Part shown: positions 1 to 59,822 of the stretch, one piece after another | Position numbering within the stretch: the stretch's first letter is position 1 | Layout of the letters: each line of letters opens with the position of its first letter | Assembly: GCA_019913005.1 (NCBI GenBank) | Contig: JAIOHL010000085.1 | Span: 1-59,822, forward strand | DNA length: 59,822 nt | Direction of reading: 5' to 3' | DNA from: Anaerolineae bacterium | GTDB taxonomy: Bacteria > Chloroflexota > Anaerolineae > Aggregatilineales > J027 | Notes under the pieces: model-generated | What the model saw: the letters and a program-made list of their open reading frames with translations, nothing else | The model's database searches: none | What the model was told of the DNA's origin: nothing | Made by a program: the position numbers and the translations under genes

Positions 1-1753
1 GGCTCATATCATTCAATCCGCCAAAGCCGCCACCCATATTGTCCATGTCGCTCATCGGAACCGCTTTACCCATGCGTCCCATCGGCGCAGGATTGTTCCG
101 ATAGCCACGCCCCCATGGGCCGCCCACCGAGGTCGGATAGTACCAAGTCGGCATGGTGGTCAGCACATTGGCAAATCGTTTAATGATTTCCTGCTCGATG
201 CCAAACATGACGGCATAGGGGATAAATTGGTCAAATTTGCTGCTGACCTGCTCCATATCGCTGTGTTTTTCGATGTCATCCAGATATTTGCGGAAAGCCC
301 GCCAATTGGTGGCTGCCTGTGACCCCTTTTGCGTTTTGGCTGGCATAACATCCGCGAACAAAAATGCCGCCGCACTGCCGATGACCACACCGACTGCCGG
401 GGCCATAATCAATGGGGAAATAAAGCTGAGGCCGTCGGAAAACCAGATTCCCAAGAAGCCGAGCACCAAACCAATGACCCCCATCATATACCAACGCTGG
501 CGGGTGGCATCCGGGGCTTTCTCAAAATAACCACGCTCAATCAACTCTTGATACATGGCTTTTTTGATGCCGGGGATTTTCTTGTAGAACTTCTCTTTGA
601 GATCGGAGAGTTCGACCTCATCCTTACCAAAACTAGGCCCAAAGATGCCTGACATCAATTCACGTTCATAATTGGTCAGGGGGGCGTCGAAATTTTTGGT
701 GTTGTGGAAGACAAATTCGGTACTGCCAAACATGCCAAAAACGCCTTCTTTGTCTTTTTGTTCGATGACCAAGAAGCCGCGCCGCGCCAAATCTACCAGC
801 GTCGCCATCATGTCGCGCATATCGAATTTCTCATCCAACAGCAGGCCAACCACAGCGGGCAGTTCTTCATCGGGGAGTTCGGTCAAATATTCGGGTGCGA
901 CAAGGGCCTGCGGGTCACGTCCGCGCGTCATGAAACGCACCAACACCAGCGCAACCGTCCCGATGCCAATCAGTGCCCCCAGAATTACAAGTATGAGCGA
1001 AATAATCGGCTGGATATTTTCGACATAGAAACGTTCGCGGTCATAGCCCCCCTGCCAATCGGGTTTTTCCATTTGGGGGTTATGTGGATACTGCACCCGT
1101 ACTTCCAATTCATCACCCTTTTTCATGATACCGGGGGATTGCCATGTAATGGTGCTGCCCTGCACATTTTCGCGCCATGTGTCGGGATAGCTGGCGGTTT
1201 TATCAATCGGCGTTCCGGCAGGCATATTGACCGTGACGAGGGCTTCATCAATTGGAAATGCTCGATCACCGGGGATGGCGACCCAATAGAGTTGATCGCC
1301 GTCTTCATACGAACGCAGGCCGCCATAGACCGTATATCGAATATCAATGGTGCGGGTTTGTCCACTTTGGGCTTGGGAGCGGAAGAAATATTTGATGGAC
1401 AGCCATTTGCCGTCGTTCGTCACGCAATAATAGCCCGCCACATCAATGCACCCCGGCGTTAGGGCTGCCCCCGCATCCGTCACGGTGACGTTATCAATAT
1501 TTTCGGTGCGCTTAAGGGGGATTTCAGCAAAGCCAAAACTATACGGGCCAGTTTCAATATCGAGGACATAACTTTCGGTGACGTTGTAGCGATTGGCGGA
1601 GGTGTCCACATTATCTATGGTCACGTCGTATCGTGCCCATCGCAGTGAACGCCCATCGCCTGTGCTAAATGCGGAAATATTTTGTCGGAATAAGCTAAAA
1701 ACTATACCCCCTGCAATGAGCAGGGCTATCCCAATTTTTGTACCATTTTTCAT
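1..1753 (-). CDS. DUF2207 membrane protein, C-terminus cut by window edge
   Basis: I translated this frame by hand from ATG at 1753 to the window edge and saw no stop or frameshift, giving 584 codons of an incomplete gene. The N-terminus has one hydrophobic segment (about residues 7-23). A beta-rich extracellular part follows, with a DRERFYVENIQP stretch before the next membrane helix near residue 240. Then come a cytoplasmic region and two more helices around residues 410-445. The visible C-terminal part is Gly/Met/Asn rich (MDNMGGGFGGLNDM), like the glycine-rich tails of DUF2207 proteins. Family function is unknown. The next gene upstream (stop at 1868) is 114 bases away. The family call rests on overall architecture. 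Confidence 0.75.
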   Translation of the reverse strand, partial: MKNGTKIGIALLIAGGIVFSLFRQNISAFSTGDGRSLRWARYDVTIDNVDTSANRYNVTESYVLDIETGPYSFGFAEIPLKRTENIDNVTVTDAGAALTPGCIDVAGYYCVTNDGKWLSIKYFFRSQAQSGQTRTIDIRYTVYGGLRSYEDGDQLYWVAIPGDRAFPIDEALVTVNMPAGTPIDKTASYPDTWRENVQGSTITWQSPGIMKKGDELEVRVQYPHNPQMEKPDWQGGYDRERFYVENIQPIISLILVILGALIGIGTVALVLVRFMTRGRDPQALVAPEYLTELPDEELPAVVGLLLDEKFDMRDMMATLVDLARRGFLVIEQKDKEGVFGMFGSTEFVFHNTKNFDAPLTNYERELMSGIFGPSFGKDEVELSDLKEKFYKKIPGIKKAMYQELIERGYFEKAPDATRQRWYMMGVIGLVLGFLGIWFSDGLSFISPLIMAPAVGVVIGSAAAFLFADVMPAKTQKGSQAATNWRAFRKYLDDIEKHSDMEQVSSKFDQFIPYAVMFGIEQEIIKRFANVLTTMPTWYYPTSVGGPWGRGYRNNPAPMGRMGKAVPMSDMDNMGGGFGGLNDMS

Positions 1754-1867
1754 AGTGCCATCCTATTGAGGACTGGATTGAATAAGGGCGTTTTTAATTA
1801 TAGCAGAGGCGCGGGGGATGGATGCGGTGCTGTCGGCCCTAAAATGTGGGGTTATTGATAGGGACAT

Positions 1868-2374
1868 TTAGGCAAGTGGGTCGAGGGCGGCGACAAAATC
1901 GAAGCGCGATTTTGTCCATTGCAGAAACGCTCCTATTTTGAACTCTTCCCCATTCATCTTTGTTTCTTCTTCGACGCTGCTTGTTGAGAAGATAACTGTC
2001 CCATAGGGCGTTTCGATTAGCATGAACGGCTGGTTACTCTCAAGAAGATACCTTTTATCAATTGCGCGATATACACCGGATGACATTTCAGGAGGTGCCC
2101 AGTTCAAATCTCTGATTTTTCCATCTATCTCACCTTCTTCGGTGCTTAACTCACTCTCCCTTTCGATATAGTGCAAATACTTTGTGATAAGCGGCTCTAC
2201 AATAACTTGATACCGTTCACCGGCGACTAATTTCTCACTCTCGCAATGAGGATCAAATATGAAGAGTGTTTGACCGTTATCGAACTGAAGTACAAGGTAA
2301 CGATCAAAGACAGATCCTTCATATACGGCATGAGGATTGTTTGCAATCAAAATCCCTGAAACAAAATTTTCCAT
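1868..2374 (-). CDS. Hypothetical protein, operon partner of hybrid histidine kinase
   Basis: This 168-residue protein matches no family I recognise. It has no signal peptide or membrane segment and is acidic, with mixed alpha/beta character. Its start lies 6 bases after the stop of the large histidine kinase gene, so the two are almost certainly co-transcribed. That suggests, but does not show, a role linked to the kinase's signalling output. A short gap, consistent reading frame and ordinary codon use support a real gene. Confidence 0.6.
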   Translation of the reverse strand: MENFVSGILIANNPHAVYEGSVFDRYLVLQFDNGQTLFIFDPHCESEKLVAGERYQVIVEPLITKYLHYIERESELSTEEGEIDGKIRDLNWAPPEMSSGVYRAIDKRYLLESNQPFMLIETPYGTVIFSTSSVEEETKMNGEEFKIGAFLQWTKSRFDFVAALDPLA

Positions 2375-2380
2375 ATTCGT

Positions 2381-5152
2381 CTACCCGTAAGCATTGACCA
2401 GATCAAGTACCTGTTTGAGCAATTCTTCGCGCCGATATTGGCCTTTTTGGATGACCTTTTGAACATAGCCATTCAGCCGTTGACGATCATCGCTGCTCAG
2501 GTCAAGGGCCGTGACGACAACAATGGGAATCCGCCGCCATTCCTCATGTTCGCGCATGGCCTCGATAAATTGGAAGCCGTCCATTTCCGGCATCATCAAA
2601 TCCAAGACAATCACAGCAGGGCGATTTTCCGCCATGACCTGTAAGGCGATCTTGCCATTTTCGGCCTCACTAACACGCCAGCCTTCGCTTTCCAAAATTT
2701 CGCGTACCATCGTGCGGGTCGAGGTGTCATCTTCGACCACCATGACCGGACAGGGGGGATTCTCGCAGCTATATTTTCGCAGCGTCTTGAGTAGGATTTC
2801 GGCGCGTAATGGCTTGGTGATGTAATCAGATGCCCCTAGCGTGAAGCCGATTTTGCGGTCATCCACAATCGTGACCATTACAACGGGGATATGTCCGATT
2901 TCAGGGTCAGCCTTGAGCAGGGCCAAAACTCCCCATCCATCAATATCCGGCATCATCACGTCGAGGGTAATGACTGTTGGGTGGAGTTCCTTTGCCAAGC
3001 GGAGGCCTTCGCGTCCACCAGAGGCCGTTACGACCTTGAAGCCTTCTTTGGTGAGATAGTGCTCCATCATCTCACGCACGGCAGAGTCGTCATCAATCAC
3101 TAAGATGGTCACATTCTTGGTCGCGCTTGCTGATGGGGTCTCTACTGGAAGTGGTATCGGGGCAGGCGCTTCTTGAATAGGGGTAGGTGGTTTGACGGTT
3201 GGATCAATCACACGGCGTGGAAGGGTGACGGTAAAGGTTGATCCCTTGCCCAATTCGCTTTCGACCTTGACGTCCCCGCCCATCATCAGGCTGAAATGAC
3301 GGCAAATTGCCAACCCCAAGCCTGTCCCGCCATATTTGCGCGTGGTCGAGGAGTCGGCCTGTGTGAATTCTTTAAATACATTGTCAATCTGGCTGGGTGC
3401 AATCCCGATCCCCGTGTCCTCTACTTGGAAGACCAGATATTCCATGCCATGTGTATATCGGCTGGCAGCGCTGAGGGTGATTTTGCCGTTTTGGGTGAAT
3501 TTCGCGGCGTTACTCACCAGATTGGAGAGGACTTGGCGTACTTTAGTCAGGTCGGCGTGCATCGCGCCCAAATTGGTGGAATATTGCATCACCTCAAGGA
3601 CGTTATTGTTCTTTTCAACCAGCGGGCGACCTGTATTGGCAACGGTTTCCAGCAGTTCTGTTACTGAAAAAGTTTCCAGATAAAGCTCCATCTTGCCAGC
3701 CTCAATTTTGCTGAGGTCAAGCACATCATTAATTAGCCCCAACAGATGCTGGCCGTTGTCAATCACACGCTGCATCCGGTCTTGCTGCTGCTCCGTTACT
3801 GGGCCATATTTACTGGCTAACATCAGGCCCGTATAGCCTAAAATGGCGTTCAGTGGGGTACGCAGTTCGTGGCTCATATTGGCAAGGAAGGTGCTCTTGG
3901 CGCGATTCGCTTCTAAGGCACGATCACGAGTCAGCATCAACTCAGTAGCGATATTGTTAAAGGAATTGGCAACTTGTGCCAATTCATCATGATTGTCAAG
4001 TTTGAATGTGTCGCTGGTGTCGCCACTAATCATGCGTTTCGAGGTGTAATCCAACGCCGCGATGGTTTTCTTGACCGCCAGATAAAAGCCAATAAATAGG
4101 TAGACGGTGATCGCTAACCCCACCAATGCGACGGCAATGACGGCGTTCCGGCGCATCGCAAACTCATCAATGCGTTCTTGTAATAAGTTGTCCAATTCAG
4201 GCGAAACTTGGGTGTAGAAGCTAAAATTTTCGTCAATTGCCTCGGTTGAAAGTTCATAGAAGCGATCTGAGTCCAGCGTTATGGTCGCGTTTTCCTCGCG
4301 CACCACCCGTAAAAACACACCATTGATGGTCTGTAAATATTGCTCGATGGTATGGTTATGGCGTTCAACGTCCTCTTCTAAAGCATTTTCTACATCGGAG
4401 TCTGCCCCAAAGACGTAATCAAATCCTTTGAGATTGCTTTTTAAATTGGATTCTACAAGGCCGGAAAATAGTTCAAGGCGTGTTTGCTCCGCCGGGGTAA
4501 TTTCGTCTTTGGTGGTGATGACTAAACTATAATTGCGAATTTGGCTGAGAAATTGGGTTCGCATGGGCAGTCGGATGACCAGCGTATCCATCAAATAGTA
4601 GCTTTCGATGCGCGGGTCTAAAATCAGGTTGGAGTTATTACCCACAACGGTGATGAGATCAAGAATTTCGTCTACCAATACATCGTGACCATCAATACTT
4701 CGTTCGGCGCTTAATTCATAAAAATTGACCTTTAGACGTGCCCATGAGGTCTTAAAATCTTCCCAATATTCGGTAGCCCCAAGCGCCTTGCCCAATCTAG
4801 CGTCTATTTTGTCTACAGCTTGAATATCGAGGTCTATTTCGGCTTGTTTGGCTTCTAGCTCGTCTTGATACTCGGTCTGCCCGCCCAGATAAATGGTGGC
4901 AAGCGCGGCGTGCTGCTGGATGTGTTGTAAAAGTGTCAGCACTGGTTCGTTATATTCCAGCCCCACCTGCTCCTTGTTTGCAAAATCAATGTCTTTGTTT
5001 ATTTGCCTGAGATACTGGTTTAAGCTAAAGGCTAATGGCAGCAGCAAAAGCAATCCGATAAGTGAAAACTTAGCTGGATACTTAAGCCGATTCATTAGCG
5101 CGATGGCGGGGGCAAAAAAAGCGTTCATACGCAGGTTTAATCCTTTGCTCAA
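2381..5152 (-). CDS. Membrane hybrid histidine kinase with two C-terminal receiver domains
   Basis: A 923-residue sensor kinase. The membrane segments lie at about residues 29-45 and 336-358 and flank a roughly 290-residue helical extracytoplasmic sensor. A HAMP-like linker (about 358-410) follows, then the HisKA H-box with phospho-accepting His428 in MSHELRTPL, and an ATPase domain with N-box, DTGIGIAP (580s) and GGTGLGLAI (609-616). After a Pro-rich linker (650-675) come two receiver domains with phospho-Asp731 and Asp851, each in an MMPxxDG context. No HPt domain is present. Autophosphorylation on His428 and transfer to the receivers is the family mechanism; the signal and final target cannot be read from the sequence. 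It is followed by a small unknown gene in the same operon. Confidence 0.93.
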   Translation of the reverse strand: MSKGLNLRMNAFFAPAIALMNRLKYPAKFSLIGLLLLLPLAFSLNQYLRQINKDIDFANKEQVGLEYNEPVLTLLQHIQQHAALATIYLGGQTEYQDELEAKQAEIDLDIQAVDKIDARLGKALGATEYWEDFKTSWARLKVNFYELSAERSIDGHDVLVDEILDLITVVGNNSNLILDPRIESYYLMDTLVIRLPMRTQFLSQIRNYSLVITTKDEITPAEQTRLELFSGLVESNLKSNLKGFDYVFGADSDVENALEEDVERHNHTIEQYLQTINGVFLRVVREENATITLDSDRFYELSTEAIDENFSFYTQVSPELDNLLQERIDEFAMRRNAVIAVALVGLAITVYLFIGFYLAVKKTIAALDYTSKRMISGDTSDTFKLDNHDELAQVANSFNNIATELMLTRDRALEANRAKSTFLANMSHELRTPLNAILGYTGLMLASKYGPVTEQQQDRMQRVIDNGQHLLGLINDVLDLSKIEAGKMELYLETFSVTELLETVANTGRPLVEKNNNVLEVMQYSTNLGAMHADLTKVRQVLSNLVSNAAKFTQNGKITLSAASRYTHGMEYLVFQVEDTGIGIAPSQIDNVFKEFTQADSSTTRKYGGTGLGLAICRHFSLMMGGDVKVESELGKGSTFTVTLPRRVIDPTVKPPTPIQEAPAPIPLPVETPSASATKNVTILVIDDDSAVREMMEHYLTKEGFKVVTASGGREGLRLAKELHPTVITLDVMMPDIDGWGVLALLKADPEIGHIPVVMVTIVDDRKIGFTLGASDYITKPLRAEILLKTLRKYSCENPPCPVMVVEDDTSTRTMVREILESEGWRVSEAENGKIALQVMAENRPAVIVLDLMMPEMDGFQFIEAMREHEEWRRIPIVVVTALDLSSDDRQRLNGYVQKVIQKGQYRREELLKQVLDLVNAYG

Positions 5153-5312
5153 AAGCGGAACAGATAAAGGAATCGTGCTTTTGAGGAACTTTTTCAGTTT
5201 ACATCGTGCGACGGGTTCGTCACAATATCATAGTTCATTTAGTAAGCATGATGCTATAATTTTGTCGCTAAAATTCGTAAATTCATGGCATTTTTGTCCA
5301 AGAGGAGGCCCG

Positions 5313-5630
5313 GTGGTCAAACTGGTATTGTTGTTTAAACATCCGCGTGATGAGGACGCCTTTGAAGAGGGTTATGTGCGTACTCTGCCTCTGCTGGAAC
5401 AAATGCCGGGCATTCTGCGTCGTCAAGCCAATACGGTATTGGGGGGGCCGTTTGGGGCATCGCCCTACTATCGCATCCTTGAATTCTATTTTGACAGCTA
5501 CGAGAAATTGGACGTGGCGATGACTTCACCGCAGGGGGTTGCCGCTGGACGTGCTTTGATGGAATATGCGGGAACTATCGTGGACTTGGTTTTCGTAGAT
5601 GTGTTTGAAGATAACACGCCGCTGAACTAA
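5313..5630 (+). CDS. EthD-like dimeric alpha/beta-barrel protein
   Basis: A 105-residue protein that I start at GTG 5313 because a strong Shine-Dalgarno, AGAGGAGG at 5301-5308, lies 4 bases upstream. The open frame extends further upstream, but that part is antisense to the histidine kinase and not protein-like. The sequence opens VKLVLLFKHP with a partner His/Arg stretch and ends in a VDLVFVDVFE strand. This resembles the EthD/REDY ferredoxin-like fold of small dimeric barrel proteins. EthD proteins accompany ether-degrading P450s, but no such genes are nearby, so the function is unknown. It stands alone, divergent from the kinase. Confidence 0.7.
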   Translation: MVKLVLLFKHPRDEDAFEEGYVRTLPLLEQMPGILRRQANTVLGGPFGASPYYRILEFYFDSYEKLDVAMTSPQGVAAGRALMEYAGTIVDLVFVDVFEDNTPLN

Positions 5631-5671
5631 GCCTCTACTTGAAACTCTTGCGCTGTGAGTTTCTCAAACAA

Positions 5672-5685
5672 TGGGCTTAAGCCCA
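5672..5685. repeat. 14-bp perfect palindrome downstream of EthD-like gene
   Basis: TGGGCTTAAGCCCA is a perfect palindrome lying 41 bases after the stop of the EthD-like gene. It has no spacer and no following T-run, so it is a poor intrinsic terminator. It may act as a weak 3' hairpin or protein site. Confidence 0.35.
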
Positions 5686-5706
5686 ATTGTTCGTTGGGCA
5701 ATTTCT

Positions 5707-5740
5707 AAACAAAAAGGGTAGGCTATTTCTGAACCTACCC
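5707..5740 (-). terminator. Intrinsic terminator of the fabH operon
   Basis: On the minus strand a GGGTAGG/CCTACCC stem (5734-5740 with 5716-5722, 11-base loop) is followed directly by a CTTTTTGTTT tract. It sits 32 bases past the fabH stop, as expected for the end of the sigma factor-fabH operon. Confidence 0.7.
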
Positions 5741-5771
5741 CCGTTCCAAATTCAAGTTTTTACTGATCGGC

Positions 5772-6908
5772 CTATTTGTGCTTGCGGCTCTTATGCCGCC
5801 ATGTATAGAGAGGCAATAAGGCAGCCTGTACTCCATCCAACACCCGATTTTGCGCTTTCTTGGCAAGATAGGCGGCCCGTCCAGCCGAAAACAGCGTATG
5901 GGCGGGACTAATCTCCCCTTCACCCATTTGTACAACAACGGCGGCCCATGTCAAGCCTGCGCCAAATGCGACCATCGCTACTTTGTCACCGGGTTTCAAA
6001 CGGCCTTCTTCAATAGCCTCGACCATTGCCAGCGGTACGGACGCGGCGGATGTGTTGCCATATTTGTGGACATTGACATAAAACTTGTCCAGCGGTTGCC
6101 GCAGTAATTTGGCTCCCGCTTCGATAATGCGGGCATTGGCTTGATGCGGAATGAATAGCGCGATGTCGTCGGGGAGCAAGCCCGCTTGAGAAACCACGCG
6201 CTTAAGCGAACCAGCTACCGCCCGAGTCGCAAATTTGAACACCGTTTGTCCATCCATCCGAATGAAATTTTCGCGGTTTTCTACGCCTTCAAAATCAATC
6301 GGCTTGGTGCTACCAGCGGCGGGGACAATCAGTGCCTCAGCCCCTGACCCATCTGAGCCAAGTTCAAAGGCCAGCACCCCGCTCGGTTGGTCAGTCGCGG
6401 TCAACACCACAGCGGCGGCGGCATCCCCGAACAACACACAGGTGGTGCGATCGGTGTAATCGAGGGCAAAGGATATAATTTCGACCCCCACTACCAAAAT
6501 ATTGTTATAGCCACCAGCTTTGATGAACTGGTCGGCAGTGGTGAGGGCATAGACCCAGCCCGAACAGCCTGCTCCAAGCTGGAATGCCCCGCACTCCGCC
6601 CCAAGCATATGTTGGATTTGGCTAGAGACCGGCGGCAATAAATAGTCTGGTGAAGAAGTGGCAACAATTATTAAGTCAAGGTCTTTGGCGGTTAAGCCTG
6701 CCATTTCAATCGCCGGGATTGAAGCGGCAACAGCCATGCTAGAATTGGTATCTTTTTCGGTACGGATATGGCGTTCTTTGATCCCGGTACGCTGGGTAAT
6801 CCATTCATCGCTCGTATCCACCATTTTTTCGAGATCGGCGTTGGTCAGCACTCGCTCAGGGACGTACTTTCCCCAACCTGCAATTTTGGCATAACGTTCC
6901 GGCGGCAT
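5772..6908 (-). CDS. fabH: 3-oxoacyl-ACP synthase III (KAS III)
   Basis: A 378-residue thiolase-fold condensing enzyme. The catalytic triad is visible: Cys115 in GAGCSGW, His255 in IPHQANAR and Asn285 in YGNTSAAS. The N-terminal signature WITQRTGIKERH is also present. KAS III condenses an acyl-CoA with malonyl-ACP to start fatty-acid synthesis; related enzymes start other ketide pathways. The protein is about 50 residues longer than typical FabH because of a C-terminal tail ending in a basic run (RHKSRKHK). It is last in a minus-strand run with an ECF sigma factor and a small membrane protein, with no other fab genes nearby. A specialised starter enzyme is therefore possible alongside housekeeping FabH. 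Confidence 0.9.
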   Translation of the reverse strand: MPPERYAKIAGWGKYVPERVLTNADLEKMVDTSDEWITQRTGIKERHIRTEKDTNSSMAVAASIPAIEMAGLTAKDLDLIIVATSSPDYLLPPVSSQIQHMLGAECGAFQLGAGCSGWVYALTTADQFIKAGGYNNILVVGVEIISFALDYTDRTTCVLFGDAAAAVVLTATDQPSGVLAFELGSDGSGAEALIVPAAGSTKPIDFEGVENRENFIRMDGQTVFKFATRAVAGSLKRVVSQAGLLPDDIALFIPHQANARIIEAGAKLLRQPLDKFYVNVHKYGNTSAASVPLAMVEAIEEGRLKPGDKVAMVAFGAGLTWAAVVVQMGEGEISPAHTLFSAGRAAYLAKKAQNRVLDGVQAALLPLYTWRHKSRKHK

Positions 6909-6971
6909 AAGACGTCGGCTTCCTTTCAGAACTCACCTAATGGGGATTATTTAATTTTTAGGGATACGGTT

Positions 6972-7418
6972 CTAGGCGCTACGTTCTGAGGAGGACAATG
7001 TTGGCAACAAATCACCAGCAGCCTTGACCACGCTCTGAATGTTGACACCCCGACCCCGCATAACAATCCAGTATAACCCGGCTGTCAAGGTGAGTCCACC
7101 CAGTAGTTGCATATGGGGGGACAGATGGCGCAGGCGTTCTAACCGCCATGCCATCAGACGGTCAAACATATTGTGGTCATGTTCGCCGACGAGTTGGGCA
7201 TAGAGCGCGGCGACAAAGGCTTCGGAAGGGTCAACTTCCGGCATCGCTAGTTGGATTTGTTCGGCGATGTGAATCAAATTCTTGACATACAAATCGCCCG
7301 TTAAGCCATAGCGGGTCAAGAGGGCCGTTGTGCTGACGACGCCTTTTAATAAACCATCAGCATGATCGGCGAGAAGATTTTGGAGGATGATTTCGTATTG
7401 GCTGTTGCTTGCGTTCAC
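6972..7418 (-). CDS. Small membrane protein downstream of ECF sigma factor (possible anti-sigma factor)
   Basis: A 148-residue protein starting at a GTG with AAGGA seven bases upstream. The first about 95 residues are soluble and helical and include an Arg-rich stretch (MAWRLERLRHL). One probable transmembrane helix lies at about 105-122. The tail is short. It follows the ECF sigma gene by 31 bases and precedes fabH. A soluble N-terminal domain plus one membrane helix next to an ECF sigma gene is the usual anti-sigma arrangement, but I see no zinc-binding HxxxCxxC motif. The role is an inference from position. Confidence 0.55.
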   Translation of the reverse strand: MNASNSQYEIILQNLLADHADGLLKGVVSTTALLTRYGLTGDLYVKNLIHIAEQIQLAMPEVDPSEAFVAALYAQLVGEHDHNMFDRLMAWRLERLRHLSPHMQLLGGLTLTAGLYWIVMRGRGVNIQSVVKAAGDLLPTLSSSERSA

Positions 7419-7449
7419 CGCGTATTCCTTAAAAACTCAGTGCTTTGTG

Positions 7450-8091
7450 TCAGGCGTTGTTTTTTCTGACCCGACGTTTCCGTTTGACTTCTTCAGCAAC
7501 CCTTCCAAACGAAATCCCCTTGGAGGTCAAATCGTCATGCAGGGTGGACAAAGTACGATGATAGAGTGATTTAATCGCGCCCTCGGTGCGGTTCATCATC
7601 TCGCCTATTTCCTGATTCGACATGCGCTCGACGAATTTGAGGAAGATCAATTGTTGGCGTTCTTCTGGTAGGCGTCGAATGCTTGCCAACAGGAATTCTT
7701 GTTCTTCCTTGTGTTCGGTCAAGATATCCGGCGCGTCGGTCAAAATCTTGTTCGCCAAAAATTCATCGAGAGGGATAACTTTGTGCCGATCATTGTCTCG
7801 ATGCCAATTGGCGACTAAATTATGCGCGATACGATAGAGCCATGCCGAAAAGGGCACACCGCGATCATCATAATTTTCGATATGTGCCATTGCCCGAATA
7901 AACACCCGTGCTGTCAAATCTTCGGCATCTTCGTGGCTACCCATGCGATAATAGAAATAGTTGTAAATGCGCTTGACGTAGCGTTGATACAACTCGCCGA
8001 AAGCCATCTTGTCTTCGGCGGCAAGGGCGACCAGTTCGCTTTCTTCGGCGCTGGCATAATCGAAGTCTGGTGGGCGCGTATCATTCTTCAT
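7450..8091 (-). CDS. ECF-type RNA polymerase sigma factor
   Basis: A 213-residue sigma-70 family protein with region 2 (YQRYVKRIYNYFYYRM, then HEDAEDLTARVFIRA and SAWLYRIAHNLVANWHRD) and region 4 (LPEERQQLIFLKFVE and an SNQEIGEMMNRTEGAIKSL helix-turn-helix). It directs RNA polymerase to a specific promoter set. The frame stays open to a TTG at 8178 that overlaps the WD40 gene stop. Those extra 29 residues (many Cys/Pro) do not look like a sigma N-terminus, so I chose ATG 8091. The C-terminus is very basic (KRKRRVRKNN). The gene is followed by a possible anti-sigma partner and fabH. Confidence 0.88.
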   Translation of the reverse strand: MKNDTRPPDFDYASAEESELVALAAEDKMAFGELYQRYVKRIYNYFYYRMGSHEDAEDLTARVFIRAMAHIENYDDRGVPFSAWLYRIAHNLVANWHRDNDRHKVIPLDEFLANKILTDAPDILTEHKEEQEFLLASIRRLPEERQQLIFLKFVERMSNQEIGEMMNRTEGAIKSLYHRTLSTLHDDLTSKGISFGRVAEEVKRKRRVRKNNA

Positions 8092-8174
8092 CAAAATAAG
8101 GAAACACCTCTCCCCGCAGGAAGTTGCGGGTCTACAAGCAACGAGGGCGAAGTTTAACGAAATTTTTTCGCCTG

Positions 8175-9251
8175 TCAATGAGACTCTTTGGCTAGGGCAC
8201 GGTAGATGCGCTCCAAGAGTGGTGTGTACCCAAGTATATTTTCAATGACCAATTCCCCATTTTGCCCACTGAACGCCAATTGAGTCCCATCTGGGCTGAG
8301 AGAAAGAGCTTTTTTAGTTGGACGAAGTGAATTGGAAGAAAAACTGTGAATTTCGCTCCACGTTAAGGTATCCCAGACACGTACAGTGTTATCGAAACTT
8401 GAGCTTGCTAAATGAGTAGCCTGCCAGTCTAGTCGTTCTATATCATCGGTATGCCCAATTAATGAAATGGAATTTGTATATGAATACCTCTGGGAATCCC
8501 ATTGCCAGATTTCAATGTTTGAACCATTGCTTACGGCAATTTCTTCATCATTTGGATTCCATACCATGTCATAAATATCAGATGGAGTTATTGGTATTGT
8601 TCCAACAAGTTGATAATCTGAATTGGTTGTATCCCAGATGAAAATAGTGTTTCCGCTTTCTGCCGCTAGACGTGAGCCATCTTTGTTCCAAGCAATGTTT
8701 TTGACGGAATAAGGATATGACTCTGTAGCGAGAACTTGAACTGCTTTCCCTATTGGAACATCTAATATCACGACGTAATCCAGTGAATTTATGGCAAGCC
8801 TATTGTCGTCTTGCCAGTTAATGGTCTCTGCTGTGGGGTAGCTCATCGGAAAAGTTGTCAGGCGAGTGGGGTTGTTTAAATAGGTAGTATCCCAGATCAA
8901 TACCTTTTGTCCGCCCCGTCTTTCATCATAAGTATTTATGGCAAGATAATTTCCGCTCTGACTCCATGCAATTTCATGAACTTTTTCCATCTTTCCCATG
9001 TCAAGATTCAATATCGGCTGACCGAGATTGGAATATAACCATAATTCTTGATCGTAATAAGTTGCAGGAGCTAAATCAGCTTCGAGAACTACAGCCAGAA
9101 CCTCACCATTTGGATGCCATTCCGAAAATCTCACGAAACCATTGCTTGGAGTTTGTAGATGATTTCCGGCAACCACCACTTTGTGAAAACCCACTATGCA
9201 AAAGAGAAAACTGATGAAAGCCAAACCCCTTATGGTTTTTAGCACATTCAA
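8175..9251 (-). CDS. Exported WD40 beta-propeller protein
   Basis: A 358-residue protein with a signal-peptide-like N-terminus (hydrophobic residues about 8-29), so probably exported. The rest is WD40-type repeats: several blades end in IWDTT, IWQWD or VWDTL and contain paired AWN/DWQ motifs, roughly every 40-50 residues. WD40 propellers are binding scaffolds without enzyme activity. It lies upstream of the sigma factor gene on the same strand; the sigma start sits 84 bases after its stop. Codon use looks more A/T-rich than in the flanking genes, which may indicate a different history. Confidence 0.82.
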   Translation of the reverse strand: MNVLKTIRGLAFISFLFCIVGFHKVVVAGNHLQTPSNGFVRFSEWHPNGEVLAVVLEADLAPATYYDQELWLYSNLGQPILNLDMGKMEKVHEIAWSQSGNYLAINTYDERRGGQKVLIWDTTYLNNPTRLTTFPMSYPTAETINWQDDNRLAINSLDYVVILDVPIGKAVQVLATESYPYSVKNIAWNKDGSRLAAESGNTIFIWDTTNSDYQLVGTIPITPSDIYDMVWNPNDEEIAVSNGSNIEIWQWDSQRYSYTNSISLIGHTDDIERLDWQATHLASSSFDNTVRVWDTLTWSEIHSFSSNSLRPTKKALSLSPDGTQLAFSGQNGELVIENILGYTPLLERIYRALAKESH

Positions 9252-9427
9252 ATCCTTTCCTCAAAAATGAAAGGCTGATTGAGAGTATCCAAGTAGAGAC
9301 TAACAATCCATCGGCTTTTTGACCCACACGAACGCAATACTGTCAGGAAACCACTGCTTGACGCGAGACAACCCATTATGGATAATCCGACTCGATTTTA
9401 TACCCAAAATGGATTGAAGGGTGTTTC

Positions 9428-10720
9428 ATGCAACTGACTATTGAGGGCCAAGCGCCGCTGCATGGCGATTATCACCCCTCCGGCAACAGCAACGCTGCGA
9501 TTGCAACATTGGCGGCGTCGTTATTGACTGATGCCCCTGTCACCTTACGCCGTGTTCCCAATGCCCAAAACGTGGCGAATGTTTTAGAAATCGCTCGGCA
9601 GCTTGGCGCAACCATAACCGAAATTGAACCCGGCACGCTGCAAATTCAGACCCCGCATGTCAAAAGCCGGGTACTTGACCTGACCACGACCCGTCGCGCC
9701 CCCGCCAGTATGTTATTCCTTGCCCCGATGATTGCCCGGCGGCGGCATGTGCGGATTGAATGGGCCGAGTCGCTGAGTCGGATTCGCACGCATATGACGG
9801 CTTTGCGTGATTTGGGCCAAGAAATCGAAATTGATGGCACGGCGGTCAATCTTACAGCGGTGGAATGGGACACCAAGTCTATTTTATTGACCGAAATGAG
9901 CGTGACTGCTACGGCGCTGGTGTGTATGCTGGCGGCGGCACTCGGCAAACAAACCACGATTTATAATGCCGCCTCAGAGCCGCATCTCCGCACCTTGCAG
10001 CAGCAGTTGGTGCAGATGGGCGCAAGAATCGAGGGCATTGGCTCGAATTTGCTGACGATTTATGGCATTGGGGAGAATTTTAAAGGCACAACGATTGATC
10101 TGCCCTCCGACCATATTGAAATCGCTAGTATTGCCGCGATTGCCGCCATGACCGAGGGGCACATCACCATTCACGATGTCCACCCACCTGACCTGCAAAT
10201 GATTCTCAAAGGGTATGAGCGGCTCGGCCTCAATTTTTATCTGGAAGCGCCGAAAAACGGCAATGGCAAACACATTTTGCACATCCCCGAACAACAAAAT
10301 ATGCGGGTGGCGCGGCTGGCGGATGAAACCGATGTCTCGATTGATACGGCCCCGTGGCCCGGATTCCCCTCCGACCTTGTAGCGATGGCAGCGGTTCTAG
10401 CGACCCAGACACGCGGTACGACCCTGATTCACGAAAAACTGTACGACAACCGCCTGCTGTTTACCGATAAATTGAAAGGGATGGGTGCTCAAATTTTGTT
10501 GTGTGACCCACACCGCGCCATCGTCATCGGCAAGAGTCATCTGCGCGGGGAATATATTGATTCGCCAGATGTACGAACGGGCTTGGGCCTGTTTGCGGCG
10601 ACGCTGTGTGCTGAGGGTAAATCCACCATTGATAACGCAGAGTTGATGAACTACGTCTTTGAAAATGTGGTGCAAAAACTCATCACCCTCGGCGCTCAGA
10701 TTCAGGTAGCCGATTTATGA
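9428..10720 (+). CDS. Degenerate MurA-like enolpyruvyltransferase-fold protein
   Basis: A 430-residue protein with the two-domain EPSP-synthase/MurA fold, about MurA length (419 in E. coli). Recognisable MurA landmarks are the N-terminal PSGNSNAA (SGAKNA in MurA), FPSD near residue 316, LYDNRLLF and DVRTGLG. Three residues central to MurA catalysis are not conserved by my alignment: Lys22 is Ser21, the Cys115 loop (GGCAIGxRP) has no cysteine, and Arg397 is replaced in MNYVFENV. Asp305 and Arg371 equivalents remain. It heads an envelope operon and overlaps the next gene by ATGA. It may be a non-catalytic or altered-specificity relative; I leave the symbol empty. Confidence 0.8.
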   Translation: MQLTIEGQAPLHGDYHPSGNSNAAIATLAASLLTDAPVTLRRVPNAQNVANVLEIARQLGATITEIEPGTLQIQTPHVKSRVLDLTTTRRAPASMLFLAPMIARRRHVRIEWAESLSRIRTHMTALRDLGQEIEIDGTAVNLTAVEWDTKSILLTEMSVTATALVCMLAAALGKQTTIYNAASEPHLRTLQQQLVQMGARIEGIGSNLLTIYGIGENFKGTTIDLPSDHIEIASIAAIAAMTEGHITIHDVHPPDLQMILKGYERLGLNFYLEAPKNGNGKHILHIPEQQNMRVARLADETDVSIDTAPWPGFPSDLVAMAAVLATQTRGTTLIHEKLYDNRLLFTDKLKGMGAQILLCDPHRAIVIGKSHLRGEYIDSPDVRTGLGLFAATLCAEGKSTIDNAELMNYVFENVVQKLITLGAQIQVADL

Positions 10721-11499
10721 TTGACCTGCCGATTCAATATCACACCATCGGCGGCCTCAAAACCCGTGTGGCGATCATTGGCGAAGGGCCGGTGGTGCTT
10801 TTGCTGCATGGCTGGGGTGGCGCGATTCACAGCATGGCCCCGGTAGCAGTGCAAATGGCGGGCAATGGTTATACCGCGCATGTGCTTGATCTACCCGGTT
10901 TTGGGGAAACCGAACTGCCCCCAACCGCATGGAGCGTCCCGGATTATGCGCGATGGGTGGTGCAGTATTTGGATGCGGCGGGTTTAGATAAGGTCTATTT
11001 AATCGGGCATTCGTTTGGCGGACGTATCAGCTTGATTTTAGGGGCGGATTATCCGGAACGGGTATGCAAAATCGCCCTCTCCAACAGCGCCGGGGTCAAA
11101 TTACCGCCTCCGTTCAAACTGCGGATGTATTATACGGGCCGCCAAGTATTGATGACGGTTTTGAGCCTGCCCGGTCTAGGCGGATTAAAAGAAAAGACGC
11201 GCCTGTATCTGCGTAAAAAATTCGGCTCATCGGATTATCTAAACGCTGGCCCGTTGGCGGAAACCTTTAAATTGGTTGTCGCCCAAGATTTAGTCCCCTA
11301 TGCGCGGCGTATCAGAGCTTCCACCTTATTATTTTGGGGTGATCAAGATATGGATACCCCATTGGCGGAAGGGCGTGTATTGGAACGTGAAATCCCCGAT
11401 GCGGGCTTGATAGTGTTTGAAGGCGCAGGGCATTTTGCCTATCTCGATAATCTGCCGCGTTTTGTGCATATCGTGACTCATTTTTTCAAACAGGATTAA
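10717..11499 (+). CDS. Alpha/beta-fold hydrolase
   Basis: A 260-residue alpha/beta hydrolase. The oxyanion HGWGG lies near residue 30, the nucleophile elbow GHSFGG near residue 95, an Asp in LFWGDQDMDTP near 210, and the catalytic His in GAGHFAYLD near 240. The start codon overlaps the stop of the MurA-like gene (ATGA at 10717-10720), so the two are translationally coupled. The next gene starts 2 bases after its stop. The substrate is unknown; the neighbours suggest an ester or amide in cell-envelope metabolism, which is an inference. Confidence 0.88.
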   Translation: MIDLPIQYHTIGGLKTRVAIIGEGPVVLLLHGWGGAIHSMAPVAVQMAGNGYTAHVLDLPGFGETELPPTAWSVPDYARWVVQYLDAAGLDKVYLIGHSFGGRISLILGADYPERVCKIALSNSAGVKLPPPFKLRMYYTGRQVLMTVLSLPGLGGLKEKTRLYLRKKFGSSDYLNAGPLAETFKLVVAQDLVPYARRIRASTLLFWGDQDMDTPLAEGRVLEREIPDAGLIVFEGAGHFAYLDNLPRFVHIVTHFFKQD

Positions 11500-11501
11500 G
11501 C

Positions 11502-13136
11502 ATGATTGTTGTACTACTCTTGGCTGCATTATGGGCCGCGCTCACTTGCTGGCGTGTTTATCGGTTGGCCCGTTTTTTCCAAATTGAAGAATACATGTCC
11601 AGTCGCTTTTTGCGCTGGATCATTGCCAAACGCGAACGCAGCACGCCCAACCGTTTTGTAGAGGGTGTCGTGACGGGTTTCGTGTTGATGGTCGCATTGA
11701 CCACCTTTGGCCTTGATACGCTGGCGATTCATGTGGGTTTTTGGGCGGCCATTATTGTGTTTATCGCATGGCCCGAACCTGTCATAGAGGTTAAGAAAAC
11801 ATTCAAAGCCACTCAACGCGCCGTGCGGTTATTGGGTACGGCATTTGTGCTGGCGATTGTGTTCAATTTAGGCTTATCCCTGATGTTGGCAAGCCTAGCC
11901 GATGAAATTACGGGCAGCACATTGGGAGCAGTCTCGCTGATTGGCATGATCGCCTATCTACTTGCGCCATTGGCCCTCTCTGCCGCCAATATGTTGATGT
12001 ACCCGGTCGAATCCACGATGCGGCGTATGTTCCGCGAACGTGCCCGTCAGCGCTTGGCTCAATCGCGGGTCAAGGTGATTGGCATCACGGGCAGTTTTGG
12101 CAAGACCAGCACCAAAGATTATCTATATCATATTTTGAGTGGGCGTTATAAGGTTATCAAGACGCCGAAAAGCTATAACACACTCATGGGAGTGTGTCTG
12201 GTCATCAATAACGAGTTCGACCCCAACGCAGGCGATGATTATTTCATTATCGAAATGGGAGCCTATATCCCCGGCGAAATCAAACGCATTTGTGAATTAA
12301 CCAAGCCCCAAGCAGGTATTGTCACCGCAGTCGGCCCGCAGCATTTGGAGCGTTTTGGCACATTGGAAAATGTCGTCACCGCCAAATATGAGTTAGTGGA
12401 GGCCGTGCCCCAAGATGGATTCGTGGTTTTTAATTTTGATGATGATTTGGTGCGGGGCATGGGTCAGGGTGGTTATCCGGATACGTGTATCGGGGTGTCC
12501 TATGGCAATCCGCCGCGTGAAGATGCCCGTCTGATTGCCCAAAATATCCAGCATACCCTTGATGGCCTTAAATTTGATGTGGTGAATCGGCAGACAGGTG
12601 AGGAACGCACCTTTAGCACGACCTTAATTGGTTTGCACAACGTCACCAATATCCTGTTGGCGACGGGGGTGGCGCATCAATTGGGTATGTCATTAGCTGA
12701 AATCGGGTTGCGTGTAGCGACGTTAACCGCTACGGAACACCGTCTCAAACAAACCCGCCTGCCGAATGGGGTCATGATGTTGGATGATGCCTACAACACC
12801 AATCCAATCGGGTCGGCGAGTGCGTTAGAGGTGTTAAAACTCAACCAACATGGACGACGGGTATTGATTACCCCCGGTATGGTCGAACTCGGCCCACTGC
12901 ATGAACAAGAAAATGAAAAACTGGGCCAGCGGGCGGCGGCGGCCTGTACCGATATTGTGTTGGTAGGGGTGGAGCAAACCAAACCGATTCAGCGCGGCGT
13001 CAAAAATGCCGGGTTTGATGAAGGTCATCTGCATGTTTTTGAGACCGTGACTGAGGCGATTCAATGGTATCAGGCTGAATTGAAGGCAGGTGACGCGGTA
13101 CTGATACTCAATGACCTGCCCGATAACTATATGTAA
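11502..13136 (+). CDS. Membrane-anchored Mur ligase (MurF-like)
   Basis: A 544-residue protein with about 190 residues of mostly membrane helices at the N-terminus (segments near 1-18, 52-68, 75-92, 108-130 and 140-165), then a Mur ligase core. The ATP loop GSFGKTSTKD lies near residue 200, a central domain carries EMGAY and GPQHLERFGT, and the C-terminal domain has LDDAYNTNP and TPGMVELG. MurF adds D-Ala-D-Ala to the UDP-MurNAc-tripeptide; a Ddl gene follows directly, which supports this reaction. Standard MurF is soluble and about 450 residues, so the membrane part is unusual and replaces the usual N-terminal UDP-binding domain. Confidence 0.82.
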   Translation: MIVVLLLAALWAALTCWRVYRLARFFQIEEYMSSRFLRWIIAKRERSTPNRFVEGVVTGFVLMVALTTFGLDTLAIHVGFWAAIIVFIAWPEPVIEVKKTFKATQRAVRLLGTAFVLAIVFNLGLSLMLASLADEITGSTLGAVSLIGMIAYLLAPLALSAANMLMYPVESTMRRMFRERARQRLAQSRVKVIGITGSFGKTSTKDYLYHILSGRYKVIKTPKSYNTLMGVCLVINNEFDPNAGDDYFIIEMGAYIPGEIKRICELTKPQAGIVTAVGPQHLERFGTLENVVTAKYELVEAVPQDGFVVFNFDDDLVRGMGQGGYPDTCIGVSYGNPPREDARLIAQNIQHTLDGLKFDVVNRQTGEERTFSTTLIGLHNVTNILLATGVAHQLGMSLAEIGLRVATLTATEHRLKQTRLPNGVMMLDDAYNTNPIGSASALEVLKLNQHGRRVLITPGMVELGPLHEQENEKLGQRAAAACTDIVLVGVEQTKPIQRGVKNAGFDEGHLHVFETVTEAIQWYQAELKAGDAVLILNDLPDNYM

Positions 13137-13141
13137 ATACA

Positions 13142-13162
13142 GGGCAAATCTTAGCTTTGCCC
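13142..13162 (+). repeat. Hairpin between MurF-like gene and ddl
   Basis: GGGCAAA and TTTGCCC form a 7-bp stem with a 7-base loop in the 46-base gap before ddl. No T-run follows, so this is more likely an mRNA-stability or processing hairpin, or a small dispersed palindrome, than a terminator. Confidence 0.4.
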
Positions 13163-13182
13163 CTACTAGGGAATCATGAAAT

Positions 13183-14373
13183 ATGGCAAATAACAAATTG
13201 ACGGTGGGCGTGATTTTTGGTAGTCGTTCGGTGGAACACGATGTTTCGATTGTAACGGCCCAACAGATCATGCAGGCCATGGATCCCAATAAATATGAGA
13301 TTGTGCCGCTGTATATCACCCGTGATGGTCGCTGGCTGAGTGGGCCGGGTCTGCGTGACATCCAAAATTATCAATTGGACGATATTTCGCAGGTGGCAAC
13401 GGTCTATGAGGTAATGTTTTCCTCCAACACCCACTACCCCGGCATTATTTACCCCCCATTGGCAGGCCGTCTGCAAAAAAATACCTTCCAGCGCATTGAT
13501 ATCGCTTTTTGCGCGGTGCATGGTACACATGGGGAAGATGGTACACTGCAAGGGCTGTTGGAAATGGCGAATATCCCCTACATTGGCACAGGGGTTTTGG
13601 CCTCGGCGATTGCCAACCACAAAATCGTGGCGAAGGCTCTGCTGAAACAATATGACATCCCCGTGTTGGAGGCGGTTGCCTTTACGCGGCGCGATTGGCT
13701 GGCGAACCCCACCCCGATTTTGGAGCGTATCACCGAGCAGGGCTATCCGGCGTTTGTGAAGCCCGCCACTCTCGGTTCCAGCATCGGCATCGCCAAGATT
13801 GAAAACGAAGACCAAGCCCGAATGCACATTGACGTTGCGGCCAGCCTTGCCCAAGATTTATTGGTCGAACGTGCGCTCGTCGGCGGGGTCGAAATCAACT
13901 GCTCGGTGATGGGCAATATTGAAATCGAAGCGTCAGTTTTGGAGCAGCCCCTCTCTGGTGAAGCCTTTTTGACCTATGACGAAAAATACATGCGTGGCAA
14001 GGGTGGCAAAGCGGCGGGCATGAAAGGCGCGGATCGTATTATCCCCGCCCCGATTAGCCCTGAATTGACCGCCAAGATTCAAGACATCGCCAAGCGTGCT
14101 TTCCTTGCCATTCAAGGGCAGGGCATCGCCCGGATTGATTTTCTGGTCAAACCGGATTTGGGCGAGGTGTGGCTGAATGAAATCAATACCCTGCCGGGGT
14201 CGCTGTCGTTTTATTTGTGGGAAAAATCCGGCAAGACTGCCGCGCAGGTGGTAGATGAATTGATTCAACTCGGTTTGCAGCGCCATGCCGAAAAACGCCA
14301 AACCACCTTCGATTATCGCAGTAAATTATTGGAACATGCGGCGCAGCGTGGGGTGGCGGGTGTCAAGAAATAA
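13183..14373 (+). CDS. ddl: D-alanine--D-alanine ligase
   Basis: A 396-residue ATP-grasp ligase. It opens VGVIFGSRSVEHDVSI, the Ddl N-terminal signature, then has VHGTHGEDGTLQGLLE, and an ATP-grasp region with FVKPATLGSSIGI and VERALVGGVE. The Mg-binding end is IDFLVKPDLGEVWLNEINTL with PGSL. It makes the D-Ala-D-Ala dipeptide for peptidoglycan, the substrate of the MurF-type ligase encoded just before it. It is longer than E. coli DdlB (306) and nearer to VanA/DdlA-type proteins, with a short extra C-terminal tail. Its TAA overlaps the next ATG (TAATG). Confidence 0.95.
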   Translation: MANNKLTVGVIFGSRSVEHDVSIVTAQQIMQAMDPNKYEIVPLYITRDGRWLSGPGLRDIQNYQLDDISQVATVYEVMFSSNTHYPGIIYPPLAGRLQKNTFQRIDIAFCAVHGTHGEDGTLQGLLEMANIPYIGTGVLASAIANHKIVAKALLKQYDIPVLEAVAFTRRDWLANPTPILERITEQGYPAFVKPATLGSSIGIAKIENEDQARMHIDVAASLAQDLLVERALVGGVEINCSVMGNIEIEASVLEQPLSGEAFLTYDEKYMRGKGGKAAGMKGADRIIPAPISPELTAKIQDIAKRAFLAIQGQGIARIDFLVKPDLGEVWLNEINTLPGSLSFYLWEKSGKTAAQVVDELIQLGLQRHAEKRQTTFDYRSKLLEHAAQRGVAGVKK

Positions 14374-15122
14374 TGCGGCTGAAAAATGAACTCCACCGCT
14401 TCATAGACCCGCTGATCGCATGGCGGAATGGGGCGGGATGGCGTTCAAAATTAGCTGATTTGCCCGATGGGGAATATCGTGTGCCGCTCGATGTTCCCTA
14501 CGTCCCCCAATTTGCCAGCCCTGAACGCATCAATGACTACATCCATCACGGCTATGATGGCACCCAAGACCCCCATTGGGCCGTGTTTGGCTCATCCGAT
14601 CCCCAAGATTATGCTTTTTGGTCACATCGGGTATGTGCGCTGGCGGTCATTAAAATGGCGATTGAGGCGCATCAACCCCATACCCCTGCGCCGACGCTGT
14701 GGCAGTTAACCCAAGCGGGACTCACCGAAGGGGGTTATGTGATACGGGATGCACAGGGCCGCTGGATTGATGAAGGTTGGTACTTCGCAGCACAGGTCAA
14801 ACTAGCCGCCCAATATGGCCTACAACTTAAAGGGTACAGCTATGCGTCCCCGCTCGGAATTTGTTATCATGTGTGGCAGGGGTCTCTGGTCGCTGCGACG
14901 GTGACACCGGAGCTTGGGGAGCAGAAACCACAATCGCGCCGCTATGGGGGACATTCGGTGCTGCTGCATGGGTTTCGATGGCGGGAGGGCCGCCCGACTG
15001 ACTATCTCCTCCACAACCCCTCTGGTCGCTATCCTGAATTGCAGGCTTCTGCGTGGATACCTGCCCGAAAATTCCATCAAGCCTATGCCTATCGCTTTGC
15101 TGCATTCATCACTGAGGAGTAA
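14373..15122 (+). CDS. C39-like papain-fold cysteine peptidase
   Basis: A 249-residue protein with a papain-type triad in C39 order: Cys88 in SHRVCALA, His194 in GGHSVLLHGF and Asn215 in LHNPSGR. The DVPYVPQFA segment near residue 40 is typical of C39_2 domains. No signal peptide is visible, so it is probably cytoplasmic. Its start overlaps the ddl stop, so it is translationally coupled to D-Ala-D-Ala synthesis. A role in cutting or modifying an envelope peptide is an inference from context. Confidence 0.8.
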   Translation: MRLKNELHRFIDPLIAWRNGAGWRSKLADLPDGEYRVPLDVPYVPQFASPERINDYIHHGYDGTQDPHWAVFGSSDPQDYAFWSHRVCALAVIKMAIEAHQPHTPAPTLWQLTQAGLTEGGYVIRDAQGRWIDEGWYFAAQVKLAAQYGLQLKGYSYASPLGICYHVWQGSLVAATVTPELGEQKPQSRRYGGHSVLLHGFRWREGRPTDYLLHNPSGRYPELQASAWIPARKFHQAYAYRFAAFITEE

Positions 15123-15132
15123 ATCAATTTTT

Positions 15133-15606
15133 ATGATGCGCTTGAATCCAATGACCGAAGAAGAGCTTGTGCCTTATCTTGAGTTTTTAATGGTGGACTA
15201 CGCCAACGAAAAAGTGAAAGCGGGAAATTGGCCTGCTGACCAAGCGATGGAACTTTCTAAAGCCGAATTTGCCCGCCTGCTGCCGGATGGTGTTCATTCA
15301 CCCAATCAGTACCTATTTTCGATTTTTGACGAAACCAAAGGGCAAAATGTTGGGGCCATTTGGTTTGCGGTGCGCGGTGAGGGAAGTCAAAAGTCCGCAT
15401 GGATTTATGACCTGCTAGTGCATGAGCAATTTCGGCGGCAGGGCTATGCTACCCAAGCGATGTTGGCCCTCGAAGATGAAGTGAAAAAACTGGGTCTGAC
15501 GACGATTGGCCTGCATGTGTTTGGGCATAACCCATCGGCCTATGCCCTGTATCAGAAAATCGGTTATGAAACGACCAATATCGTCATGGCGAAAAAATTA
15601 GAATAA
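15133..15606 (+). CDS. GNAT-family N-acetyltransferase
   Basis: A 157-residue acetyltransferase. Acetyl-CoA motif A is seen as HEQFRRQGYATQAM near residue 100, followed by GLHVFGHNPSAYALYQKIGYE, the usual motif B with Asn and Tyr. I start at ATG 15133, 10 bases past the peptidase stop, since the longer frame runs antisense-like through that gene. A second ATG follows immediately at 15136. The GAGGAG at 15114-15119 is somewhat far for a ribosome site. The substrate is unknown; it ends the envelope operon. Confidence 0.88.
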   Translation: MMRLNPMTEEELVPYLEFLMVDYANEKVKAGNWPADQAMELSKAEFARLLPDGVHSPNQYLFSIFDETKGQNVGAIWFAVRGEGSQKSAWIYDLLVHEQFRRQGYATQAMLALEDEVKKLGLTTIGLHVFGHNPSAYALYQKIGYETTNIVMAKKLE

Positions 15607-15716
15607 TCCCCGGTTGGTAAAAGCAACTGAGGGTGGGCTAACCTCTGACCCCATTTATCTGTTACAATAAAATATTGTCAGTTGAATGGAACAATCAAAC
15701 TATTAGTTTCGTCTAC

Positions 15717-15755
15717 AGCGTGAAATGTTTATCTTTGAGAACTCCATTTCACGCT
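15717..15755 (+). promoter_or_regulatory. Perfect 11-bp inverted repeat in the leader of the glycosyltransferase gene
   Basis: AGCGTGAAATG (15717-15727) and CATTTCACGCT (15745-15755) are exact reverse complements separated by 17 bases. The second arm ends 7 bases before the GGAGAGG ribosome site (15763-15769) of the next gene. It could be an operator for a dimeric regulator or an mRNA hairpin controlling translation. No T-run follows, so termination is unlikely. Confidence 0.6.
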
Positions 15756-15774
15756 TAATCTCGGAGAGGCTTCA

Positions 15775-17340
15775 GTGCCCTATCAATCGAGAGGGAATCG
15801 TCGTAATAATGTGCAGCTTGGCGCCACACGGGTTTATGCTGGTGCTGTGCCGCGTCGTATCCCTGAATCCATCCTTGATGCCATCCCCGGTGGATTAGCG
15901 TGGTTGGCACTAGGCGTTGTGGTGCTTGGCGCGATTTATGCTCCTATGACGATGATGTTGGGCGCGGCGCTGTTGGGCATGTATTCTGCCGTGCGTTTTC
16001 TGTTTGCCGGAGTCGCTGTGTTGATGGGCCTGCGGCGCATTCGCACATGGGAAGCCCGGGATTGGCGCAAATATTATGCCAAACACGCCAACGACCTCAG
16101 TTTGCCGTTGGAAAAAGTACATCACGTCATCATCATCCCCAATTACAAAGAAGACCTCGACACCTTGCGGACGACGCTAGATCGTCTTGCGATGCAGCCC
16201 AACGCGCTGGATGCCATCACGATAGTTTTGGCGATGGAATCCGGCGACCCCGCTGGTATTGCCAAAGGTGAAATCCTCAAAGCAGAGTATGATCGCCTGT
16301 TTGCCAACTTCTTCTTCCCGGTGCATCCCAAAGGATTGCATAACGAGATTCAGTGCAAATCAGCCAATCAAGCATGGGCAGCACGCTGGGCAAGGCGGCA
16401 GTTGGTGGATGAAATGGGCATGAACATTCATCACATTGTCGTGACAACGATGGACGCCGATACGCTGTGGCATCCGCGCCACTTTGAGGCATTGGGGGTG
16501 ATGTTTGCCCTCGATGATCGCCGCTATTCCGCGTTTTGGCAAGCCCCCATTCGTTATCATGGTAATGTCTGGGAAATTAATCCCTTTATGCGCCTGCTGC
16601 ACGCCTATTCCTCGGCATGGGAATTGGCCTATATCGCGGCTCCGTGGTGGCGTGCGCTGCCGATGTCATCCTACTCCATGAGCCTGAAATTGTTGGACAA
16701 CATGGGCTATTGGGACTCGGATGTGATTGCCGACGAATGGCATATGTATATCAAGTCGTTTTTCAAACGCGAAGGCGATTTGGTGCTGCGCCCGATGTTT
16801 TTCCCATTTTTGGCGTGTGCCACAACGGGGAAAAATGTCTGGGATTCCGTGATGCGCCGCTATCGCCAAACGCTGCGTCATGCGTGGGGGGCCAAAGAAA
16901 TCGGCTATGCCATCGGGCAAATGAATGAACACCCCTCAACAGGTTTCATGAATGGGTTTAAGCTGGTTTTTCGCGTAGCCCATGACAATTTACTGGCTGG
17001 AGCAGGCTGGGTGATTATCACGCTGGGGACACAGCTTCCCGCATTACTACACCCTGAAGTGGTGCGTGAAAACTCGAATGCCCTGCCGTTTATCTTGTTG
17101 CAGGTCGGGTTTTTGATTGTGATTATCATGACCCTGTTTGTGTTTTTTGTAGATGCTCGGCTGCGACCACCGCGTCCGGCGGGCAATGTCAGCACACGCA
17201 AAGAACGCTTGATGACCCTGTTAAGCATCCCGATGCTGCCGACCATCACCCTAATCTGCGTGGCTTTCCCGGTGGTACAGGCTCAAACCCAATTGATGCT
17301 GGGGATGCCGCTGGAATTTAAGGTCACGAAAAAAAACTAA
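15775..17340 (+). CDS. Membrane family-2 glycosyltransferase
   Basis: A 521-residue protein starting at GTG 15775 with GGAGAGG six bases upstream. Two membrane helices (about 41-85) precede a GT-A catalytic domain: IIPNYKEDLDTL near 122, the metal-binding TTMDADTLWHP near 222, ADEWHMY near 322 and a RYRQTLRHAWG stretch like the QxxRW motif near 362. Three C-terminal hydrophobic segments follow. This is the layout of processive or polyprenyl-linked sugar transferases of the cellulose/hyaluronan-synthase type. The product is unknown. It stands alone between an unusual leader repeat and a good terminator. Confidence 0.85.
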   Translation: MPYQSRGNRRNNVQLGATRVYAGAVPRRIPESILDAIPGGLAWLALGVVVLGAIYAPMTMMLGAALLGMYSAVRFLFAGVAVLMGLRRIRTWEARDWRKYYAKHANDLSLPLEKVHHVIIIPNYKEDLDTLRTTLDRLAMQPNALDAITIVLAMESGDPAGIAKGEILKAEYDRLFANFFFPVHPKGLHNEIQCKSANQAWAARWARRQLVDEMGMNIHHIVVTTMDADTLWHPRHFEALGVMFALDDRRYSAFWQAPIRYHGNVWEINPFMRLLHAYSSAWELAYIAAPWWRALPMSSYSMSLKLLDNMGYWDSDVIADEWHMYIKSFFKREGDLVLRPMFFPFLACATTGKNVWDSVMRRYRQTLRHAWGAKEIGYAIGQMNEHPSTGFMNGFKLVFRVAHDNLLAGAGWVIITLGTQLPALLHPEVVRENSNALPFILLQVGFLIVIIMTLFVFFVDARLRPPRPAGNVSTRKERLMTLLSIPMLPTITLICVAFPVVQAQTQLMLGMPLEFKVTKKN

Positions 17341-17361
17341 ACTCACGCACTTGAGATGATG

Positions 17362-17389
17362 AAGCCCCTGACCAGATGGGGCTTTTTTT
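17362..17389 (+). terminator. Intrinsic terminator of the glycosyltransferase gene
   Basis: AAGCCCC (17362-17368) pairs with GGGGCTT (17378-17384) over a 9-base loop, and the T-run continues to 17389. It lies 22 bases past the stop codon. Confidence 0.85.
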
Positions 17390-17471
17390 GTTTCGCGTGG
17401 CAAAAATGGCGTGTACCGCCCTATGGCGATATAACATTGATTTATAGTCAATTATTTAAGAAAACGGGCCT

Positions 17472-19514
17472 ATGAACGCACTGCTTACGAAAATTTCTAA
17501 ACGGCTTCATCCCGGTTTTGAGAGTCTTGGCGCTCGCAATATTGGGTTGCTTGCCGATACCTTGGCGTTTTTTTTGTACACGCCTGTAGCTTTGATAGGG
17601 ATTGTATGGCTTGTATTAGAAACAGATCAAGGGGTGATACAACGCGAATGGCCCATGCTGATGACCTTGTTGATCTTTATCGCCTTAGCCGAGCGACTTG
17701 ACTTTTTTCTCGCTTTGTCTATGGGGACAGAACAGGTCTCTACACAGGGGTCACTGGCACCGATTATCACATGGTCGGGGGTACTGCTGTTTGGCCCAAC
17801 CGTTTTCTGGCTTCAGTTTCTGGTGGCGGTTGGGGACTACTTCTATGAATGGTGGCGTGCCCCCCGTCTGAGTTTTGTATTTTGGAATGTTTTCCGCCGA
17901 TTTCTTGGGGAAGTTGTTTCATGCACGATAGCAGGGTTGTTGGCCTTAAGTATTTATGAGGGACTAGGCGGTGAATATCCCCTCCCAAGCCTGAAAGCCG
18001 ACGATTTCGTGTTAGGACTGGCTGCGATTCTTGCCCATATTGGGATTGCCCAATTGTTTGACCTCCCCTACACGATTTACATCTTGCGTCAAATTTATAT
18101 TTCGCCAGAGTTTCGGGCTGGCTTCAGAAATGTTCTGTTGGTGGTTCTCTTATCCATGGCTACCAGTTTTCTCATCGAACCGTTTGGGGTATTGGGGGCT
18201 GGCGTTTATTCAGGAGATGGTTTCTTAGCCTTCTTGATGTTTGCGACAGGGTTATTGCTCATTTGTGTGCTGCTTTACCGCCTAAGTAAATCAGTGGACA
18301 GCAGTCAACAGCGTTCGCGTGAGATGGAACTCTTGGAGCAGATGAGCCGCGCAATCTTGAATGGGCCGCCGGATGCTTCAGCGCTGCCGGAGATTTTGAA
18401 AACGCATGTCCCACCTATGTTTCTCAGTTCAGCAATCTTTATTCGGTTGTATCCAGACCGTACCCTGCTGGATCATGTGATTAATCAGTATCAGCCCGAC
18501 GCTGATTTCTGGCAGTGGTTAAGCAGCCAAAAAGAACCCGTCACCATCAAAGCGAAAGAAATCATGCCTTGGGCAAATAAACCTGCTGTTTTTTCGATGC
18601 TGGCTGTGCCGATATTGGATGCAGAAACCCGTGAAACAAGTGGCGGCATTTATTTTGGGGGTCTCCGTATTGGAAAGATGGATCGCTTTAAGCTACCTTT
18701 GCAATCCCTCGCCGCACAAATTGCCTCGGCTTTACATAGCGCCAAGACCTATCAGGAGACCTTAACTCATCAGAAAACGATGCAAGAATTAGCGTTTGCA
18801 GGCAAGGTACAGGCCAGTTTCTTACCGAGTGAACTGCCACAGGTGACAGGTTGGCAGTTGGCGGCAACCATTGACTCCGCCCGCGAGACCTGCGGTGATT
18901 TTTATGATTTGATTGCCCTGCCCGATGGTAAATTAGGATTTGTGGTGGCGGATGTGGCGGATAAGGGGACAGGCGCGGCGCTATTTATGGCTCTCAGCCG
19001 CACTTTGATTCGTACCTATGCCTTTGAATATCCCGACGAGCCTGCGACTGTGTTACGGGCGGCTAATCAACGCATTTTGCAGGATACGCGCACCAATCTT
19101 TTTGTGACGGCCTTTTATGGCGTGCTGAACCCTGCCGATGGGATGTTGACCTATGCGAGTGCAGGGCATAACCCGGCCTTTGTTTTGAATATCAAAGATG
19201 GTGAGGGCGTACAAAAATTAGCCAAGACGGGTATCCCGATGGGCATGTTTGATACAGGCAAATGGAAACAACAGTCTCATCAGCTTGCCCCTGCCGATGT
19301 GTTAATTATGTATACCGATGGTGTGACCGAGGCGCAGGACATCGCAGGTAATTTGTATTCCGAAGCTCGCCTACTCAAGACCATTCGGGCTAATCCTGCA
19401 CTGAGTTGTAACCATATGCGCGACATGGTGGTCACGGATATTCACCAATTTGTGGGGAATGCTCCGCAATCAGATGACATTACGTTGATGTTGGTCATGC
19501 GTAATCCAAATTAA
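17472..19514 (+). CDS. Membrane SpoIIE-type PP2C phosphatase with GAF-like domain
   Basis: A 680-residue protein. About seven N-terminal membrane segments span residues 20-275. A GAF-like sensor region lies near 290-420. The C-terminal PP2C/SpoIIE domain (about 440-680) shows SARETCGDFYDL and FVVADVADKGTGAALFM with the metal-binding Asp residues, then ASAGHNPA and MYTDGVTEA, and QSDDITLMLV. RsbU-type phosphatases dephosphorylate anti-anti-sigma proteins to release stress sigma factors; no partner Rsb genes are nearby. It is a single-gene unit with a weak ribosome site. Confidence 0.9.
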   Translation: MNALLTKISKRLHPGFESLGARNIGLLADTLAFFLYTPVALIGIVWLVLETDQGVIQREWPMLMTLLIFIALAERLDFFLALSMGTEQVSTQGSLAPIITWSGVLLFGPTVFWLQFLVAVGDYFYEWWRAPRLSFVFWNVFRRFLGEVVSCTIAGLLALSIYEGLGGEYPLPSLKADDFVLGLAAILAHIGIAQLFDLPYTIYILRQIYISPEFRAGFRNVLLVVLLSMATSFLIEPFGVLGAGVYSGDGFLAFLMFATGLLLICVLLYRLSKSVDSSQQRSREMELLEQMSRAILNGPPDASALPEILKTHVPPMFLSSAIFIRLYPDRTLLDHVINQYQPDADFWQWLSSQKEPVTIKAKEIMPWANKPAVFSMLAVPILDAETRETSGGIYFGGLRIGKMDRFKLPLQSLAAQIASALHSAKTYQETLTHQKTMQELAFAGKVQASFLPSELPQVTGWQLAATIDSARETCGDFYDLIALPDGKLGFVVADVADKGTGAALFMALSRTLIRTYAFEYPDEPATVLRAANQRILQDTRTNLFVTAFYGVLNPADGMLTYASAGHNPAFVLNIKDGEGVQKLAKTGIPMGMFDTGKWKQQSHQLAPADVLIMYTDGVTEAQDIAGNLYSEARLLKTIRANPALSCNHMRDMVVTDIHQFVGNAPQSDDITLMLVMRNPN

Positions 19515-19617
19515 AGGTAGCCGCCGAGCCATCATCGGGCAGGCGTATTCGACGATTTGCGACATTTGGTGTAAACCTATTGCGTGATTTTTTGATTCAT
19601 AAATCGGAGCGGCATCG

Positions 19618-21222
19618 GTGTTGAAAAAATTGGGTTTAGGCATCTGGGTCGGCTTATTATTTGGGGTCATGGCGTGCAATTTGAGCGGGGCAGAGGAAGG
19701 TAATGCGCTGCCCACGCGGACATTGCCACCAGCGGCCTTGTTTACTTTACCCCCCATACCAAGCCAAGCGCCGTTGGTTGCAGGTCAAATCAACGCGACC
19801 CCGATTCCCACCAATACGCCTGAACCTGTTTGCACCAGTGATACCACCCTGCGCCAAGTGCGTTATAAGGCGGAGGCGACACTCGATTGGCCGACTCAAT
19901 CCGTACAAGTGCAGCAAACCACCATTTATCGCAATGATTCACAAGATTATTTACATGAGATTGTCTTCCATGCCGAACCCAATCATTTACCGGATATTAT
20001 GGCCCTTGAGCAGGTTGTGGACGCAGATGGGCATGTCATCGAGGGTGTCACTTTAGAGGGGACACGCTTATCTGTCCCATTACAGGATAAACTCGGCTCG
20101 AATTGCGAAATTGTGCTGCATTTAAATTTCAGCCTCAAATTACCCGCGATTTATGACAGCTATGGGGGCCGTTGGGGTTATCTGGGATACAGCTTCCGCC
20201 AGACGAATTTGGGTCTATGGTTGCCGACCATCGCTATTTATCAGGGGGATGGCAATTGGTACGTCCCGCGTGAATACAACATTGGCGAGCAAACCATGCC
20301 GATAGCGGGCGATTATGACGTGGAACTGACGGTGGTCAATGCGCCCCCCTCTTTGCAAGTGGCAGGGCCGGGGGAGGTTGCCCAACCCGAAAGCGATGTT
20401 TGGACATTTAAACTCGACGGTGCCCGCGATTTATCTATCAGCCTGAGCGATGCCGTCCAGAAAACGAGCGCGATGGCCGGTGGGGTATTGGTCGAACTCT
20501 ATTATTTCCCCGATAACGCCCCGACAGGCCTAAACCCGGCGGGTCATGCGCTGGATACTGCCCAAAAAGCCCTCGTTGTCTTTGCCCAATCTTATGGGCC
20601 ATATCCCTATGATCGCCTCGTGATTGTTGAAGGGGATTTTCCGGATGGCATGGAATTTACAGGCATGGTGTTTGTCAGCGAGGCGTGGTTCCGGACATGG
20701 AGCGGCAATAATAACGATTGGTTGACCATCATCACCGCCCATGAAATATCCCATCAGTGGTGGTATGGCCTTGTGAGCAACGATCAGGGCCTTAACCCGT
20801 ATTTGGATGAGGCATTGGCGACGTACAGCGAACTGCTGTTTTTTGAGCGCACCGACCCTGAACAAGTCAATTGGTGGTGGAATTTCCGTATTCTAAAACA
20901 CCCCACCGAAGATGCGGTGGATTCGCCCGTGTACAATTTCACCGCGTTTCGAGGCTATATTGATGCCGTTTATCTGCGCGGCGTGTTGATGCTGCAAGAT
21001 GTTCGAGATATGGTGGGAGATGCGGCATTTTTTGCGTGGCTGAAAACCTATGTCGCCAATAATCGGGGACGGATTGCTACCCCGCCAGATTTGTGGGGGA
21101 GTTTGCCACCCGATGAATTTACGTTGGTTGCCGAAATCCGCCGCACCTATCTGAACGCCAAAGATAGCGCCGTCGCTGGTGAACCAACACAGCAGTTTAA
21201 CCCAAGTCAGGTGGCAGAATAG
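19618..21222 (+). CDS. M1-family zinc metallopeptidase lipoprotein
   Basis: A 534-residue protein starting at GTG with GGAG eight bases upstream. A lipobox, GVMAC with Cys20, predicts a surface lipoprotein. The Thr/Pro-rich linker (30-65) leads into an M1 aminopeptidase-like domain. The zinc site is H375-E-x-x-H379 with the third ligand Glu398 in LDEALATYSE, giving the exact HExxH-18-E spacing. DGMEFTGMVF replaces the GxMEN exopeptidase motif. It lacks the long C-terminal helical domain of full aminopeptidase N, so it is a short M1 variant probably acting on extracellular peptides. Confidence 0.9.
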   Translation: MLKKLGLGIWVGLLFGVMACNLSGAEEGNALPTRTLPPAALFTLPPIPSQAPLVAGQINATPIPTNTPEPVCTSDTTLRQVRYKAEATLDWPTQSVQVQQTTIYRNDSQDYLHEIVFHAEPNHLPDIMALEQVVDADGHVIEGVTLEGTRLSVPLQDKLGSNCEIVLHLNFSLKLPAIYDSYGGRWGYLGYSFRQTNLGLWLPTIAIYQGDGNWYVPREYNIGEQTMPIAGDYDVELTVVNAPPSLQVAGPGEVAQPESDVWTFKLDGARDLSISLSDAVQKTSAMAGGVLVELYYFPDNAPTGLNPAGHALDTAQKALVVFAQSYGPYPYDRLVIVEGDFPDGMEFTGMVFVSEAWFRTWSGNNNDWLTIITAHEISHQWWYGLVSNDQGLNPYLDEALATYSELLFFERTDPEQVNWWWNFRILKHPTEDAVDSPVYNFTAFRGYIDAVYLRGVLMLQDVRDMVGDAAFFAWLKTYVANNRGRIATPPDLWGSLPPDEFTLVAEIRRTYLNAKDSAVAGEPTQQFNPSQVAE

Positions 21223-21276
21223 AGCATAGAGTTTAGAACGTACATTCTATTACTGTCCATTATATGCGCCGAATTT

Positions 21277-21302
21277 GAATTCGTAACTACAATTACGAAT
21301 TC
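21277..21302. repeat. Perfect 10-bp stem hairpin between convergent genes
   Basis: GAATTCGTAA and TTACGAATTC are exact reverse complements separated by CTACAA. The hairpin lies between the M1 peptidase (plus) and the DUF420 gene (minus), where a bidirectional terminator would be expected, but neither side carries a clear T-run. Confidence 0.5.
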
Positions 21303-21336
21303 CCTTGTGGCTTATATAAGTGACCGCCATTTGCTG

Positions 21337-21762
21337 CTAGTGTTCTGAGACATACAGCATAATATAGACCAGCACACCTGTCACTGAGACGTAAATCCAC
21401 ACAGGCCAGACATAACGGGCGATTTTGCGGTGCCGTCCGTCAAAGGGGTCTTTATAGGCTCGCCACAGGGTCAGTAGGATAAACGGCACATTCACCGCCG
21501 CCAAAATCACATGTGGGATGAGAATCAGGAAATAGATAATCCGCAGAAAACCCTCGCCCTCGTAGGGCTTGGAGCCGACTTGGGCATGGTAAATCAGATA
21601 CGAGGTCAGGAATACGGCTGAAACAATGACGGCGGCAATCATCGTGGCGCGGTGGGCCTTCCAGCGGTCATGTTTGATGAAATAATAGGCCAAACTCAGC
21701 AGCATCGCCGCTGTTGTATTCAAAATCGCGTTCAGGGTTGGTAAATCTGAAGTCGCTAACAT
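21337..21762 (-). CDS. DUF420 membrane protein, oxidase assembly-associated
   Basis: A 141-residue protein with four hydrophobic helices (about 12-28, 40-58, 76-98 and 118-137). It contains KAHRATM and IPHVILAAVNVP, histidine-bearing motifs typical of DUF420. The family is regularly found at the end of cytochrome c oxidase operons and is thought to help heme or copper assembly. Here it is the last gene of the cta cluster, 73 bases beyond ctaB, in the same direction. The detailed role is unproven. Confidence 0.85.
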   Translation of the reverse strand: MLATSDLPTLNAILNTTAAMLLSLAYYFIKHDRWKAHRATMIAAVIVSAVFLTSYLIYHAQVGSKPYEGEGFLRIIYFLILIPHVILAAVNVPFILLTLWRAYKDPFDGRHRKIARYVWPVWIYVSVTGVLVYIMLYVSEH

Positions 21763-21787
21763 GCCGATACGCCTTCGGTTGGGTGGG

Positions 21788-21868
21788 GCGGATTTTTAGT
21801 AACCCGCCACCGATGAAATATACAAAGCGGATTTTTTAGAAACCTGCCACCGATGAAATGCACACAAA
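21788..21868. repeat. Imperfect tandem duplication of the 3' end of ctaB
   Basis: The stretch GCGGATTTTT-AG-AACC-GCCACCGATGAAAT occurs at 21788-21819 and again at 21827-21859, about 39-40 bases apart and differing at a few positions. The second copy contains the last codons and stop of ctaB; the first lies just beyond the stop and would read the same ending (SSVAGY then stop) in a shifted frame. Confidence 0.75.
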
Positions 21869-22750
21869 CAGGATAATCACAGCGAGATAGAGATTACTGG
21901 TCAGGAAGAGCTTAAGGGCCTGTTTGCGCGTGGGCACAAAAATTAGACGCAGACTGTGCAGTAGGAAATAAAGGGTCATCAGCGCGGCAGGCACAAAATA
22001 GAGCAGACCCAATGCAGAATCCGCACCCAGTGCAAGCGCCAAGATTGCCAAGCCGATGGCATGAACAAAGCCCCAAATGGCGGAAGTACGCGCCGAAGTC
22101 TGGGCAGGCAGCATCGGGGTGTTGCTGGCGATGTAGTCATCCCGATAGAGAATGGCAAGTGCCCAAAAATGCGTTGGTGTCCACAGGAACACAATCGCCG
22201 CCAACGCCAACACACCGGGCTCATTCCACGCGCCAACCGCTGCCCCACCACTTAAGACGGCACAGCTTCCCGCCGCCCCACCAATCACGATATTCAGCAT
22301 GGTGCGGGGTTTGAGCCAGATGGTATACACCCCAACATAAATCATCGCCCCTAGCAGCAAGAAAAAGCCGAGTTCTGGATTAAAGGGCCAGACCGCCGCG
22401 ACAGGCAGCAAAATCATGGCAAGGGCAATCCACAGCACATATTCGGGATGCTGAATCTGACCTGTCACCAACGGACGCTGGCTGGTGCGTTTCATATCGC
22501 CATCGGAGTCGCGCTCGATATATTGGTTAAGGGCCGATGCCCCTGCGGCTGAAAGGCCCCCTGTCACCAAGAGGATAAGCATGTCTAATAGACCGGGGCG
22601 ACCTGCTGCTCCCAAAAAAGCGCCACCCACCGCCGCAAACAACAGCAGGCTGACAATGCGCAGCTTAAATAAATTCGTCAGTGTTTGCCACAGCGATACC
22701 TCGCGGATAGCAGTTCCAGTAAGGGTATTGGTGTCTTGCCGAATGCTCAA
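21836..22750 (-). CDS. ctaB: Protoheme IX farnesyltransferase (heme O synthase)
   Basis: A 304-residue UbiA-family prenyltransferase. The first Asp-rich motif is seen as NQYIERDSDGDMKRT near residue 75, and the second conserved region as YRDDYIASNTPMLP near 200. About nine membrane helices follow. It farnesylates heme B to heme O, the first step towards heme A for the oxidase encoded upstream. It is coupled to the YtkA-like gene: its start lies one base past that gene's stop. Length and motifs match CtaB/Cox10. Confidence 0.94.
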   Translation of the reverse strand: MSIRQDTNTLTGTAIREVSLWQTLTNLFKLRIVSLLLFAAVGGAFLGAAGRPGLLDMLILLVTGGLSAAGASALNQYIERDSDGDMKRTSQRPLVTGQIQHPEYVLWIALAMILLPVAAVWPFNPELGFFLLLGAMIYVGVYTIWLKPRTMLNIVIGGAAGSCAVLSGGAAVGAWNEPGVLALAAIVFLWTPTHFWALAILYRDDYIASNTPMLPAQTSARTSAIWGFVHAIGLAILALALGADSALGLLYFVPAALMTLYFLLHSLRLIFVPTRKQALKLFLTSNLYLAVIILFVCISSVAGF

Positions 22751-22751
22751 A

Positions 22752-23282
22752 TCATTTACTCCCCTGTGGTTTATTTTTGCGATACATCATCCCGAATGCC
22801 AAGATTATGACAACGGCGGTTATTCCCAACGCGGGCCATAACCAACGTGTCCACTTATTTGAGGCTTCGACTACATCGAGTTCAAAACTAGCTGTACCTT
22901 GACCCAGTTCGCCATCTATCACAATGGTAATTTGCCACCGACCTGTTTTATCCAAACGCAACGGCGCTTCATAAAACAGTTTTTGGGCAGCATTATCATG
23001 GGTGGCCTGCTGAGATTTTGTCGTCGAAGAATCAGACGCCAAAACTGCGTTTATTTGTACGTCCGCGTCTAAGATAAAGTCTTTTTCTTGATCTTGAACC
23101 GAGACGGTGATGTGTAATTCATCCTCAACCGAGACATCTTTGGGGTCTGTCCACGCCGATACAAGATATGGCCCGGCTTCGACTTGCTCCAATTTTTGAT
23201 TGCCCAAGCCATGTGCATCTGTACGCGCCATTGGGATAAAGGTCGCACCGAGCAGCACCAACCATAATCCGAACCGCTTCAT
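22752..23282 (-). CDS. Exported FixH/YtkA-like protein with C-terminal membrane anchor
   Basis: I start this 176-residue protein at ATG 23282, which overlaps the ctaG stop as ATGA; the frame opens earlier but lies inside ctaG. It has a signal peptide (residues 1-23), an about 110-residue extracellular beta-sandwich with a GPYLVSAWTDPKDV motif, and one C-terminal helix (about 147-167) followed by a basic tail. This layout matches YtkA/FixH-like or CopC-like proteins of oxidase operons, thought to assist copper delivery or complex assembly. I see no clear Cys/Met copper motif, so the role is inferred from position. Confidence 0.65.
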   Translation of the reverse strand: MKRFGLWLVLLGATFIPMARTDAHGLGNQKLEQVEAGPYLVSAWTDPKDVSVEDELHITVSVQDQEKDFILDADVQINAVLASDSSTTKSQQATHDNAAQKLFYEAPLRLDKTGRWQITIVIDGELGQGTASFELDVVEASNKWTRWLWPALGITAVVIILAFGMMYRKNKPQGSK

Positions 23283-24169
23283 GATGCTGCGATTCCTTTG
23301 GCCTGTTGGCGTTGGAGTTTGGCGCGTTTGGCCTTGATCTGGGCCTGCTTCTCGGAATAATCCATCAGCCGCGAAATCAAGATCAATATGGTGTAGCCGT
23401 ACATCATGCCACCCGGAATCCACATAATCAGACCACCAATTACTTGGTCGCGGTGGGCCTCAATGCCCCACATACGCGGCACGGTGGCGTAATAGGTGTA
23501 GATCAACTCCGGTGACATGGTGATATAGATGCCCAGCAGCAAATTTTGGAAGTAGGTGGCGGCGGCGAACATGATGCGCTTGCCATAGGTGCGGTGTTTA
23601 TGAAATTTAGGGGCGGCGTCGGTGGTGTGCCACCAAATGGCAAGGGCCGTACCGAAAAAAAGAAGGTGTTGGATGTTGTGAATGGTGCTATGGGTAGTAG
23701 CACGTTCATACATCTCGGCGTCGTGCCACATCCACAAATTGAGGGTGTAGAACATCCAAATAATCCCCGGCTTGGTGATGGTGACAATGAGTTGCCGGAG
23801 AGGTGATTTCTGGTTGAGAAATTTGGCGAGTTGCAGCCGGAGCGGGCGGGGCAATCCCCACATCCCAATCGGCATCGGGGCCGCCAGCATTATCAGGGGT
23901 GCCGCGTACATCATCATCAAAATATGCTGAATCATGTGAATGAAAAACAGCAGTGATTCAAATGTGCCGATCCCCGACAGTAGTGCTAGGGCGATGAAAC
24001 CCATGCCCACGAGGTAGGAGGCAAGACGCCAACCGTTGGCGATTTTTGCGCCCCTGCGTCGCAGCCGCACCCAGCCCGTTACGTAAATAGATACGCATGT
24101 CAGCAGGACGAATATTACGTCCCAACGCCATTCCCACGAACGCAGGAAGGCTTCAGTTGTTGCATCCAT
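23279..24169 (-). CDS. ctaG: Cytochrome c oxidase assembly protein CtaG (caa3 type)
   Basis: A 296-residue membrane protein with about seven helices and the CtaG-family histidine motifs: MIQHILMMMYAAP near 85, MWHDAEMYERA near 147, and NIQHLLFFGTALAIWWH near 163. The C-terminus is basic (KAKRAKLQRQQAK). Family members are needed for copper insertion or assembly of caa3 oxidase in Bacillus. It lies between ctaE and the YtkA-like gene, and overlaps the latter by ATGA. Confidence 0.92.
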   Translation of the reverse strand: MDATTEAFLRSWEWRWDVIFVLLTCVSIYVTGWVRLRRRGAKIANGWRLASYLVGMGFIALALLSGIGTFESLLFFIHMIQHILMMMYAAPLIMLAAPMPIGMWGLPRPLRLQLAKFLNQKSPLRQLIVTITKPGIIWMFYTLNLWMWHDAEMYERATTHSTIHNIQHLLFFGTALAIWWHTTDAAPKFHKHRTYGKRIMFAAATYFQNLLLGIYITMSPELIYTYYATVPRMWGIEAHRDQVIGGLIMWIPGGMMYGYTILILISRLMDYSEKQAQIKAKRAKLQRQQAKGIAAS

Positions 24170-24189
24170 TGGATTTTATTACATACCTT

Positions 24190-24228
24190 CAAACAAAGGC
24201 GGGTTATCTCAAACTTGCTTAACCCGCC
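24190..24228 (-). terminator. Strong hairpin between ctaE and ctaG
   Basis: On the minus strand GGCGGGTTA pairs with TAACCCGCC (9 bp, 24198-24206 with 24220-24228, 13-base loop), followed by CTTTGTTTG. It could partly terminate or process the transcript, lowering expression of the assembly genes relative to the structural oxidase genes. Confidence 0.55.
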
Positions 24229-24270
24229 CCTGCTCAATTGTGATTTTCAGAAAAGCGTAGTCGCAGCCGA

Positions 24271-24930
24271 TTAATGCGCGACAGTCTCCGGCACGGTTCC
24301 GATCAGATAGAGGGCGACATAGAAGAAGACCCATACCACGTCAACAAAGTGCCAATAGAGAGCGGCAGATTCGACCCCCCAATGGCTCTTGGAAGAATAA
24401 TGGCCGCGAATGCCATTAAAAAACACGATCAACAGGAAAAGCACGCCGGTGATGACGTGCAAGGCGTGGACACCTGTCATGAAAAAGAACAGGCCACCTT
24501 CGATGTGACCATCAGGCTTAAAGTGATTGAGGGCCTCGTCCCATTCATAAACCACGCCACCGACGAAGATCAAGCCCAAGAGAATCGCCAAAAAGGTGCT
24601 GAGATTAAATTGGAAGCGGTCATTGTGTTTGATGGCGACTTCGGCGCGATTGACGAAAAAGCTGCTCACCAACAGAATGGAGGTAATCACTAACCCCAAT
24701 GATTGGCTGAGTTCGGGACGGGTGAAGCCATCTTCATTGCGCCCCAAGACGATTCGCATAATGAGAATCCCGGCGAACAGGAACGTTTCGGAGATAATAA
24801 ACAGCCACATCCCCAGACGATTGAATTGAAGCTGACGTTCGGGCGCGATTGGAATAAGGCCGCCGTGATGACCATCGTGCTCTACCACCGCGCCGTGATG
24901 GGCAATCGGTTCAAGTGCTGTCGTACTCAT
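24271..24930 (-). CDS. ctaE: Cytochrome c oxidase subunit III
   Basis: A 219-residue membrane protein with five helices and the COX3 motifs RLGMWLFIISETFLFAG (near 35) with its conserved Glu, HHYSSKSHWGVESAALYWHFVD-like C-terminal region and VHALHVITGV near 152. It binds the catalytic subunit and shields the oxygen-reducing core. Its ATG overlaps the ctaF stop (TAATG at 24928-24932). It is shorter than mitochondrial COX3 (about 260) but normal for bacterial caa3 enzymes. Confidence 0.94.
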   Translation of the reverse strand: MSTTALEPIAHHGAVVEHDGHHGGLIPIAPERQLQFNRLGMWLFIISETFLFAGILIMRIVLGRNEDGFTRPELSQSLGLVITSILLVSSFFVNRAEVAIKHNDRFQFNLSTFLAILLGLIFVGGVVYEWDEALNHFKPDGHIEGGLFFFMTGVHALHVITGVLFLLIVFFNGIRGHYSSKSHWGVESAALYWHFVDVVWVFFYVALYLIGTVPETVAH

Positions 24931-25187
24931 TATTCTGCGTGCCCCTCGTCTACTTCGTCTTCAGGATTCCACATATGCGAAATATGCATGTAGTAGTTGA
25001 TGATGACGCCCGCCTTGACCACTGCGATGAGGGTCAACGGAATCAGCGTGCTGCTAAACAATGGAATATCATCGGCAGTCCCGATGCCATATTCAATGGC
25101 GGTGAAAACCCCCAACACGACAAGGACAATAATGCCCTGTAGATATTCGGCGGCTTTGCCTTTACGTGAATGTGTTTCGTGTTCCAT
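24930..25187 (-). CDS. ctaF: Cytochrome c oxidase subunit IV (bacterial)
   Basis: An 85-residue protein with two to three hydrophobic helices, ending in VKAGVIINYYMHISHMWNP, a typical COX4_pro signature. Small subunit IV stabilises the caa3 complex. It lies between ctaD and ctaE and overlaps ctaE, as in other caa3 operons. Confidence 0.85.
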   Translation of the reverse strand: MEHETHSRKGKAAEYLQGIIVLVVLGVFTAIEYGIGTADDIPLFSSTLIPLTLIAVVKAGVIINYYMHISHMWNPEDEVDEGHAE

Positions 25188-25209
25188 AATTGGCTTTCCC
25201 CCTTAAAAA

Positions 25210-27231
25210 TTAGTCACCAGCAACCGGCACGGCGGCAACACCACTGCCAACTGCTTCGGGTTGATCCAGCGGCGTATAGGCGTCTTCTAGGGGCGCAACT
25301 TGATCTTCTGGACTCAAGATGGCATAGACCGCCCCCGGCAAACCGTAATCATAGGGATGCCCCACAATTTCGGGGATAGCGCTGAAGTTGAATTCCGGCA
25401 CTGGGGAAGCAATTTGCCATTCCAAGCTGCGTGAGCGCCAAGGATTCGGCGCAGCTTTGACGCCGTAACGGGCACTAAATGCCATGTTGAAAATAAAGAT
25501 CAGCATACTGCCACCCGCCGTAAACGCGCCGATGGTTGCCAACATATTCAAACTGCCAAAACCCCACGCTGAGTCGTAATCAGCGTAGCGGCGAGGCATC
25601 CCCAAGACGCCGATGCGGAACAGGCTGAGGGCGAAGGTGGCGAACCCCCCGAACATAAACCAGAAATGGACACGCCCCAAAAATTCGTTAAACATCTTGC
25701 CCGTCATCTTCGGGAACCAGAAGTAGATCGCTGACAAGAAGGAGAACAAAAAACCACCGAAAACTGTAATGTGGAAGTGGGCCACGACCCAATGGGTATC
25801 ATGCAGGTGAATGCCTGTCACGACTAAACCGTTGGGTGGGCCAGTTAGACCACCAAGCAGGAATAAGATAAACGCACCCAACGAGAACAGCATGGGGGTT
25901 GAGATATGAATCTTGCCGCCCCAAAGTGTACCGATCCAGTTGAAGAATTTAATTCCCGTCGGCACGGCAATGGTGAGGGTGGTCAACATGAAGGGCAGGC
26001 GTAGGAAGGGATCCATCGCGGAGGTGAACATGTGATGTGCCCATACGAGATAGCCCATAAAGGCAATCGCCATACTAGACAGCGCAATCGGTTTGTAACC
26101 AAAGAGCGGTTTGCGGCTGAACACGGGGAGAATTTCGCTGATGACACCCAAGCCGGGCAGCACCCAGATGTACACGGTGGGGTGCGAGTAGAACCAGAAA
26201 ATATGCTGGTAAAGCGTGACATTGCCACCGCGTGCAGGATCGTAGAAGGGAATGTTGACCCAACGTTCGATCAGGACGGAGATGAAGGCCAGACCGAAAA
26301 ACTGGGTCGCGGTGAATTGGAGCAGCGAGGCTGCCAATACGCCCCAGACAAAGATAGGCATACGGAACCATGTCATGCCGGGAGCACGCATCATAAAAAT
26401 TGTGACCAGCAGGTTGATGGAACCCACAATGGATTGGAAGCCGAGAATGAAGATAGACAGTAGGACAAACTGCATCCCCAACGGCGCTTTCACACTCAAC
26501 GGCGGATAGGCTGTCCATCCGGTATCAAAGCCACCCATTGGTAGGGCCATGAGCAGCAAGATCGCCGCAGGAACGCCGATCCAATAGGAAAAGCCATTTA
26601 AGCGCGGGAAGGCCATATCTTGAGCGCCGATCATGATGGGTACAAGATAGTTAGACAACGCCCCGACACCTAACAACACAGCGGCAATCATCAACAGCCC
26701 ATGAATACCAATATAGTTGTTGTATTGTTGGTTGTTTAGAAATTGCAGACCGGGTTGGGCCAATTCGGTACGGAAAATCAGCGCGAACAAGCCGCCAACC
26801 ATCAACACCAAAATGGAGGTCAGGCCGTATTGAATGCCGACCACTTTGTGATTGGTATCGAAGCTAAAATAGCGCGTCCACGTTGGGATGCCTTCTTTGG
26901 GGTGAAAGTGACCATCACCACCTTTGAGCCCAATTGACCAAGCAAACCAATCATTCATTGACCCTACCCCGGCCAAAAAGCCGAGGGTAAAGAATATTGC
27001 ACCCATACCCGTGACAATTTCAGTTGCAGTATCGGGGCTGGTGCGGGCCTGCCAAACGGTTGAACCGAACAGCGCCTTAAGGGGCAGCATCAAGTCCATT
27101 GTGTCCATGCCGAACGCAGCGCGTACAATATTGGTCAGGATCATGCCTGCAATCATAGCGATGATACCCACCACGAGGCCACGTAAAAGCCCAATATGAT
27201 AGAGAATACGGAGGGGTCTCGGTATTAACAT
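25210..27231 (-). CDS. ctaD: Cytochrome c oxidase subunit I (A2-type heme-copper oxidase)
   Basis: The 673-residue catalytic subunit of caa3 oxidase; it reduces oxygen to water and pumps protons. Heme and copper ligands are all present: His177 and His487 (low-spin heme a), His350 with His399/His400 (CuB) and His485 (heme a3), plus Tyr354 next to the CuB His. The D-channel entry Asp205 (GAQDMAFPR) and K-channel Lys428 (PTGIKFFNW) are present. Residues 347-354 read FYSHPTVY: the usual Glu is missing and replaced by the Tyr-Ser pair that marks A2-type enzymes. Extra N-terminal helices (10-35, 72-90) precede the canonical start. Confidence 0.96.
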   Translation of the reverse strand: MLIPRPLRILYHIGLLRGLVVGIIAMIAGMILTNIVRAAFGMDTMDLMLPLKALFGSTVWQARTSPDTATEIVTGMGAIFFTLGFLAGVGSMNDWFAWSIGLKGGDGHFHPKEGIPTWTRYFSFDTNHKVVGIQYGLTSILVLMVGGLFALIFRTELAQPGLQFLNNQQYNNYIGIHGLLMIAAVLLGVGALSNYLVPIMIGAQDMAFPRLNGFSYWIGVPAAILLLMALPMGGFDTGWTAYPPLSVKAPLGMQFVLLSIFILGFQSIVGSINLLVTIFMMRAPGMTWFRMPIFVWGVLAASLLQFTATQFFGLAFISVLIERWVNIPFYDPARGGNVTLYQHIFWFYSHPTVYIWVLPGLGVISEILPVFSRKPLFGYKPIALSSMAIAFMGYLVWAHHMFTSAMDPFLRLPFMLTTLTIAVPTGIKFFNWIGTLWGGKIHISTPMLFSLGAFILFLLGGLTGPPNGLVVTGIHLHDTHWVVAHFHITVFGGFLFSFLSAIYFWFPKMTGKMFNEFLGRVHFWFMFGGFATFALSLFRIGVLGMPRRYADYDSAWGFGSLNMLATIGAFTAGGSMLIFIFNMAFSARYGVKAAPNPWRSRSLEWQIASPVPEFNFSAIPEIVGHPYDYGLPGAVYAILSPEDQVAPLEDAYTPLDQPEAVGSGVAAVPVAGD

Positions 27232-27242
27232 AATGACACCTT

Positions 27243-28670
27243 TTAGTTTACGACTGCTCCCACTTGTAAATCAGCTTCTGGCGCTTCTTCGCCTGCTGGG
27301 GACTCGGCTTCTAATTCTTGTCGTCCGATTTCGGATTGTGACTTGATGAAGGCGAGGAGTTGACCCAATTGCACTTCGGAGAAGGTCGAGGCATAGTTTT
27401 GAGGCATCACTCCGGCTGGATAGCCCTGATGGATTTGCCCATTCGGATTCACGATTGAGCCTAGAATATAGTTTTCATCGGCAAGGACGCTGCCTTCGCC
27501 TTCAATCGGCACTTCACTGCCATAGAGGTCTTCCCATGTTGGGCCGACAACGCGGCTGCCGTCAAGGGAGTGGCAGGTTAGGCATGGTGCGGCAAGGGTC
27601 TGTCCAACGGCTACGGGGTCTTGCAAGTCAGCGATTTTCTGTTCGACCCATTTGTTATAGGAACTTTGATCCATCACCAACACATCCGCCAGCATGAGCG
27701 AGTGATTCAACCCGCAGATTTCAGTACAACGGACACTATATTCGCCAGCGACAGTGGGGGTGACACGATAGATGGTTTCTACACCCGGCGTAACGTCTTG
27801 TTTGACGCGCAGTTCGGGCACCCAGAACGAATGGATCACATCTAGCGAATTCATTTCGAGCTTGATGGGCCGGTTCTGCAGCAAGACTAATTCTGTACTG
27901 ACGAAACCATCCGCTTCTTCAGTATCTGGATCATCGGGATATTCAAATGACCATGCCCACTGCTGACCTGTCACTTTAATGACATATTCATTGTCTTCTT
28001 CTTTAAAAATGCCAATAAATTCGATCAGCGCATAGATGCCCAGCACGGTCACAATAATCGCGGGAATGATCGTCCAGCCAAGTTCGAGTTTGGTATTGCC
28101 ATGAATAAATTCGCCATCGCTGCGATCATCTTTGGCGGCACGGAAATAGAGCAGGCTGTGGAGGAACAGGCCCACCACCAAGCCAAAAATTACCGACATG
28201 ACGATATATTCAACTAGGAAAAGTCGGTCAATGGCTTGGGCTTCTTCTCCAGCGGCGACAGGCAGAATATCTTGACCGCCAAAGCCGGGTATCATGCTGA
28301 TGGCTTGGCAGAACAACAACATCACAATCGTAATGCCGCCTATCAAGACCAGCGCGGCCCGATGACCATAAATTCGATAATCGAGAGGATTGGTTGGTTC
28401 AGGAGCACTGGTTTGGGCTTGCGTAATGTCACGATTCAAGCGCCAGATCACAAATGCGATTGCGGCAGCCATGCCACCCATTGCTCCGAGGACACCCACC
28501 GTCACCAATATAAACTGGACAGTTTTATCGTCAGTTAGATTGAGTGCGGAGGCATCATCCCCACTTAATTGACGGGCAAATGAAAACCTACCCCCAGTTA
28601 GAAAAAACAGAATCCCGATGAAACTCACTAGAATTAGTAGAGTTCCCATCAATTGAGGTCGCTTCATCAC
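27243..28670 (-). CDS. ctaC: Cytochrome c oxidase subunit II with fused cytochrome c and extra membrane helices
   Basis: A 475-residue subunit II. The CuA site is complete: His280, Cys315, Glu317, Cys319, His323 and Met326. A C-terminal cytochrome c domain has CLTCH (363-367) and axial Met422 in VMPQNY, so this is a caa3 enzyme. The two normal membrane helices are at about 150-172 and 197-220. Upstream there are three more hydrophobic segments (8-24, 52-76 and 104-128), including a 25-residue loop rich in Thr/Pro. This makes the protein over 100 residues longer than most CtaC proteins. It is 11 bases upstream of ctaD. Confidence 0.95.
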   Translation of the reverse strand: MMKRPQLMGTLLILVSFIGILFFLTGGRFSFARQLSGDDASALNLTDDKTVQFILVTVGVLGAMGGMAAAIAFVIWRLNRDITQAQTSAPEPTNPLDYRIYGHRAALVLIGGITIVMLLFCQAISMIPGFGGQDILPVAAGEEAQAIDRLFLVEYIVMSVIFGLVVGLFLHSLLYFRAAKDDRSDGEFIHGNTKLELGWTIIPAIIVTVLGIYALIEFIGIFKEEDNEYVIKVTGQQWAWSFEYPDDPDTEEADGFVSTELVLLQNRPIKLEMNSLDVIHSFWVPELRVKQDVTPGVETIYRVTPTVAGEYSVRCTEICGLNHSLMLADVLVMDQSSYNKWVEQKIADLQDPVAVGQTLAAPCLTCHSLDGSRVVGPTWEDLYGSEVPIEGEGSVLADENYILGSIVNPNGQIHQGYPAGVMPQNYASTFSEVQLGQLLAFIKSQSEIGRQELEAESPAGEEAPEADLQVGAVVN

Positions 28671-28712
28671 TCGCTAAACTCTCCTTATAACGCCCTCTCG
28701 ACCCTGCAAACA

Positions 28713-28736
28713 ATATTTGTGCCCAATGTCACAAAT
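28713..28736. promoter_or_regulatory. CRP/FNR-like palindrome upstream of ctaC
   Basis: TATTTGTG (28713-28720) and CACAAATA (28729-28736) are exact reverse complements. The core reads TGTGC-N6-TCACA (28717-28732), close to the TGTGA-N6-TCACA consensus of CRP/FNR-family regulators. It lies about 54 bases before the ctaC start. No such regulator is in the window. Confidence 0.5.
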
Positions 28737-28746
28737 AAATTGTACC

Positions 28747-28759
28747 ATTTGTCACAAAT
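28747..28759. promoter_or_regulatory. Second palindrome in the ctaC upstream region
   Basis: ATTTGTCACAAAT is an odd-length perfect palindrome. It shares TGTCACAAAT with the neighbouring CRP/FNR-like site, the two copies starting 24 bases apart (28726 and 28750). Repeated half-sites suggest cooperative binding by one regulator. Confidence 0.4.
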
Positions 28760-28801
28760 TCTTGTCAAAAATATGCAACAAATAGTCTAACACAAAACAA
28801 A

Positions 28802-29788
28802 CTAGGCTGGTTGATGCGAAATTTGGGATTGAGGTTGTTCTTTGGATAGATGCGACGATGCAACACTCACACGCCCTGCCAACAAGTAGATGAGGGTCAA
28901 ACCACCGACAAACAAACTCGCGGTGATTAGATGTACTACCTGTAAGGCTGGCGGCAATCCCCCATAAGCCATCCCTACACCAGCGACAATTTGGACGACT
29001 AGTAGGCCCGCAGTTGCTTTTGCCAGTATTCTGAGCCAGCGACTGGGGTCAATCTTACGGTGGGTATAGTAAACAATTCCAACCATTCCGGCCACAACGA
29101 GCCAAGAATAGGAACGGTGAACCATATCCACCCAACCCGTTTCTTCAATCCATTTGCTGCGAGCAAGCACTTCACCTTGTTGGGCTTCGATGTCTTCTAG
29201 TTCGCTGCGCAGTTGTGTTCCCAAACCGACCTGTACCAATGTAAGCAGCAAGACTGCGATTGCAAGCCAACCAAGTCGCCGCCGATGAACGGGCAAGTTT
29301 GTGAATGGTTTAGAATTGGGAAAAAATCCTGTGACCGTAGAATACAATAAAAGACTCACAATCACCAGCGCCAATATTAGATGGGCCGTCAAAACCCATG
29401 CTTCTAATTCGCTGGCAACGACCTGCCCACCTAACCAACCCTCGAACACGACCAGTACAAACGCGCCAATCGAGGGGTAGAGGATACGGCGGTTATCGCG
29501 GTGGTTGCGGATGGCTAAAATCAGCGTGCCGAGAATCAAAAAGCCGACCACCACCCCAACAAAACGATTGGTGTATTCAATCCACGCCAATTGAAAGTCA
29601 AATTTGGAGGCGTCAATGTTGCTGGGAACTTGGGATTCGGTGAGGGGTGGATAGTAGCGGCCAAAACATTTGGGCCAGTCGGGACAGCCTAATCCAGCAT
29701 CCGAGGCACGAACCATGCCGCCGACCATAATCAGGATATAAGTGGCAATGGTGGTCGCCAATGCCCACTTTTGAAAACGGGTAAACAC
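28802..29788 (-). CDS. ctaA: Heme A synthase
   Basis: A 328-residue CtaA/Cox15 protein with eight helices, starting at GTG with AAGGAGT upstream. The Cys pair (Cys35, Cys41 in GCPDWPKC) and heme-ligand histidines in TAHLILAL, MVHRSYSW and VVHLITASL are visible. In the fourth position, EYxHR of Bacillus CtaA reads EYTNR with Asn74, a variant also seen in some other phyla. It oxidises heme O to heme A for the oxidase encoded next. A CGCGG/CCGCG hairpin (29816-29836) sits in its leader, about 28 bases before the start. Confidence 0.9.
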   Translation of the reverse strand: MFTRFQKWALATTIATYILIMVGGMVRASDAGLGCPDWPKCFGRYYPPLTESQVPSNIDASKFDFQLAWIEYTNRFVGVVVGFLILGTLILAIRNHRDNRRILYPSIGAFVLVVFEGWLGGQVVASELEAWVLTAHLILALVIVSLLLYSTVTGFFPNSKPFTNLPVHRRRLGWLAIAVLLLTLVQVGLGTQLRSELEDIEAQQGEVLARSKWIEETGWVDMVHRSYSWLVVAGMVGIVYYTHRKIDPSRWLRILAKATAGLLVVQIVAGVGMAYGGLPPALQVVHLITASLFVGGLTLIYLLAGRVSVASSHLSKEQPQSQISHQPA

Positions 29789-30027
29789 GATTTTACTCCT
29801 TATATATTGTTGCCACGCGGGGATAAATCCGCCGCGCTGAATTTAAATTAAAGCGGTGTTATTCGATTCATTGAAAAGGTCGAAACATATGCTAACCGAA
29901 TCGTCCCATGCCATTTTTACGTAATTCTCCACAAACAGAGTCACTCTTAAAGTCGCACGCTATCTTCGCTATACTTGCGCTTGTTTTCACAAGTCAATGC
30001 TGGGGAGTCTACGGAGTAATCCCAATT

Positions 30028-30639
30028 ATGAAACGTGCCTTACTGTTCGTCGCCGCTGGGATTTTTGCTCTCATTCTTTTGGGTACGCTCATTGTTTATA
30101 TTATCGGTCAGCGCACGCCTACCGAAGACCCTGTTGTAAAGACCTCTACTTTCGACGAGGGTGCTGCCCCAGACGAAAGCCTCATTTTCCCTGAGTTGGT
30201 TGGTACATCCCTGTTATTGGAACAAGTTAGTTTTCCGAGTGAACTATCCGGCGATTTTAAACTGGTGGTGGTGTCCTACGATGTTTCTCAGCAGCCGGAT
30301 GTTGATGAATGGCTGCCAGCGCTGGAAGAATTAAACGAAGCATTTCCCCAATTGGCAGGCTACTATATCCCCCTACTGCCCAAGAGTGCTGCCGATAGTT
30401 CGGTGTTTATTATCGGCGGGATGGCAGCGACTGCCAAGAGTGATATTGACCGTGCGCGTACAGTTGTCGTGTTTACGAACGTTGAAGCCTTTAATCGGCT
30501 GGTCAATGTGCCAGATTTGGAATCCATCCGGTTATTTTTGCTCGATCAAAACCAGCATATTCTCTGGCAGGGCAGTGGGCACTATAATGAGAAAATGCTG
30601 GATGAGTTATGGACAGTCTTGCAGGACGCTCTTGAATAA
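30028..30639 (+). CDS. Membrane-anchored unknown protein (weak ATP10/thioredoxin-like resemblance)
   Basis: I start this 203-residue protein at ATG 30028, 12 bases after GGAG; the longer frame has no ribosome site and reads through non-protein-like sequence. A single N-terminal helix (4-25) anchors an extracytoplasmic domain of about 175 residues. The C-terminal RLFLLDQNQHILWQGSGHY is reminiscent of ATP10- or peroxiredoxin-like strands, but no active-site cysteine is present. It is divergent from ctaA across a 239-base gap. The family is not identified. Confidence 0.55.
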   Translation: MKRALLFVAAGIFALILLGTLIVYIIGQRTPTEDPVVKTSTFDEGAAPDESLIFPELVGTSLLLEQVSFPSELSGDFKLVVVSYDVSQQPDVDEWLPALEELNEAFPQLAGYYIPLLPKSAADSSVFIIGGMAATAKSDIDRARTVVVFTNVEAFNRLVNVPDLESIRLFLLDQNQHILWQGSGHYNEKMLDELWTVLQDALE

Positions 30640-30644
30640 ATAGA

Positions 30645-31040
30645 TCAGGGCGCTTTGACCGTAGCTTCACCCTCGATGACCACCTCGCCATTTTGATTGG
30701 TGCAAGTGGTTTCAAAAGTTACGATTTTTCTTTCGGCCCGCACCTGTGAAATCGTGACCGTCGCGGTGATGGTGTCGCCGATGAAGACAGGTTTCTTGAA
30801 TTTGAGGTTTTGCCCCAGATAAATGGTGCCGGGGCCGGGTAGGTCGTTTGCTAAAACAGCCGAAATCAAAGCTGAGGTTAACATGCCGTGTACGATACGT
30901 TGACCAAAAACGGTGGTGGCAGCGTAATCCGCATCCAAATGCACGGGGTTGGTGTCACCCGTCAAATGGGCAAAGATGCGAACATCTTCGTCTGTGAAAG
31001 TTTTGGTACGGCTGGCGCTGGCACCGGGTTCGTAGGTCAT
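30645..31040 (-). CDS. MaoC-like (R)-specific enoyl-CoA hydratase
   Basis: A 131-residue single hot-dog domain. The hydratase-2 motif is visible as FAHLTGDTNPVHLDADYA (Asp and His near residues 30-37), then IVHGML near 48. Such PhaJ-like enzymes hydrate trans-2-enoyl-CoA to (R)-3-hydroxyacyl-CoA, linking fatty-acid oxidation with other pathways. GAGGAG precedes the ATG. It converges on the upstream plus-strand gene with only 5 bases between stops. Confidence 0.9.
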   Translation of the reverse strand: MTYEPGASASRTKTFTDEDVRIFAHLTGDTNPVHLDADYAATTVFGQRIVHGMLTSALISAVLANDLPGPGTIYLGQNLKFKKPVFIGDTITATVTISQVRAERKIVTFETTCTNQNGEVVIEGEATVKAP

Positions 31041-31108
31041 GCGGTCTCCTCACAGGGTAAATTCAGACACGTATGCGGCGATTGTACCGCGTAATTTTGA
31101 GGTTGGTT

Positions 31109-31576
31109 ATGGAAATTGATTGGAATGCGACAGAGCTACCCGCCCAGCTTGCGAAGTATCCGCTTAAGCCAATCGAGGCGGTTACAGTTCTGGTGGATAA
31201 AGCCGAGGTCGGCGTTGTTAAAGTGACCTTGCATGACCTAACAGGTTACGCGGAAAGTTGGGGGATCAAGGCTGGCGTGTGGTTGGTATTGGCCGTCGTC
31301 AAAATGCTGACGGAGATTGTGGAGGATTATCGCGCTGATTCCTCGCCAGAATTGCCGATGATTGGCTGTACGCCACCAGCCTATTTTGAAATCGCCGTGC
31401 CGACTGAGCAAGAACAGGAACTATGTCATCGGATACTTACCGCTTATAATGAGATTTATGCGGCCATGCTGCGGACACAGCGTCAATCCGGCAGCCCGAT
31501 TTGGCATCGTCGCTCGGCTGTACAGTATTTTCCGCAATTAGTGGTCGAAGGTACTGGAACAGAACTCACCGAATAA
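31109..31576 (+). CDS. Hypothetical protein
   Basis: A 155-residue protein, started at ATG 31109 because the residues before it (MRRLYRVILRLV) look like untranslated leader. No membrane segment, signal peptide or motif is recognised. There is a WGIKAGVWLVLAVVKML helix and a hydrophilic C-terminus. It lies 7 bases before the Nudix hydrolase gene and is probably co-transcribed with it. Function unknown. Confidence 0.5.
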   Translation: MEIDWNATELPAQLAKYPLKPIEAVTVLVDKAEVGVVKVTLHDLTGYAESWGIKAGVWLVLAVVKMLTEIVEDYRADSSPELPMIGCTPPAYFEIAVPTEQEQELCHRILTAYNEIYAAMLRTQRQSGSPIWHRRSAVQYFPQLVVEGTGTELTE

Positions 31577-31583
31577 GCGAATT

Positions 31584-32252
31584 ATGATGAATTGGCACAA
31601 TATCGAACTTCAACATATCCAACAGGCACTCGAATTACCCTATTTTGATGCTCTGCAAGCCCAACAGCGGATGGCTCCAATGGCGCGGGCTATGCAACGT
31701 CCACCCGAACGCCCCGGCAGTCCGCGTATGGCGGCAGTGCTCATTTTGTTGTTTCCGGGTGAGGAGGGGTTGCAATTTGTATTGACCCGACGCCACGACT
31801 ATCCCGGCGTACACGGTGGACAAATTAGTTTGCCGGGTGGACAGCGCGAAGGCGAAGAATCGTTTGAGGAAGCGGCCCTGCGTGAAACATTTGAGGAAGT
31901 TGGTGTCTTGAGCGGTGATATTCAATTACTAGGACAACTTTCCAATGTCTACATCCCGCCGAGCGATTTTTTTGTCTATCCCTACGTCGGTTATACCCCG
32001 AGCCGTCCCAATTGGCGGCCCGACCCTGCTGAGGTTGCGGAGGTGTTGGAGGTCTCGCTGTATCACCTTTTCGATGATACCCTCAAACGCAGTGGTGAGA
32101 TTACACGGAATGGGGTAACCTTCCCCATCAAATATTATGCACTCAATGGTCATGTGGTGTGGGGGGCGACAGCCGTTATGCTCAGTGAGTTTGAAGGACG
32201 CCTGCGAACGGTGCTATCCATAACGCCTAAAGAAATCCCTATTGACATTTAG
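31584..32252 (+). CDS. Nudix hydrolase, CoA pyrophosphatase (NudL/YeaB) type
   Basis: A 222-residue Nudix enzyme. The Nudix box spans about residues 87-109: GGQREGEESF then the metal-binding RETFEEVGV. Upstream is RPGSPRMAAVLILLFP and LTRR, with HGGQISLPGG just before the box, the pattern of the CoA-diphosphatase subgroup. The likely reaction is hydrolysis of CoA or acyl-CoA to 3',5'-ADP and phosphopantetheine. It starts 7 bases after an unknown gene and ends 44 bases before tRNA-Phe. Confidence 0.88.
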   Translation: MMNWHNIELQHIQQALELPYFDALQAQQRMAPMARAMQRPPERPGSPRMAAVLILLFPGEEGLQFVLTRRHDYPGVHGGQISLPGGQREGEESFEEAALRETFEEVGVLSGDIQLLGQLSNVYIPPSDFFVYPYVGYTPSRPNWRPDPAEVAEVLEVSLYHLFDDTLKRSGEITRNGVTFPIKYYALNGHVVWGATAVMLSEFEGRLRTVLSITPKEIPIDI

Positions 32253-32296
32253 TGGTGAATCGCTAAAATGTGGCTCATCTAAATATGATTTTAGTT

Positions 32297-32369
32297 GCCG
32301 AGGTAGCTCAGTTGGTAGAGCACTGCACTGAAAATGCAGGTGTCGCCAGTTCGAGTCTGGCCCTCGGCA
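32297..32369 (+). tRNA. tRNA-Phe (GAA)
   Basis: A complete 73-base cloverleaf: acceptor GCCGAGG/CCTCGGC, D-arm GCTC/GAGC, anticodon stem CTGCA/TGCAG with loop CTGAAAA (anticodon GAA, Phe), T-arm GCCAG/CTGGC with TTCGAGT, discriminator A. CCA is not encoded. A run of eight T's follows directly and may terminate the transcript. Confidence 0.97.
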
Positions 32370-32396
32370 CTTTTTTTTATTCAACAGGAGTGCTCT

Positions 32397-33905
32397 ATGG
32401 CTTTCATCCCGCGCTCTCCCCACATCTACGAAATCAATACTTGGACATGGCTGCATAGCCTAAGCGTGAAATATCAACGCCCCGTTACTTTAGGTTCAGT
32501 GCCCGATGAAGAATTAAAGATACTGGCTCGGCCTAATACTCCCTACGATGCGATTTGGCTGATGGGGGTGTGGGAGCGCAGCCTACATGGTGTCCAGATA
32601 GCGCGTCATCACCCCGGTTTACAGGCGGAATATGACCGTGCCTTGCCTGATTACACCGATGATGATGTGGCGGGTTCCCCGTATGCTGTTCGGCGTTATG
32701 TGGTAGATATACACTTGGGTGGACGTGAGGAATTGGCCGCTTTCCGCGAGCGCCTGCAAACGTTGGGGCTGGGGTTGATTCTCGATTTTGTGCCCAATCA
32801 TGTTGCAACCGATCATGCTTGGGCCGAAATTCATCCAGAAGTATTATTACGGGGCACATCTAAAGAACTCGCTAACGACCCAGATTCTTTTTTACAGGTG
32901 GGCCAGCACATTTTTGCACATGGGCGCGACCCTTATTTCCCAGCATGGACAGATACGCTCCAAGTGAATGCGTTTAGTCCGGCCCTCCGAAAATTAGTAG
33001 TTGAGACACTGTTGGACATCGCAGCGCAGTGTGATGGCGTGCGCTGTGATATGGCGATGTTGGTTGTCAACGAAATTTTTGCACAGACATGGGGAGAACG
33101 GGCGGGTGATGTGGCCTCGGCTGAATATTGGGAGGAAATTATCCCCAAAATTCGCCAGCAGCACCCCGAATTCCTGTTTTTGGCGGAAGTATATTGGGAT
33201 ATGGAGGCCCGATTACACCAACTCGGCTTTGATTACTGCTACGACAAGCGCCTGTACGACCGAATGGCCCATGAAAATGCCGCAAGTGTTTTGGCTCATT
33301 TGAACGCGCCTCTGGCCTATCAAAACAAATTGATTCGGTTTATTGAGAATCATGATGAAATGCGAACCGTCACTGCTTTTGGGGTACCACGCTCCAAAAT
33401 GGCAGCGGTGCTGGTTGCTACCTTGCCGGGTGCAAAATTGTGGCATGATGGTCAGCCCCTTGGGTATAAGGTCAAACTTCCGGTGCAGTTGGGCCGCCGA
33501 CCTATTGAATTGCCTGATAAAGAGATTACTGAGTTCTATCGCTGGTTGTTTGACAAGGCTAACCAACCGATCTATCGAGATGGCATATGGGAAATACATG
33601 AGACCATTCCTGCGTGGCCCGGTAATATCTCTCATCACAATATGATCGCCTATGTTCGTCGCTATAACCATGATCTGCGTTTGATCGTAGTCAATTTTAG
33701 TAATCATCAGGCCCAATGCCGGGTACGATTGACCGATTGCGGATTAGAGGGCAAGTCGTGGAAATTGGCGGATAAACTTAACCACCGGGAGTATGAGCGT
33801 AATGGGGATAGGATGGTTGAAGATGGATTGTATATTGACCTGACCGCTTGGAACGCGCACATTTTTGAGTTTTCTGAGGGGAAACTTGAACATGCGTCTC
33901 GCTGA
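32397..33905 (+). CDS. Intracellular GH13 alpha-amylase-family glycosidase
   Basis: A 502-residue enzyme started at ATG 32397, 6 bases after an ACAGGAG site; no signal peptide is present. The four GH13 regions are clear: LILDFVPNHV (Asp130, His135), GVRCDMAML with nucleophile Asp218, LFLAEVYW with acid Glu264, and FIENHDEMRTV with Asp320. A small C-terminal beta-domain follows. It hydrolyses or rearranges alpha-glucans or maltodextrins in the cytoplasm. It begins 27 bases after tRNA-Phe. The substrate within GH13 cannot be set from the motifs. Confidence 0.92.
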   Translation: MAFIPRSPHIYEINTWTWLHSLSVKYQRPVTLGSVPDEELKILARPNTPYDAIWLMGVWERSLHGVQIARHHPGLQAEYDRALPDYTDDDVAGSPYAVRRYVVDIHLGGREELAAFRERLQTLGLGLILDFVPNHVATDHAWAEIHPEVLLRGTSKELANDPDSFLQVGQHIFAHGRDPYFPAWTDTLQVNAFSPALRKLVVETLLDIAAQCDGVRCDMAMLVVNEIFAQTWGERAGDVASAEYWEEIIPKIRQQHPEFLFLAEVYWDMEARLHQLGFDYCYDKRLYDRMAHENAASVLAHLNAPLAYQNKLIRFIENHDEMRTVTAFGVPRSKMAAVLVATLPGAKLWHDGQPLGYKVKLPVQLGRRPIELPDKEITEFYRWLFDKANQPIYRDGIWEIHETIPAWPGNISHHNMIAYVRRYNHDLRLIVVNFSNHQAQCRVRLTDCGLEGKSWKLADKLNHREYERNGDRMVEDGLYIDLTAWNAHIFEFSEGKLEHASR

Positions 33906-33965
33906 GATGGGCTTAGGAAAATTGCAGCTATGTCACCTATGGCAATCGTCGCCGACGATTACCTA

Positions 33966-33998
33966 GTGATAAGGCGTATTATCACGAATAATTTTTTT
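33966..33998 (+). terminator. Terminator of the GH13 gene
   Basis: GTGATAA (33966-33972) pairs with TTATCAC (33979-33985) over a 6-base loop, with a seven-T run at 33992-33998. A second small hairpin, AATCGTC/GACGATT (33944-33960), lies just upstream. The stem overlaps the last codons of the convergent glycosyltransferase gene. Confidence 0.5.
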
Positions 33999-35658
33999 GA
34001 TCTTCATCCGGGATCACAAATGGCGCGAGTTCTTGTGGGGTAACGTGGAGTGACAGGTGATAAAAAATCGTGAAGCGTCCAATCTGTTTTTCGTCAAAAT
34101 TGACCTGAAGCGCGGCAAATCTTTCTCGAAGCTGGCGATCTAGTTCGGGGTGATTGGCGGTTACATAAACTATCTCATCAGCTTGGGTCACTTTTTCCGC
34201 ATAGGTGGGGTAGCGATTATCCACCTTGCCATAACTCATATCTTCTTTGTATGGCAGCAGGGGGACTAGCAAGATGCGTTCGTGGGTGAGGAAGGCAAAT
34301 CGGTAGCTGACCCAATAGCTGGTATACCCTCGATTCACACCGATAGAATTTAGAAAATCAATTAAGGCGTCATCGTCGGAATTGGGTATATCCGAGATTT
34401 CGCTAAATTGGGTGGTCAGTCCCGGTGGGTTGGCCCGTATAGACCGAATATTTCCCCACAAGTTATAGCCAAGCAGGAGAATCACAAGCCCATTGGTCAG
34501 CCATGCACGATAGGGCCGTGTAGATGTTTGAGATTGCTGGCGGCTGATCCATTCCCCGACGAGAATTGCCAATAGGGGGTAGAGGGGGAGAATATAACGT
34601 CCGGTGGGGTCGCCTCCCGACGGAAACATCACAAAGGTGAACATCAGCGCCAACGACCCGACCAAAATACTTGTAAAAGCCATCTGGATAAAAACGGTTT
34701 CTTTTCGGGCCAATACGCGCCGCACAAATTCCCACAAAATCAAACCATACATCATCACCAGCGGGATACCGATAAGCGGAGCGATCCAGTCTATTGACCA
34801 AGAAGGTTTCAGGCCGAACAACGATGGCAAGTTAAACAGCAGCAATGAAATCAAGCGGGTGACTTGGGTGGCACTGCCTTCTAAGTCGGTTTCCGCGAGT
34901 GAGTCCTCTTGACCTTCGGGGCGCGATTGGGCATTTAAGATAGCGGATGGGCCATGATCGGCGACGGCATAGACCCAAGGGGCTGCGCCAATCAGAAAAC
35001 CGAGCAGCAGACCAGCGATTTTTTGTAGAGGGAGCTTACGGCGGAAATGCCAGAGGCCCTGTAGAGTCAAAGGGGCTAATGAAACAATAATCAGCGCCAG
35101 ACTCCACCAACCCAATCCAGCAAGGATACCCGCCAAAAACCACCATGCACTACTTTGCTTTTTGCCATCGAAAATATCCCAGACGATCCAAAAGATGAGA
35201 TTATTCAGCAGAAGGATTTCTTGATAATCCCCTAGTGTCGCGGTGGTGTAGACGCTGACCATGACAGGTGGGATGGCAAATAACAAGGCAGCGGAAGTGG
35301 CGGCAAAACGATTGTGGGTGATGCGCCATGCCAATCCATATGTTGTGCCGAGCGTGGCTAGATAGAGAATGACCTGCACCAAACGAATCGCCAAAACTGT
35401 TTGACCAAAAATCGCAAATGAGGCCGCAATCAGATAGGCGTCAAGTGACCCCATATATAACTGCCCGTAAAAGAAGATGGGGCGATCCCCTTGCAGAATA
35501 TGGCGGGCCATCAGGCCAAGCACGGCTTCATCGGAATGGAAACTGACACTAGCGGTTGCCAATAAGACAATTTTGAGGGCCAGACCAATGCCGAGCGCCA
35601 GCCACAAGCCGGGATGGGTACGGAGGATGCGAAACTGCGAGATGGCCTTTGCGATCAT
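33982..35658 (-). CDS. GT-C (family 39-like) membrane glycosyltransferase
   Basis: A 558-residue membrane protein started at ATG 35658, 9 bases after the exonuclease stop; the longer frame overlaps that gene. After helix 1 (about 16-33) the first extracytoplasmic loop carries HSDEAVLGLMARHIL, the acidic motif of PMT/ArnT-type enzymes. About ten more helices follow, then a soluble C-terminal domain (about 410-558). Such enzymes transfer sugars from polyprenyl-phosphate donors on the outer face of the membrane. The acceptor is unknown. Confidence 0.83.
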   Translation of the reverse strand: MIAKAISQFRILRTHPGLWLALGIGLALKIVLLATASVSFHSDEAVLGLMARHILQGDRPIFFYGQLYMGSLDAYLIAASFAIFGQTVLAIRLVQVILYLATLGTTYGLAWRITHNRFAATSAALLFAIPPVMVSVYTTATLGDYQEILLLNNLIFWIVWDIFDGKKQSSAWWFLAGILAGLGWWSLALIIVSLAPLTLQGLWHFRRKLPLQKIAGLLLGFLIGAAPWVYAVADHGPSAILNAQSRPEGQEDSLAETDLEGSATQVTRLISLLLFNLPSLFGLKPSWSIDWIAPLIGIPLVMMYGLILWEFVRRVLARKETVFIQMAFTSILVGSLALMFTFVMFPSGGDPTGRYILPLYPLLAILVGEWISRQQSQTSTRPYRAWLTNGLVILLLGYNLWGNIRSIRANPPGLTTQFSEISDIPNSDDDALIDFLNSIGVNRGYTSYWVSYRFAFLTHERILLVPLLPYKEDMSYGKVDNRYPTYAEKVTQADEIVYVTANHPELDRQLRERFAALQVNFDEKQIGRFTIFYHLSLHVTPQELAPFVIPDEDQKNYS

Positions 35659-35666
35659 ATGGGGTC

Positions 35667-36233
35667 TTATGAGGGGCGACCCCGCAGCATGAGGGTAGAT
35701 AAAATGGCGGCGGCGTTCCATGCGTCGTCATGCCCACGATGATGCGTGCCCTCCATCGGCAAATTTAAGACACCCATCGCTTTTTCTAGGCCAATTTCAC
35801 GCGGGATGCCGTTCATTAATCCAAACAGACTTTTGATATTGAGGTGGCGCGGGCCAAAGGGATAGGACACTTTGTAGAGGCGGCATTGCTTCTCAAATTT
35901 GGCGCGGTCATAATCCCCATAGCTGGCCCACATGCGCTCCTCCGAAAGATACTCTTTTTTCAGAATCGAGCAGGCTTTTTTGAAGGATACCCCTTCACGC
36001 ATGACTTGTTCTTGGGTTAGGGTCGTCAATTGGGTGCAAAATGCGCTGATGGTCGAACGCTCTGGTTTCACCAAGATACTGCGTTTGGCAAGGCGCTCGC
36101 CACTGACCACATCTAAGGTGCAAATGCCGATTTCAATGATTTCGCGTTCTTGGCCGGGTGGGGGTTTGGGAGTTTCCCAGCACGTTGCTTCAAGGTCAAT
36201 GACGATAATCTGGTCAAGCCGATTTTGTTTCAA
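35667..36233 (-). CDS. DEDDh-type 3'-5' exonuclease
   Basis: A nuclease with VIDLEATCW (the first Asp and Glu), REIIEIGICTLD, SYGDYDR (third acidic) and THHRGHDDAWNAA with the terminal His and Asp: a complete DEDDh set, closest to KapD/ERI-like exonucleases. I start at TTG 36233 because GAGG lies 5 bases upstream, giving 188 residues clear of the creatininase stop; ATG 36296 or 36311 would overlap that gene. It trims nucleic acid 3' ends; the substrate is unknown. Confidence 0.8.
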   Translation of the reverse strand: MKQNRLDQIIVIDLEATCWETPKPPPGQEREIIEIGICTLDVVSGERLAKRSILVKPERSTISAFCTQLTTLTQEQVMREGVSFKKACSILKKEYLSEERMWASYGDYDRAKFEKQCRLYKVSYPFGPRHLNIKSLFGLMNGIPREIGLEKAMGVLNLPMEGTHHRGHDDAWNAAAILSTLMLRGRPS

Positions 36234-36264
36234 GTCATCCTCAGAAAATTTTGGGAATACAGCG

Positions 36265-36945
36265 CTAGAGGCCTTCAACGATTTCGGTAATCTCATGCAC
36301 CAACCTGTCAAAAAATGTCTGCATTAACTCATCGGAAATCTGATAGGCTCCGCCGAAACTGCCATCGCCCATCACTTCGCGCCGATTCTTTCCGGCATCC
36401 ATGCGCTCAAAATCAACGGGTGGCTTGATGGTTTGGGGGGATTCCGCGACCCGTGTGAAGGGAAAATTCTCTAACCAATTGGCATGGTCAGGGGTCTGAT
36501 TAATTTCGGCGGCGAATTTTTGGGCGGCTTGGCTCTTCCACCAACTATGCCAGACGATTTTTAACTCTGGCTTGAAGGCCGACAATTCTTGAAGGCCCAC
36601 CGGAAAGGGATTGCCACCGTGCCCATTAAGGATCAGAAAACGCCGGAAGCCATGACGGGAAAGGCTGTACACAATGTCGGATACAACGGCGTTGAAGGTT
36701 TCCTCGCTCAAGGTAATCGTGCCGGGGTAGTCCATAAAATACTCGGAGACACCAAAATTCAGCGGCGGGGCGACCAAGACATGGGTCTGATGTGAAACTG
36801 CCATTGCCAAACGGGTTGGGATACGAATATCGGTCAGCAGGCTCAGATAGGCATGTTGTTCGGTTGCTCCGGTAATCAAAATTACGCGGTCATCGTGTTT
36901 GAGATAGCTTTCCACATCCATCCAATTCAAATCATCAAAAAGCAT
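36265..36945 (-). CDS. Creatininase-family amidohydrolase
   Basis: A 226-residue protein. Metal ligands are visible: Glu29, His31 and Asp39 in GATEQHAYLSLLTD, His in LNGHGGNPFP near residue 110, and a Glu near 170. The family includes creatininase, MftE-type peptidases and other amidohydrolases acting on cyclic or peptide amides. The immediate context (exonuclease, VWA gene) does not point to a substrate. It is slightly shorter than the creatininase norm (about 250). Confidence 0.88.
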   Translation of the reverse strand: MLFDDLNWMDVESYLKHDDRVILITGATEQHAYLSLLTDIRIPTRLAMAVSHQTHVLVAPPLNFGVSEYFMDYPGTITLSEETFNAVVSDIVYSLSRHGFRRFLILNGHGGNPFPVGLQELSAFKPELKIVWHSWWKSQAAQKFAAEINQTPDHANWLENFPFTRVAESPQTIKPPVDFERMDAGKNRREVMGDGSFGGAYQISDELMQTFFDRLVHEITEIVEGL

Positions 36946-36961
36946 GATAGGCCCTTCTATA

Positions 36962-36993
36962 GAAAAAAGGAGGGCGAATCACTAGATTCACCC
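36962..36993 (-). terminator. Intrinsic terminator of the VWA gene
   Basis: On the minus strand GGGTGAATC pairs with GATTCGCCC (one G:T pair, loop TAGT), followed by TCCTTTTTTCT. It lies 13 bases past the VWA stop codon. Confidence 0.8.
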
Positions 36994-37005
36994 CAAAAAG
37001 TGATT

Positions 37006-38388
37006 TCAACCATCCACCAAAATGTTATCAATGGCGAGGCTGAGTTCACGCAGGTTACGCACCAAATAGACTCCATTGGCGACTTGGGCATACAGGTGCA
37101 TATCGCTGTCGCCTGTGCCCCACATATGCTCCGGTTCAGGGCAGAACCAGATGCAGCGGCGTGATTTACGGGCCAATTGTTGGGCAAGGTCAGTGCGCGG
37201 GTTTAGATTGTTGTTACGTCCATCCCCCACAATGATAATCGTGGTTTTGGTGTCTACGCTGTCCATATGGGTTTGGCAGAATGTTTCAAGACTGCCGCCG
37301 AGGTCGGTGGTGTAATAGCCGCGCGGATTTTCGGTCAGCACTTTTTCAACGGCGATGTCGGGGCGCAGTTCCTTGAAATGATCCGTGACTTCGACCATAT
37401 CGGAAATGAAAATGAATGACCGAGCCTTCTTGACCAAATCTTGCAGCATATAGGTCAAGGTCAGCATAAATTCCGACATGTGGCGCATCGAACCGCTGAG
37501 GTCACAAATAACGACCAGCTTGGGTTTGACATGATGGGTACGATGGCGCAGTTCTAGCGGGATACCTCCATATTTCAGATTGGCGCGAATGGTACTCTTA
37601 GGGTCGAGTTCGCCACTCTTGGCACGTTTTTGGCGGAGCGAAGCACGACTGCGGAGTCGGGCAGCCAATCGGCGCATTTCGTCACGCACTTTGTCGGCTT
37701 CTTCATCAGAGAGATGCTGGAAAGGCAAATCTTCGACATCCCGCACGGGTTCGCGTTCTTGCTCGGAAAGCTGTTGGGCGATATTTTGACCGACGTAATT
37801 CTGGATTTGTTCGCGCAGTGCCCCCATGTTTTCTTCCAACATTTCGCGGATTTCTGCGATGGCCTCTTCACTCATACCCATCTCGCGCAGTTCTTCCATT
37901 AACGCCTCAATCAGTTCGCGCAGTTGATCCATCCCCATCTGGCGTTCCATCTGGCGGCTGAAATAGCGCTGTTGATACATTTGATATGCGCCCTCCAAAC
38001 CAGCCTGCTGCGCCATTTGGTCAAGCTGCTCTTGGCTAAACTGCTTGCCTTCCATTAACTGCTGCAACAACTGTTTGAGGGCTTCCATATCCCCCATCAA
38101 GGATTGCAGCGATTGTTGGAGCATCTCTTGTTGATCGGGAGTCAACTGCTGGTTCATGTCCCACATCGGCGGGGCATTGGTGTCGAAAAACAGCGGAAAG
38201 AAAAAGTCAAAGATGCGAACATCTTTTTGTTCTTTGACAAGGGTGGCCCGCAGACTGGCGCGAAATTCCTCACGATTTTGGATGCCAACTGCATCCACCG
38301 CATACATCGCATCTTCGCTTTCCGCAATCGAGATTCGTACCCCCGATGCACGCAAAGCCCGTATAAATTCTACCGTTCGCTTGTCCAT
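37006..38388 (-). CDS. VWA-domain protein (CoxE-like), partner of MoxR ATPase
   Basis: A 460-residue protein. The C-terminal von Willebrand factor A domain has an intact MIDAS DxSxS motif, Asp296-Ser298-Ser300 in ICDLSGSMRH. The middle (about 75-210) is rich in Gln, Met and Glu and predicted helical. The N-terminus (VEFIRALRASGVRISIAES) matches CoxE-type proteins, which work with MoxR/CoxD AAA+ ATPases in metal insertion or complex maturation. The MoxR gene is three genes upstream in the same direction. Confidence 0.87.
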   Translation of the reverse strand: MDKRTVEFIRALRASGVRISIAESEDAMYAVDAVGIQNREEFRASLRATLVKEQKDVRIFDFFFPLFFDTNAPPMWDMNQQLTPDQQEMLQQSLQSLMGDMEALKQLLQQLMEGKQFSQEQLDQMAQQAGLEGAYQMYQQRYFSRQMERQMGMDQLRELIEALMEELREMGMSEEAIAEIREMLEENMGALREQIQNYVGQNIAQQLSEQEREPVRDVEDLPFQHLSDEEADKVRDEMRRLAARLRSRASLRQKRAKSGELDPKSTIRANLKYGGIPLELRHRTHHVKPKLVVICDLSGSMRHMSEFMLTLTYMLQDLVKKARSFIFISDMVEVTDHFKELRPDIAVEKVLTENPRGYYTTDLGGSLETFCQTHMDSVDTKTTIIIVGDGRNNNLNPRTDLAQQLARKSRRCIWFCPEPEHMWGTGDSDMHLYAQVANGVYLVRNLRELSLAIDNILVDG

Positions 38389-38449
38389 GTCTATTCCTTC
38401 CCAAACCTGCTATTCGAACGGACGATTGGGATGTTTCATATAGAATTGG

Positions 38450-38469
38450 GGCGGGCACGGCGACCCGCC
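38450..38469. repeat. GC-rich palindromic hairpin upstream of VWA gene
   Basis: GGCGGG (38450-38455) pairs with CCCGCC (38464-38469) over an 8-base loop. This compact GC-rich form resembles REP-like intergenic palindromes; I see no second identical copy in this window. Confidence 0.35.
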
Positions 38470-38492
38470 ACTATGAGTAGCCAAATTAACCA

Positions 38493-38828
38493 TTACAGTT
38501 TTTTGCGGCGGCGTTTGGGGTCAGTTATGAGTATATTGAGTGCCATGTAGACCCCGCCACCAATTGCAATCGCAAATCCCCCGGCCAAAAAGAGGAACTG
38601 CATCAGGTCGTCCATACCTGTCGAGGCCAGCATCAAGGCCGCCCCGATAAACAGACAGACTACTGCGATAAACGTGGGACTGGTAGCCCGCAAAGTATCG
38701 GCAGCGCTGGTGACGTTATAACCACACTTTGGGCATTTGGTGTCGCCGAGCAGGATATTTGCCCCACAGCGCGGGCATTTTTCAATGGCTGGGATATTCG
38801 GTTTTGGAGGTTCTTTAGATTCCGTCAT
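38493..38828 (-). CDS. Zinc-ribbon membrane protein
   Basis: A 111-residue protein with a CPRCGAN and CPKCGYN zinc ribbon (Cys near 18, 21, 32 and 35), two hydrophobic helices (about 52-70 and 77-96) and a basic tail (KRRRKKL). The zinc ribbon would face the cytoplasm. It sits 2 bases from the Nudix gene stop. Function unknown; such ribbons often mediate protein contacts. Confidence 0.7.
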   Translation of the reverse strand: MTESKEPPKPNIPAIEKCPRCGANILLGDTKCPKCGYNVTSAADTLRATSPTFIAVVCLFIGAALMLASTGMDDLMQFLFLAGGFAIAIGGGVYMALNILITDPKRRRKKL

Positions 38829-38830
38829 GG

Positions 38831-39415
38831 TTAATCCGATTTCATTTTTTCCAGATGGGCCAGCGCCAAACCAATCAGCGCGGCAGACGAGACACCATTA
38901 ATTTTGCCACTCATCCACATTTGGCGCATCTCCTCTAAGGGAATTAGGTGGGCCGCCAAAAGTTCCGTTTCATCCAATGTCTGGCCCTGCTGTCGGATGG
39001 CTCCGGTGGCGAGATAGGCGTGCATCCAGCCACAACCATGATTACCATCAATGTTGAATTTGCCAAGCGGTATCCAATGTTCGGCGACCATGCCTGTTTC
39101 TTCCAATAATTCGCGTTTGGCGGCTTCAAGCGGGTTGGCCGTCTCGTCATCTTCAATCGCACCAGCGGGTAAATCCAGCATCACTTGTGCCGCCCCCTGC
39201 TTATACATCTCGACCATTGCGACCCGCCCGTCATCGGTCAGGGCAAAGGTCATGCTGTAATCATCCATGTGGACGTGATAGAAGTCAGGAATTTCAACCC
39301 CGTTGGGCATTCGGACATGCTCCCGATAGACGTGCAGCCACGGAGAGGCATCGAATACGTCAGTACGTGAGAGGGTCTCCCATGCCACTTTATGCAATTC
39401 ACGCTGGTCGGGCAT
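38831..39415 (-). CDS. Nudix hydrolase, ADP-ribose pyrophosphatase-like
   Basis: A 194-residue Nudix enzyme started at ATG 39415, just past the AAA+ stop (39418); an ATG 15 bases earlier overlaps that gene. The box reads GAIEDDET then AKRELLEETGM, preceded by MVEMYKQGAAQVMLDLPAG, typical of ADP-ribose pyrophosphatases. It cleaves a nucleoside diphosphate linked to another group. Its position between the MoxR gene and the VWA gene is unusual and may link nucleotide-sugar metabolism to that system. Confidence 0.85.
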   Translation of the reverse strand: MPDQRELHKVAWETLSRTDVFDASPWLHVYREHVRMPNGVEIPDFYHVHMDDYSMTFALTDDGRVAMVEMYKQGAAQVMLDLPAGAIEDDETANPLEAAKRELLEETGMVAEHWIPLGKFNIDGNHGCGWMHAYLATGAIRQQGQTLDETELLAAHLIPLEEMRQMWMSGKINGVSSAALIGLALAHLEKMKSD

Positions 39416-39417
39416 TT

Positions 39418-40401
39418 TTACCGATCCCATCCACCACTACTGCGGCGGCGCTGGGCGGCATCATCACGACCACGCCCCTCTGTTCCACCCCCCGTAACCC
39501 CACCGCGTCGCAGCGCACGTTTGGCTTTCTGCACATCGGATTCATGTTTGAGCAAAACGGTTAGGGTGGTTTCGAGCGTTTTTTCATCCAACTGATCGGC
39601 GTTGAGCATCATGAGCGCTTTGGCCCAATCGAGCGTTTCCGAGACGCTGGGCGACTTTTTCATATCCATCTGGCGCAAATTTTGGACAAATTCGACGGCT
39701 TGCTGCGCCAGTTTCTCTTTTAATTCTGGCACTTTTAGTCGCACGATTGCCAGTTCCGCGTTATAGGTTGGGTAGTCGGTAAAGAGATACAGACAGCGGC
39801 GCTTGAGAGCCTCTGAGAGTTCGCGGGTATTGTTGCTGGTAAGCAGCACAATCGGTTGATGCACGGCGCTAATCGTGCCGAGTTCGGGTACGGTCACTTG
39901 GAAATCACTGAGGACTTCCAACAAAAATGCTTCAAATTCGGCGTCGGCACGGTCAATTTCGTCAATCAGCAGCACGACGGGTTCCGGTGCGGTGATGGCA
40001 CTCAACAGGGGACGCGGCAGCAAAAATCGTTCTGAGAAAAAGACATCTTCCTCAGCAGCCAGTTTGTCGGCGGCCTCGACCAATGAAGCCGCATCATGCA
40101 GCAGGTCTTGAAGTTTGTCGCGCAGCAGTTGGGTATAGAGCATCTGCTTGGCATATTCCCATTCATAGAGAGCTTTGCTTTCGTCCAAGCCTTCATAACA
40201 TTGCAGGCGGATCAGTCGTTTTCCGGTGGCTTTGGCCCATGCTTTAGCGAGTTCGGTTTTACCCACCCCGGCAGGCCCTTCGACCAACGCGGGTTTGCCA
40301 AGTTTTTCCATAAGAAAGACAACCGTCGAAATTTCGTCAGTGGCGATATAGTTCTGCTTCGCCAATCCTACCTTTACGTCCTCAATCTTGTTAACTTCCA
40401 T
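39418..40401 (-). CDS. MoxR-family AAA+ ATPase
   Basis: A 327-residue AAA+ protein. Walker A is GPAGVGKTE (42-50) and Walker B is VVLLIDEIDRAD near 142; sensor 1 is LLTSNNTREL, and an EALKRRCLYLF arginine finger follows. The Arg/Gly-rich C-terminal tail (from about 293) looks disordered. MoxR proteins act with VWA partners to mature metalloenzymes or protein complexes; the VWA gene lies in the same run. Its start overlaps the end of the M23 peptidase gene by 11 bases. Confidence 0.92.
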   Translation of the reverse strand: MEVNKIEDVKVGLAKQNYIATDEISTVVFLMEKLGKPALVEGPAGVGKTELAKAWAKATGKRLIRLQCYEGLDESKALYEWEYAKQMLYTQLLRDKLQDLLHDAASLVEAADKLAAEEDVFFSERFLLPRPLLSAITAPEPVVLLIDEIDRADAEFEAFLLEVLSDFQVTVPELGTISAVHQPIVLLTSNNTRELSEALKRRCLYLFTDYPTYNAELAIVRLKVPELKEKLAQQAVEFVQNLRQMDMKKSPSVSETLDWAKALMMLNADQLDEKTLETTLTVLLKHESDVQKAKRALRRGGVTGGGTEGRGRDDAAQRRRSSGGWDR

Positions 40402-41320
40402 TACTCTGCTCCATTCGGATTTGATTGAACAGCGGAATCACCACCAATGGGTTGACCCATACTCCCCCAACGCCGATTTCAAAATGCAAATGCGGCCCGG
40501 TACTGCGTCCTGTGTTGCCCACAGCGCCTATGATTTCATTTTGTTTCACTACGTTCCCAACTTCCACGTAAATTTCCGACGCATGGGCATATCCGGTGAA
40601 GATACCCCAACCATGATCTAGTACGATGTAGTTGCCGCGAATATCCATTGTGCCTACATAGGCAACTCGACCATTGGCAGCGGCTTGGATAGGTGTACCG
40701 GTTGGCATCGGGTAATCCACCCCCGAATGGCGATACCAGCGACTGCCTCCGTTGAAGGTGCGCCATGTGCCATAAATGGAGACATAATAACCCTCGCGGG
40801 GTAACTTAAAGCCGCTGTTTAGCCAGTCTTGTTCGGGGCGAAAATTGCTTAACAGGCTGCGTAAAAAGGCATTTTCCCGATCTGTGACCTCTGGCTCCAA
40901 CAAGGGCACCAAATCTGCTGGCAGGATGAGTTCTTCCTCCCCAAATTCACCATATGCGACACGAATGTTGTCTTCGATTGTTTCATCACTGCCATCTTCA
41001 TAATACACCCTTACGGTTAAAGGGTGAAATTCGAGGGTCGCGGTCATCGGTGCGGACAATACAGCAATTTGGTCAATGCACTTCTCACCACAACGCGGAT
41101 CGGGGAAAAACAGAAAGGTCTGCCTCATAAACTTCGCATAGGCCCATTGTATCCCTTCGCCAGATAAATGTAAAATGCCGACCTGCCCCTGTCGAATCCA
41201 ATCAAATTCCTGTACCAATTTGGCAAGGCTTTCCGTTTGGGGTGACGCATTGGCTGGGGCACTGCGTACAACTAGGAGTGCTATCAAGAACAGGCCTAGC
41301 CCCGATAGAAACTTCGCCAT
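40391..41320 (-). CDS. Exported M23-family metallopeptidase
   Basis: A 309-residue protein started at ATG 41320, 8 bases after the SH3-lipoprotein stop, with a signal peptide (residues 1-24). The LytM domain has HSGVDYP, which binds zinc through His and Asp, and the HLHFEI His pair near the C-terminus, with GNTGRSTGPH between them. Such enzymes cut peptidoglycan cross-links or pro-proteins. The N-terminal about 170 residues are not assigned. Pairing with an SH3 lipoprotein suggests cell-wall work. Confidence 0.9.
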   Translation of the reverse strand: MAKFLSGLGLFLIALLVVRSAPANASPQTESLAKLVQEFDWIRQGQVGILHLSGEGIQWAYAKFMRQTFLFFPDPRCGEKCIDQIAVLSAPMTATLEFHPLTVRVYYEDGSDETIEDNIRVAYGEFGEEELILPADLVPLLEPEVTDRENAFLRSLLSNFRPEQDWLNSGFKLPREGYYVSIYGTWRTFNGGSRWYRHSGVDYPMPTGTPIQAAANGRVAYVGTMDIRGNYIVLDHGWGIFTGYAHASEIYVEVGNVVKQNEIIGAVGNTGRSTGPHLHFEIGVGGVWVNPLVVIPLFNQIRMEQSNGS

Positions 41321-41327
41321 GCTGCTG

Positions 41328-42698
41328 CTAACTCGCAAATTGCAGAGTGTCAATAATCGCCTGCATGGGGCCAAGGCCTTCAGCGATTCGGTCTACAGGT
41401 TCTACGCCCATGTAGAAAATAAAGTTTTCTTCATTAACATGGACACCCACCCACCAACCAGAAATATCACTTGCGCCACTGTCGCAGCTAACTGCTGAAA
41501 AGGTTGTGCCTTCGCCGTCATAACCACCCATATCATAGGTTTGGCGATTATCGGTGTAGAGGCCGATATTGCAGCCGGGAAACAGTAGACCCCGCAAATA
41601 TTGGATACCATCCGGCCACAAACTCAATTGCAGAGTACCACTGGCATTGGTCTCATTGGGGTTGATAATCGGCGGAAAGCCCCAGACCACCCAAATCGTG
41701 CCTTTCACCCCATCTGGCAACGGCCCTTCATACACGGTCATTTTGACATTGCCCTGACCTATCGAACCACTGACCGGAATTAGAAAATGACCGACATCCC
41801 AGCCTTCAGGTAACGTTAGGCTTAAAGGCGGGGCTTCGCCAACTTGAATACTAGGATTATCGTTGGCAATCACGGGACTGGCGGAAGGGGTAATATTGTT
41901 GGGCAGAGCAGTGGGTTCGGCGCTGGCAGGCGTCACGATGGTAGCGGTTGGTGTCGCAGTTAACGTGCGAGTAGGCACGGCGGTGGTCGGGGCGCTGGTC
42001 ACACCCTGCGCGACGGTTTCCGGTGAAGCAGTTGGCACAAAAGCAATGCCAAGCGTGCTAACATCGCCGCTGATTTCGACCTGACTGTTCAACACCCAAG
42101 CGCGCTGCGTGCCCAATTCGACTTCGTAGAAAATTGTACCAAGCGCATCGGGTAGAGTCTGACGCAGCACCTTGACCTGCTCCCCTTGCAGAAGGGTAGT
42201 CAATTCGTCGGCATTCCGCGAAGGGGCAGTTAAAGCGGTGGCACGTGGCACGATAATCACGGCAGTGACTTCATCAGATGTCTGCGTAGCAACCGTCTCA
42301 CTTGCTACCTCTGTCGCACTTTCGAGGGTGGCGGTTGGGGTTGATGTGGGCATAGCGACTTCCACTAGGGCTATTTTGTTTATGTCGCCTGTCACCTGCA
42401 CCTGCGACTCCAAAATCCAGCCCGTGCGGTTGCCTAAATCAATCTGGTAAAACGTCGTGCCTACATCATCCGGCGCAGATTTACCCAGTATGTGGCGGGT
42501 TTCGCCCTCAAACAGATTGACGATAATTTCGGCGGTTCGATCAGGCAAGGCGAATACCGGCGCTTGTGAAACAACCACCCTTATTTTGGGGGCGCTACTG
42601 GTCGCGGTGGGTTGACGGCCAGATTTTTCATCATCCCCGCCGCAAGCCGATAAGATGAGAGCCAGAATCAGACCGTACAACACAATCGTTCGTCGCAT
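41328..42698 (-). CDS. SH3-domain lipoprotein
   Basis: A 456-residue lipoprotein, started at ATG 42698 to clear the guaA stop. The lipobox LILSAC gives a lipid-anchored Cys. Two bacterial SH3-like repeats follow (about 40-105 and 145-210), each with an alternating pattern ending in GWILESQVQ or AWVLNSQVE, and a Thr/Ser/Pro-rich linker (215-285). The C-terminal 170 residues carry paired Cys residues and are unassigned. SH3 domains bind cell-wall peptides, consistent with the M23 neighbour. Confidence 0.82.
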   Translation of the reverse strand: MRRTIVLYGLILALILSACGGDDEKSGRQPTATSSAPKIRVVVSQAPVFALPDRTAEIIVNLFEGETRHILGKSAPDDVGTTFYQIDLGNRTGWILESQVQVTGDINKIALVEVAMPTSTPTATLESATEVASETVATQTSDEVTAVIIVPRATALTAPSRNADELTTLLQGEQVKVLRQTLPDALGTIFYEVELGTQRAWVLNSQVEISGDVSTLGIAFVPTASPETVAQGVTSAPTTAVPTRTLTATPTATIVTPASAEPTALPNNITPSASPVIANDNPSIQVGEAPPLSLTLPEGWDVGHFLIPVSGSIGQGNVKMTVYEGPLPDGVKGTIWVVWGFPPIINPNETNASGTLQLSLWPDGIQYLRGLLFPGCNIGLYTDNRQTYDMGGYDGEGTTFSAVSCDSGASDISGWWVGVHVNEENFIFYMGVEPVDRIAEGLGPMQAIIDTLQFAS

Positions 42699-42700
42699 GG

Positions 42701-44290
42701 CTATTCCCATTCAATCGTCGCCGGGGGTTTGGTCGTGACATCATAGACGACGCGGTTCACCCCTTTGACTTCGTTCACAATCCGGCTGCTGACCCGCCCC
42801 AATAATTCATAGGGCAGCTTGGCCCAATCAGCGGTCATAAAATTATCGGTTGTGACGGCTCGCAGCACAATCGTTTCGGCATAAGTGCGCTGATCGCCCA
42901 TCACGCCCACACTTTTGACAGGCAGGAGAGCGGCATAGGCTTGGGCAGTCTGGCGCAGGAGGCCCAATTTATCCATTTCTTGGCGGAAAATCAGATCGGC
43001 GGCACGGAGTTTTTCGAGCCGTTCAAAGGTGACTTCACCTAGACAGCGAATGGACAAACCGGGGCCGGGGAAAGGCTGTCGCCACACCATCGCTTCCGGT
43101 AGACCCAATTCCATGCCGACCCGCCGGACTTCATCTTTAAAAAGATAACGTAAAGGCTCGACCAATTCCAATTTCATGTCATCCGGTAGACCACCGACAT
43201 TGTGATGGGTCTTGATGACATGAGCGCCGGGGCGTTCTTTGGCGGCGGATTCAATGACATCGGGGTAGATGGTGCCCTGTGCTAGAAATAGCACATTCCG
43301 CAGCTTGTTGGATTCTTCTTCAAAAATCCGCACAAACAGTTCACCGATGATTTTGCGTTTGCGTTCCGGCTCGGTCACGCCCGCCAGCGCATCCAAAAAT
43401 TTCTCGGTGGCGTCTACCGCAATGAGATTTGGCCCATTGATAGCGCGGAAGGTGGTGACAACTTCTTCGGGTTCATCGGCCCGCAGCAGGCCTGTATTGA
43501 CAAAAATGCAGGTGAGTTGGTCGCCGATGGCCCGGTGGATGACGGTAGCTGCTACCAATGAATCCACCCCCCCGCTGAGACCCAACACCACCTGACCATC
43601 ACCGACTTGCTGACGCACGTTTTCGACCATTTGCTCCACCATCAGGCCTGTTGTCCAGCGTGGCTCAATCAGGCTGATGGTGACGGCAAAATTTCGGAGG
43701 AGCGCCCCACCAAAAGCGGTATGTTGGACTTCGGGATGGAACAACACGCCATAAATGCGGCGCTGCGGATTACCAAAAACAGCATACGGCGAATTATCGG
43801 TGCTGCCGAGTGTCTCAAAACCGGGCGGCGGGGATTCAATACGATCCCCGTGATTCATCCACACGGCTGAGGCGGCAGGGATGTCCGTAAACAGCGGATC
43901 ATCCGTACTGCGAATATTTAAATCAGCATGACCATATTCGCGGTGGCCCTCCCCTACAATTTTGCCACCTAAAACATAGGCCAAAAGCTGCGCCCCATAA
44001 CAAATACCAAGCACAGGCAGGCCGCTTTTCAGCACCCAATTGGGCAAAGTGGGGGCATGATCGCCATAGACGCTTTCCGGCCCACCGGATAGGACAAGTG
44101 CGGCGGGGGCGAATTCACGTACCTTATCTTCGGGCATATCCCAATGATAGAGGGAGGCATAGACACCCTGTTCACGGATTTGGCGGGCAATCAACTGAGT
44201 CGTTTGTGAGCCATAATCCAAAATGGCAATGCCACCGAAACGGGCATCATCGGTTTTAGTGGGTACAGTTGTCAAATCCAAGGTTCTCAA
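42701..44290 (-). CDS. guaA: GMP synthase (glutamine-hydrolysing)
   Basis: A 529-residue bifunctional enzyme. The amidotransferase part has nucleophile Cys97 in LGICYGAQ and HxE pair later (LFHPEV). The ATP-pyrophosphatase part has LGLSGGVDS near 243, then the C-terminal dimerisation domain with PPATIEWE. It converts XMP plus glutamine to GMP. Its start overlaps the xpt stop (ATGA), so the purine-salvage pair is translationally coupled. Confidence 0.97.
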
Positions 44291-44877
44291 TCTGCCAGTA
44301 CGATCTTGCCATTATCCATCGAAACAATATTGACGAGGGATTCCATCGGTACATTATATTTGGCTAAGGCTGCCCGTCCACCTTCAAATTCTTTTTCGAC
44401 CACACAGCCAATCCCGACCAGTGTAGACTGCGCAGCACGCACAATGCGAATGAGGCTGTGCAGGGTTTTGCCAGAGGCAAGGAAGTCGTCAATAATCAGT
44501 ACCCGTTCCCCCTGCGGCATAAACTCGGCGGCAACCATCAAATTGACCTCCATCCCTTTGGTGTGGCTGGGGGCGGTTTCTAGGAATATGGGGCCAAACA
44601 TGGTGACGGGTTTGGTTTTTCGTGCATAGACAACGGGGACTTTGAGGGCAAAACCAGTGGCGAGGGCGGGGGCGATGCCGGAAACTTCGGCGGTTAGGAT
44701 GCGGGTTGGCTGGGCGTCACGGAAACGCGAGGCTAATTCTTCGCCGCACGCCATGATTAATTCGCTTTGGAGTTGATGATTTAGAATACTGTCAATTTTG
44801 AGGATGCCTTCGCCTAAATTTTTGCCTTCTCGCAATATACGAACTTTTAGTTCTTCCACAGGCGCAAGAACCGCCAT
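44287..44877 (-). CDS. xpt: Xanthine phosphoribosyltransferase
   Basis: A 196-residue type I phosphoribosyltransferase with the PRPP loop [13 protein letters not shown] (near 128) and an ARKTKP stretch near 85, matching Xpt. It makes XMP from xanthine, feeding GuaA. The 91 bases upstream contain a small ATGGG/CCCAT hairpin near 44901-44913 but no recognisable purine riboswitch, which controls xpt in Bacillus. Confidence 0.93.
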
Positions 44878-44968
44878 GCTTTTTTAACCTTTCATCGAAA
44901 ATGGGACTCCCATAAAAAGTTAATTATAGCGCGACGGTCAAACTGGGGTGGAGTTTTCTTGGCACAAA

Positions 44969-47683
44969 TCACCGAAGACAGTCCGGAGGCAAGGTTACTC
45001 GCAGCGTTGTTCCGCGCCCCGGCGCACTTTTGACATCAAAAAGCCCGCGTGAACGTAAAGCCCGTTCACGCATGGAGTGTAGACCCAAATGACCGGGGAA
45101 AGAATGGGTTAGATCAAACCCCCGTCCATTATCGGTAATCTCCATGATGATACTAGTCATGACGCATTCTACTTGGATGCTTACACGGGTGGCTTGGGCG
45201 TGTTTCACAACGTTATGAAGGGCTTCCCGCGCAATACGATAGAGCGTTTCCTCGGCTTCGAGCTTGAGGCGGATGCTTTCTTCAAATTGCATATCCACCT
45301 CGATATTGTGGCGGTTACGCAGCACATCGGCTTGTTTATTGAGTGCGACCAGCAGGCCTTCTTCTTCAAGGGATTCGGGGCGTAGGTCAAAGATGAGCGC
45401 CCGCATTTCGCTCAGGCCGCCGTCAGCCAATGACAACACATAATCTAGTGGTTCAGCCACCCGCATGGGGTCTTGATCGAGCAGCATACGGGCGGTACGG
45501 GTTCCCAATGCAATGCCATAGAGGGCTTGGGAGACCGAGTCATGCAATTCGTGGGCAAGGCGGCTACGTTCTTCCACAATTGCCAGTTCCTGCGCTTGGG
45601 TATAGAGGCGGGCATTTTGCAGCGCGACGGCGATTAGGTCAGCAAGGGTCGCCATCACCCAAATGTCGGAGTTGGTGAGATGCTCCTCATAAGATTGGAC
45701 ATCCAAAACGCCAATTAATTGTTCGTTGACGACCATTGGGACGGCGATTTCGGAACGAACCGTGCCGCCATTGGGCTGAATGCTGACTTGCGACAGTTGA
45801 TGGGGGTCGTTGGCGATGACCCCCTGTTTGGTACGGGCGGCTTTGGCGATGGGCGAAAATTCATCGTTGATGGCGATCACTTGGAAGGGTCGGGTCGCCC
45901 GGATCGAATATGTCGGCGCAGTCGAGAGCAGATAGTTGCCATGTGGGTCTATCAAGAAAATGGACATCTGATAGTTCTCAAAATTGATGCGCATTAATTC
46001 GGCAACGGCATCGAGCAAATCATCTACATCCAAAATGCTGGCGGCGGCGGCGCTGACTTTGGCGACGGTCTCTAGCTGATGAGCGCGTTGACGTTCGGCA
46101 AGATAGGCGCGGCGGCGAGCGACCACAGCAGCGATAGCAGGCTGGACGGCGGTGAACAAGATGCGAATTTCTTCCGAGAAGGTCTGTGGCTCTGACCACG
46201 CAATAAAAACGACGCCTTGCCATGTATCGCCGACTTGTAGGGGAAAAATGATGAGGGCCGACGACCCAAAAATCCCTGCTTCATCAATACCTGCCCGAAC
46301 TTCAGACCGTTCATCAGTATGGATGTTCTCAATGAAGATGGGAGCCTTAGGCCGCTGATAGGCCAAATTCAACAGAGGGTAGTCTGCAAATTTAAAGGGG
46401 GTTTTCCCAAAAACTTTTTGAGATAGCTGTAATCCACGTACCGCAGCAGGCGTAACGCTGTCAATTAGGCCATCTTCTTTAATTTGTGAATAGGACAAGG
46501 TGGACATCTGCACGCCATACGGTTCCGCGACTGCTGCAATTGCCGCCAAAATTTCATCTTCGCTGTTGGCTTGTGAGAGAGCGGCATTCATCGCGGCTAA
46601 TGTCTCAGCACGGCGGCGCGAATTTTCGGTCAATTGTTGTAATCGGATGCGTTCGAGAGCAGCGGACACCAATTCCCCGATGCCCATTGTGAGGCGAACT
46701 TGGCTTTGGGTATAGGAGCGTGGCTTAGAATCGTGAAAAGCAAGGCCACCCAACCAGCGCTCATGATAGTACAAATCGGTGGCGATCATGGCGCGTGTCC
46801 CAATTTGCTCTAGCATAAATTTTGAGCTGGCATCTACACGCGGGTCGGTCTCAATATCCTCAAATAGCCAGACAGATGACCCCCGCATTGTATCCGTAAG
46901 CGGGAACATCTGACGGGTAAAACGCTGACCGGGGGTGAGAATGCGGTCATTATCGCCCTGACGCAAGACACCCAATACTTCGAAATAATCGCTGCTATCG
47001 CCGTCATGATTGTCCCACAATGAGAGATAGACGGCCTGCGACTCGGTATCCACTTTGGCAACCGCTTCCACCACCTCATGATAAGTCATGGCTGCATTGA
47101 TGCCTTCACCGATGCGATAGAGCAATTCGCTTTCTTTACGGGCTTCTTCCTCGGCGGCATAGGCCCGGATGGAATCAATAATCGGCGCGGCTTGCTGGAT
47201 CAGAGCGGTGTAAATGCGTTGGTCGCGTTCGCTGAAGTGGTAGGGGTGATTCCAATTGAACATCAACGTGCCAATCCACTGTCCGCGATTCCACAGCGGC
47301 ATCACTGCGCTGGCCCTCATCTCATACTTGCGATAAGTATCCCGCGAAATCTCATCAAGATCGGATTCATTTTCGATGTCTGGTAAAAGCAGTAATTTAT
47401 CAGGTAGTTTTTCAAGGACTCCAATCATGGCTTGATGTTCGGGGTAGAATCTATCGCCGATTTCCGCCGAAAACCCACCTACATCAATCCATGTTTCGAC
47501 CAATTCCCAGTGTAGACGTGGGGTATAGTGGACATAAAACAACACACATGAGATTGCCCCATTTTCCTGTGCATAGCGGCTGGCGGCTAGGAGCAATTCA
47601 TGTGCATTTGAAGCGCGGGCGATGTGACGCAGGGTGTCGTAGAGAATATCAAGCTCGTCGTGGTTGACCTGTGGGTGCTGCAT
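44969..47683 (-). CDS. GAF-rich NarX-type sensor histidine kinase
   Basis: A 904-residue cytoplasmic kinase without membrane segments. Several GAF-like sensor modules fill about residues 15-690. The HisKA_3 domain has phospho-His714 in LAHELHDSVSQAL, followed by the ATPase domain with DNGRGFDL and GLHSMRERA. It probably controls the LuxR-type response regulator encoded next upstream (20-base gap). The ligands of the GAF domains cannot be read from sequence. Confidence 0.9.
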   Translation of the reverse strand: MQHPQVNHDELDILYDTLRHIARASNAHELLLAASRYAQENGAISCVLFYVHYTPRLHWELVETWIDVGGFSAEIGDRFYPEHQAMIGVLEKLPDKLLLLPDIENESDLDEISRDTYRKYEMRASAVMPLWNRGQWIGTLMFNWNHPYHFSERDQRIYTALIQQAAPIIDSIRAYAAEEEARKESELLYRIGEGINAAMTYHEVVEAVAKVDTESQAVYLSLWDNHDGDSSDYFEVLGVLRQGDNDRILTPGQRFTRQMFPLTDTMRGSSVWLFEDIETDPRVDASSKFMLEQIGTRAMIATDLYYHERWLGGLAFHDSKPRSYTQSQVRLTMGIGELVSAALERIRLQQLTENSRRRAETLAAMNAALSQANSEDEILAAIAAVAEPYGVQMSTLSYSQIKEDGLIDSVTPAAVRGLQLSQKVFGKTPFKFADYPLLNLAYQRPKAPIFIENIHTDERSEVRAGIDEAGIFGSSALIIFPLQVGDTWQGVVFIAWSEPQTFSEEIRILFTAVQPAIAAVVARRRAYLAERQRAHQLETVAKVSAAAASILDVDDLLDAVAELMRINFENYQMSIFLIDPHGNYLLSTAPTYSIRATRPFQVIAINDEFSPIAKAARTKQGVIANDPHQLSQVSIQPNGGTVRSEIAVPMVVNEQLIGVLDVQSYEEHLTNSDIWVMATLADLIAVALQNARLYTQAQELAIVEERSRLAHELHDSVSQALYGIALGTRTARMLLDQDPMRVAEPLDYVLSLADGGLSEMRALIFDLRPESLEEEGLLVALNKQADVLRNRHNIEVDMQFEESIRLKLEAEETLYRIAREALHNVVKHAQATRVSIQVECVMTSIIMEITDNGRGFDLTHSFPGHLGLHSMRERALRSRGLFDVKSAPGRGTTLRVTLPPDCLR

Positions 47684-47703
47684 TGTGGCATATCTCTATT
47701 GGT

Positions 47704-48345
47704 TTATTGTTCACCGAGTTCCTCCACCAATCCAATACGGACGGCATAGAGGGCAGCTTGGGTGCGGCTGCTGACATTTAGTTTACTCAAAATATTGCTG
47801 ACGTGCGTCTTGACAGTTTTTTCGCCAATCACCAATTCGGCTGCGATTTCTTTATTGGCCTTGCCTTGTGCCAAGAGACGCAGCACTTCGGTTTCACGGT
47901 CAGTGAGTGCTTCAGGGCTTTCCGGTGTGCGGATTTCACGCATTAGGCGAGCGGCGGCTTTGGGTGATAGCTGTACCTGACCATTGGCGGCAGCCTTGAT
48001 AGCCCGAATCAATTCATCCGACTCGGTGTCTTTCAATAGATAACCAATCGCCCCCGCCCGAATCGCCCCGGTAACGGATTTGTCCTCTAAAACGCTGGTG
48101 AGGGCAATTACTTCCGTATCGGGCAGTTCACGCCGAATGGCAGCCGTCGCAGTGATGCCATCCATCTCCGGCATCAGTAAATCCATGAGCACGACATCAG
48201 GATTCAATTGATGGGCCATACGCAGGGCTTCCGCGCCGTTGGTGGCCTCACCAATGATCTCGAAGTCGGAATTAAGCGATAAAAACATCTTGAGACCTTG
48301 CCTTACAACGGCGTGGTCATCGGCGATTAGAACTCGAATCGTCAT
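47704..48345 (-). CDS. NarL/LuxR-family response regulator
   Basis: A 213-residue regulator, started at ATG 48345 with GGGAGGG four bases upstream. The receiver domain has Asp9/Asp10, phospho-Asp55 in LMDLLMPEMDG and Lys near 105. The LuxR-type helix-turn-helix (LTDRETEVLRLLAQGKANKEIA, here split) and VKTHVSNILSKL are near 150-195. It is the cognate regulator of the GAF-rich kinase encoded next in the same operon, which fits the HisKA_3/NarL pairing rule. Confidence 0.93.
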   Translation of the reverse strand: MTIRVLIADDHAVVRQGLKMFLSLNSDFEIIGEATNGAEALRMAHQLNPDVVLMDLLMPEMDGITATAAIRRELPDTEVIALTSVLEDKSVTGAIRAGAIGYLLKDTESDELIRAIKAAANGQVQLSPKAAARLMREIRTPESPEALTDRETEVLRLLAQGKANKEIAAELVIGEKTVKTHVSNILSKLNVSSRTQAALYAVRIGLVEELGEQ

Positions 48346-48470
48346 AGGCCCTCCCATATAAGGCCGTTTACCGTGTGCCTACTCATCATTACATCACTTC
48401 TCGAATATCCCCTGAATTTACACCGGATATCTGAACGCGACATCCGCCAAAAGTCGGAAAAATAGATTGG

Positions 48471-48508
48471 GAAAATAAAAACAGAGATAGATATTGCACC
48501 CGTCTCTG
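48471..48508 (-). terminator. Terminator of the PD40 propeller gene
   Basis: On the minus strand CAGAGA (48503-48508) and TCTCTG (48482-48487) form a stem with a 15-base loop, followed by TTTTTATTTTC. It lies 27 bases past the stop of the propeller gene. Confidence 0.6.
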
Positions 48509-48535
48509 CCTTTTATAGTTATCTTATGCCTATAA

Positions 48536-49651
48536 TCAATGTGGGACGGTAGGCCGCCAAGAAACTTCGTATATCTCGAATTCAGGCAGATCACTGATTT
48601 TATGCTGATTAGAGCCATCAGCATTCATGATGTAGATTGCACTGTGTCCGTCCCGATTAGATATAAAAGCAAAAAGTGAGCCATCTGGTGACCAAATAGC
48701 GCCACCACTATATCCTGCTGTGTCTGTAAGGGCACGTACATTAGAACCATCAGCGTTCATGACGTAAATTTCATAGTTATCTGTGATGGCGGGGGTGAAA
48801 GCGATTTGCGAACCATCAGGTGACCAAGCCATGCCAATAAACGACCCCTCAGCCGATGTAACCTCTGATAAGTCACGGAGGTTAGAGCCATCGGGACTAA
48901 TAAGATAAAGACCCCATTTGCCAACTCCATCCTGAACGAAATTCGATATGAAGGCAATTTGTGAACCATCGGGTGACCAGTTGGGCGAAAAATTCATATT
49001 GTCATTATTAGTGAGATTACGTTGATTAGAACCGTCAGCGTTCATAACAAAGATTTCAGGATAGGCAACATATGCGAACTGTGACCCATCCGGTGACCAA
49101 GTAACAAAATCGTTCCGTCGTTGACTTTGGGTAAGATTGCGCTGATTGCTGCCGTCAGCGTTCATCACATAAACCTCTGAGTTCCCATCACGTTCTGAAA
49201 TGAAGACAATTTGTGAACCGTCTGGTGACCAGACATGACGATAATCGGAGGCTGAATTTTGAGTAAGATTGCGTTGATTAGAGCCATCAGCATCCATAAT
49301 AAAAACATCTGTATTACCATCACGGTCTGAAAGAAACGCGATTTGCGACCCATCAGGCGACCACAAAGGTGCCCCATCAAGGCCGGGTTTCTCGGAGAGG
49401 CTTCTCAGATTAGTGCCATCAATATTCATGATGAAAATCTCAAAACTGTCGCTGCTCATGCCATCAAATGCAATTTCACCTGTCCCACCCCCTAATTGTG
49501 AAACAGGGCTATCCGGGGTACTGGTCAAATCCGTTTGGGCAATAGCAGTAGTTTGTAGTGTAATGGTATTTACTGACAATATCGATACGAGCATAGATCC
49601 AATCACAATTAAAAGCCAAGTGTGCCACTTCGGGGAAACTACATTATTCAT
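48536..49651 (-). CDS. Exported TolB-like PD40 beta-propeller protein
   Basis: A 371-residue protein with a signal-peptide-like N-terminus (about 10-40). About seven PD40 repeats follow, each with WSPDGSQIAF and IMNADGSN and spaced about 43 residues apart. The propeller probably binds a partner protein or ligand; TolB-type repeats are not enzymes by themselves. It stands alone behind a terminator. The near-identical repeats at DNA level can mislead automated repeat finders. Confidence 0.88.
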   Translation of the reverse strand: MNNVVSPKWHTWLLIVIGSMLVSILSVNTITLQTTAIAQTDLTSTPDSPVSQLGGGTGEIAFDGMSSDSFEIFIMNIDGTNLRSLSEKPGLDGAPLWSPDGSQIAFLSDRDGNTDVFIMDADGSNQRNLTQNSASDYRHVWSPDGSQIVFISERDGNSEVYVMNADGSNQRNLTQSQRRNDFVTWSPDGSQFAYVAYPEIFVMNADGSNQRNLTNNDNMNFSPNWSPDGSQIAFISNFVQDGVGKWGLYLISPDGSNLRDLSEVTSAEGSFIGMAWSPDGSQIAFTPAITDNYEIYVMNADGSNVRALTDTAGYSGGAIWSPDGSLFAFISNRDGHSAIYIMNADGSNQHKISDLPEFEIYEVSWRPTVPH

Positions 49652-49697
49652 ATATTTCTCCTTTTAATACTTTACCGAGGATTTAAGACTCCTCGAT

Positions 49698-50339
49698 TTA
49701 TGGCAGGATCACCACATGCACGCGGGTTGGGCCATGCACCCCCATGACTAATTCCATGGCGATGTCGGCGGTACGGCTTGGGCCAGAAATAATCACATGC
49801 GCGGCGGCAGAGCGGAAATGCTGCAAACCTTTGGCTAATTGAGCATCAAACCACGTTTCGAGGTCGGCGATGATTTGGTCAGGGGTTATCACCGCAATAT
49901 GCAGAGCAGGCAGGAGGGATGCTTGGCGCGGTTTACCCGACCCACTGCCCAAGACTATGCTGCCTGTGGAGGCGAGTGCCGCGTCTGCCCCTGTGATGCC
50001 AACCCGCACCGAGCCATCGCGCACATCAGCGATTTGGATTCCAGCGGCGGACAGCGCATCGGATAATCCCGGCAAGGGGATATGCGCAAAATCCCACGTG
50101 ATGACCGATTTGTTTTCACCACACAGCGCTAGAATTTGTTCAATGGCATCGGCATGGCTGGCGGGTTCGGATACTTCACAGGCCAGTTTTTTCGCTTCTT
50201 CCACAAAGCGTTTTCGCAAAGCGGCGGAGGTTTTATCCGCAATCGGCACCATATGTAAATAGGTGTCGCGCTTGGGCAGGTCGGTGAATGGCTTGGGTGC
50301 GGCGCGGAGTTTGGCAAGAATTTCTTCACGGCTACCCAT
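49698..50339 (-). CDS. lutC: Lactate utilisation protein LutC
   Basis: A 213-residue LUD-domain protein started at ATG 50339 with GGAGGG upstream; the longer frame lies in lutB. It contains GITGADAALASTGSIVL and DIAMELVMGVHGP, LutC hallmarks. With LutA and LutB it forms the iron-sulfur L-lactate oxidation complex. The start overlaps the lutB stop. Confidence 0.93.
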   Translation of the reverse strand: MGSREEILAKLRAAPKPFTDLPKRDTYLHMVPIADKTSAALRKRFVEEAKKLACEVSEPASHADAIEQILALCGENKSVITWDFAHIPLPGLSDALSAAGIQIADVRDGSVRVGITGADAALASTGSIVLGSGSGKPRQASLLPALHIAVITPDQIIADLETWFDAQLAKGLQHFRSAAAHVIISGPSRTADIAMELVMGVHGPTRVHVVILP

Positions 50340-51765
50340 TATGCGACCCTCCATTATTGCTATTTTTCGCGGCTTGGCGTTCTTTCCAAAGTTGATGGAA
50401 TGATTTGGGAGCAAAGTTCGGAAAATCCCGATAATCTGTCCACCCCCCTAATGGGCCGGGAAAATTATTTTTCAAAACATGGTTGCGACCAAAACGCGCC
50501 ATTGCACCTCCCATCTGGAACAGGCGGGGTGATTTGTTGCCGATGGCCCAGAATCTAATACCAATGTCCCAAATCTTGCCTGTTTCGCCGCGTTCAACCA
50601 GATCATGGCGCAGATCAAGCAGCATACGTGGGATGTCAATATTGACCGGACAAACCTGTTTACATGCCCCACATAGGCTGCTGGCTTGGGGCAGCGGGCT
50701 GGCATTTTCGAGGCCGACCAATAAGGGGGTAACAATCGCACCAATTGGCCCCGCATAGACCCACCCATAGGCATGACCGCCCGTAGAACGATACACCGGG
50801 CAGGCATTTTGGCACGCCCCACAGCGGATACAGGCCAGCGCCTCGGCATAATCGGTGTTGTAAATGTTGGTGCGCCCGTTGTCTACCAAAATCACATAGA
50901 CATGCTCCGGGCCATCACTTTCACCGGGTTGGCGCGGGCCATTAATGATGTGGGTGTAGACGGTCATGACTTGCCCCGTCCCACTGCGCGGCAGGACTTG
51001 GGTCAGGGTAGCATAGTCTTTAACAGTCTCGACCACTTTTTCGATGCCCACAATGGCGATATGCACACGTGGCAGGGTCGTACACATGCGTCCGTTGCCC
51101 TCATTCGTGACCAGACAAATTGAGCCGGTTTCCGCCAAGATAAAATTCCCACCGGAAATGCCCATATCGGCCTCAAGGAAATAGCGGCGCAAATGGGCTT
51201 GGGCGAATTTGGTCATCTCGCCCGCATCATCTGTAGGAGTCATACCCAATTCTTTGACCATCAAATCGCGGATTTCCGGCTTGGTCATATGGATAATCGG
51301 CGCGAGGAGGTGACTGGGGTGGGTTTTGCCAATTTGCACGATAAATTCACCGAGATCGGTTTCAATGACTTCCATACCCTCGGCTTCAAGCACATCATTT
51401 AGCGCGACCTCTTCCGTCACCATGCTTTTGCTTTTTGCCACGAGGCGGACATTGTGTTTTTTGGCGATTTCAACCACCAGTCGACACACTTCCTGACTGC
51501 TCTGTGCCCATTCCACCACGATGCCATTGGCTTTCATATTGGCTTCGGCTGTTTCGAGCAGGTCAGGCAAATTCCGCAGGGCACGGCGTTTGGCTTCGGC
51601 GGCTTGTTGACGCATGGCCTCGCCGTGTTCCAATGTGGGTGTGGACATGGCGATGTTGCGCTTGACATAGGAGTTGCGTGTGCCAGTTGTCACAGCCTCT
51701 TGGATATTGGGGTTGCGGATGGCGATTTGGGCCGCCGGGATGAAATTTTGTGATTCGACCTTCAT
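50332..51765 (-). CDS. lutB: Iron-sulfur L-lactate dehydrogenase subunit LutB
   Basis: A 477-residue protein with a LUD domain and two C-terminal 4Fe-4S clusters, CIRCGACQNACP near 314 and LCGACKQVCP near 365. LutB carries electrons from lactate oxidation. The 40-residue N-terminal extension before MSTPTLEHGEAM is longer than usual; an internal ATG there is an alternative start. lutA ends 4 bases upstream. Confidence 0.94.
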   Translation of the reverse strand: MKVESQNFIPAAQIAIRNPNIQEAVTTGTRNSYVKRNIAMSTPTLEHGEAMRQQAAEAKRRALRNLPDLLETAEANMKANGIVVEWAQSSQEVCRLVVEIAKKHNVRLVAKSKSMVTEEVALNDVLEAEGMEVIETDLGEFIVQIGKTHPSHLLAPIIHMTKPEIRDLMVKELGMTPTDDAGEMTKFAQAHLRRYFLEADMGISGGNFILAETGSICLVTNEGNGRMCTTLPRVHIAIVGIEKVVETVKDYATLTQVLPRSGTGQVMTVYTHIINGPRQPGESDGPEHVYVILVDNGRTNIYNTDYAEALACIRCGACQNACPVYRSTGGHAYGWVYAGPIGAIVTPLLVGLENASPLPQASSLCGACKQVCPVNIDIPRMLLDLRHDLVERGETGKIWDIGIRFWAIGNKSPRLFQMGGAMARFGRNHVLKNNFPGPLGGWTDYRDFPNFAPKSFHQLWKERQAAKNSNNGGSHNG

Positions 51766-51769
51766 GGTG

Positions 51770-52549
51770 CTATTTCCCCTCTCCCGCTAGGCCTTCCGCC
51801 AAGACATCGGCGATATGACGGACTTTTTTGCTTGACCCCTTGCGCGATAACCCACCATTCATCTGGGTGAGGCAGCTTGAATCGCCTGTGATAATAACGC
51901 TGGCGGCTGAGGCGTTGATATTTTTGACCTTCTTTTGCAGCATGGCCCCACTGACATCCGCCATTTTGACACTGAACAGGCCGCCAAACCCACAGCAGAC
52001 CTCATGTTCATTGAGTTCGGCGATGGTGGCGTTTTCAACATTGCCAAGCAAGGTGCGGGCCGCTTGACCCAATCCGAGCAGGCGCATCCCATGACAGGAA
52101 TCATGAAACGCGAAGGTCATGGGTTGGGATAGGCGGGCTTTCAAATCGGTGATGCCTAAGCCATCCACCAAAAATTCGGTGAATTCCCATGTGATCGAAA
52201 CAATGCGTTCCGCTTCGGCTTTCCAGTGGGGGTCATCTTCAAACAGCACCGGATATTCATGTAACACCATCGCCGCGCATGAACCAGAGGGTGTAACAAT
52301 CACTTCAGAATCTTTAAAGGCTTTCAAAAATTGGATAGCGACCTGCTTGGATTCACTGTGATAGCCGGAATTATAGGCGGGTTGACCGCAGCAGGTCTGG
52401 GCCATTGGGAAATCTACTTCAATGCTGAGGTGTTCCAAAATGTTGACAACTGACATGCCCGTTTCAGGGTACATCATGTCAATCATGCACGTTACAAAAA
52501 GCGAGACTTTTTTGCCTTTGGGGGAAGGTCGCTTAGAATCATGCGCCAT
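51770..52549 (-). CDS. lutA: Fe-S oxidoreductase subunit LutA
   Basis: A 259-residue protein with two CCG domains, TCCGQPAYN near 56 and VCCGFGGLF near 187, typical of LutA and glycolate-oxidase-type Fe-S subunits. First gene of lutABC; the operon lets the cell grow on lactate. No lldR/lutR-type regulator is adjacent. Confidence 0.94.
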   Translation of the reverse strand: MAHDSKRPSPKGKKVSLFVTCMIDMMYPETGMSVVNILEHLSIEVDFPMAQTCCGQPAYNSGYHSESKQVAIQFLKAFKDSEVIVTPSGSCAAMVLHEYPVLFEDDPHWKAEAERIVSITWEFTEFLVDGLGITDLKARLSQPMTFAFHDSCHGMRLLGLGQAARTLLGNVENATIAELNEHEVCCGFGGLFSVKMADVSGAMLQKKVKNINASAASVIITGDSSCLTQMNGGLSRKGSSKKVRHIADVLAEGLAGEGK

Positions 52550-52570
52550 AAAATCACCGCCATCCTTGAG

Positions 52571-52598
52571 TTAAGAGAAGCATTAATTTTTGTATAAT
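52571..52598 (+). promoter_or_regulatory. Possible sigma-70 promoter for the SH3-like membrane protein
   Basis: TTAAGA (52571-52576), a 16-base spacer and a perfect TATAAT (52593-52598), 86 bases before the gene. A 6-bp hairpin TGAGAG/CTCTCA (52640-52655) followed by TTTTAAC lies in the leader. The -35 match is moderate. Confidence 0.4.
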
Positions 52599-52683
52599 AA
52601 GGTAATAATGCCCTTAGTGGTTCAGTATAGCGCAAATGCTGAGAGATGGCTCTCATTTTAACGTTTTAACCTAGAAGGAATGG

Positions 52684-53175
52684 ATGATGCGAAATCTTTT
52701 AAAACTGAGCGGTGGATTATTGGGAATCGGCACACTAATTATCTTAGGCGGAATCATCATAAGTTTAATGCAGTCCAACGGGGAGACCGATGCCAGTGTT
52801 GCAGAACGCGCAACTCCCACCGAGATGCTTCTGCAAATTCGCGCAGCCGATGTACCCGCCCTGCCCTTTCCCGATAATCCTGATCCCACCCAATGCGGGA
52901 TTCCGGTAGTTTGGGGATCAACCAATAATCAGGCGTGGCTTAATGGCATTTATGAGGGTGAGATGGTGCAACCCGTTGTGTATCTCTACGACAGCCACCT
53001 ACGCCGCAAAATCGTAGCCCAAGCACCGCATGGCACGGAGGTGCGAATTATCCTTTTTCAGCCCAACCCTGTTCTCGATTATTACCTTGTGAAAATTCTG
53101 GGAGCGCCAGTGGGTGAAAATGAAGGATGGGTGCCTGCCCCATTTTTGACGTTTGAGCCAGAAGTGTTTGGGTAA
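52684..53175 (+). CDS. Membrane-anchored protein with SH3-like domain
   Basis: A 163-residue protein with one N-terminal helix (about 7-29) and an extracellular remainder. The C-terminal part (VVYLYDSHLRRKIVAQ and, later, NEGWVPAPFL) looks like an SH3-type strand pattern with a closing GWV. An AAGGA site lies about 5 bases before ATG 52684. It is divergent from lutA and convergent with the sugar transporter. Function unknown. Confidence 0.6.
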   Translation: MMRNLLKLSGGLLGIGTLIILGGIIISLMQSNGETDASVAERATPTEMLLQIRAADVPALPFPDNPDPTQCGIPVVWGSTNNQAWLNGIYEGEMVQPVVYLYDSHLRRKIVAQAPHGTEVRIILFQPNPVLDYYLVKILGAPVGENEGWVPAPFLTFEPEVFG

Positions 53176-53208
53176 ATAAAATAAGGGGCGGTTGTAGAAA
53201 ACCACCCC
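53174..53208 (-). terminator. Terminator of the sugar ABC operon
   Basis: On the minus strand GGGGTGGTT pairs with AACCGCCCC (one mismatch, 53185-53193 with 53200-53208), then TTATTTTATTT. It lies 23 bases past the permease stop, between convergent genes. Confidence 0.7.
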
Positions 53209-53230
53209 ATAGACCAACATCAGATGACCT

Positions 53231-54094
53231 TTACCCTTTGACTGCGCCGGCGGTTAAGCCTTCAATAATGCGGCGTTGGAAAACTAAGACGAGGACCAAG
53301 AGGGGTACAGTGACGACTACTGCTCCGGCAATTTTATCGGCAATGGGTATTTCGTAGCTGTAGCCTGCAAATTGCCCAATGGCGACTGGTACGGTGTGAG
53401 CATCTTTGCTGACTAGGTTGAAGGTCAAAGCAAATAGATATTCGTTCCACGCTGAGATGAATGCCAAAAGGCCTGTTGTCACGAGGGCTGGGGCAGTAAG
53501 CGGAATGAGGATACGCCAAAAAGTTTGAAAGGCGGTTGCTCCATCCACTAGTGCAGCCTGCTCAATCTCGTCGGGCAATCCTCGGAAGAAACTCGTCAAT
53601 ACCCAGACCGTAAAGGGGAGCGTGAAAATTGGATAGGTAAACATCAGCGAGAGCAGTGATCCATTAATCCCCAAGTCTTTCACCGTCTGGTTTAGACCGG
53701 AAAGGATGGAAATTTGGGGGAACATGGTCATCGCCAATACTAAATAAAGGATGATCATGCGTCCTCGAAAGCGAACCCGCCCCAAGGCATAAGCTGCAAA
53801 TGCGCCGACGACCAATGACAATACCACCGTTACGCTGGAGACAATTGCCGAGTTGAGCATTGTCCGCATAAAGGCACTGTCACTCAGCAAGTTTTGGAAG
53901 TTTTCTAGATTTGGGTCTTCTGGTAAATATCGCGCTCCATTAAGCAGCACTTGTTGATTGGTGCGGAAGGATATGCTGATGGCATAGACGAAGGGGGCCA
54001 TTGTATAAAAGGCGACAACAATGACTAAGACCCAAAAGAAACCCCGACTTAGAAATTGAGTTACTTCCTTTCCAGAAATGTTCGATTGGTTCAT
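53231..54094 (-). CDS. Sugar ABC transporter permease, MalG type
   Basis: A 287-residue permease with six helices. The EAA loop is seen as EQAALVDGATAFQTFWRILIPL near 190, which docks the ATPase. MalG-type permeases form the inner-membrane channel with a MalF partner. Its start overlaps the MalF-like stop by ATGA. No ATPase gene lies in this operon; a shared MsmK-type ATPase elsewhere is likely. Confidence 0.93.
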   Translation of the reverse strand: MNQSNISGKEVTQFLSRGFFWVLVIVVAFYTMAPFVYAISISFRTNQQVLLNGARYLPEDPNLENFQNLLSDSAFMRTMLNSAIVSSVTVVLSLVVGAFAAYALGRVRFRGRMIILYLVLAMTMFPQISILSGLNQTVKDLGINGSLLSLMFTYPIFTLPFTVWVLTSFFRGLPDEIEQAALVDGATAFQTFWRILIPLTAPALVTTGLLAFISAWNEYLFALTFNLVSKDAHTVPVAIGQFAGYSYEIPIADKIAGAVVVTVPLLVLVLVFQRRIIEGLTAGAVKG

Positions 54095-56001
54095 TCTTGC
54101 TCTAGCCTCACAATTCTTACATAGGTAACGGTAAAGATGAGAATGAGCATGAAAATAATCACGCCAATGGCGGACGAATAGCCTGTTAGACCACCTTGAA
54201 TTAGTCGGTCATAGTTATATAAGGCCATTGAGGGGCGTGTCGCATCCAACAACACCGAGAATACGTCGAAGGCACGCAAGGCATCCAGTGTGCGAAATAC
54301 CAATGCAACCGCAATGGTGGGACGCAGCAGTGGTAGGGTGATGGTAAAAAATTGGCGGACTTTGCCAGCGCCATCCACATCGGCGGCCTCATAGACGTCG
54401 GCGGGAATGGTTTGTAAACCTGCTAGGAGCAACAAAGCCATGAATGGCGCTGTTTTCCAAACATCTACCGCGATAATTGAATTCATCCACGGGCCTGTGG
54501 TCGCTAACCACTGTTTGGCTTGCGAGATGAGGCCTATATCTAATAGTAGTTTGTTTAGGATACCGGTCTGGTCACCACGCATGATGACTTCCCACAGGGC
54601 TGCTGAAACGACGGTTGGGATCGCCCAAGGCACTAGCATGGCAGTACGCATCAATCCACGCCCGGTAAATTTGGAGTTGACCACCATAGCGATGATTAGC
54701 CCCAAGAGAAGTTCAAGGGTAACCGAGATAAAAGTGAATTGGAGGGTGTTGCTAAAGCTCTTGAGGAATTGAGGGTCTTTACCTAATAGACGTAGACCAG
54801 AATCGCCCCCGAATAGTTGCCATGTATATGCCTCTTGATAGCGTTTATAGGTGCGTCGTTCGGCGGACGACATCTCGCGTAGTTTTTCACGCTCCTCAAT
54901 CTCAGAGGCAGATAGTTCCCAAACGATTCCCCCTTCTCCACGTACCCGTTCGCAATTTCCACTATCGTCTTTCTTACAGTCCACCATCACAAATTTAAAA
55001 CTTAACAATTCTTGGTAGTTACGTAGCCCGACAAAGCGACTGGGTTTGGGGCTTCCGAATTCTTCATCGGTCAGGCTCGCAATGAAGGTTTGTTCCAAGG
55101 GTTGGGCTGCAACTAGAATCAATACCGCCAGCGTAGGGATGAGCAAACTCCATGCAAATCGAGTATTGCGGGATGTGAGAGATTCTTCCCCTTCAAACAA
55201 GTCGTTAATAATGCGTGACAGCCACCAGAGAGCCACACCGAGCGGGATTGCCGCGATGAGATAGGGGATCGCCCCGCCAACAGCCTCACTAAAGTTAAAT
55301 GGATGGTCGCCAACCAGTCCGCCTTTGCCATCAACCCAAAAGGCACGAATTGCAGCGACAATTAGACCAACGATGAGCCAAAGGAAGGCAATCATTGCCC
55401 AACGGGCAGAGATGAGATCAAATTTACGCAGGCGGACTCCCAAACGGAAAATGAGAATCCCGATCACGATGGTTAAGAACGGCACAATGATGCCAAAAGT
55501 ATTGAGATAGGCAATTATGAAGGTAGGGGCGACATTTTTAATAATGGTGCGTTCTTGTGGGCTAAATTCACCGTTTTCTAGTGGTCGCAGGAATTCGATG
55601 CTTATTTCAAAATCATCGTCGGCTCTTTTAACATCAGGTTCTTGTAGAAGTCGGTCAACTTGGGCAACTGAAAAACCGGGAGTAATTTCAGTGTCTTCCA
55701 CCTTCGTAAGCCGATCCCCAGCCCGCACGCCCTTTTCCTCTGCTGGGCCACCCGGGGCCGGGATAATCTCGAAATAGGCTACTTCCCCTTCGGGTTCTAC
55801 TTTACGGACTTCAATCCCGATGCCTTCAATTTCCAGACCCTGCGTGGCATCTTTGATCTCAGGACTGGTCGCAATTGCATAGAAGAGATAGGCAAATGCC
55901 AGCAAGCCGATAATCATCAATAGGCCACTCACTAGTTCTAGTGAAATTGTCTCCTGTTCAGTAGGGCGTCGTCGTCCACTCCTCGGCGGAATTATCGTCA
56001 T
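54091..56001 (-). CDS. MalF-type sugar permease with N-terminal membrane-PDZ module
   Basis: A 636-residue protein started at ATG 56001, with GGAGGG seven bases upstream. Residues about 282-636 are a normal MalF-type permease with the EAADVDGAGKVRQFF coupling loop near 545. Ahead of it is an extra module: a helix (21-43), an extracytoplasmic PDZ-like domain (about 55-145) with GGPAEEKGVRAGDRLTKVE, and three further helices (about 160-185, 200-222 and 240-262). Cys341 and Cys350 in the first periplasmic-side loop could form a disulfide. Normal MalF proteins of this class are about 300 residues. The PDZ domain may bind protein tails or the binding protein. Confidence 0.9.
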   Translation of the reverse strand: MTIIPPRSGRRRPTEQETISLELVSGLLMIIGLLAFAYLFYAIATSPEIKDATQGLEIEGIGIEVRKVEPEGEVAYFEIIPAPGGPAEEKGVRAGDRLTKVEDTEITPGFSVAQVDRLLQEPDVKRADDDFEISIEFLRPLENGEFSPQERTIIKNVAPTFIIAYLNTFGIIVPFLTIVIGILIFRLGVRLRKFDLISARWAMIAFLWLIVGLIVAAIRAFWVDGKGGLVGDHPFNFSEAVGGAIPYLIAAIPLGVALWWLSRIINDLFEGEESLTSRNTRFAWSLLIPTLAVLILVAAQPLEQTFIASLTDEEFGSPKPSRFVGLRNYQELLSFKFVMVDCKKDDSGNCERVRGEGGIVWELSASEIEEREKLREMSSAERRTYKRYQEAYTWQLFGGDSGLRLLGKDPQFLKSFSNTLQFTFISVTLELLLGLIIAMVVNSKFTGRGLMRTAMLVPWAIPTVVSAALWEVIMRGDQTGILNKLLLDIGLISQAKQWLATTGPWMNSIIAVDVWKTAPFMALLLLAGLQTIPADVYEAADVDGAGKVRQFFTITLPLLRPTIAVALVFRTLDALRAFDVFSVLLDATRPSMALYNYDRLIQGGLTGYSSAIGVIIFMLILIFTVTYVRIVRLEQE

Positions 56002-56116
56002 GGAAAAGCCCTCCATTCTAAGATCAAAATATTTTTCGAGGGATATAACTAGCAGTGAGGGCAGATTGCTCTGCCCCCAGTGAAATCAAATCGTCAATAT
56101 TCGATTGGTAGGGGTG

Positions 56117-57433
56117 CTATTCAGGTAGCTCATAGCCCAAGTCGGCAAGTTGTAGTTCTAAATCTGCCATCGCAGTTGCGGCGTCGGCTTCACCTGTTAG
56201 GACAGAGTGAACGGCGGTGAAGTACAATTGCGAGACATCACCATAGCCGGAACCAGAGACAGTCGAAGGACGGGCTACGGCAGCTTCCAAAATAGTCTTG
56301 AAGAGACTGATATAGGGCAGTTGTTCTTGAATTTGAGGGTCTTCATAGACCGCTGGGCTAACGGGTTGTTCACCACGCAACAGGGTGTATTTGACCTGTG
56401 CATCGTAGCCAGAGAAATATTCAACAACGGCGACGGCGGCATCGGGATTTTCCGAATACTTGGAGACAGCTAACTGCCAACCACCGAGGGTCGCGGCGCT
56501 CATACCGGCTTCACCACCGGGCAGGGGCGAAACACCAAAGAGGTCTTTGATAGGGCTGTCATCGGCCTGACCGAGTGGGTAGGCATAACCCCAATTGCGC
56601 ATGAAAGCGGCGTTACCAGCTTGCCACACGCCACGAGCATCTTCTTCACCGAAGGTAATGACGTTGTCGGGGCTGATGGAACCAACCCAACTGGCAGCCT
56701 TGTCAAGAATGTTAATCGTGGGTTCGTTATTGACTTCGATCACGCCTTCGGGGCTGAGGATGGTGCCGCCGCCAACCGACGCCTGCCATTCGAGCGCATC
56801 ACAGGTCAGACCTTCATAGGCATTGCCTTGGAAGACAAAACCCCAGAAGTCCGGGTTGCCCGCAGCGCGTTCACCTTCTTGAATAGCGGTTGCAGCAACT
56901 TCCAGTTCATCCCATGTTTGGGGAACCTCAAGGCCATATTTTTCCAACAGGTCAGTACGGTAATACAGCATCCCAACGCCAGTAAACCACGGCAGCGCCA
57001 CCAAACGACCATCAACGGTGTTGTTGACAATGTTGGAAGCTACAAAGCTGTCAACGGTTTCTTGGCTGACATATTCGTTCAGGTCAAGCAGATGTTCGGC
57101 AAAAATGCCGGGCCAAATCACGTCAATTTGGTAGATATCAATTTCGCCACTTTGGGCATCGAAGAATTGTTGATACTGACCGAGGGTTTCGGTTGAGTCC
57201 TGCGGACGGGTGGTCACTTCAACAGTAATATTGGGGCACAGGGCCATAAAGTCATCGGCAAGGGCTTTTACTGCGTCTAATTCATTGCCGACGGTGCCAG
57301 CAATGACGGTAACGGTAACTTCTTCTTCAGTCCGGCAATCGAATGCAGCGGCATCTTGGGCAACGACCCCACGCGGGACGATTGCGAAGGCAACCACCGC
57401 TACCAAAGCAAAAACCAGCAACTTCTTAAGCAT
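56117..57433 (-). CDS. Sugar ABC transporter substrate-binding protein
   Basis: A 438-residue family-1 solute-binding protein with a signal peptide (residues 1-26, cleaved near VVAQDAA) and a CDALEWQASVGGG and GGWQLAVSK pattern of maltose-type binding proteins. It has no lipobox, unusual for a cell without a periplasm, so anchoring may rely on the permease PDZ module or another partner. A GGAAAGG site precedes the ATG. No sugar is assigned. Confidence 0.92.
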   Translation of the reverse strand: MLKKLLVFALVAVVAFAIVPRGVVAQDAAAFDCRTEEEVTVTVIAGTVGNELDAVKALADDFMALCPNITVEVTTRPQDSTETLGQYQQFFDAQSGEIDIYQIDVIWPGIFAEHLLDLNEYVSQETVDSFVASNIVNNTVDGRLVALPWFTGVGMLYYRTDLLEKYGLEVPQTWDELEVAATAIQEGERAAGNPDFWGFVFQGNAYEGLTCDALEWQASVGGGTILSPEGVIEVNNEPTINILDKAASWVGSISPDNVITFGEEDARGVWQAGNAAFMRNWGYAYPLGQADDSPIKDLFGVSPLPGGEAGMSAATLGGWQLAVSKYSENPDAAVAVVEYFSGYDAQVKYTLLRGEQPVSPAVYEDPQIQEQLPYISLFKTILEAAVARPSTVSGSGYGDVSQLYFTAVHSVLTGEADAATAMADLELQLADLGYELPE

Positions 57434-57657
57434 GTCTAAAACCTTTCCACTCTTGCTCTAAATGATTATGAATATCTACAATAGGTTCGCTGCACACAGC
57501 AGGCAACCTTCCGTTATTGACACCCCAACGATAGTTTAACACGTCGTCCGATATTCAACCCTCCTTTAACTAGATTTGCTTAAACACTCTCAAAACAATC
57601 CATAGATTGGGAAGTAATCACATCTAATTTGAACTCGGCACATTACATCTTGCCTAT

Positions 57658-58680
57658 TTATGCGCTGGCTCGTTCAATAACTGTGAGAGCCAACTCCACA
57701 TGCCAATGATCCGGCTTAAAACTCCCCGTTTTTAACCGTTCGAGCATATATTGCGCCCCTAGTTCACCGCTGTGAAAAAGCTGCTGATTGACGGTGGTAA
57801 GGCGCATATAGCTGGCGGCTTTGACATCATCAAATCCGATTACCGCAACATCATCTGGAGACTTCATTCTCAACTTATCTATTGCGGCTTGCACACCAAA
57901 AGCCAAAGTATCGTAGGCGGCAAAAATAGCGGTGGGACGATTTGGCAATGACAGGATGTGAAGGGCCTGTTCGCAAGCGGAATATTCATTGGGAGCGCCA
58001 AACCGATACCATTCCTCATTAAGAGGCAAACCAGATTGGAGCAACATTTCCTTCATGCCCTTAAATCGTCGTTGACTGCTGGTAAAGCCGGATTCGTTTT
58101 CAAACGCACTTTCGATCACATGTCCAACAAAGCCGATTTTGCGATGCCCCTTTTTGATTAGATATTCGGCTGCCATCCGCCCACCTGCCACATTGTCAAT
58201 AAAGATATGGGGATAGTAATCCTGCGGATCATGGTCAACCGCGATCAAGGGTAACTTAAGGTTCATGCGGCGGAGTTCTTCAGGGGTGAAGGTTTGGAGC
58301 AGAAATGAGAGCACAATCAACCCATCAACCGCAACCTGTGCGCCGATTTCACGCAATTTGCGCTGCGTTTGCTGCGGATGTCGAATACTGTAGAGCACCA
58401 AATCATAATCGTGGTGATCTAACACATCTTGAATACCCGCAAGGCGTTCCACGAATGAAGGGTAAGTGAGGAAGGGAGTGATAACACCTACAGTGGATGT
58501 TTTTCCCCCGGAGAGTTGGCGTGCGGCTTTGTTTGGACTAAAGCCAAGTTCGGCTATCGCTTCAAGGACTTTTTGGCGCGTACCATCAGCAACCTGTGGA
58601 CTGCCATTAATCACCCTTGAGACGGTTCCAACTCCTACCCCTGCTCTTTGGGCAACGTCTCTAATTGTTGGTGTTCTCAT
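57658..58680 (-). CDS. LacI-family transcriptional regulator
   Basis: A 340-residue repressor, started at ATG 58680 so that the TIRDVAQRAGVGVGTVSRV helix-turn-helix begins at residue 5. The hinge helix (NKAARQLSGG) and a periplasmic-binding-like sugar sensor follow. It is divergent from the kinase gene and upstream of the ABC importer on the same strand, so it probably senses the imported sugar. Two operator palindromes in its own promoter indicate autoregulation. Confidence 0.94.
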   Translation of the reverse strand: MRTPTIRDVAQRAGVGVGTVSRVINGSPQVADGTRQKVLEAIAELGFSPNKAARQLSGGKTSTVGVITPFLTYPSFVERLAGIQDVLDHHDYDLVLYSIRHPQQTQRKLREIGAQVAVDGLIVLSFLLQTFTPEELRRMNLKLPLIAVDHDPQDYYPHIFIDNVAGGRMAAEYLIKKGHRKIGFVGHVIESAFENESGFTSSQRRFKGMKEMLLQSGLPLNEEWYRFGAPNEYSACEQALHILSLPNRPTAIFAAYDTLAFGVQAAIDKLRMKSPDDVAVIGFDDVKAASYMRLTTVNQQLFHSGELGAQYMLERLKTGSFKPDHWHVELALTVIERASA

Positions 58681-58710
58681 AAAAAAGTCATTAGCACTAA
58701 TTTTTCGGAT

Positions 58711-58730
58711 ATTTGGAAACGTTTCCAAAT
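58711..58730. promoter_or_regulatory. LacI-family operator 1
   Basis: ATTTGGAAACGTTTCCAAAT is a perfect 20-bp palindrome with the GGAAACGTTTCC core typical of LacI/CcpA-type sites. It lies just downstream of the expected lacI transcription start, 31 bases before the start codon. Confidence 0.8.
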
Positions 58731-58739
58731 TCTTTCCAC

Positions 58740-58768
58740 AGTATATCTGGAAACGTTTCCATTGTCAA
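58740..58768 (-). promoter_or_regulatory. Promoter of the LacI-family gene
   Basis: On the minus strand TTGACA (58768-58763) and TATACT (58745-58740) are separated by exactly 17 bases, a near-consensus sigma-70 promoter. The second operator fills the spacer. Confidence 0.75.
58748..58761. promoter_or_regulatory. LacI-family operator 2
   Basis: TGGAAACGTTTCCA is a perfect 14-bp palindrome with the same core as operator 1, centre to centre 34 bases apart, and sits between the -35 and -10 boxes. Binding would block RNA polymerase. Confidence 0.8.
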
Positions 58769-58781
58769 ATTCTATTGACAA
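58762..58781. repeat. Inverted repeat in the lacI/kinase intergenic region
   Basis: TTGTCAA and TTGACAA are exact reverse complements separated by 6 bases, abutting operator 2 and overlapping the lacI -35 box. It could bind a second regulator or reflect two opposed -35 elements. Confidence 0.4.
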
Positions 58782-58846
58782 TTTGTCTACAATTGTTCCT
58801 ACCACTACACTTGAGAATATTTTATGTAAGGATGTAAACTTATTAT

Positions 58847-59822
58847 ATGACAGACGCGCCGCTTCCCCCCATTTCCACTGGGCAAACCATCAAAGGCTAT
58901 GAATTGGAATACGTGATTGGCAAGGGTGGTTTCGCCGTTGTTTATCGCGCCTATCAAGCCCTTGTAGAGCGTGAAGTTGCCGTTAAGATATTTGATCCTC
59001 AATTTGCCAACCACCCCAATTTCATTCGCCGCTTTGAACTGGAAGCCCAAATTATTGCCCAATTGGAACATCTCCATATCGTGCCGCTGTATGACTATTG
59101 GCGCGAACCGAATGCCGCTTATATCGTGATGCGACTGTTTAAGGGCGGCAACCTTAGCGAATCTATCCAGAAAAATTCATGGGGATTGACCGCCGCTGCT
59201 CGGCTACTCAATCAAGTCGCTGCTGCCTTGTCACATACTCACCGCAAAGGGGTGGTGCATCTTGACCTCAAACCTTCCAATATTTTGTTAGATGAAGAAA
59301 ACAACGCCTATTTAGCCGATTTTGGGATCGCCAAGAAATTGGTGGGCAAAGCGGATGCCACCCAAGAAGAGGGACTATTCGGTTCACCGGCCTATATGTC
59401 GCCGGAACAGATTCGTGGCGAGGCTATTACCCCGCAGGCGGATGTATACAGTCTCGGCGTGTTGCTGTTTGAGGTGCTGACCCGTCAATTACCCTTTGAT
59501 GAACTGACTGATACGGCTTTGATGGATCGGCATTTGTTTGATCCCGTGCCAGCCGTCAATGAGATACGGGGTGATCTGCCCCCGGTAATCAATGAGGTGA
59601 TTCAGCGAGCAACAGCCAAAAAATTAGAGGTGCGCTATGCCGATGTGTTGAGTTTCGCAGCGGATTTTACACGGGTGGTCGAATCGGTGGAAGGGCTTCA
59701 AATTGCTTCCGGCGGTGGCAAAATTACCGAGAATCCTGATAGACCGAGTGGTCAGACGGTCAAGTTTGGCCCAACGACGGAGGTATCACGTAAAACGCAA
59801 ATTATTACCCCCATCATTTCCC
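58847..59822 (+). CDS. Ser/Thr protein kinase, 3' end beyond window
   Basis: A gene translated here by hand from ATG 58847; 325 codons are visible and the frame runs off the window. The kinase domain fills residues about 22-270: GKGGFAVVYRA (glycine loop), VAVKIF (ATP Lys), HLDLKPSN (catalytic loop), ADFGIAKK and SPAYMSPEQ. The residue before the catalytic Asp is Leu, not Arg, so it is a non-RD type kinase. It is close to PknB-type kinases, and the sequence after about 270 is a Ser/Thr-rich linker. Confidence 0.93.
   Translation, partial: MTDAPLPPISTGQTIKGYELEYVIGKGGFAVVYRAYQALVEREVAVKIFDPQFANHPNFIRRFELEAQIIAQLEHLHIVPLYDYWREPNAAYIVMRLFKGGNLSESIQKNSWGLTAAARLLNQVAAALSHTHRKGVVHLDLKPSNILLDEENNAYLADFGIAKKLVGKADATQEEGLFGSPAYMSPEQIRGEAITPQADVYSLGVLLFEVLTRQLPFDELTDTALMDRHLFDPVPAVNEIRGDLPPVINEVIQRATAKKLEVRYADVLSFAADFTRVVESVEGLQIASGGGKITENPDRPSGQTVKFGPTTEVSRKTQIITPIIS

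Follow-up and report, generated by a model that had tools for sequence, protein, structure and literature searches.

A PDZ domain in the first outer loop of a MalF-type sugar permease from an order of Anaerolineae

In the absence of an outer membrane, bacteria need a means of retaining their substrate-binding proteins close to the cell, normally a lipid anchor or a fusion. The window, a stretch of 59,822 nucleotides from an Anaerolineae bacterium, encodes a sugar importer in which roughly 280 residues at the N terminus of the MalF-type permease had been read from the sequence as a helix, a PDZ-like domain and three more helices. PDZ domains normally occur in proteases, and here, in a group of Chloroflexota, one belongs to a membrane subunit of a sugar importer. 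The locus raises the question of whether this arrangement is genuine, how it arose, and what such a domain could do at the outer face of an importer.

The PDZ permease and its operon

On the minus strand, the frame at 54091–56016 was intact, with no interruption. The ATG at 56001 is the start common to relatives, which have N termini resembling MTxIPP..RRxPTxQE, and it gives a protein of 636 residues. The Pfam permease model BPD_transp_1 matched with E = 1e-17 (64.9 bits, cut-off 26.4), and the top NCBIfam models for the permease were UgpA and MalF, both far below their own cut-offs. The features of the operon are listed in Table 1.

Table 1 Features of the importer operon in the window.
Feature	Coordinates	Strand	Basis or remark
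Second permease, MalG type	53231..54094	-	Start overlaps the stop of the PDZ permease by 4 bases
MalG residues 37–79, end of helix 1 and outer loop P1, with signs of rebuilding in the PDZ clade	53858..53986	-	Column comparison
PDZ-bearing MalF-type permease	54091..56001	-	636 residues and stop; longer start possible at 56016
BPD_transp_1 permease core, residues 431–628	54118..54711	-	Pfam
Outer P2-type loop, residues 311–409	54775..55071	-	Alignment and AlphaFold model
Extra P2 stretch, residues 371–380	54862..54891	-	Occurs with the PDZ, absent from PDZ-less homologues
Three more helices of the N-terminal extension, residues 161–268	55198..55521	-	AlphaFold model; common to PDZ-less homologues
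PDZ domain, residues 55–159, first outer loop	55525..55839	-	Pfam, CtpB fold match, block missing in PDZ-less homologues
Carboxylate-binding loop Gly60-Ile61-Gly62-Ile63	55813..55824	-	Alignment equivalent of CtpB Gly113-Ala116; Gly60 and Gly62 invariant
Helix 1, residues 15–45, N terminus inside (RRR precedes)	55867..55959	-	AlphaFold model and sequence charge
C-terminal tail GYELPE of the binding protein, residues 433–438	56120..56137	-	Sequence and alignment
Solute-binding protein, alpha-glycoside type, signal peptide without lipobox	56117..57433	-	Just upstream of the PDZ permease
LacI-family regulator	57658..58728	-	Upstream of the operon; start uncertain

The AlphaFold model contained a helix at residues 15–45, five strands and two helices within residues 63–154, and helices at 172–191, 196–224 and 237–268, followed by the permease. 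Pfam and AlphaFold thus agreed with the layout in the original prediction. The whole permease had a mean pLDDT of 74.9 and a pTM of 0.58; the extension and the PDZ domain (PDZ blocks 75–89) were modelled better than the permease core. Judging by the charge pattern, with Arg before helix 1 and a basic stretch after helix 2, the PDZ domain is outside the membrane, where it had been predicted to be.

It is extremely improbable that a frame error or an assembly join of two genes produced the PDZ permease. The frame through residue 280, where such an error had been suspected, was unbroken in the window and in three congeners (93–99% identity), and the helices and the permease lay in a single frame across 30 aligned loci (one of which, L023, ends at a contig edge). 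The frame was full-length, or nearly so, without a break in 16 genomes, and other genomes had longer loops. A fusion artefact was ruled out by the intact frame in the congeners and the 30 aligned loci.

The PDZ-like domain proved to be a real PDZ. PDZ_6 matched residues 82–122 above its cut-off (E = 3e-8, 33.7 bits, cut-off 27; Pfam), and the modelled domain superposed on the CtpB PDZ (4c2c) with a Z score of 13.1 and an rmsd of 2.1–2.5 over 88 residues (VIA-align). The PDZ stretch was nearest to the D1 C-terminal protease in a phmmer search (E = 4.6e-6), and the NCBIfam model of the C-terminal processing peptidase (prc) matched weakly, over the PDZ only (E = 2.6e-4, residues 58–124 of the 641-residue frame). 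The PDZ domains of CtpB, CtpA and the D1 protease share with it the fold (Z 12–13, rmsd 2.1–3.0) and the GIG carboxylate loop, but the permease PDZ is inserted in a transporter loop and comes without the S41 protease domain, as no Peptidase_S41 match was found in the PDZ permease by a Pfam scan at E = 1. The Pfam scan also placed no substrate-binding domain in the permease chain, where only a chance-level match (E = 0.1) was seen beyond PDZ and BPD_transp_1.

The importer context is that of a MalF-type system, with the binding protein and the second permease adjoining the PDZ permease. The MalF/MalG and SugA/SugB pairs of the CUT1 importers MalFGK2 and LpqY-SugABC share with the window set the BPD_transp_1 core, the outer loop that precedes it, the paired permeases and the adjoining binding protein. 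Fold matches of the window permease included MalF (9bcr, Z 17.9) and SugA (7cad, Z 17.4), in lists from which the absence of other families proves nothing. The SugA chains have 305–307 residues, and hence do not have the four-helix extension of the PDZ permease. We know of no PDZ domain in MalF/MalG or SugA/SugB permeases. Among the literature matches listed, from a search that most subscription papers lie outside, none described a PDZ domain in an ABC permease.

The binding protein was 46% identical (Z 54) to the protein in 6j9w, which we take to be the alpha-glycoside-binding protein of Thermus thermophilus, and it matched 6jai, a variant of the same protein, with E = 4.5e-114. An alpha-glycoside is therefore the likely substrate of the importer. 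The binding protein had no lipobox, as originally noted, but neither did any of the 29 SBP_bac_1 proteins parsed in the window genome (34 matches, 30 with loci, L206 left out), as judged by a simple regular expression on an N terminus chosen by rule. Absence of the lipobox was consequently rejected as the reason for the PDZ. Profiles for Lgt and LspA matched in all 21 genomes searched, and the Omp85 outer-membrane profile matched in none of the 21; together with the lipobox count, this makes it likely that the cell has one membrane only and anchors few of its binding proteins by lipid.

Distribution and origin of the PDZ insertion

Searching 154 genomes of the order with the N-terminal 280 residues gave matches with E values of 1e-8 or lower in 52. 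In 19 of the 154 genomes the match spanned the PDZ stretch (G000, G001, G003, G004, G005, G007, G009, G012, G019, G021, G025, G026, G035, G040, G048, G053, G055, G063 and G065), while in the other 33 it started near residue 150–167, beyond the PDZ. The relatives were metagenome-assembled Anaerolineae or Chloroflexi, some of them filed under Aggregatilineales. The same fusion was found, in the survey of homologues first suggested with the prediction, in a single clade. In the alignment, the PDZ stood out as a sharply bounded insert separating helix 1 from helix 2 (residues 56–107 and 109–148), accompanied by the short P2 block. All 19 clade members matched a PDZ model at E = 0.01; 13 were above a model's cut-off, and the six below (L064, L066, L069, L075, L076 and L080) were called PDZ by alignment. 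None of nine PDZ-less rows, scanned one by one, matched a PDZ model.

Three clade members had two or three PDZ units, one of these being counted by eye. The permease of G009 (L072) had two PDZ_6 stretches in the loop, and that of G007 (L074) had one PDZ by Pfam, or about three when read by eye. In G005 there were two PDZs in the first loop and one more inside P2 (E = 2.3e-7). The permease gene of G005 is split across two contigs (L139 and L140), with ends overlapping by 101 bases. A permease without a PDZ match in G077 (L102, 5432–7300) has about 100 extra residues in its P2 loop.

The original prediction had called the layout unusual, and the searches outside the order bore this out. No comparable protein was found with the N-terminal query in 400 genomes of the phylum; this search gave 35 matches beyond the own genome (best E = 6.7e-7), and the ten that were scanned were nine S41 proteases and one CcmF. 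Among 396 genomes of the class, no full-length match outside the order was found at E = 1e-60, with scoring limited to three candidates in each genome. Other orders of the class had permeases without the extension, as well as PDZ-less ones that matched from residue 157–160 (G828, G759). A scan of a species collection relied on two permease peptide patterns, with the best 80 of 94 taken, and a PDZ on a distant permease could escape it.

The PDZ-bearing permeases formed one branch (SH-aLRT 99) in a tree of 57 rows, 19 of them with a PDZ, which was built from stop-to-stop frames with columns less than 70% filled dropped and in which the PDZ-less sister L077 is a long row. Their binding proteins likewise formed one branch (SH-aLRT 99) in a tree of 63 rows, 13 from PDZ operons, after 15 of 78 rows were omitted as near copies or short. 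Both trees came from short searches and have SH-aLRT support only. On this permease tree, the PDZ would have been inserted once, in an ancestor within this Anaerolineae order. The PDZ is a real, inherited feature of this lineage, inserted on the outer side of a sugar importer, and it was co-inherited with the adjoining binding protein and MalG. Since the PDZ has a single origin on these trees, this co-inheritance counts as one event and not as a repeated correlation. The presence in other orders of permeases without the extension and of PDZ-less ones with the helices suggests a likely stepwise order, in which a canonical permease gained the helices, then a PDZ, and then more PDZs.

A congener, G002 (L077), had the same neighbours and a PDZ-less set at the same locus. 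Its binding protein, permease and MalG were 55%, 52% and 59% identical to those of the window; the gene directly after the operon was 63% identical, and the remaining flanking genes were 80–99.5% identical. The first 21 residues of its binding protein, the signal peptide, were identical to those in the window. This pattern is apparently what a swap of the three-gene cassette (operon at 53231–58728) within the genus would leave, with the exchanged part starting directly behind the signal peptide. G002 offers a natural control for the PDZ.

Changes in the partner proteins

To describe what else distinguishes the clade, columns were called clade-specific if 75% or more of the PDZ clade shared a residue that occurred in no more than 5% of the remaining sequences. 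From residue 160 on, 20 of the 25 clade-specific columns of the PDZ permeases were in outer loops, which make up 160 of 461 columns (Fisher p = 2.5e-6), and 13 of the 17 in MalG were within residues 37–79, 42 of 286 columns (p = 3.8e-9). These p values are descriptive, as the loops and the MalG region were chosen once the first lists had been viewed, and columns that share a branch lack independence. Trp37 and Lys44 of MalG were kept in all 61 PDZ-less MalGs, compared to Tyr and Arg in 18 of 19 members of the PDZ clade. In a first PDZ-less control clade, the corresponding counts were 17 of 36 for the permease (p = 0.067) and 2 of 14 for MalG (p = 0.64); in a second, they were 3 of 12 and 0 of 2. 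The binding protein had eight clade-specific columns (44, 76, 83, 353, 355, 358, 372 and 394).

In the maltose importer of Escherichia coli, MalE contacts P2 of MalF and P1 of MalG, according to the title of Daus et al. 2007 as cited in PMC3150292. The outer face of both permeases appears to have been rebuilt along with the PDZ, and the affected columns show signs of adaptation of a docking face. The changed loops could instead reflect a new substrate, because the position of Arg49 of the Thermus binding protein, a residue mutated in ligand studies according to structure titles, is Thr in 16 of 19 members of the PDZ clade (Thr83 in the window). It is Leu, Arg or Ile in 34 PDZ-less binding proteins and Arg in 25 of 25 outgroups. 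The sugar specificity of the PDZ clade may accordingly differ from that of its relatives.

The C terminus of the binding protein was also compared. The pattern [FY]x[LFA]P followed by zero to three residues ended all 19 binding proteins of the PDZ clade, compared to one (L083, GFTVPGE) of the 34 from PDZ-less members of the group. Among the 29 SBP_bac_1 proteins parsed in the window genome, this pattern ended only the binding protein of the PDZ operon. The residues beyond the tail Pro varied (none, E, Q, EE or EME). Residues 431–438 were modelled as ordered, with a pLDDT of 93, and the Thermus protein aligned across the tail span.

Outside the group, 47 binding proteins of other loci were parsed, including those of L102 and L212, which count as outgroups only in a wider sense, and none of the 47 matched the strict pattern. 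By eye, binding proteins of Trueperaceae, Syntrophomonadaceae and similar groups ended in TGF...P or TGF..E. Binding proteins from 25 of the 27 outgroup loci had Gly in 24, Phe in 23 and a Pro aligned with the tail Pro in 17; examples of these PDZ-less tails are TGFPTGTP, TGFDAE and GFPTAQ (L121). A looser pattern wrongly scored the LFGE end of L162 and overlooked GFPTAQ, and the tail-change counts derived with it (6 and 3) were set aside. A conserved C-terminal TGF-type tail was shared by the binding proteins of PDZ-less homologues at outgroup loci L089–L121. Because PDZ-less outgroups carry similar tails, the tail is probably ancestral and would predate the PDZ. The view that it evolved as a PDZ ligand, suggested by the counts of 19 of 19 and one of 34, was downgraded for the same reason.

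Possible roles of the PDZ domain

In the reading that we prefer, the MalF-type subunit of a CUT1-type importer, probably one for alpha-glycosides, acquired a Ctp-type PDZ in its first outer loop. The PDZ would sit at the mouth of the translocator, beside P2 and the P1 loop of MalG, and would give the soluble binding protein a further docking module, by which it is held or positioned; where the PDZ has multiplied, this platform would be larger. Capture of the binding protein, an idea already contained in the original prediction, gains plausibility from the changes in the outer loops of both permeases, which fall in the same clade, although neither capture by the tail as such nor the missing lipobox as its reason was supported. 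We consider the chances of this putative docking role to be about even. Building an interaction domain into the permease itself would make a simple and testable docking device. In GlnPQ and OpuA, too, the substrate catcher stays with the transporter, through covalent fusion, whereas the window importer would do so, if at all, through an added docking domain. We more tentatively suggest, and regard as rather doubtful, that the importer holds its soluble binding protein by a PDZ arm grown from the permease, as a third way beside the lipid anchor and covalent fusion, with tandem or P2 PDZs in some lineages.

One alternative is that the cognate binding protein inserts its free C-terminal tail (GFELP or GYELPE) into the peptide groove of the PDZ, with the tether replacing a lipid anchor. 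The near-exclusive occurrence of the tail pattern in the PDZ clade and the GxG of the carboxylate loop, invariant in the 11 single-PDZ rows compared, are consistent with this. In CtpB, residues Gly113-Ala116 form the loop that holds the C terminus, and ends such as Val-Pro-Ala and Ala-Tyr-Val bind, whereas an Asp-Ser-Glu end served as a non-cognate control, according to PMC3808539. The V118Y change in CtpB abolishes peptide binding (PMC3808539), and its counterpart in the window permease is, by alignment, V65. The similar tails of PDZ-less outgroups, the ordered model of the tail with the Thermus protein aligned over the same span, and the variable residues past the Pro, with an acidic Glu at the end in the window, argue against it. 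Tail capture, above all for tails ending in Pro, is a possible reading, although an unlikely one and not the leading one.

The PDZ might otherwise bind C termini of other outside proteins, such as secreted glycosidases or damaged envelope proteins, and thereby recruit them or regulate the importer. Its fold and loop are those of a Ctp/HtrA-type PDZ, the CtpB PDZ selects C termini (PMC3808539), and more than one PDZ-like unit was present in three clade members. However, no candidate partner recurred next to the operon from family to family, with nine neighbours scanned, and such ligands would leave the rebuilt P1 loop of MalG unexplained, so that we give this role little weight. An equally improbable alternative is a PDZ without any ligand, which would be a folded spacer bracing the P2 loop and the four helices of the extension. 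A stronger constraint on the peptide groove than on the rest of the PDZ was not found: the two scored 1.05 and 1.16 bits, the groove being hardly more conserved, in 11 single-PDZ rows (eight near copies or multi-PDZ rows omitted) with groove positions assigned by analogy to CtpB, without coordinates. The conserved patches YFE (76–78) and DDF (129–131) sit off the listed groove positions, and the extra P2 stretch appears solely together with the PDZ. Against a mere spacer, the GxG within the G-x-G-hydrophobic loop was kept in all 11 rows, and PDZ copies multiplied, one of them within P2.

The neighbouring genes gave no clue to a ligand or substrate. Those scanned encoded GreA, an HD hydrolase, UvrB and PHP, among others, in one family, and two had no Pfam match; several were housekeeping genes with no link to the importer. 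Elsewhere in the window, three genes at 49698–52549 resemble the lactate-utilisation set LutA/B/C, as recognised by eye. At about 58750–59822, the window encodes a part of 325 residues that is 95% identical to a protein of 1500 residues in L061 (2666–7165), which matched kinase, nSTAND1 and WD40 models.
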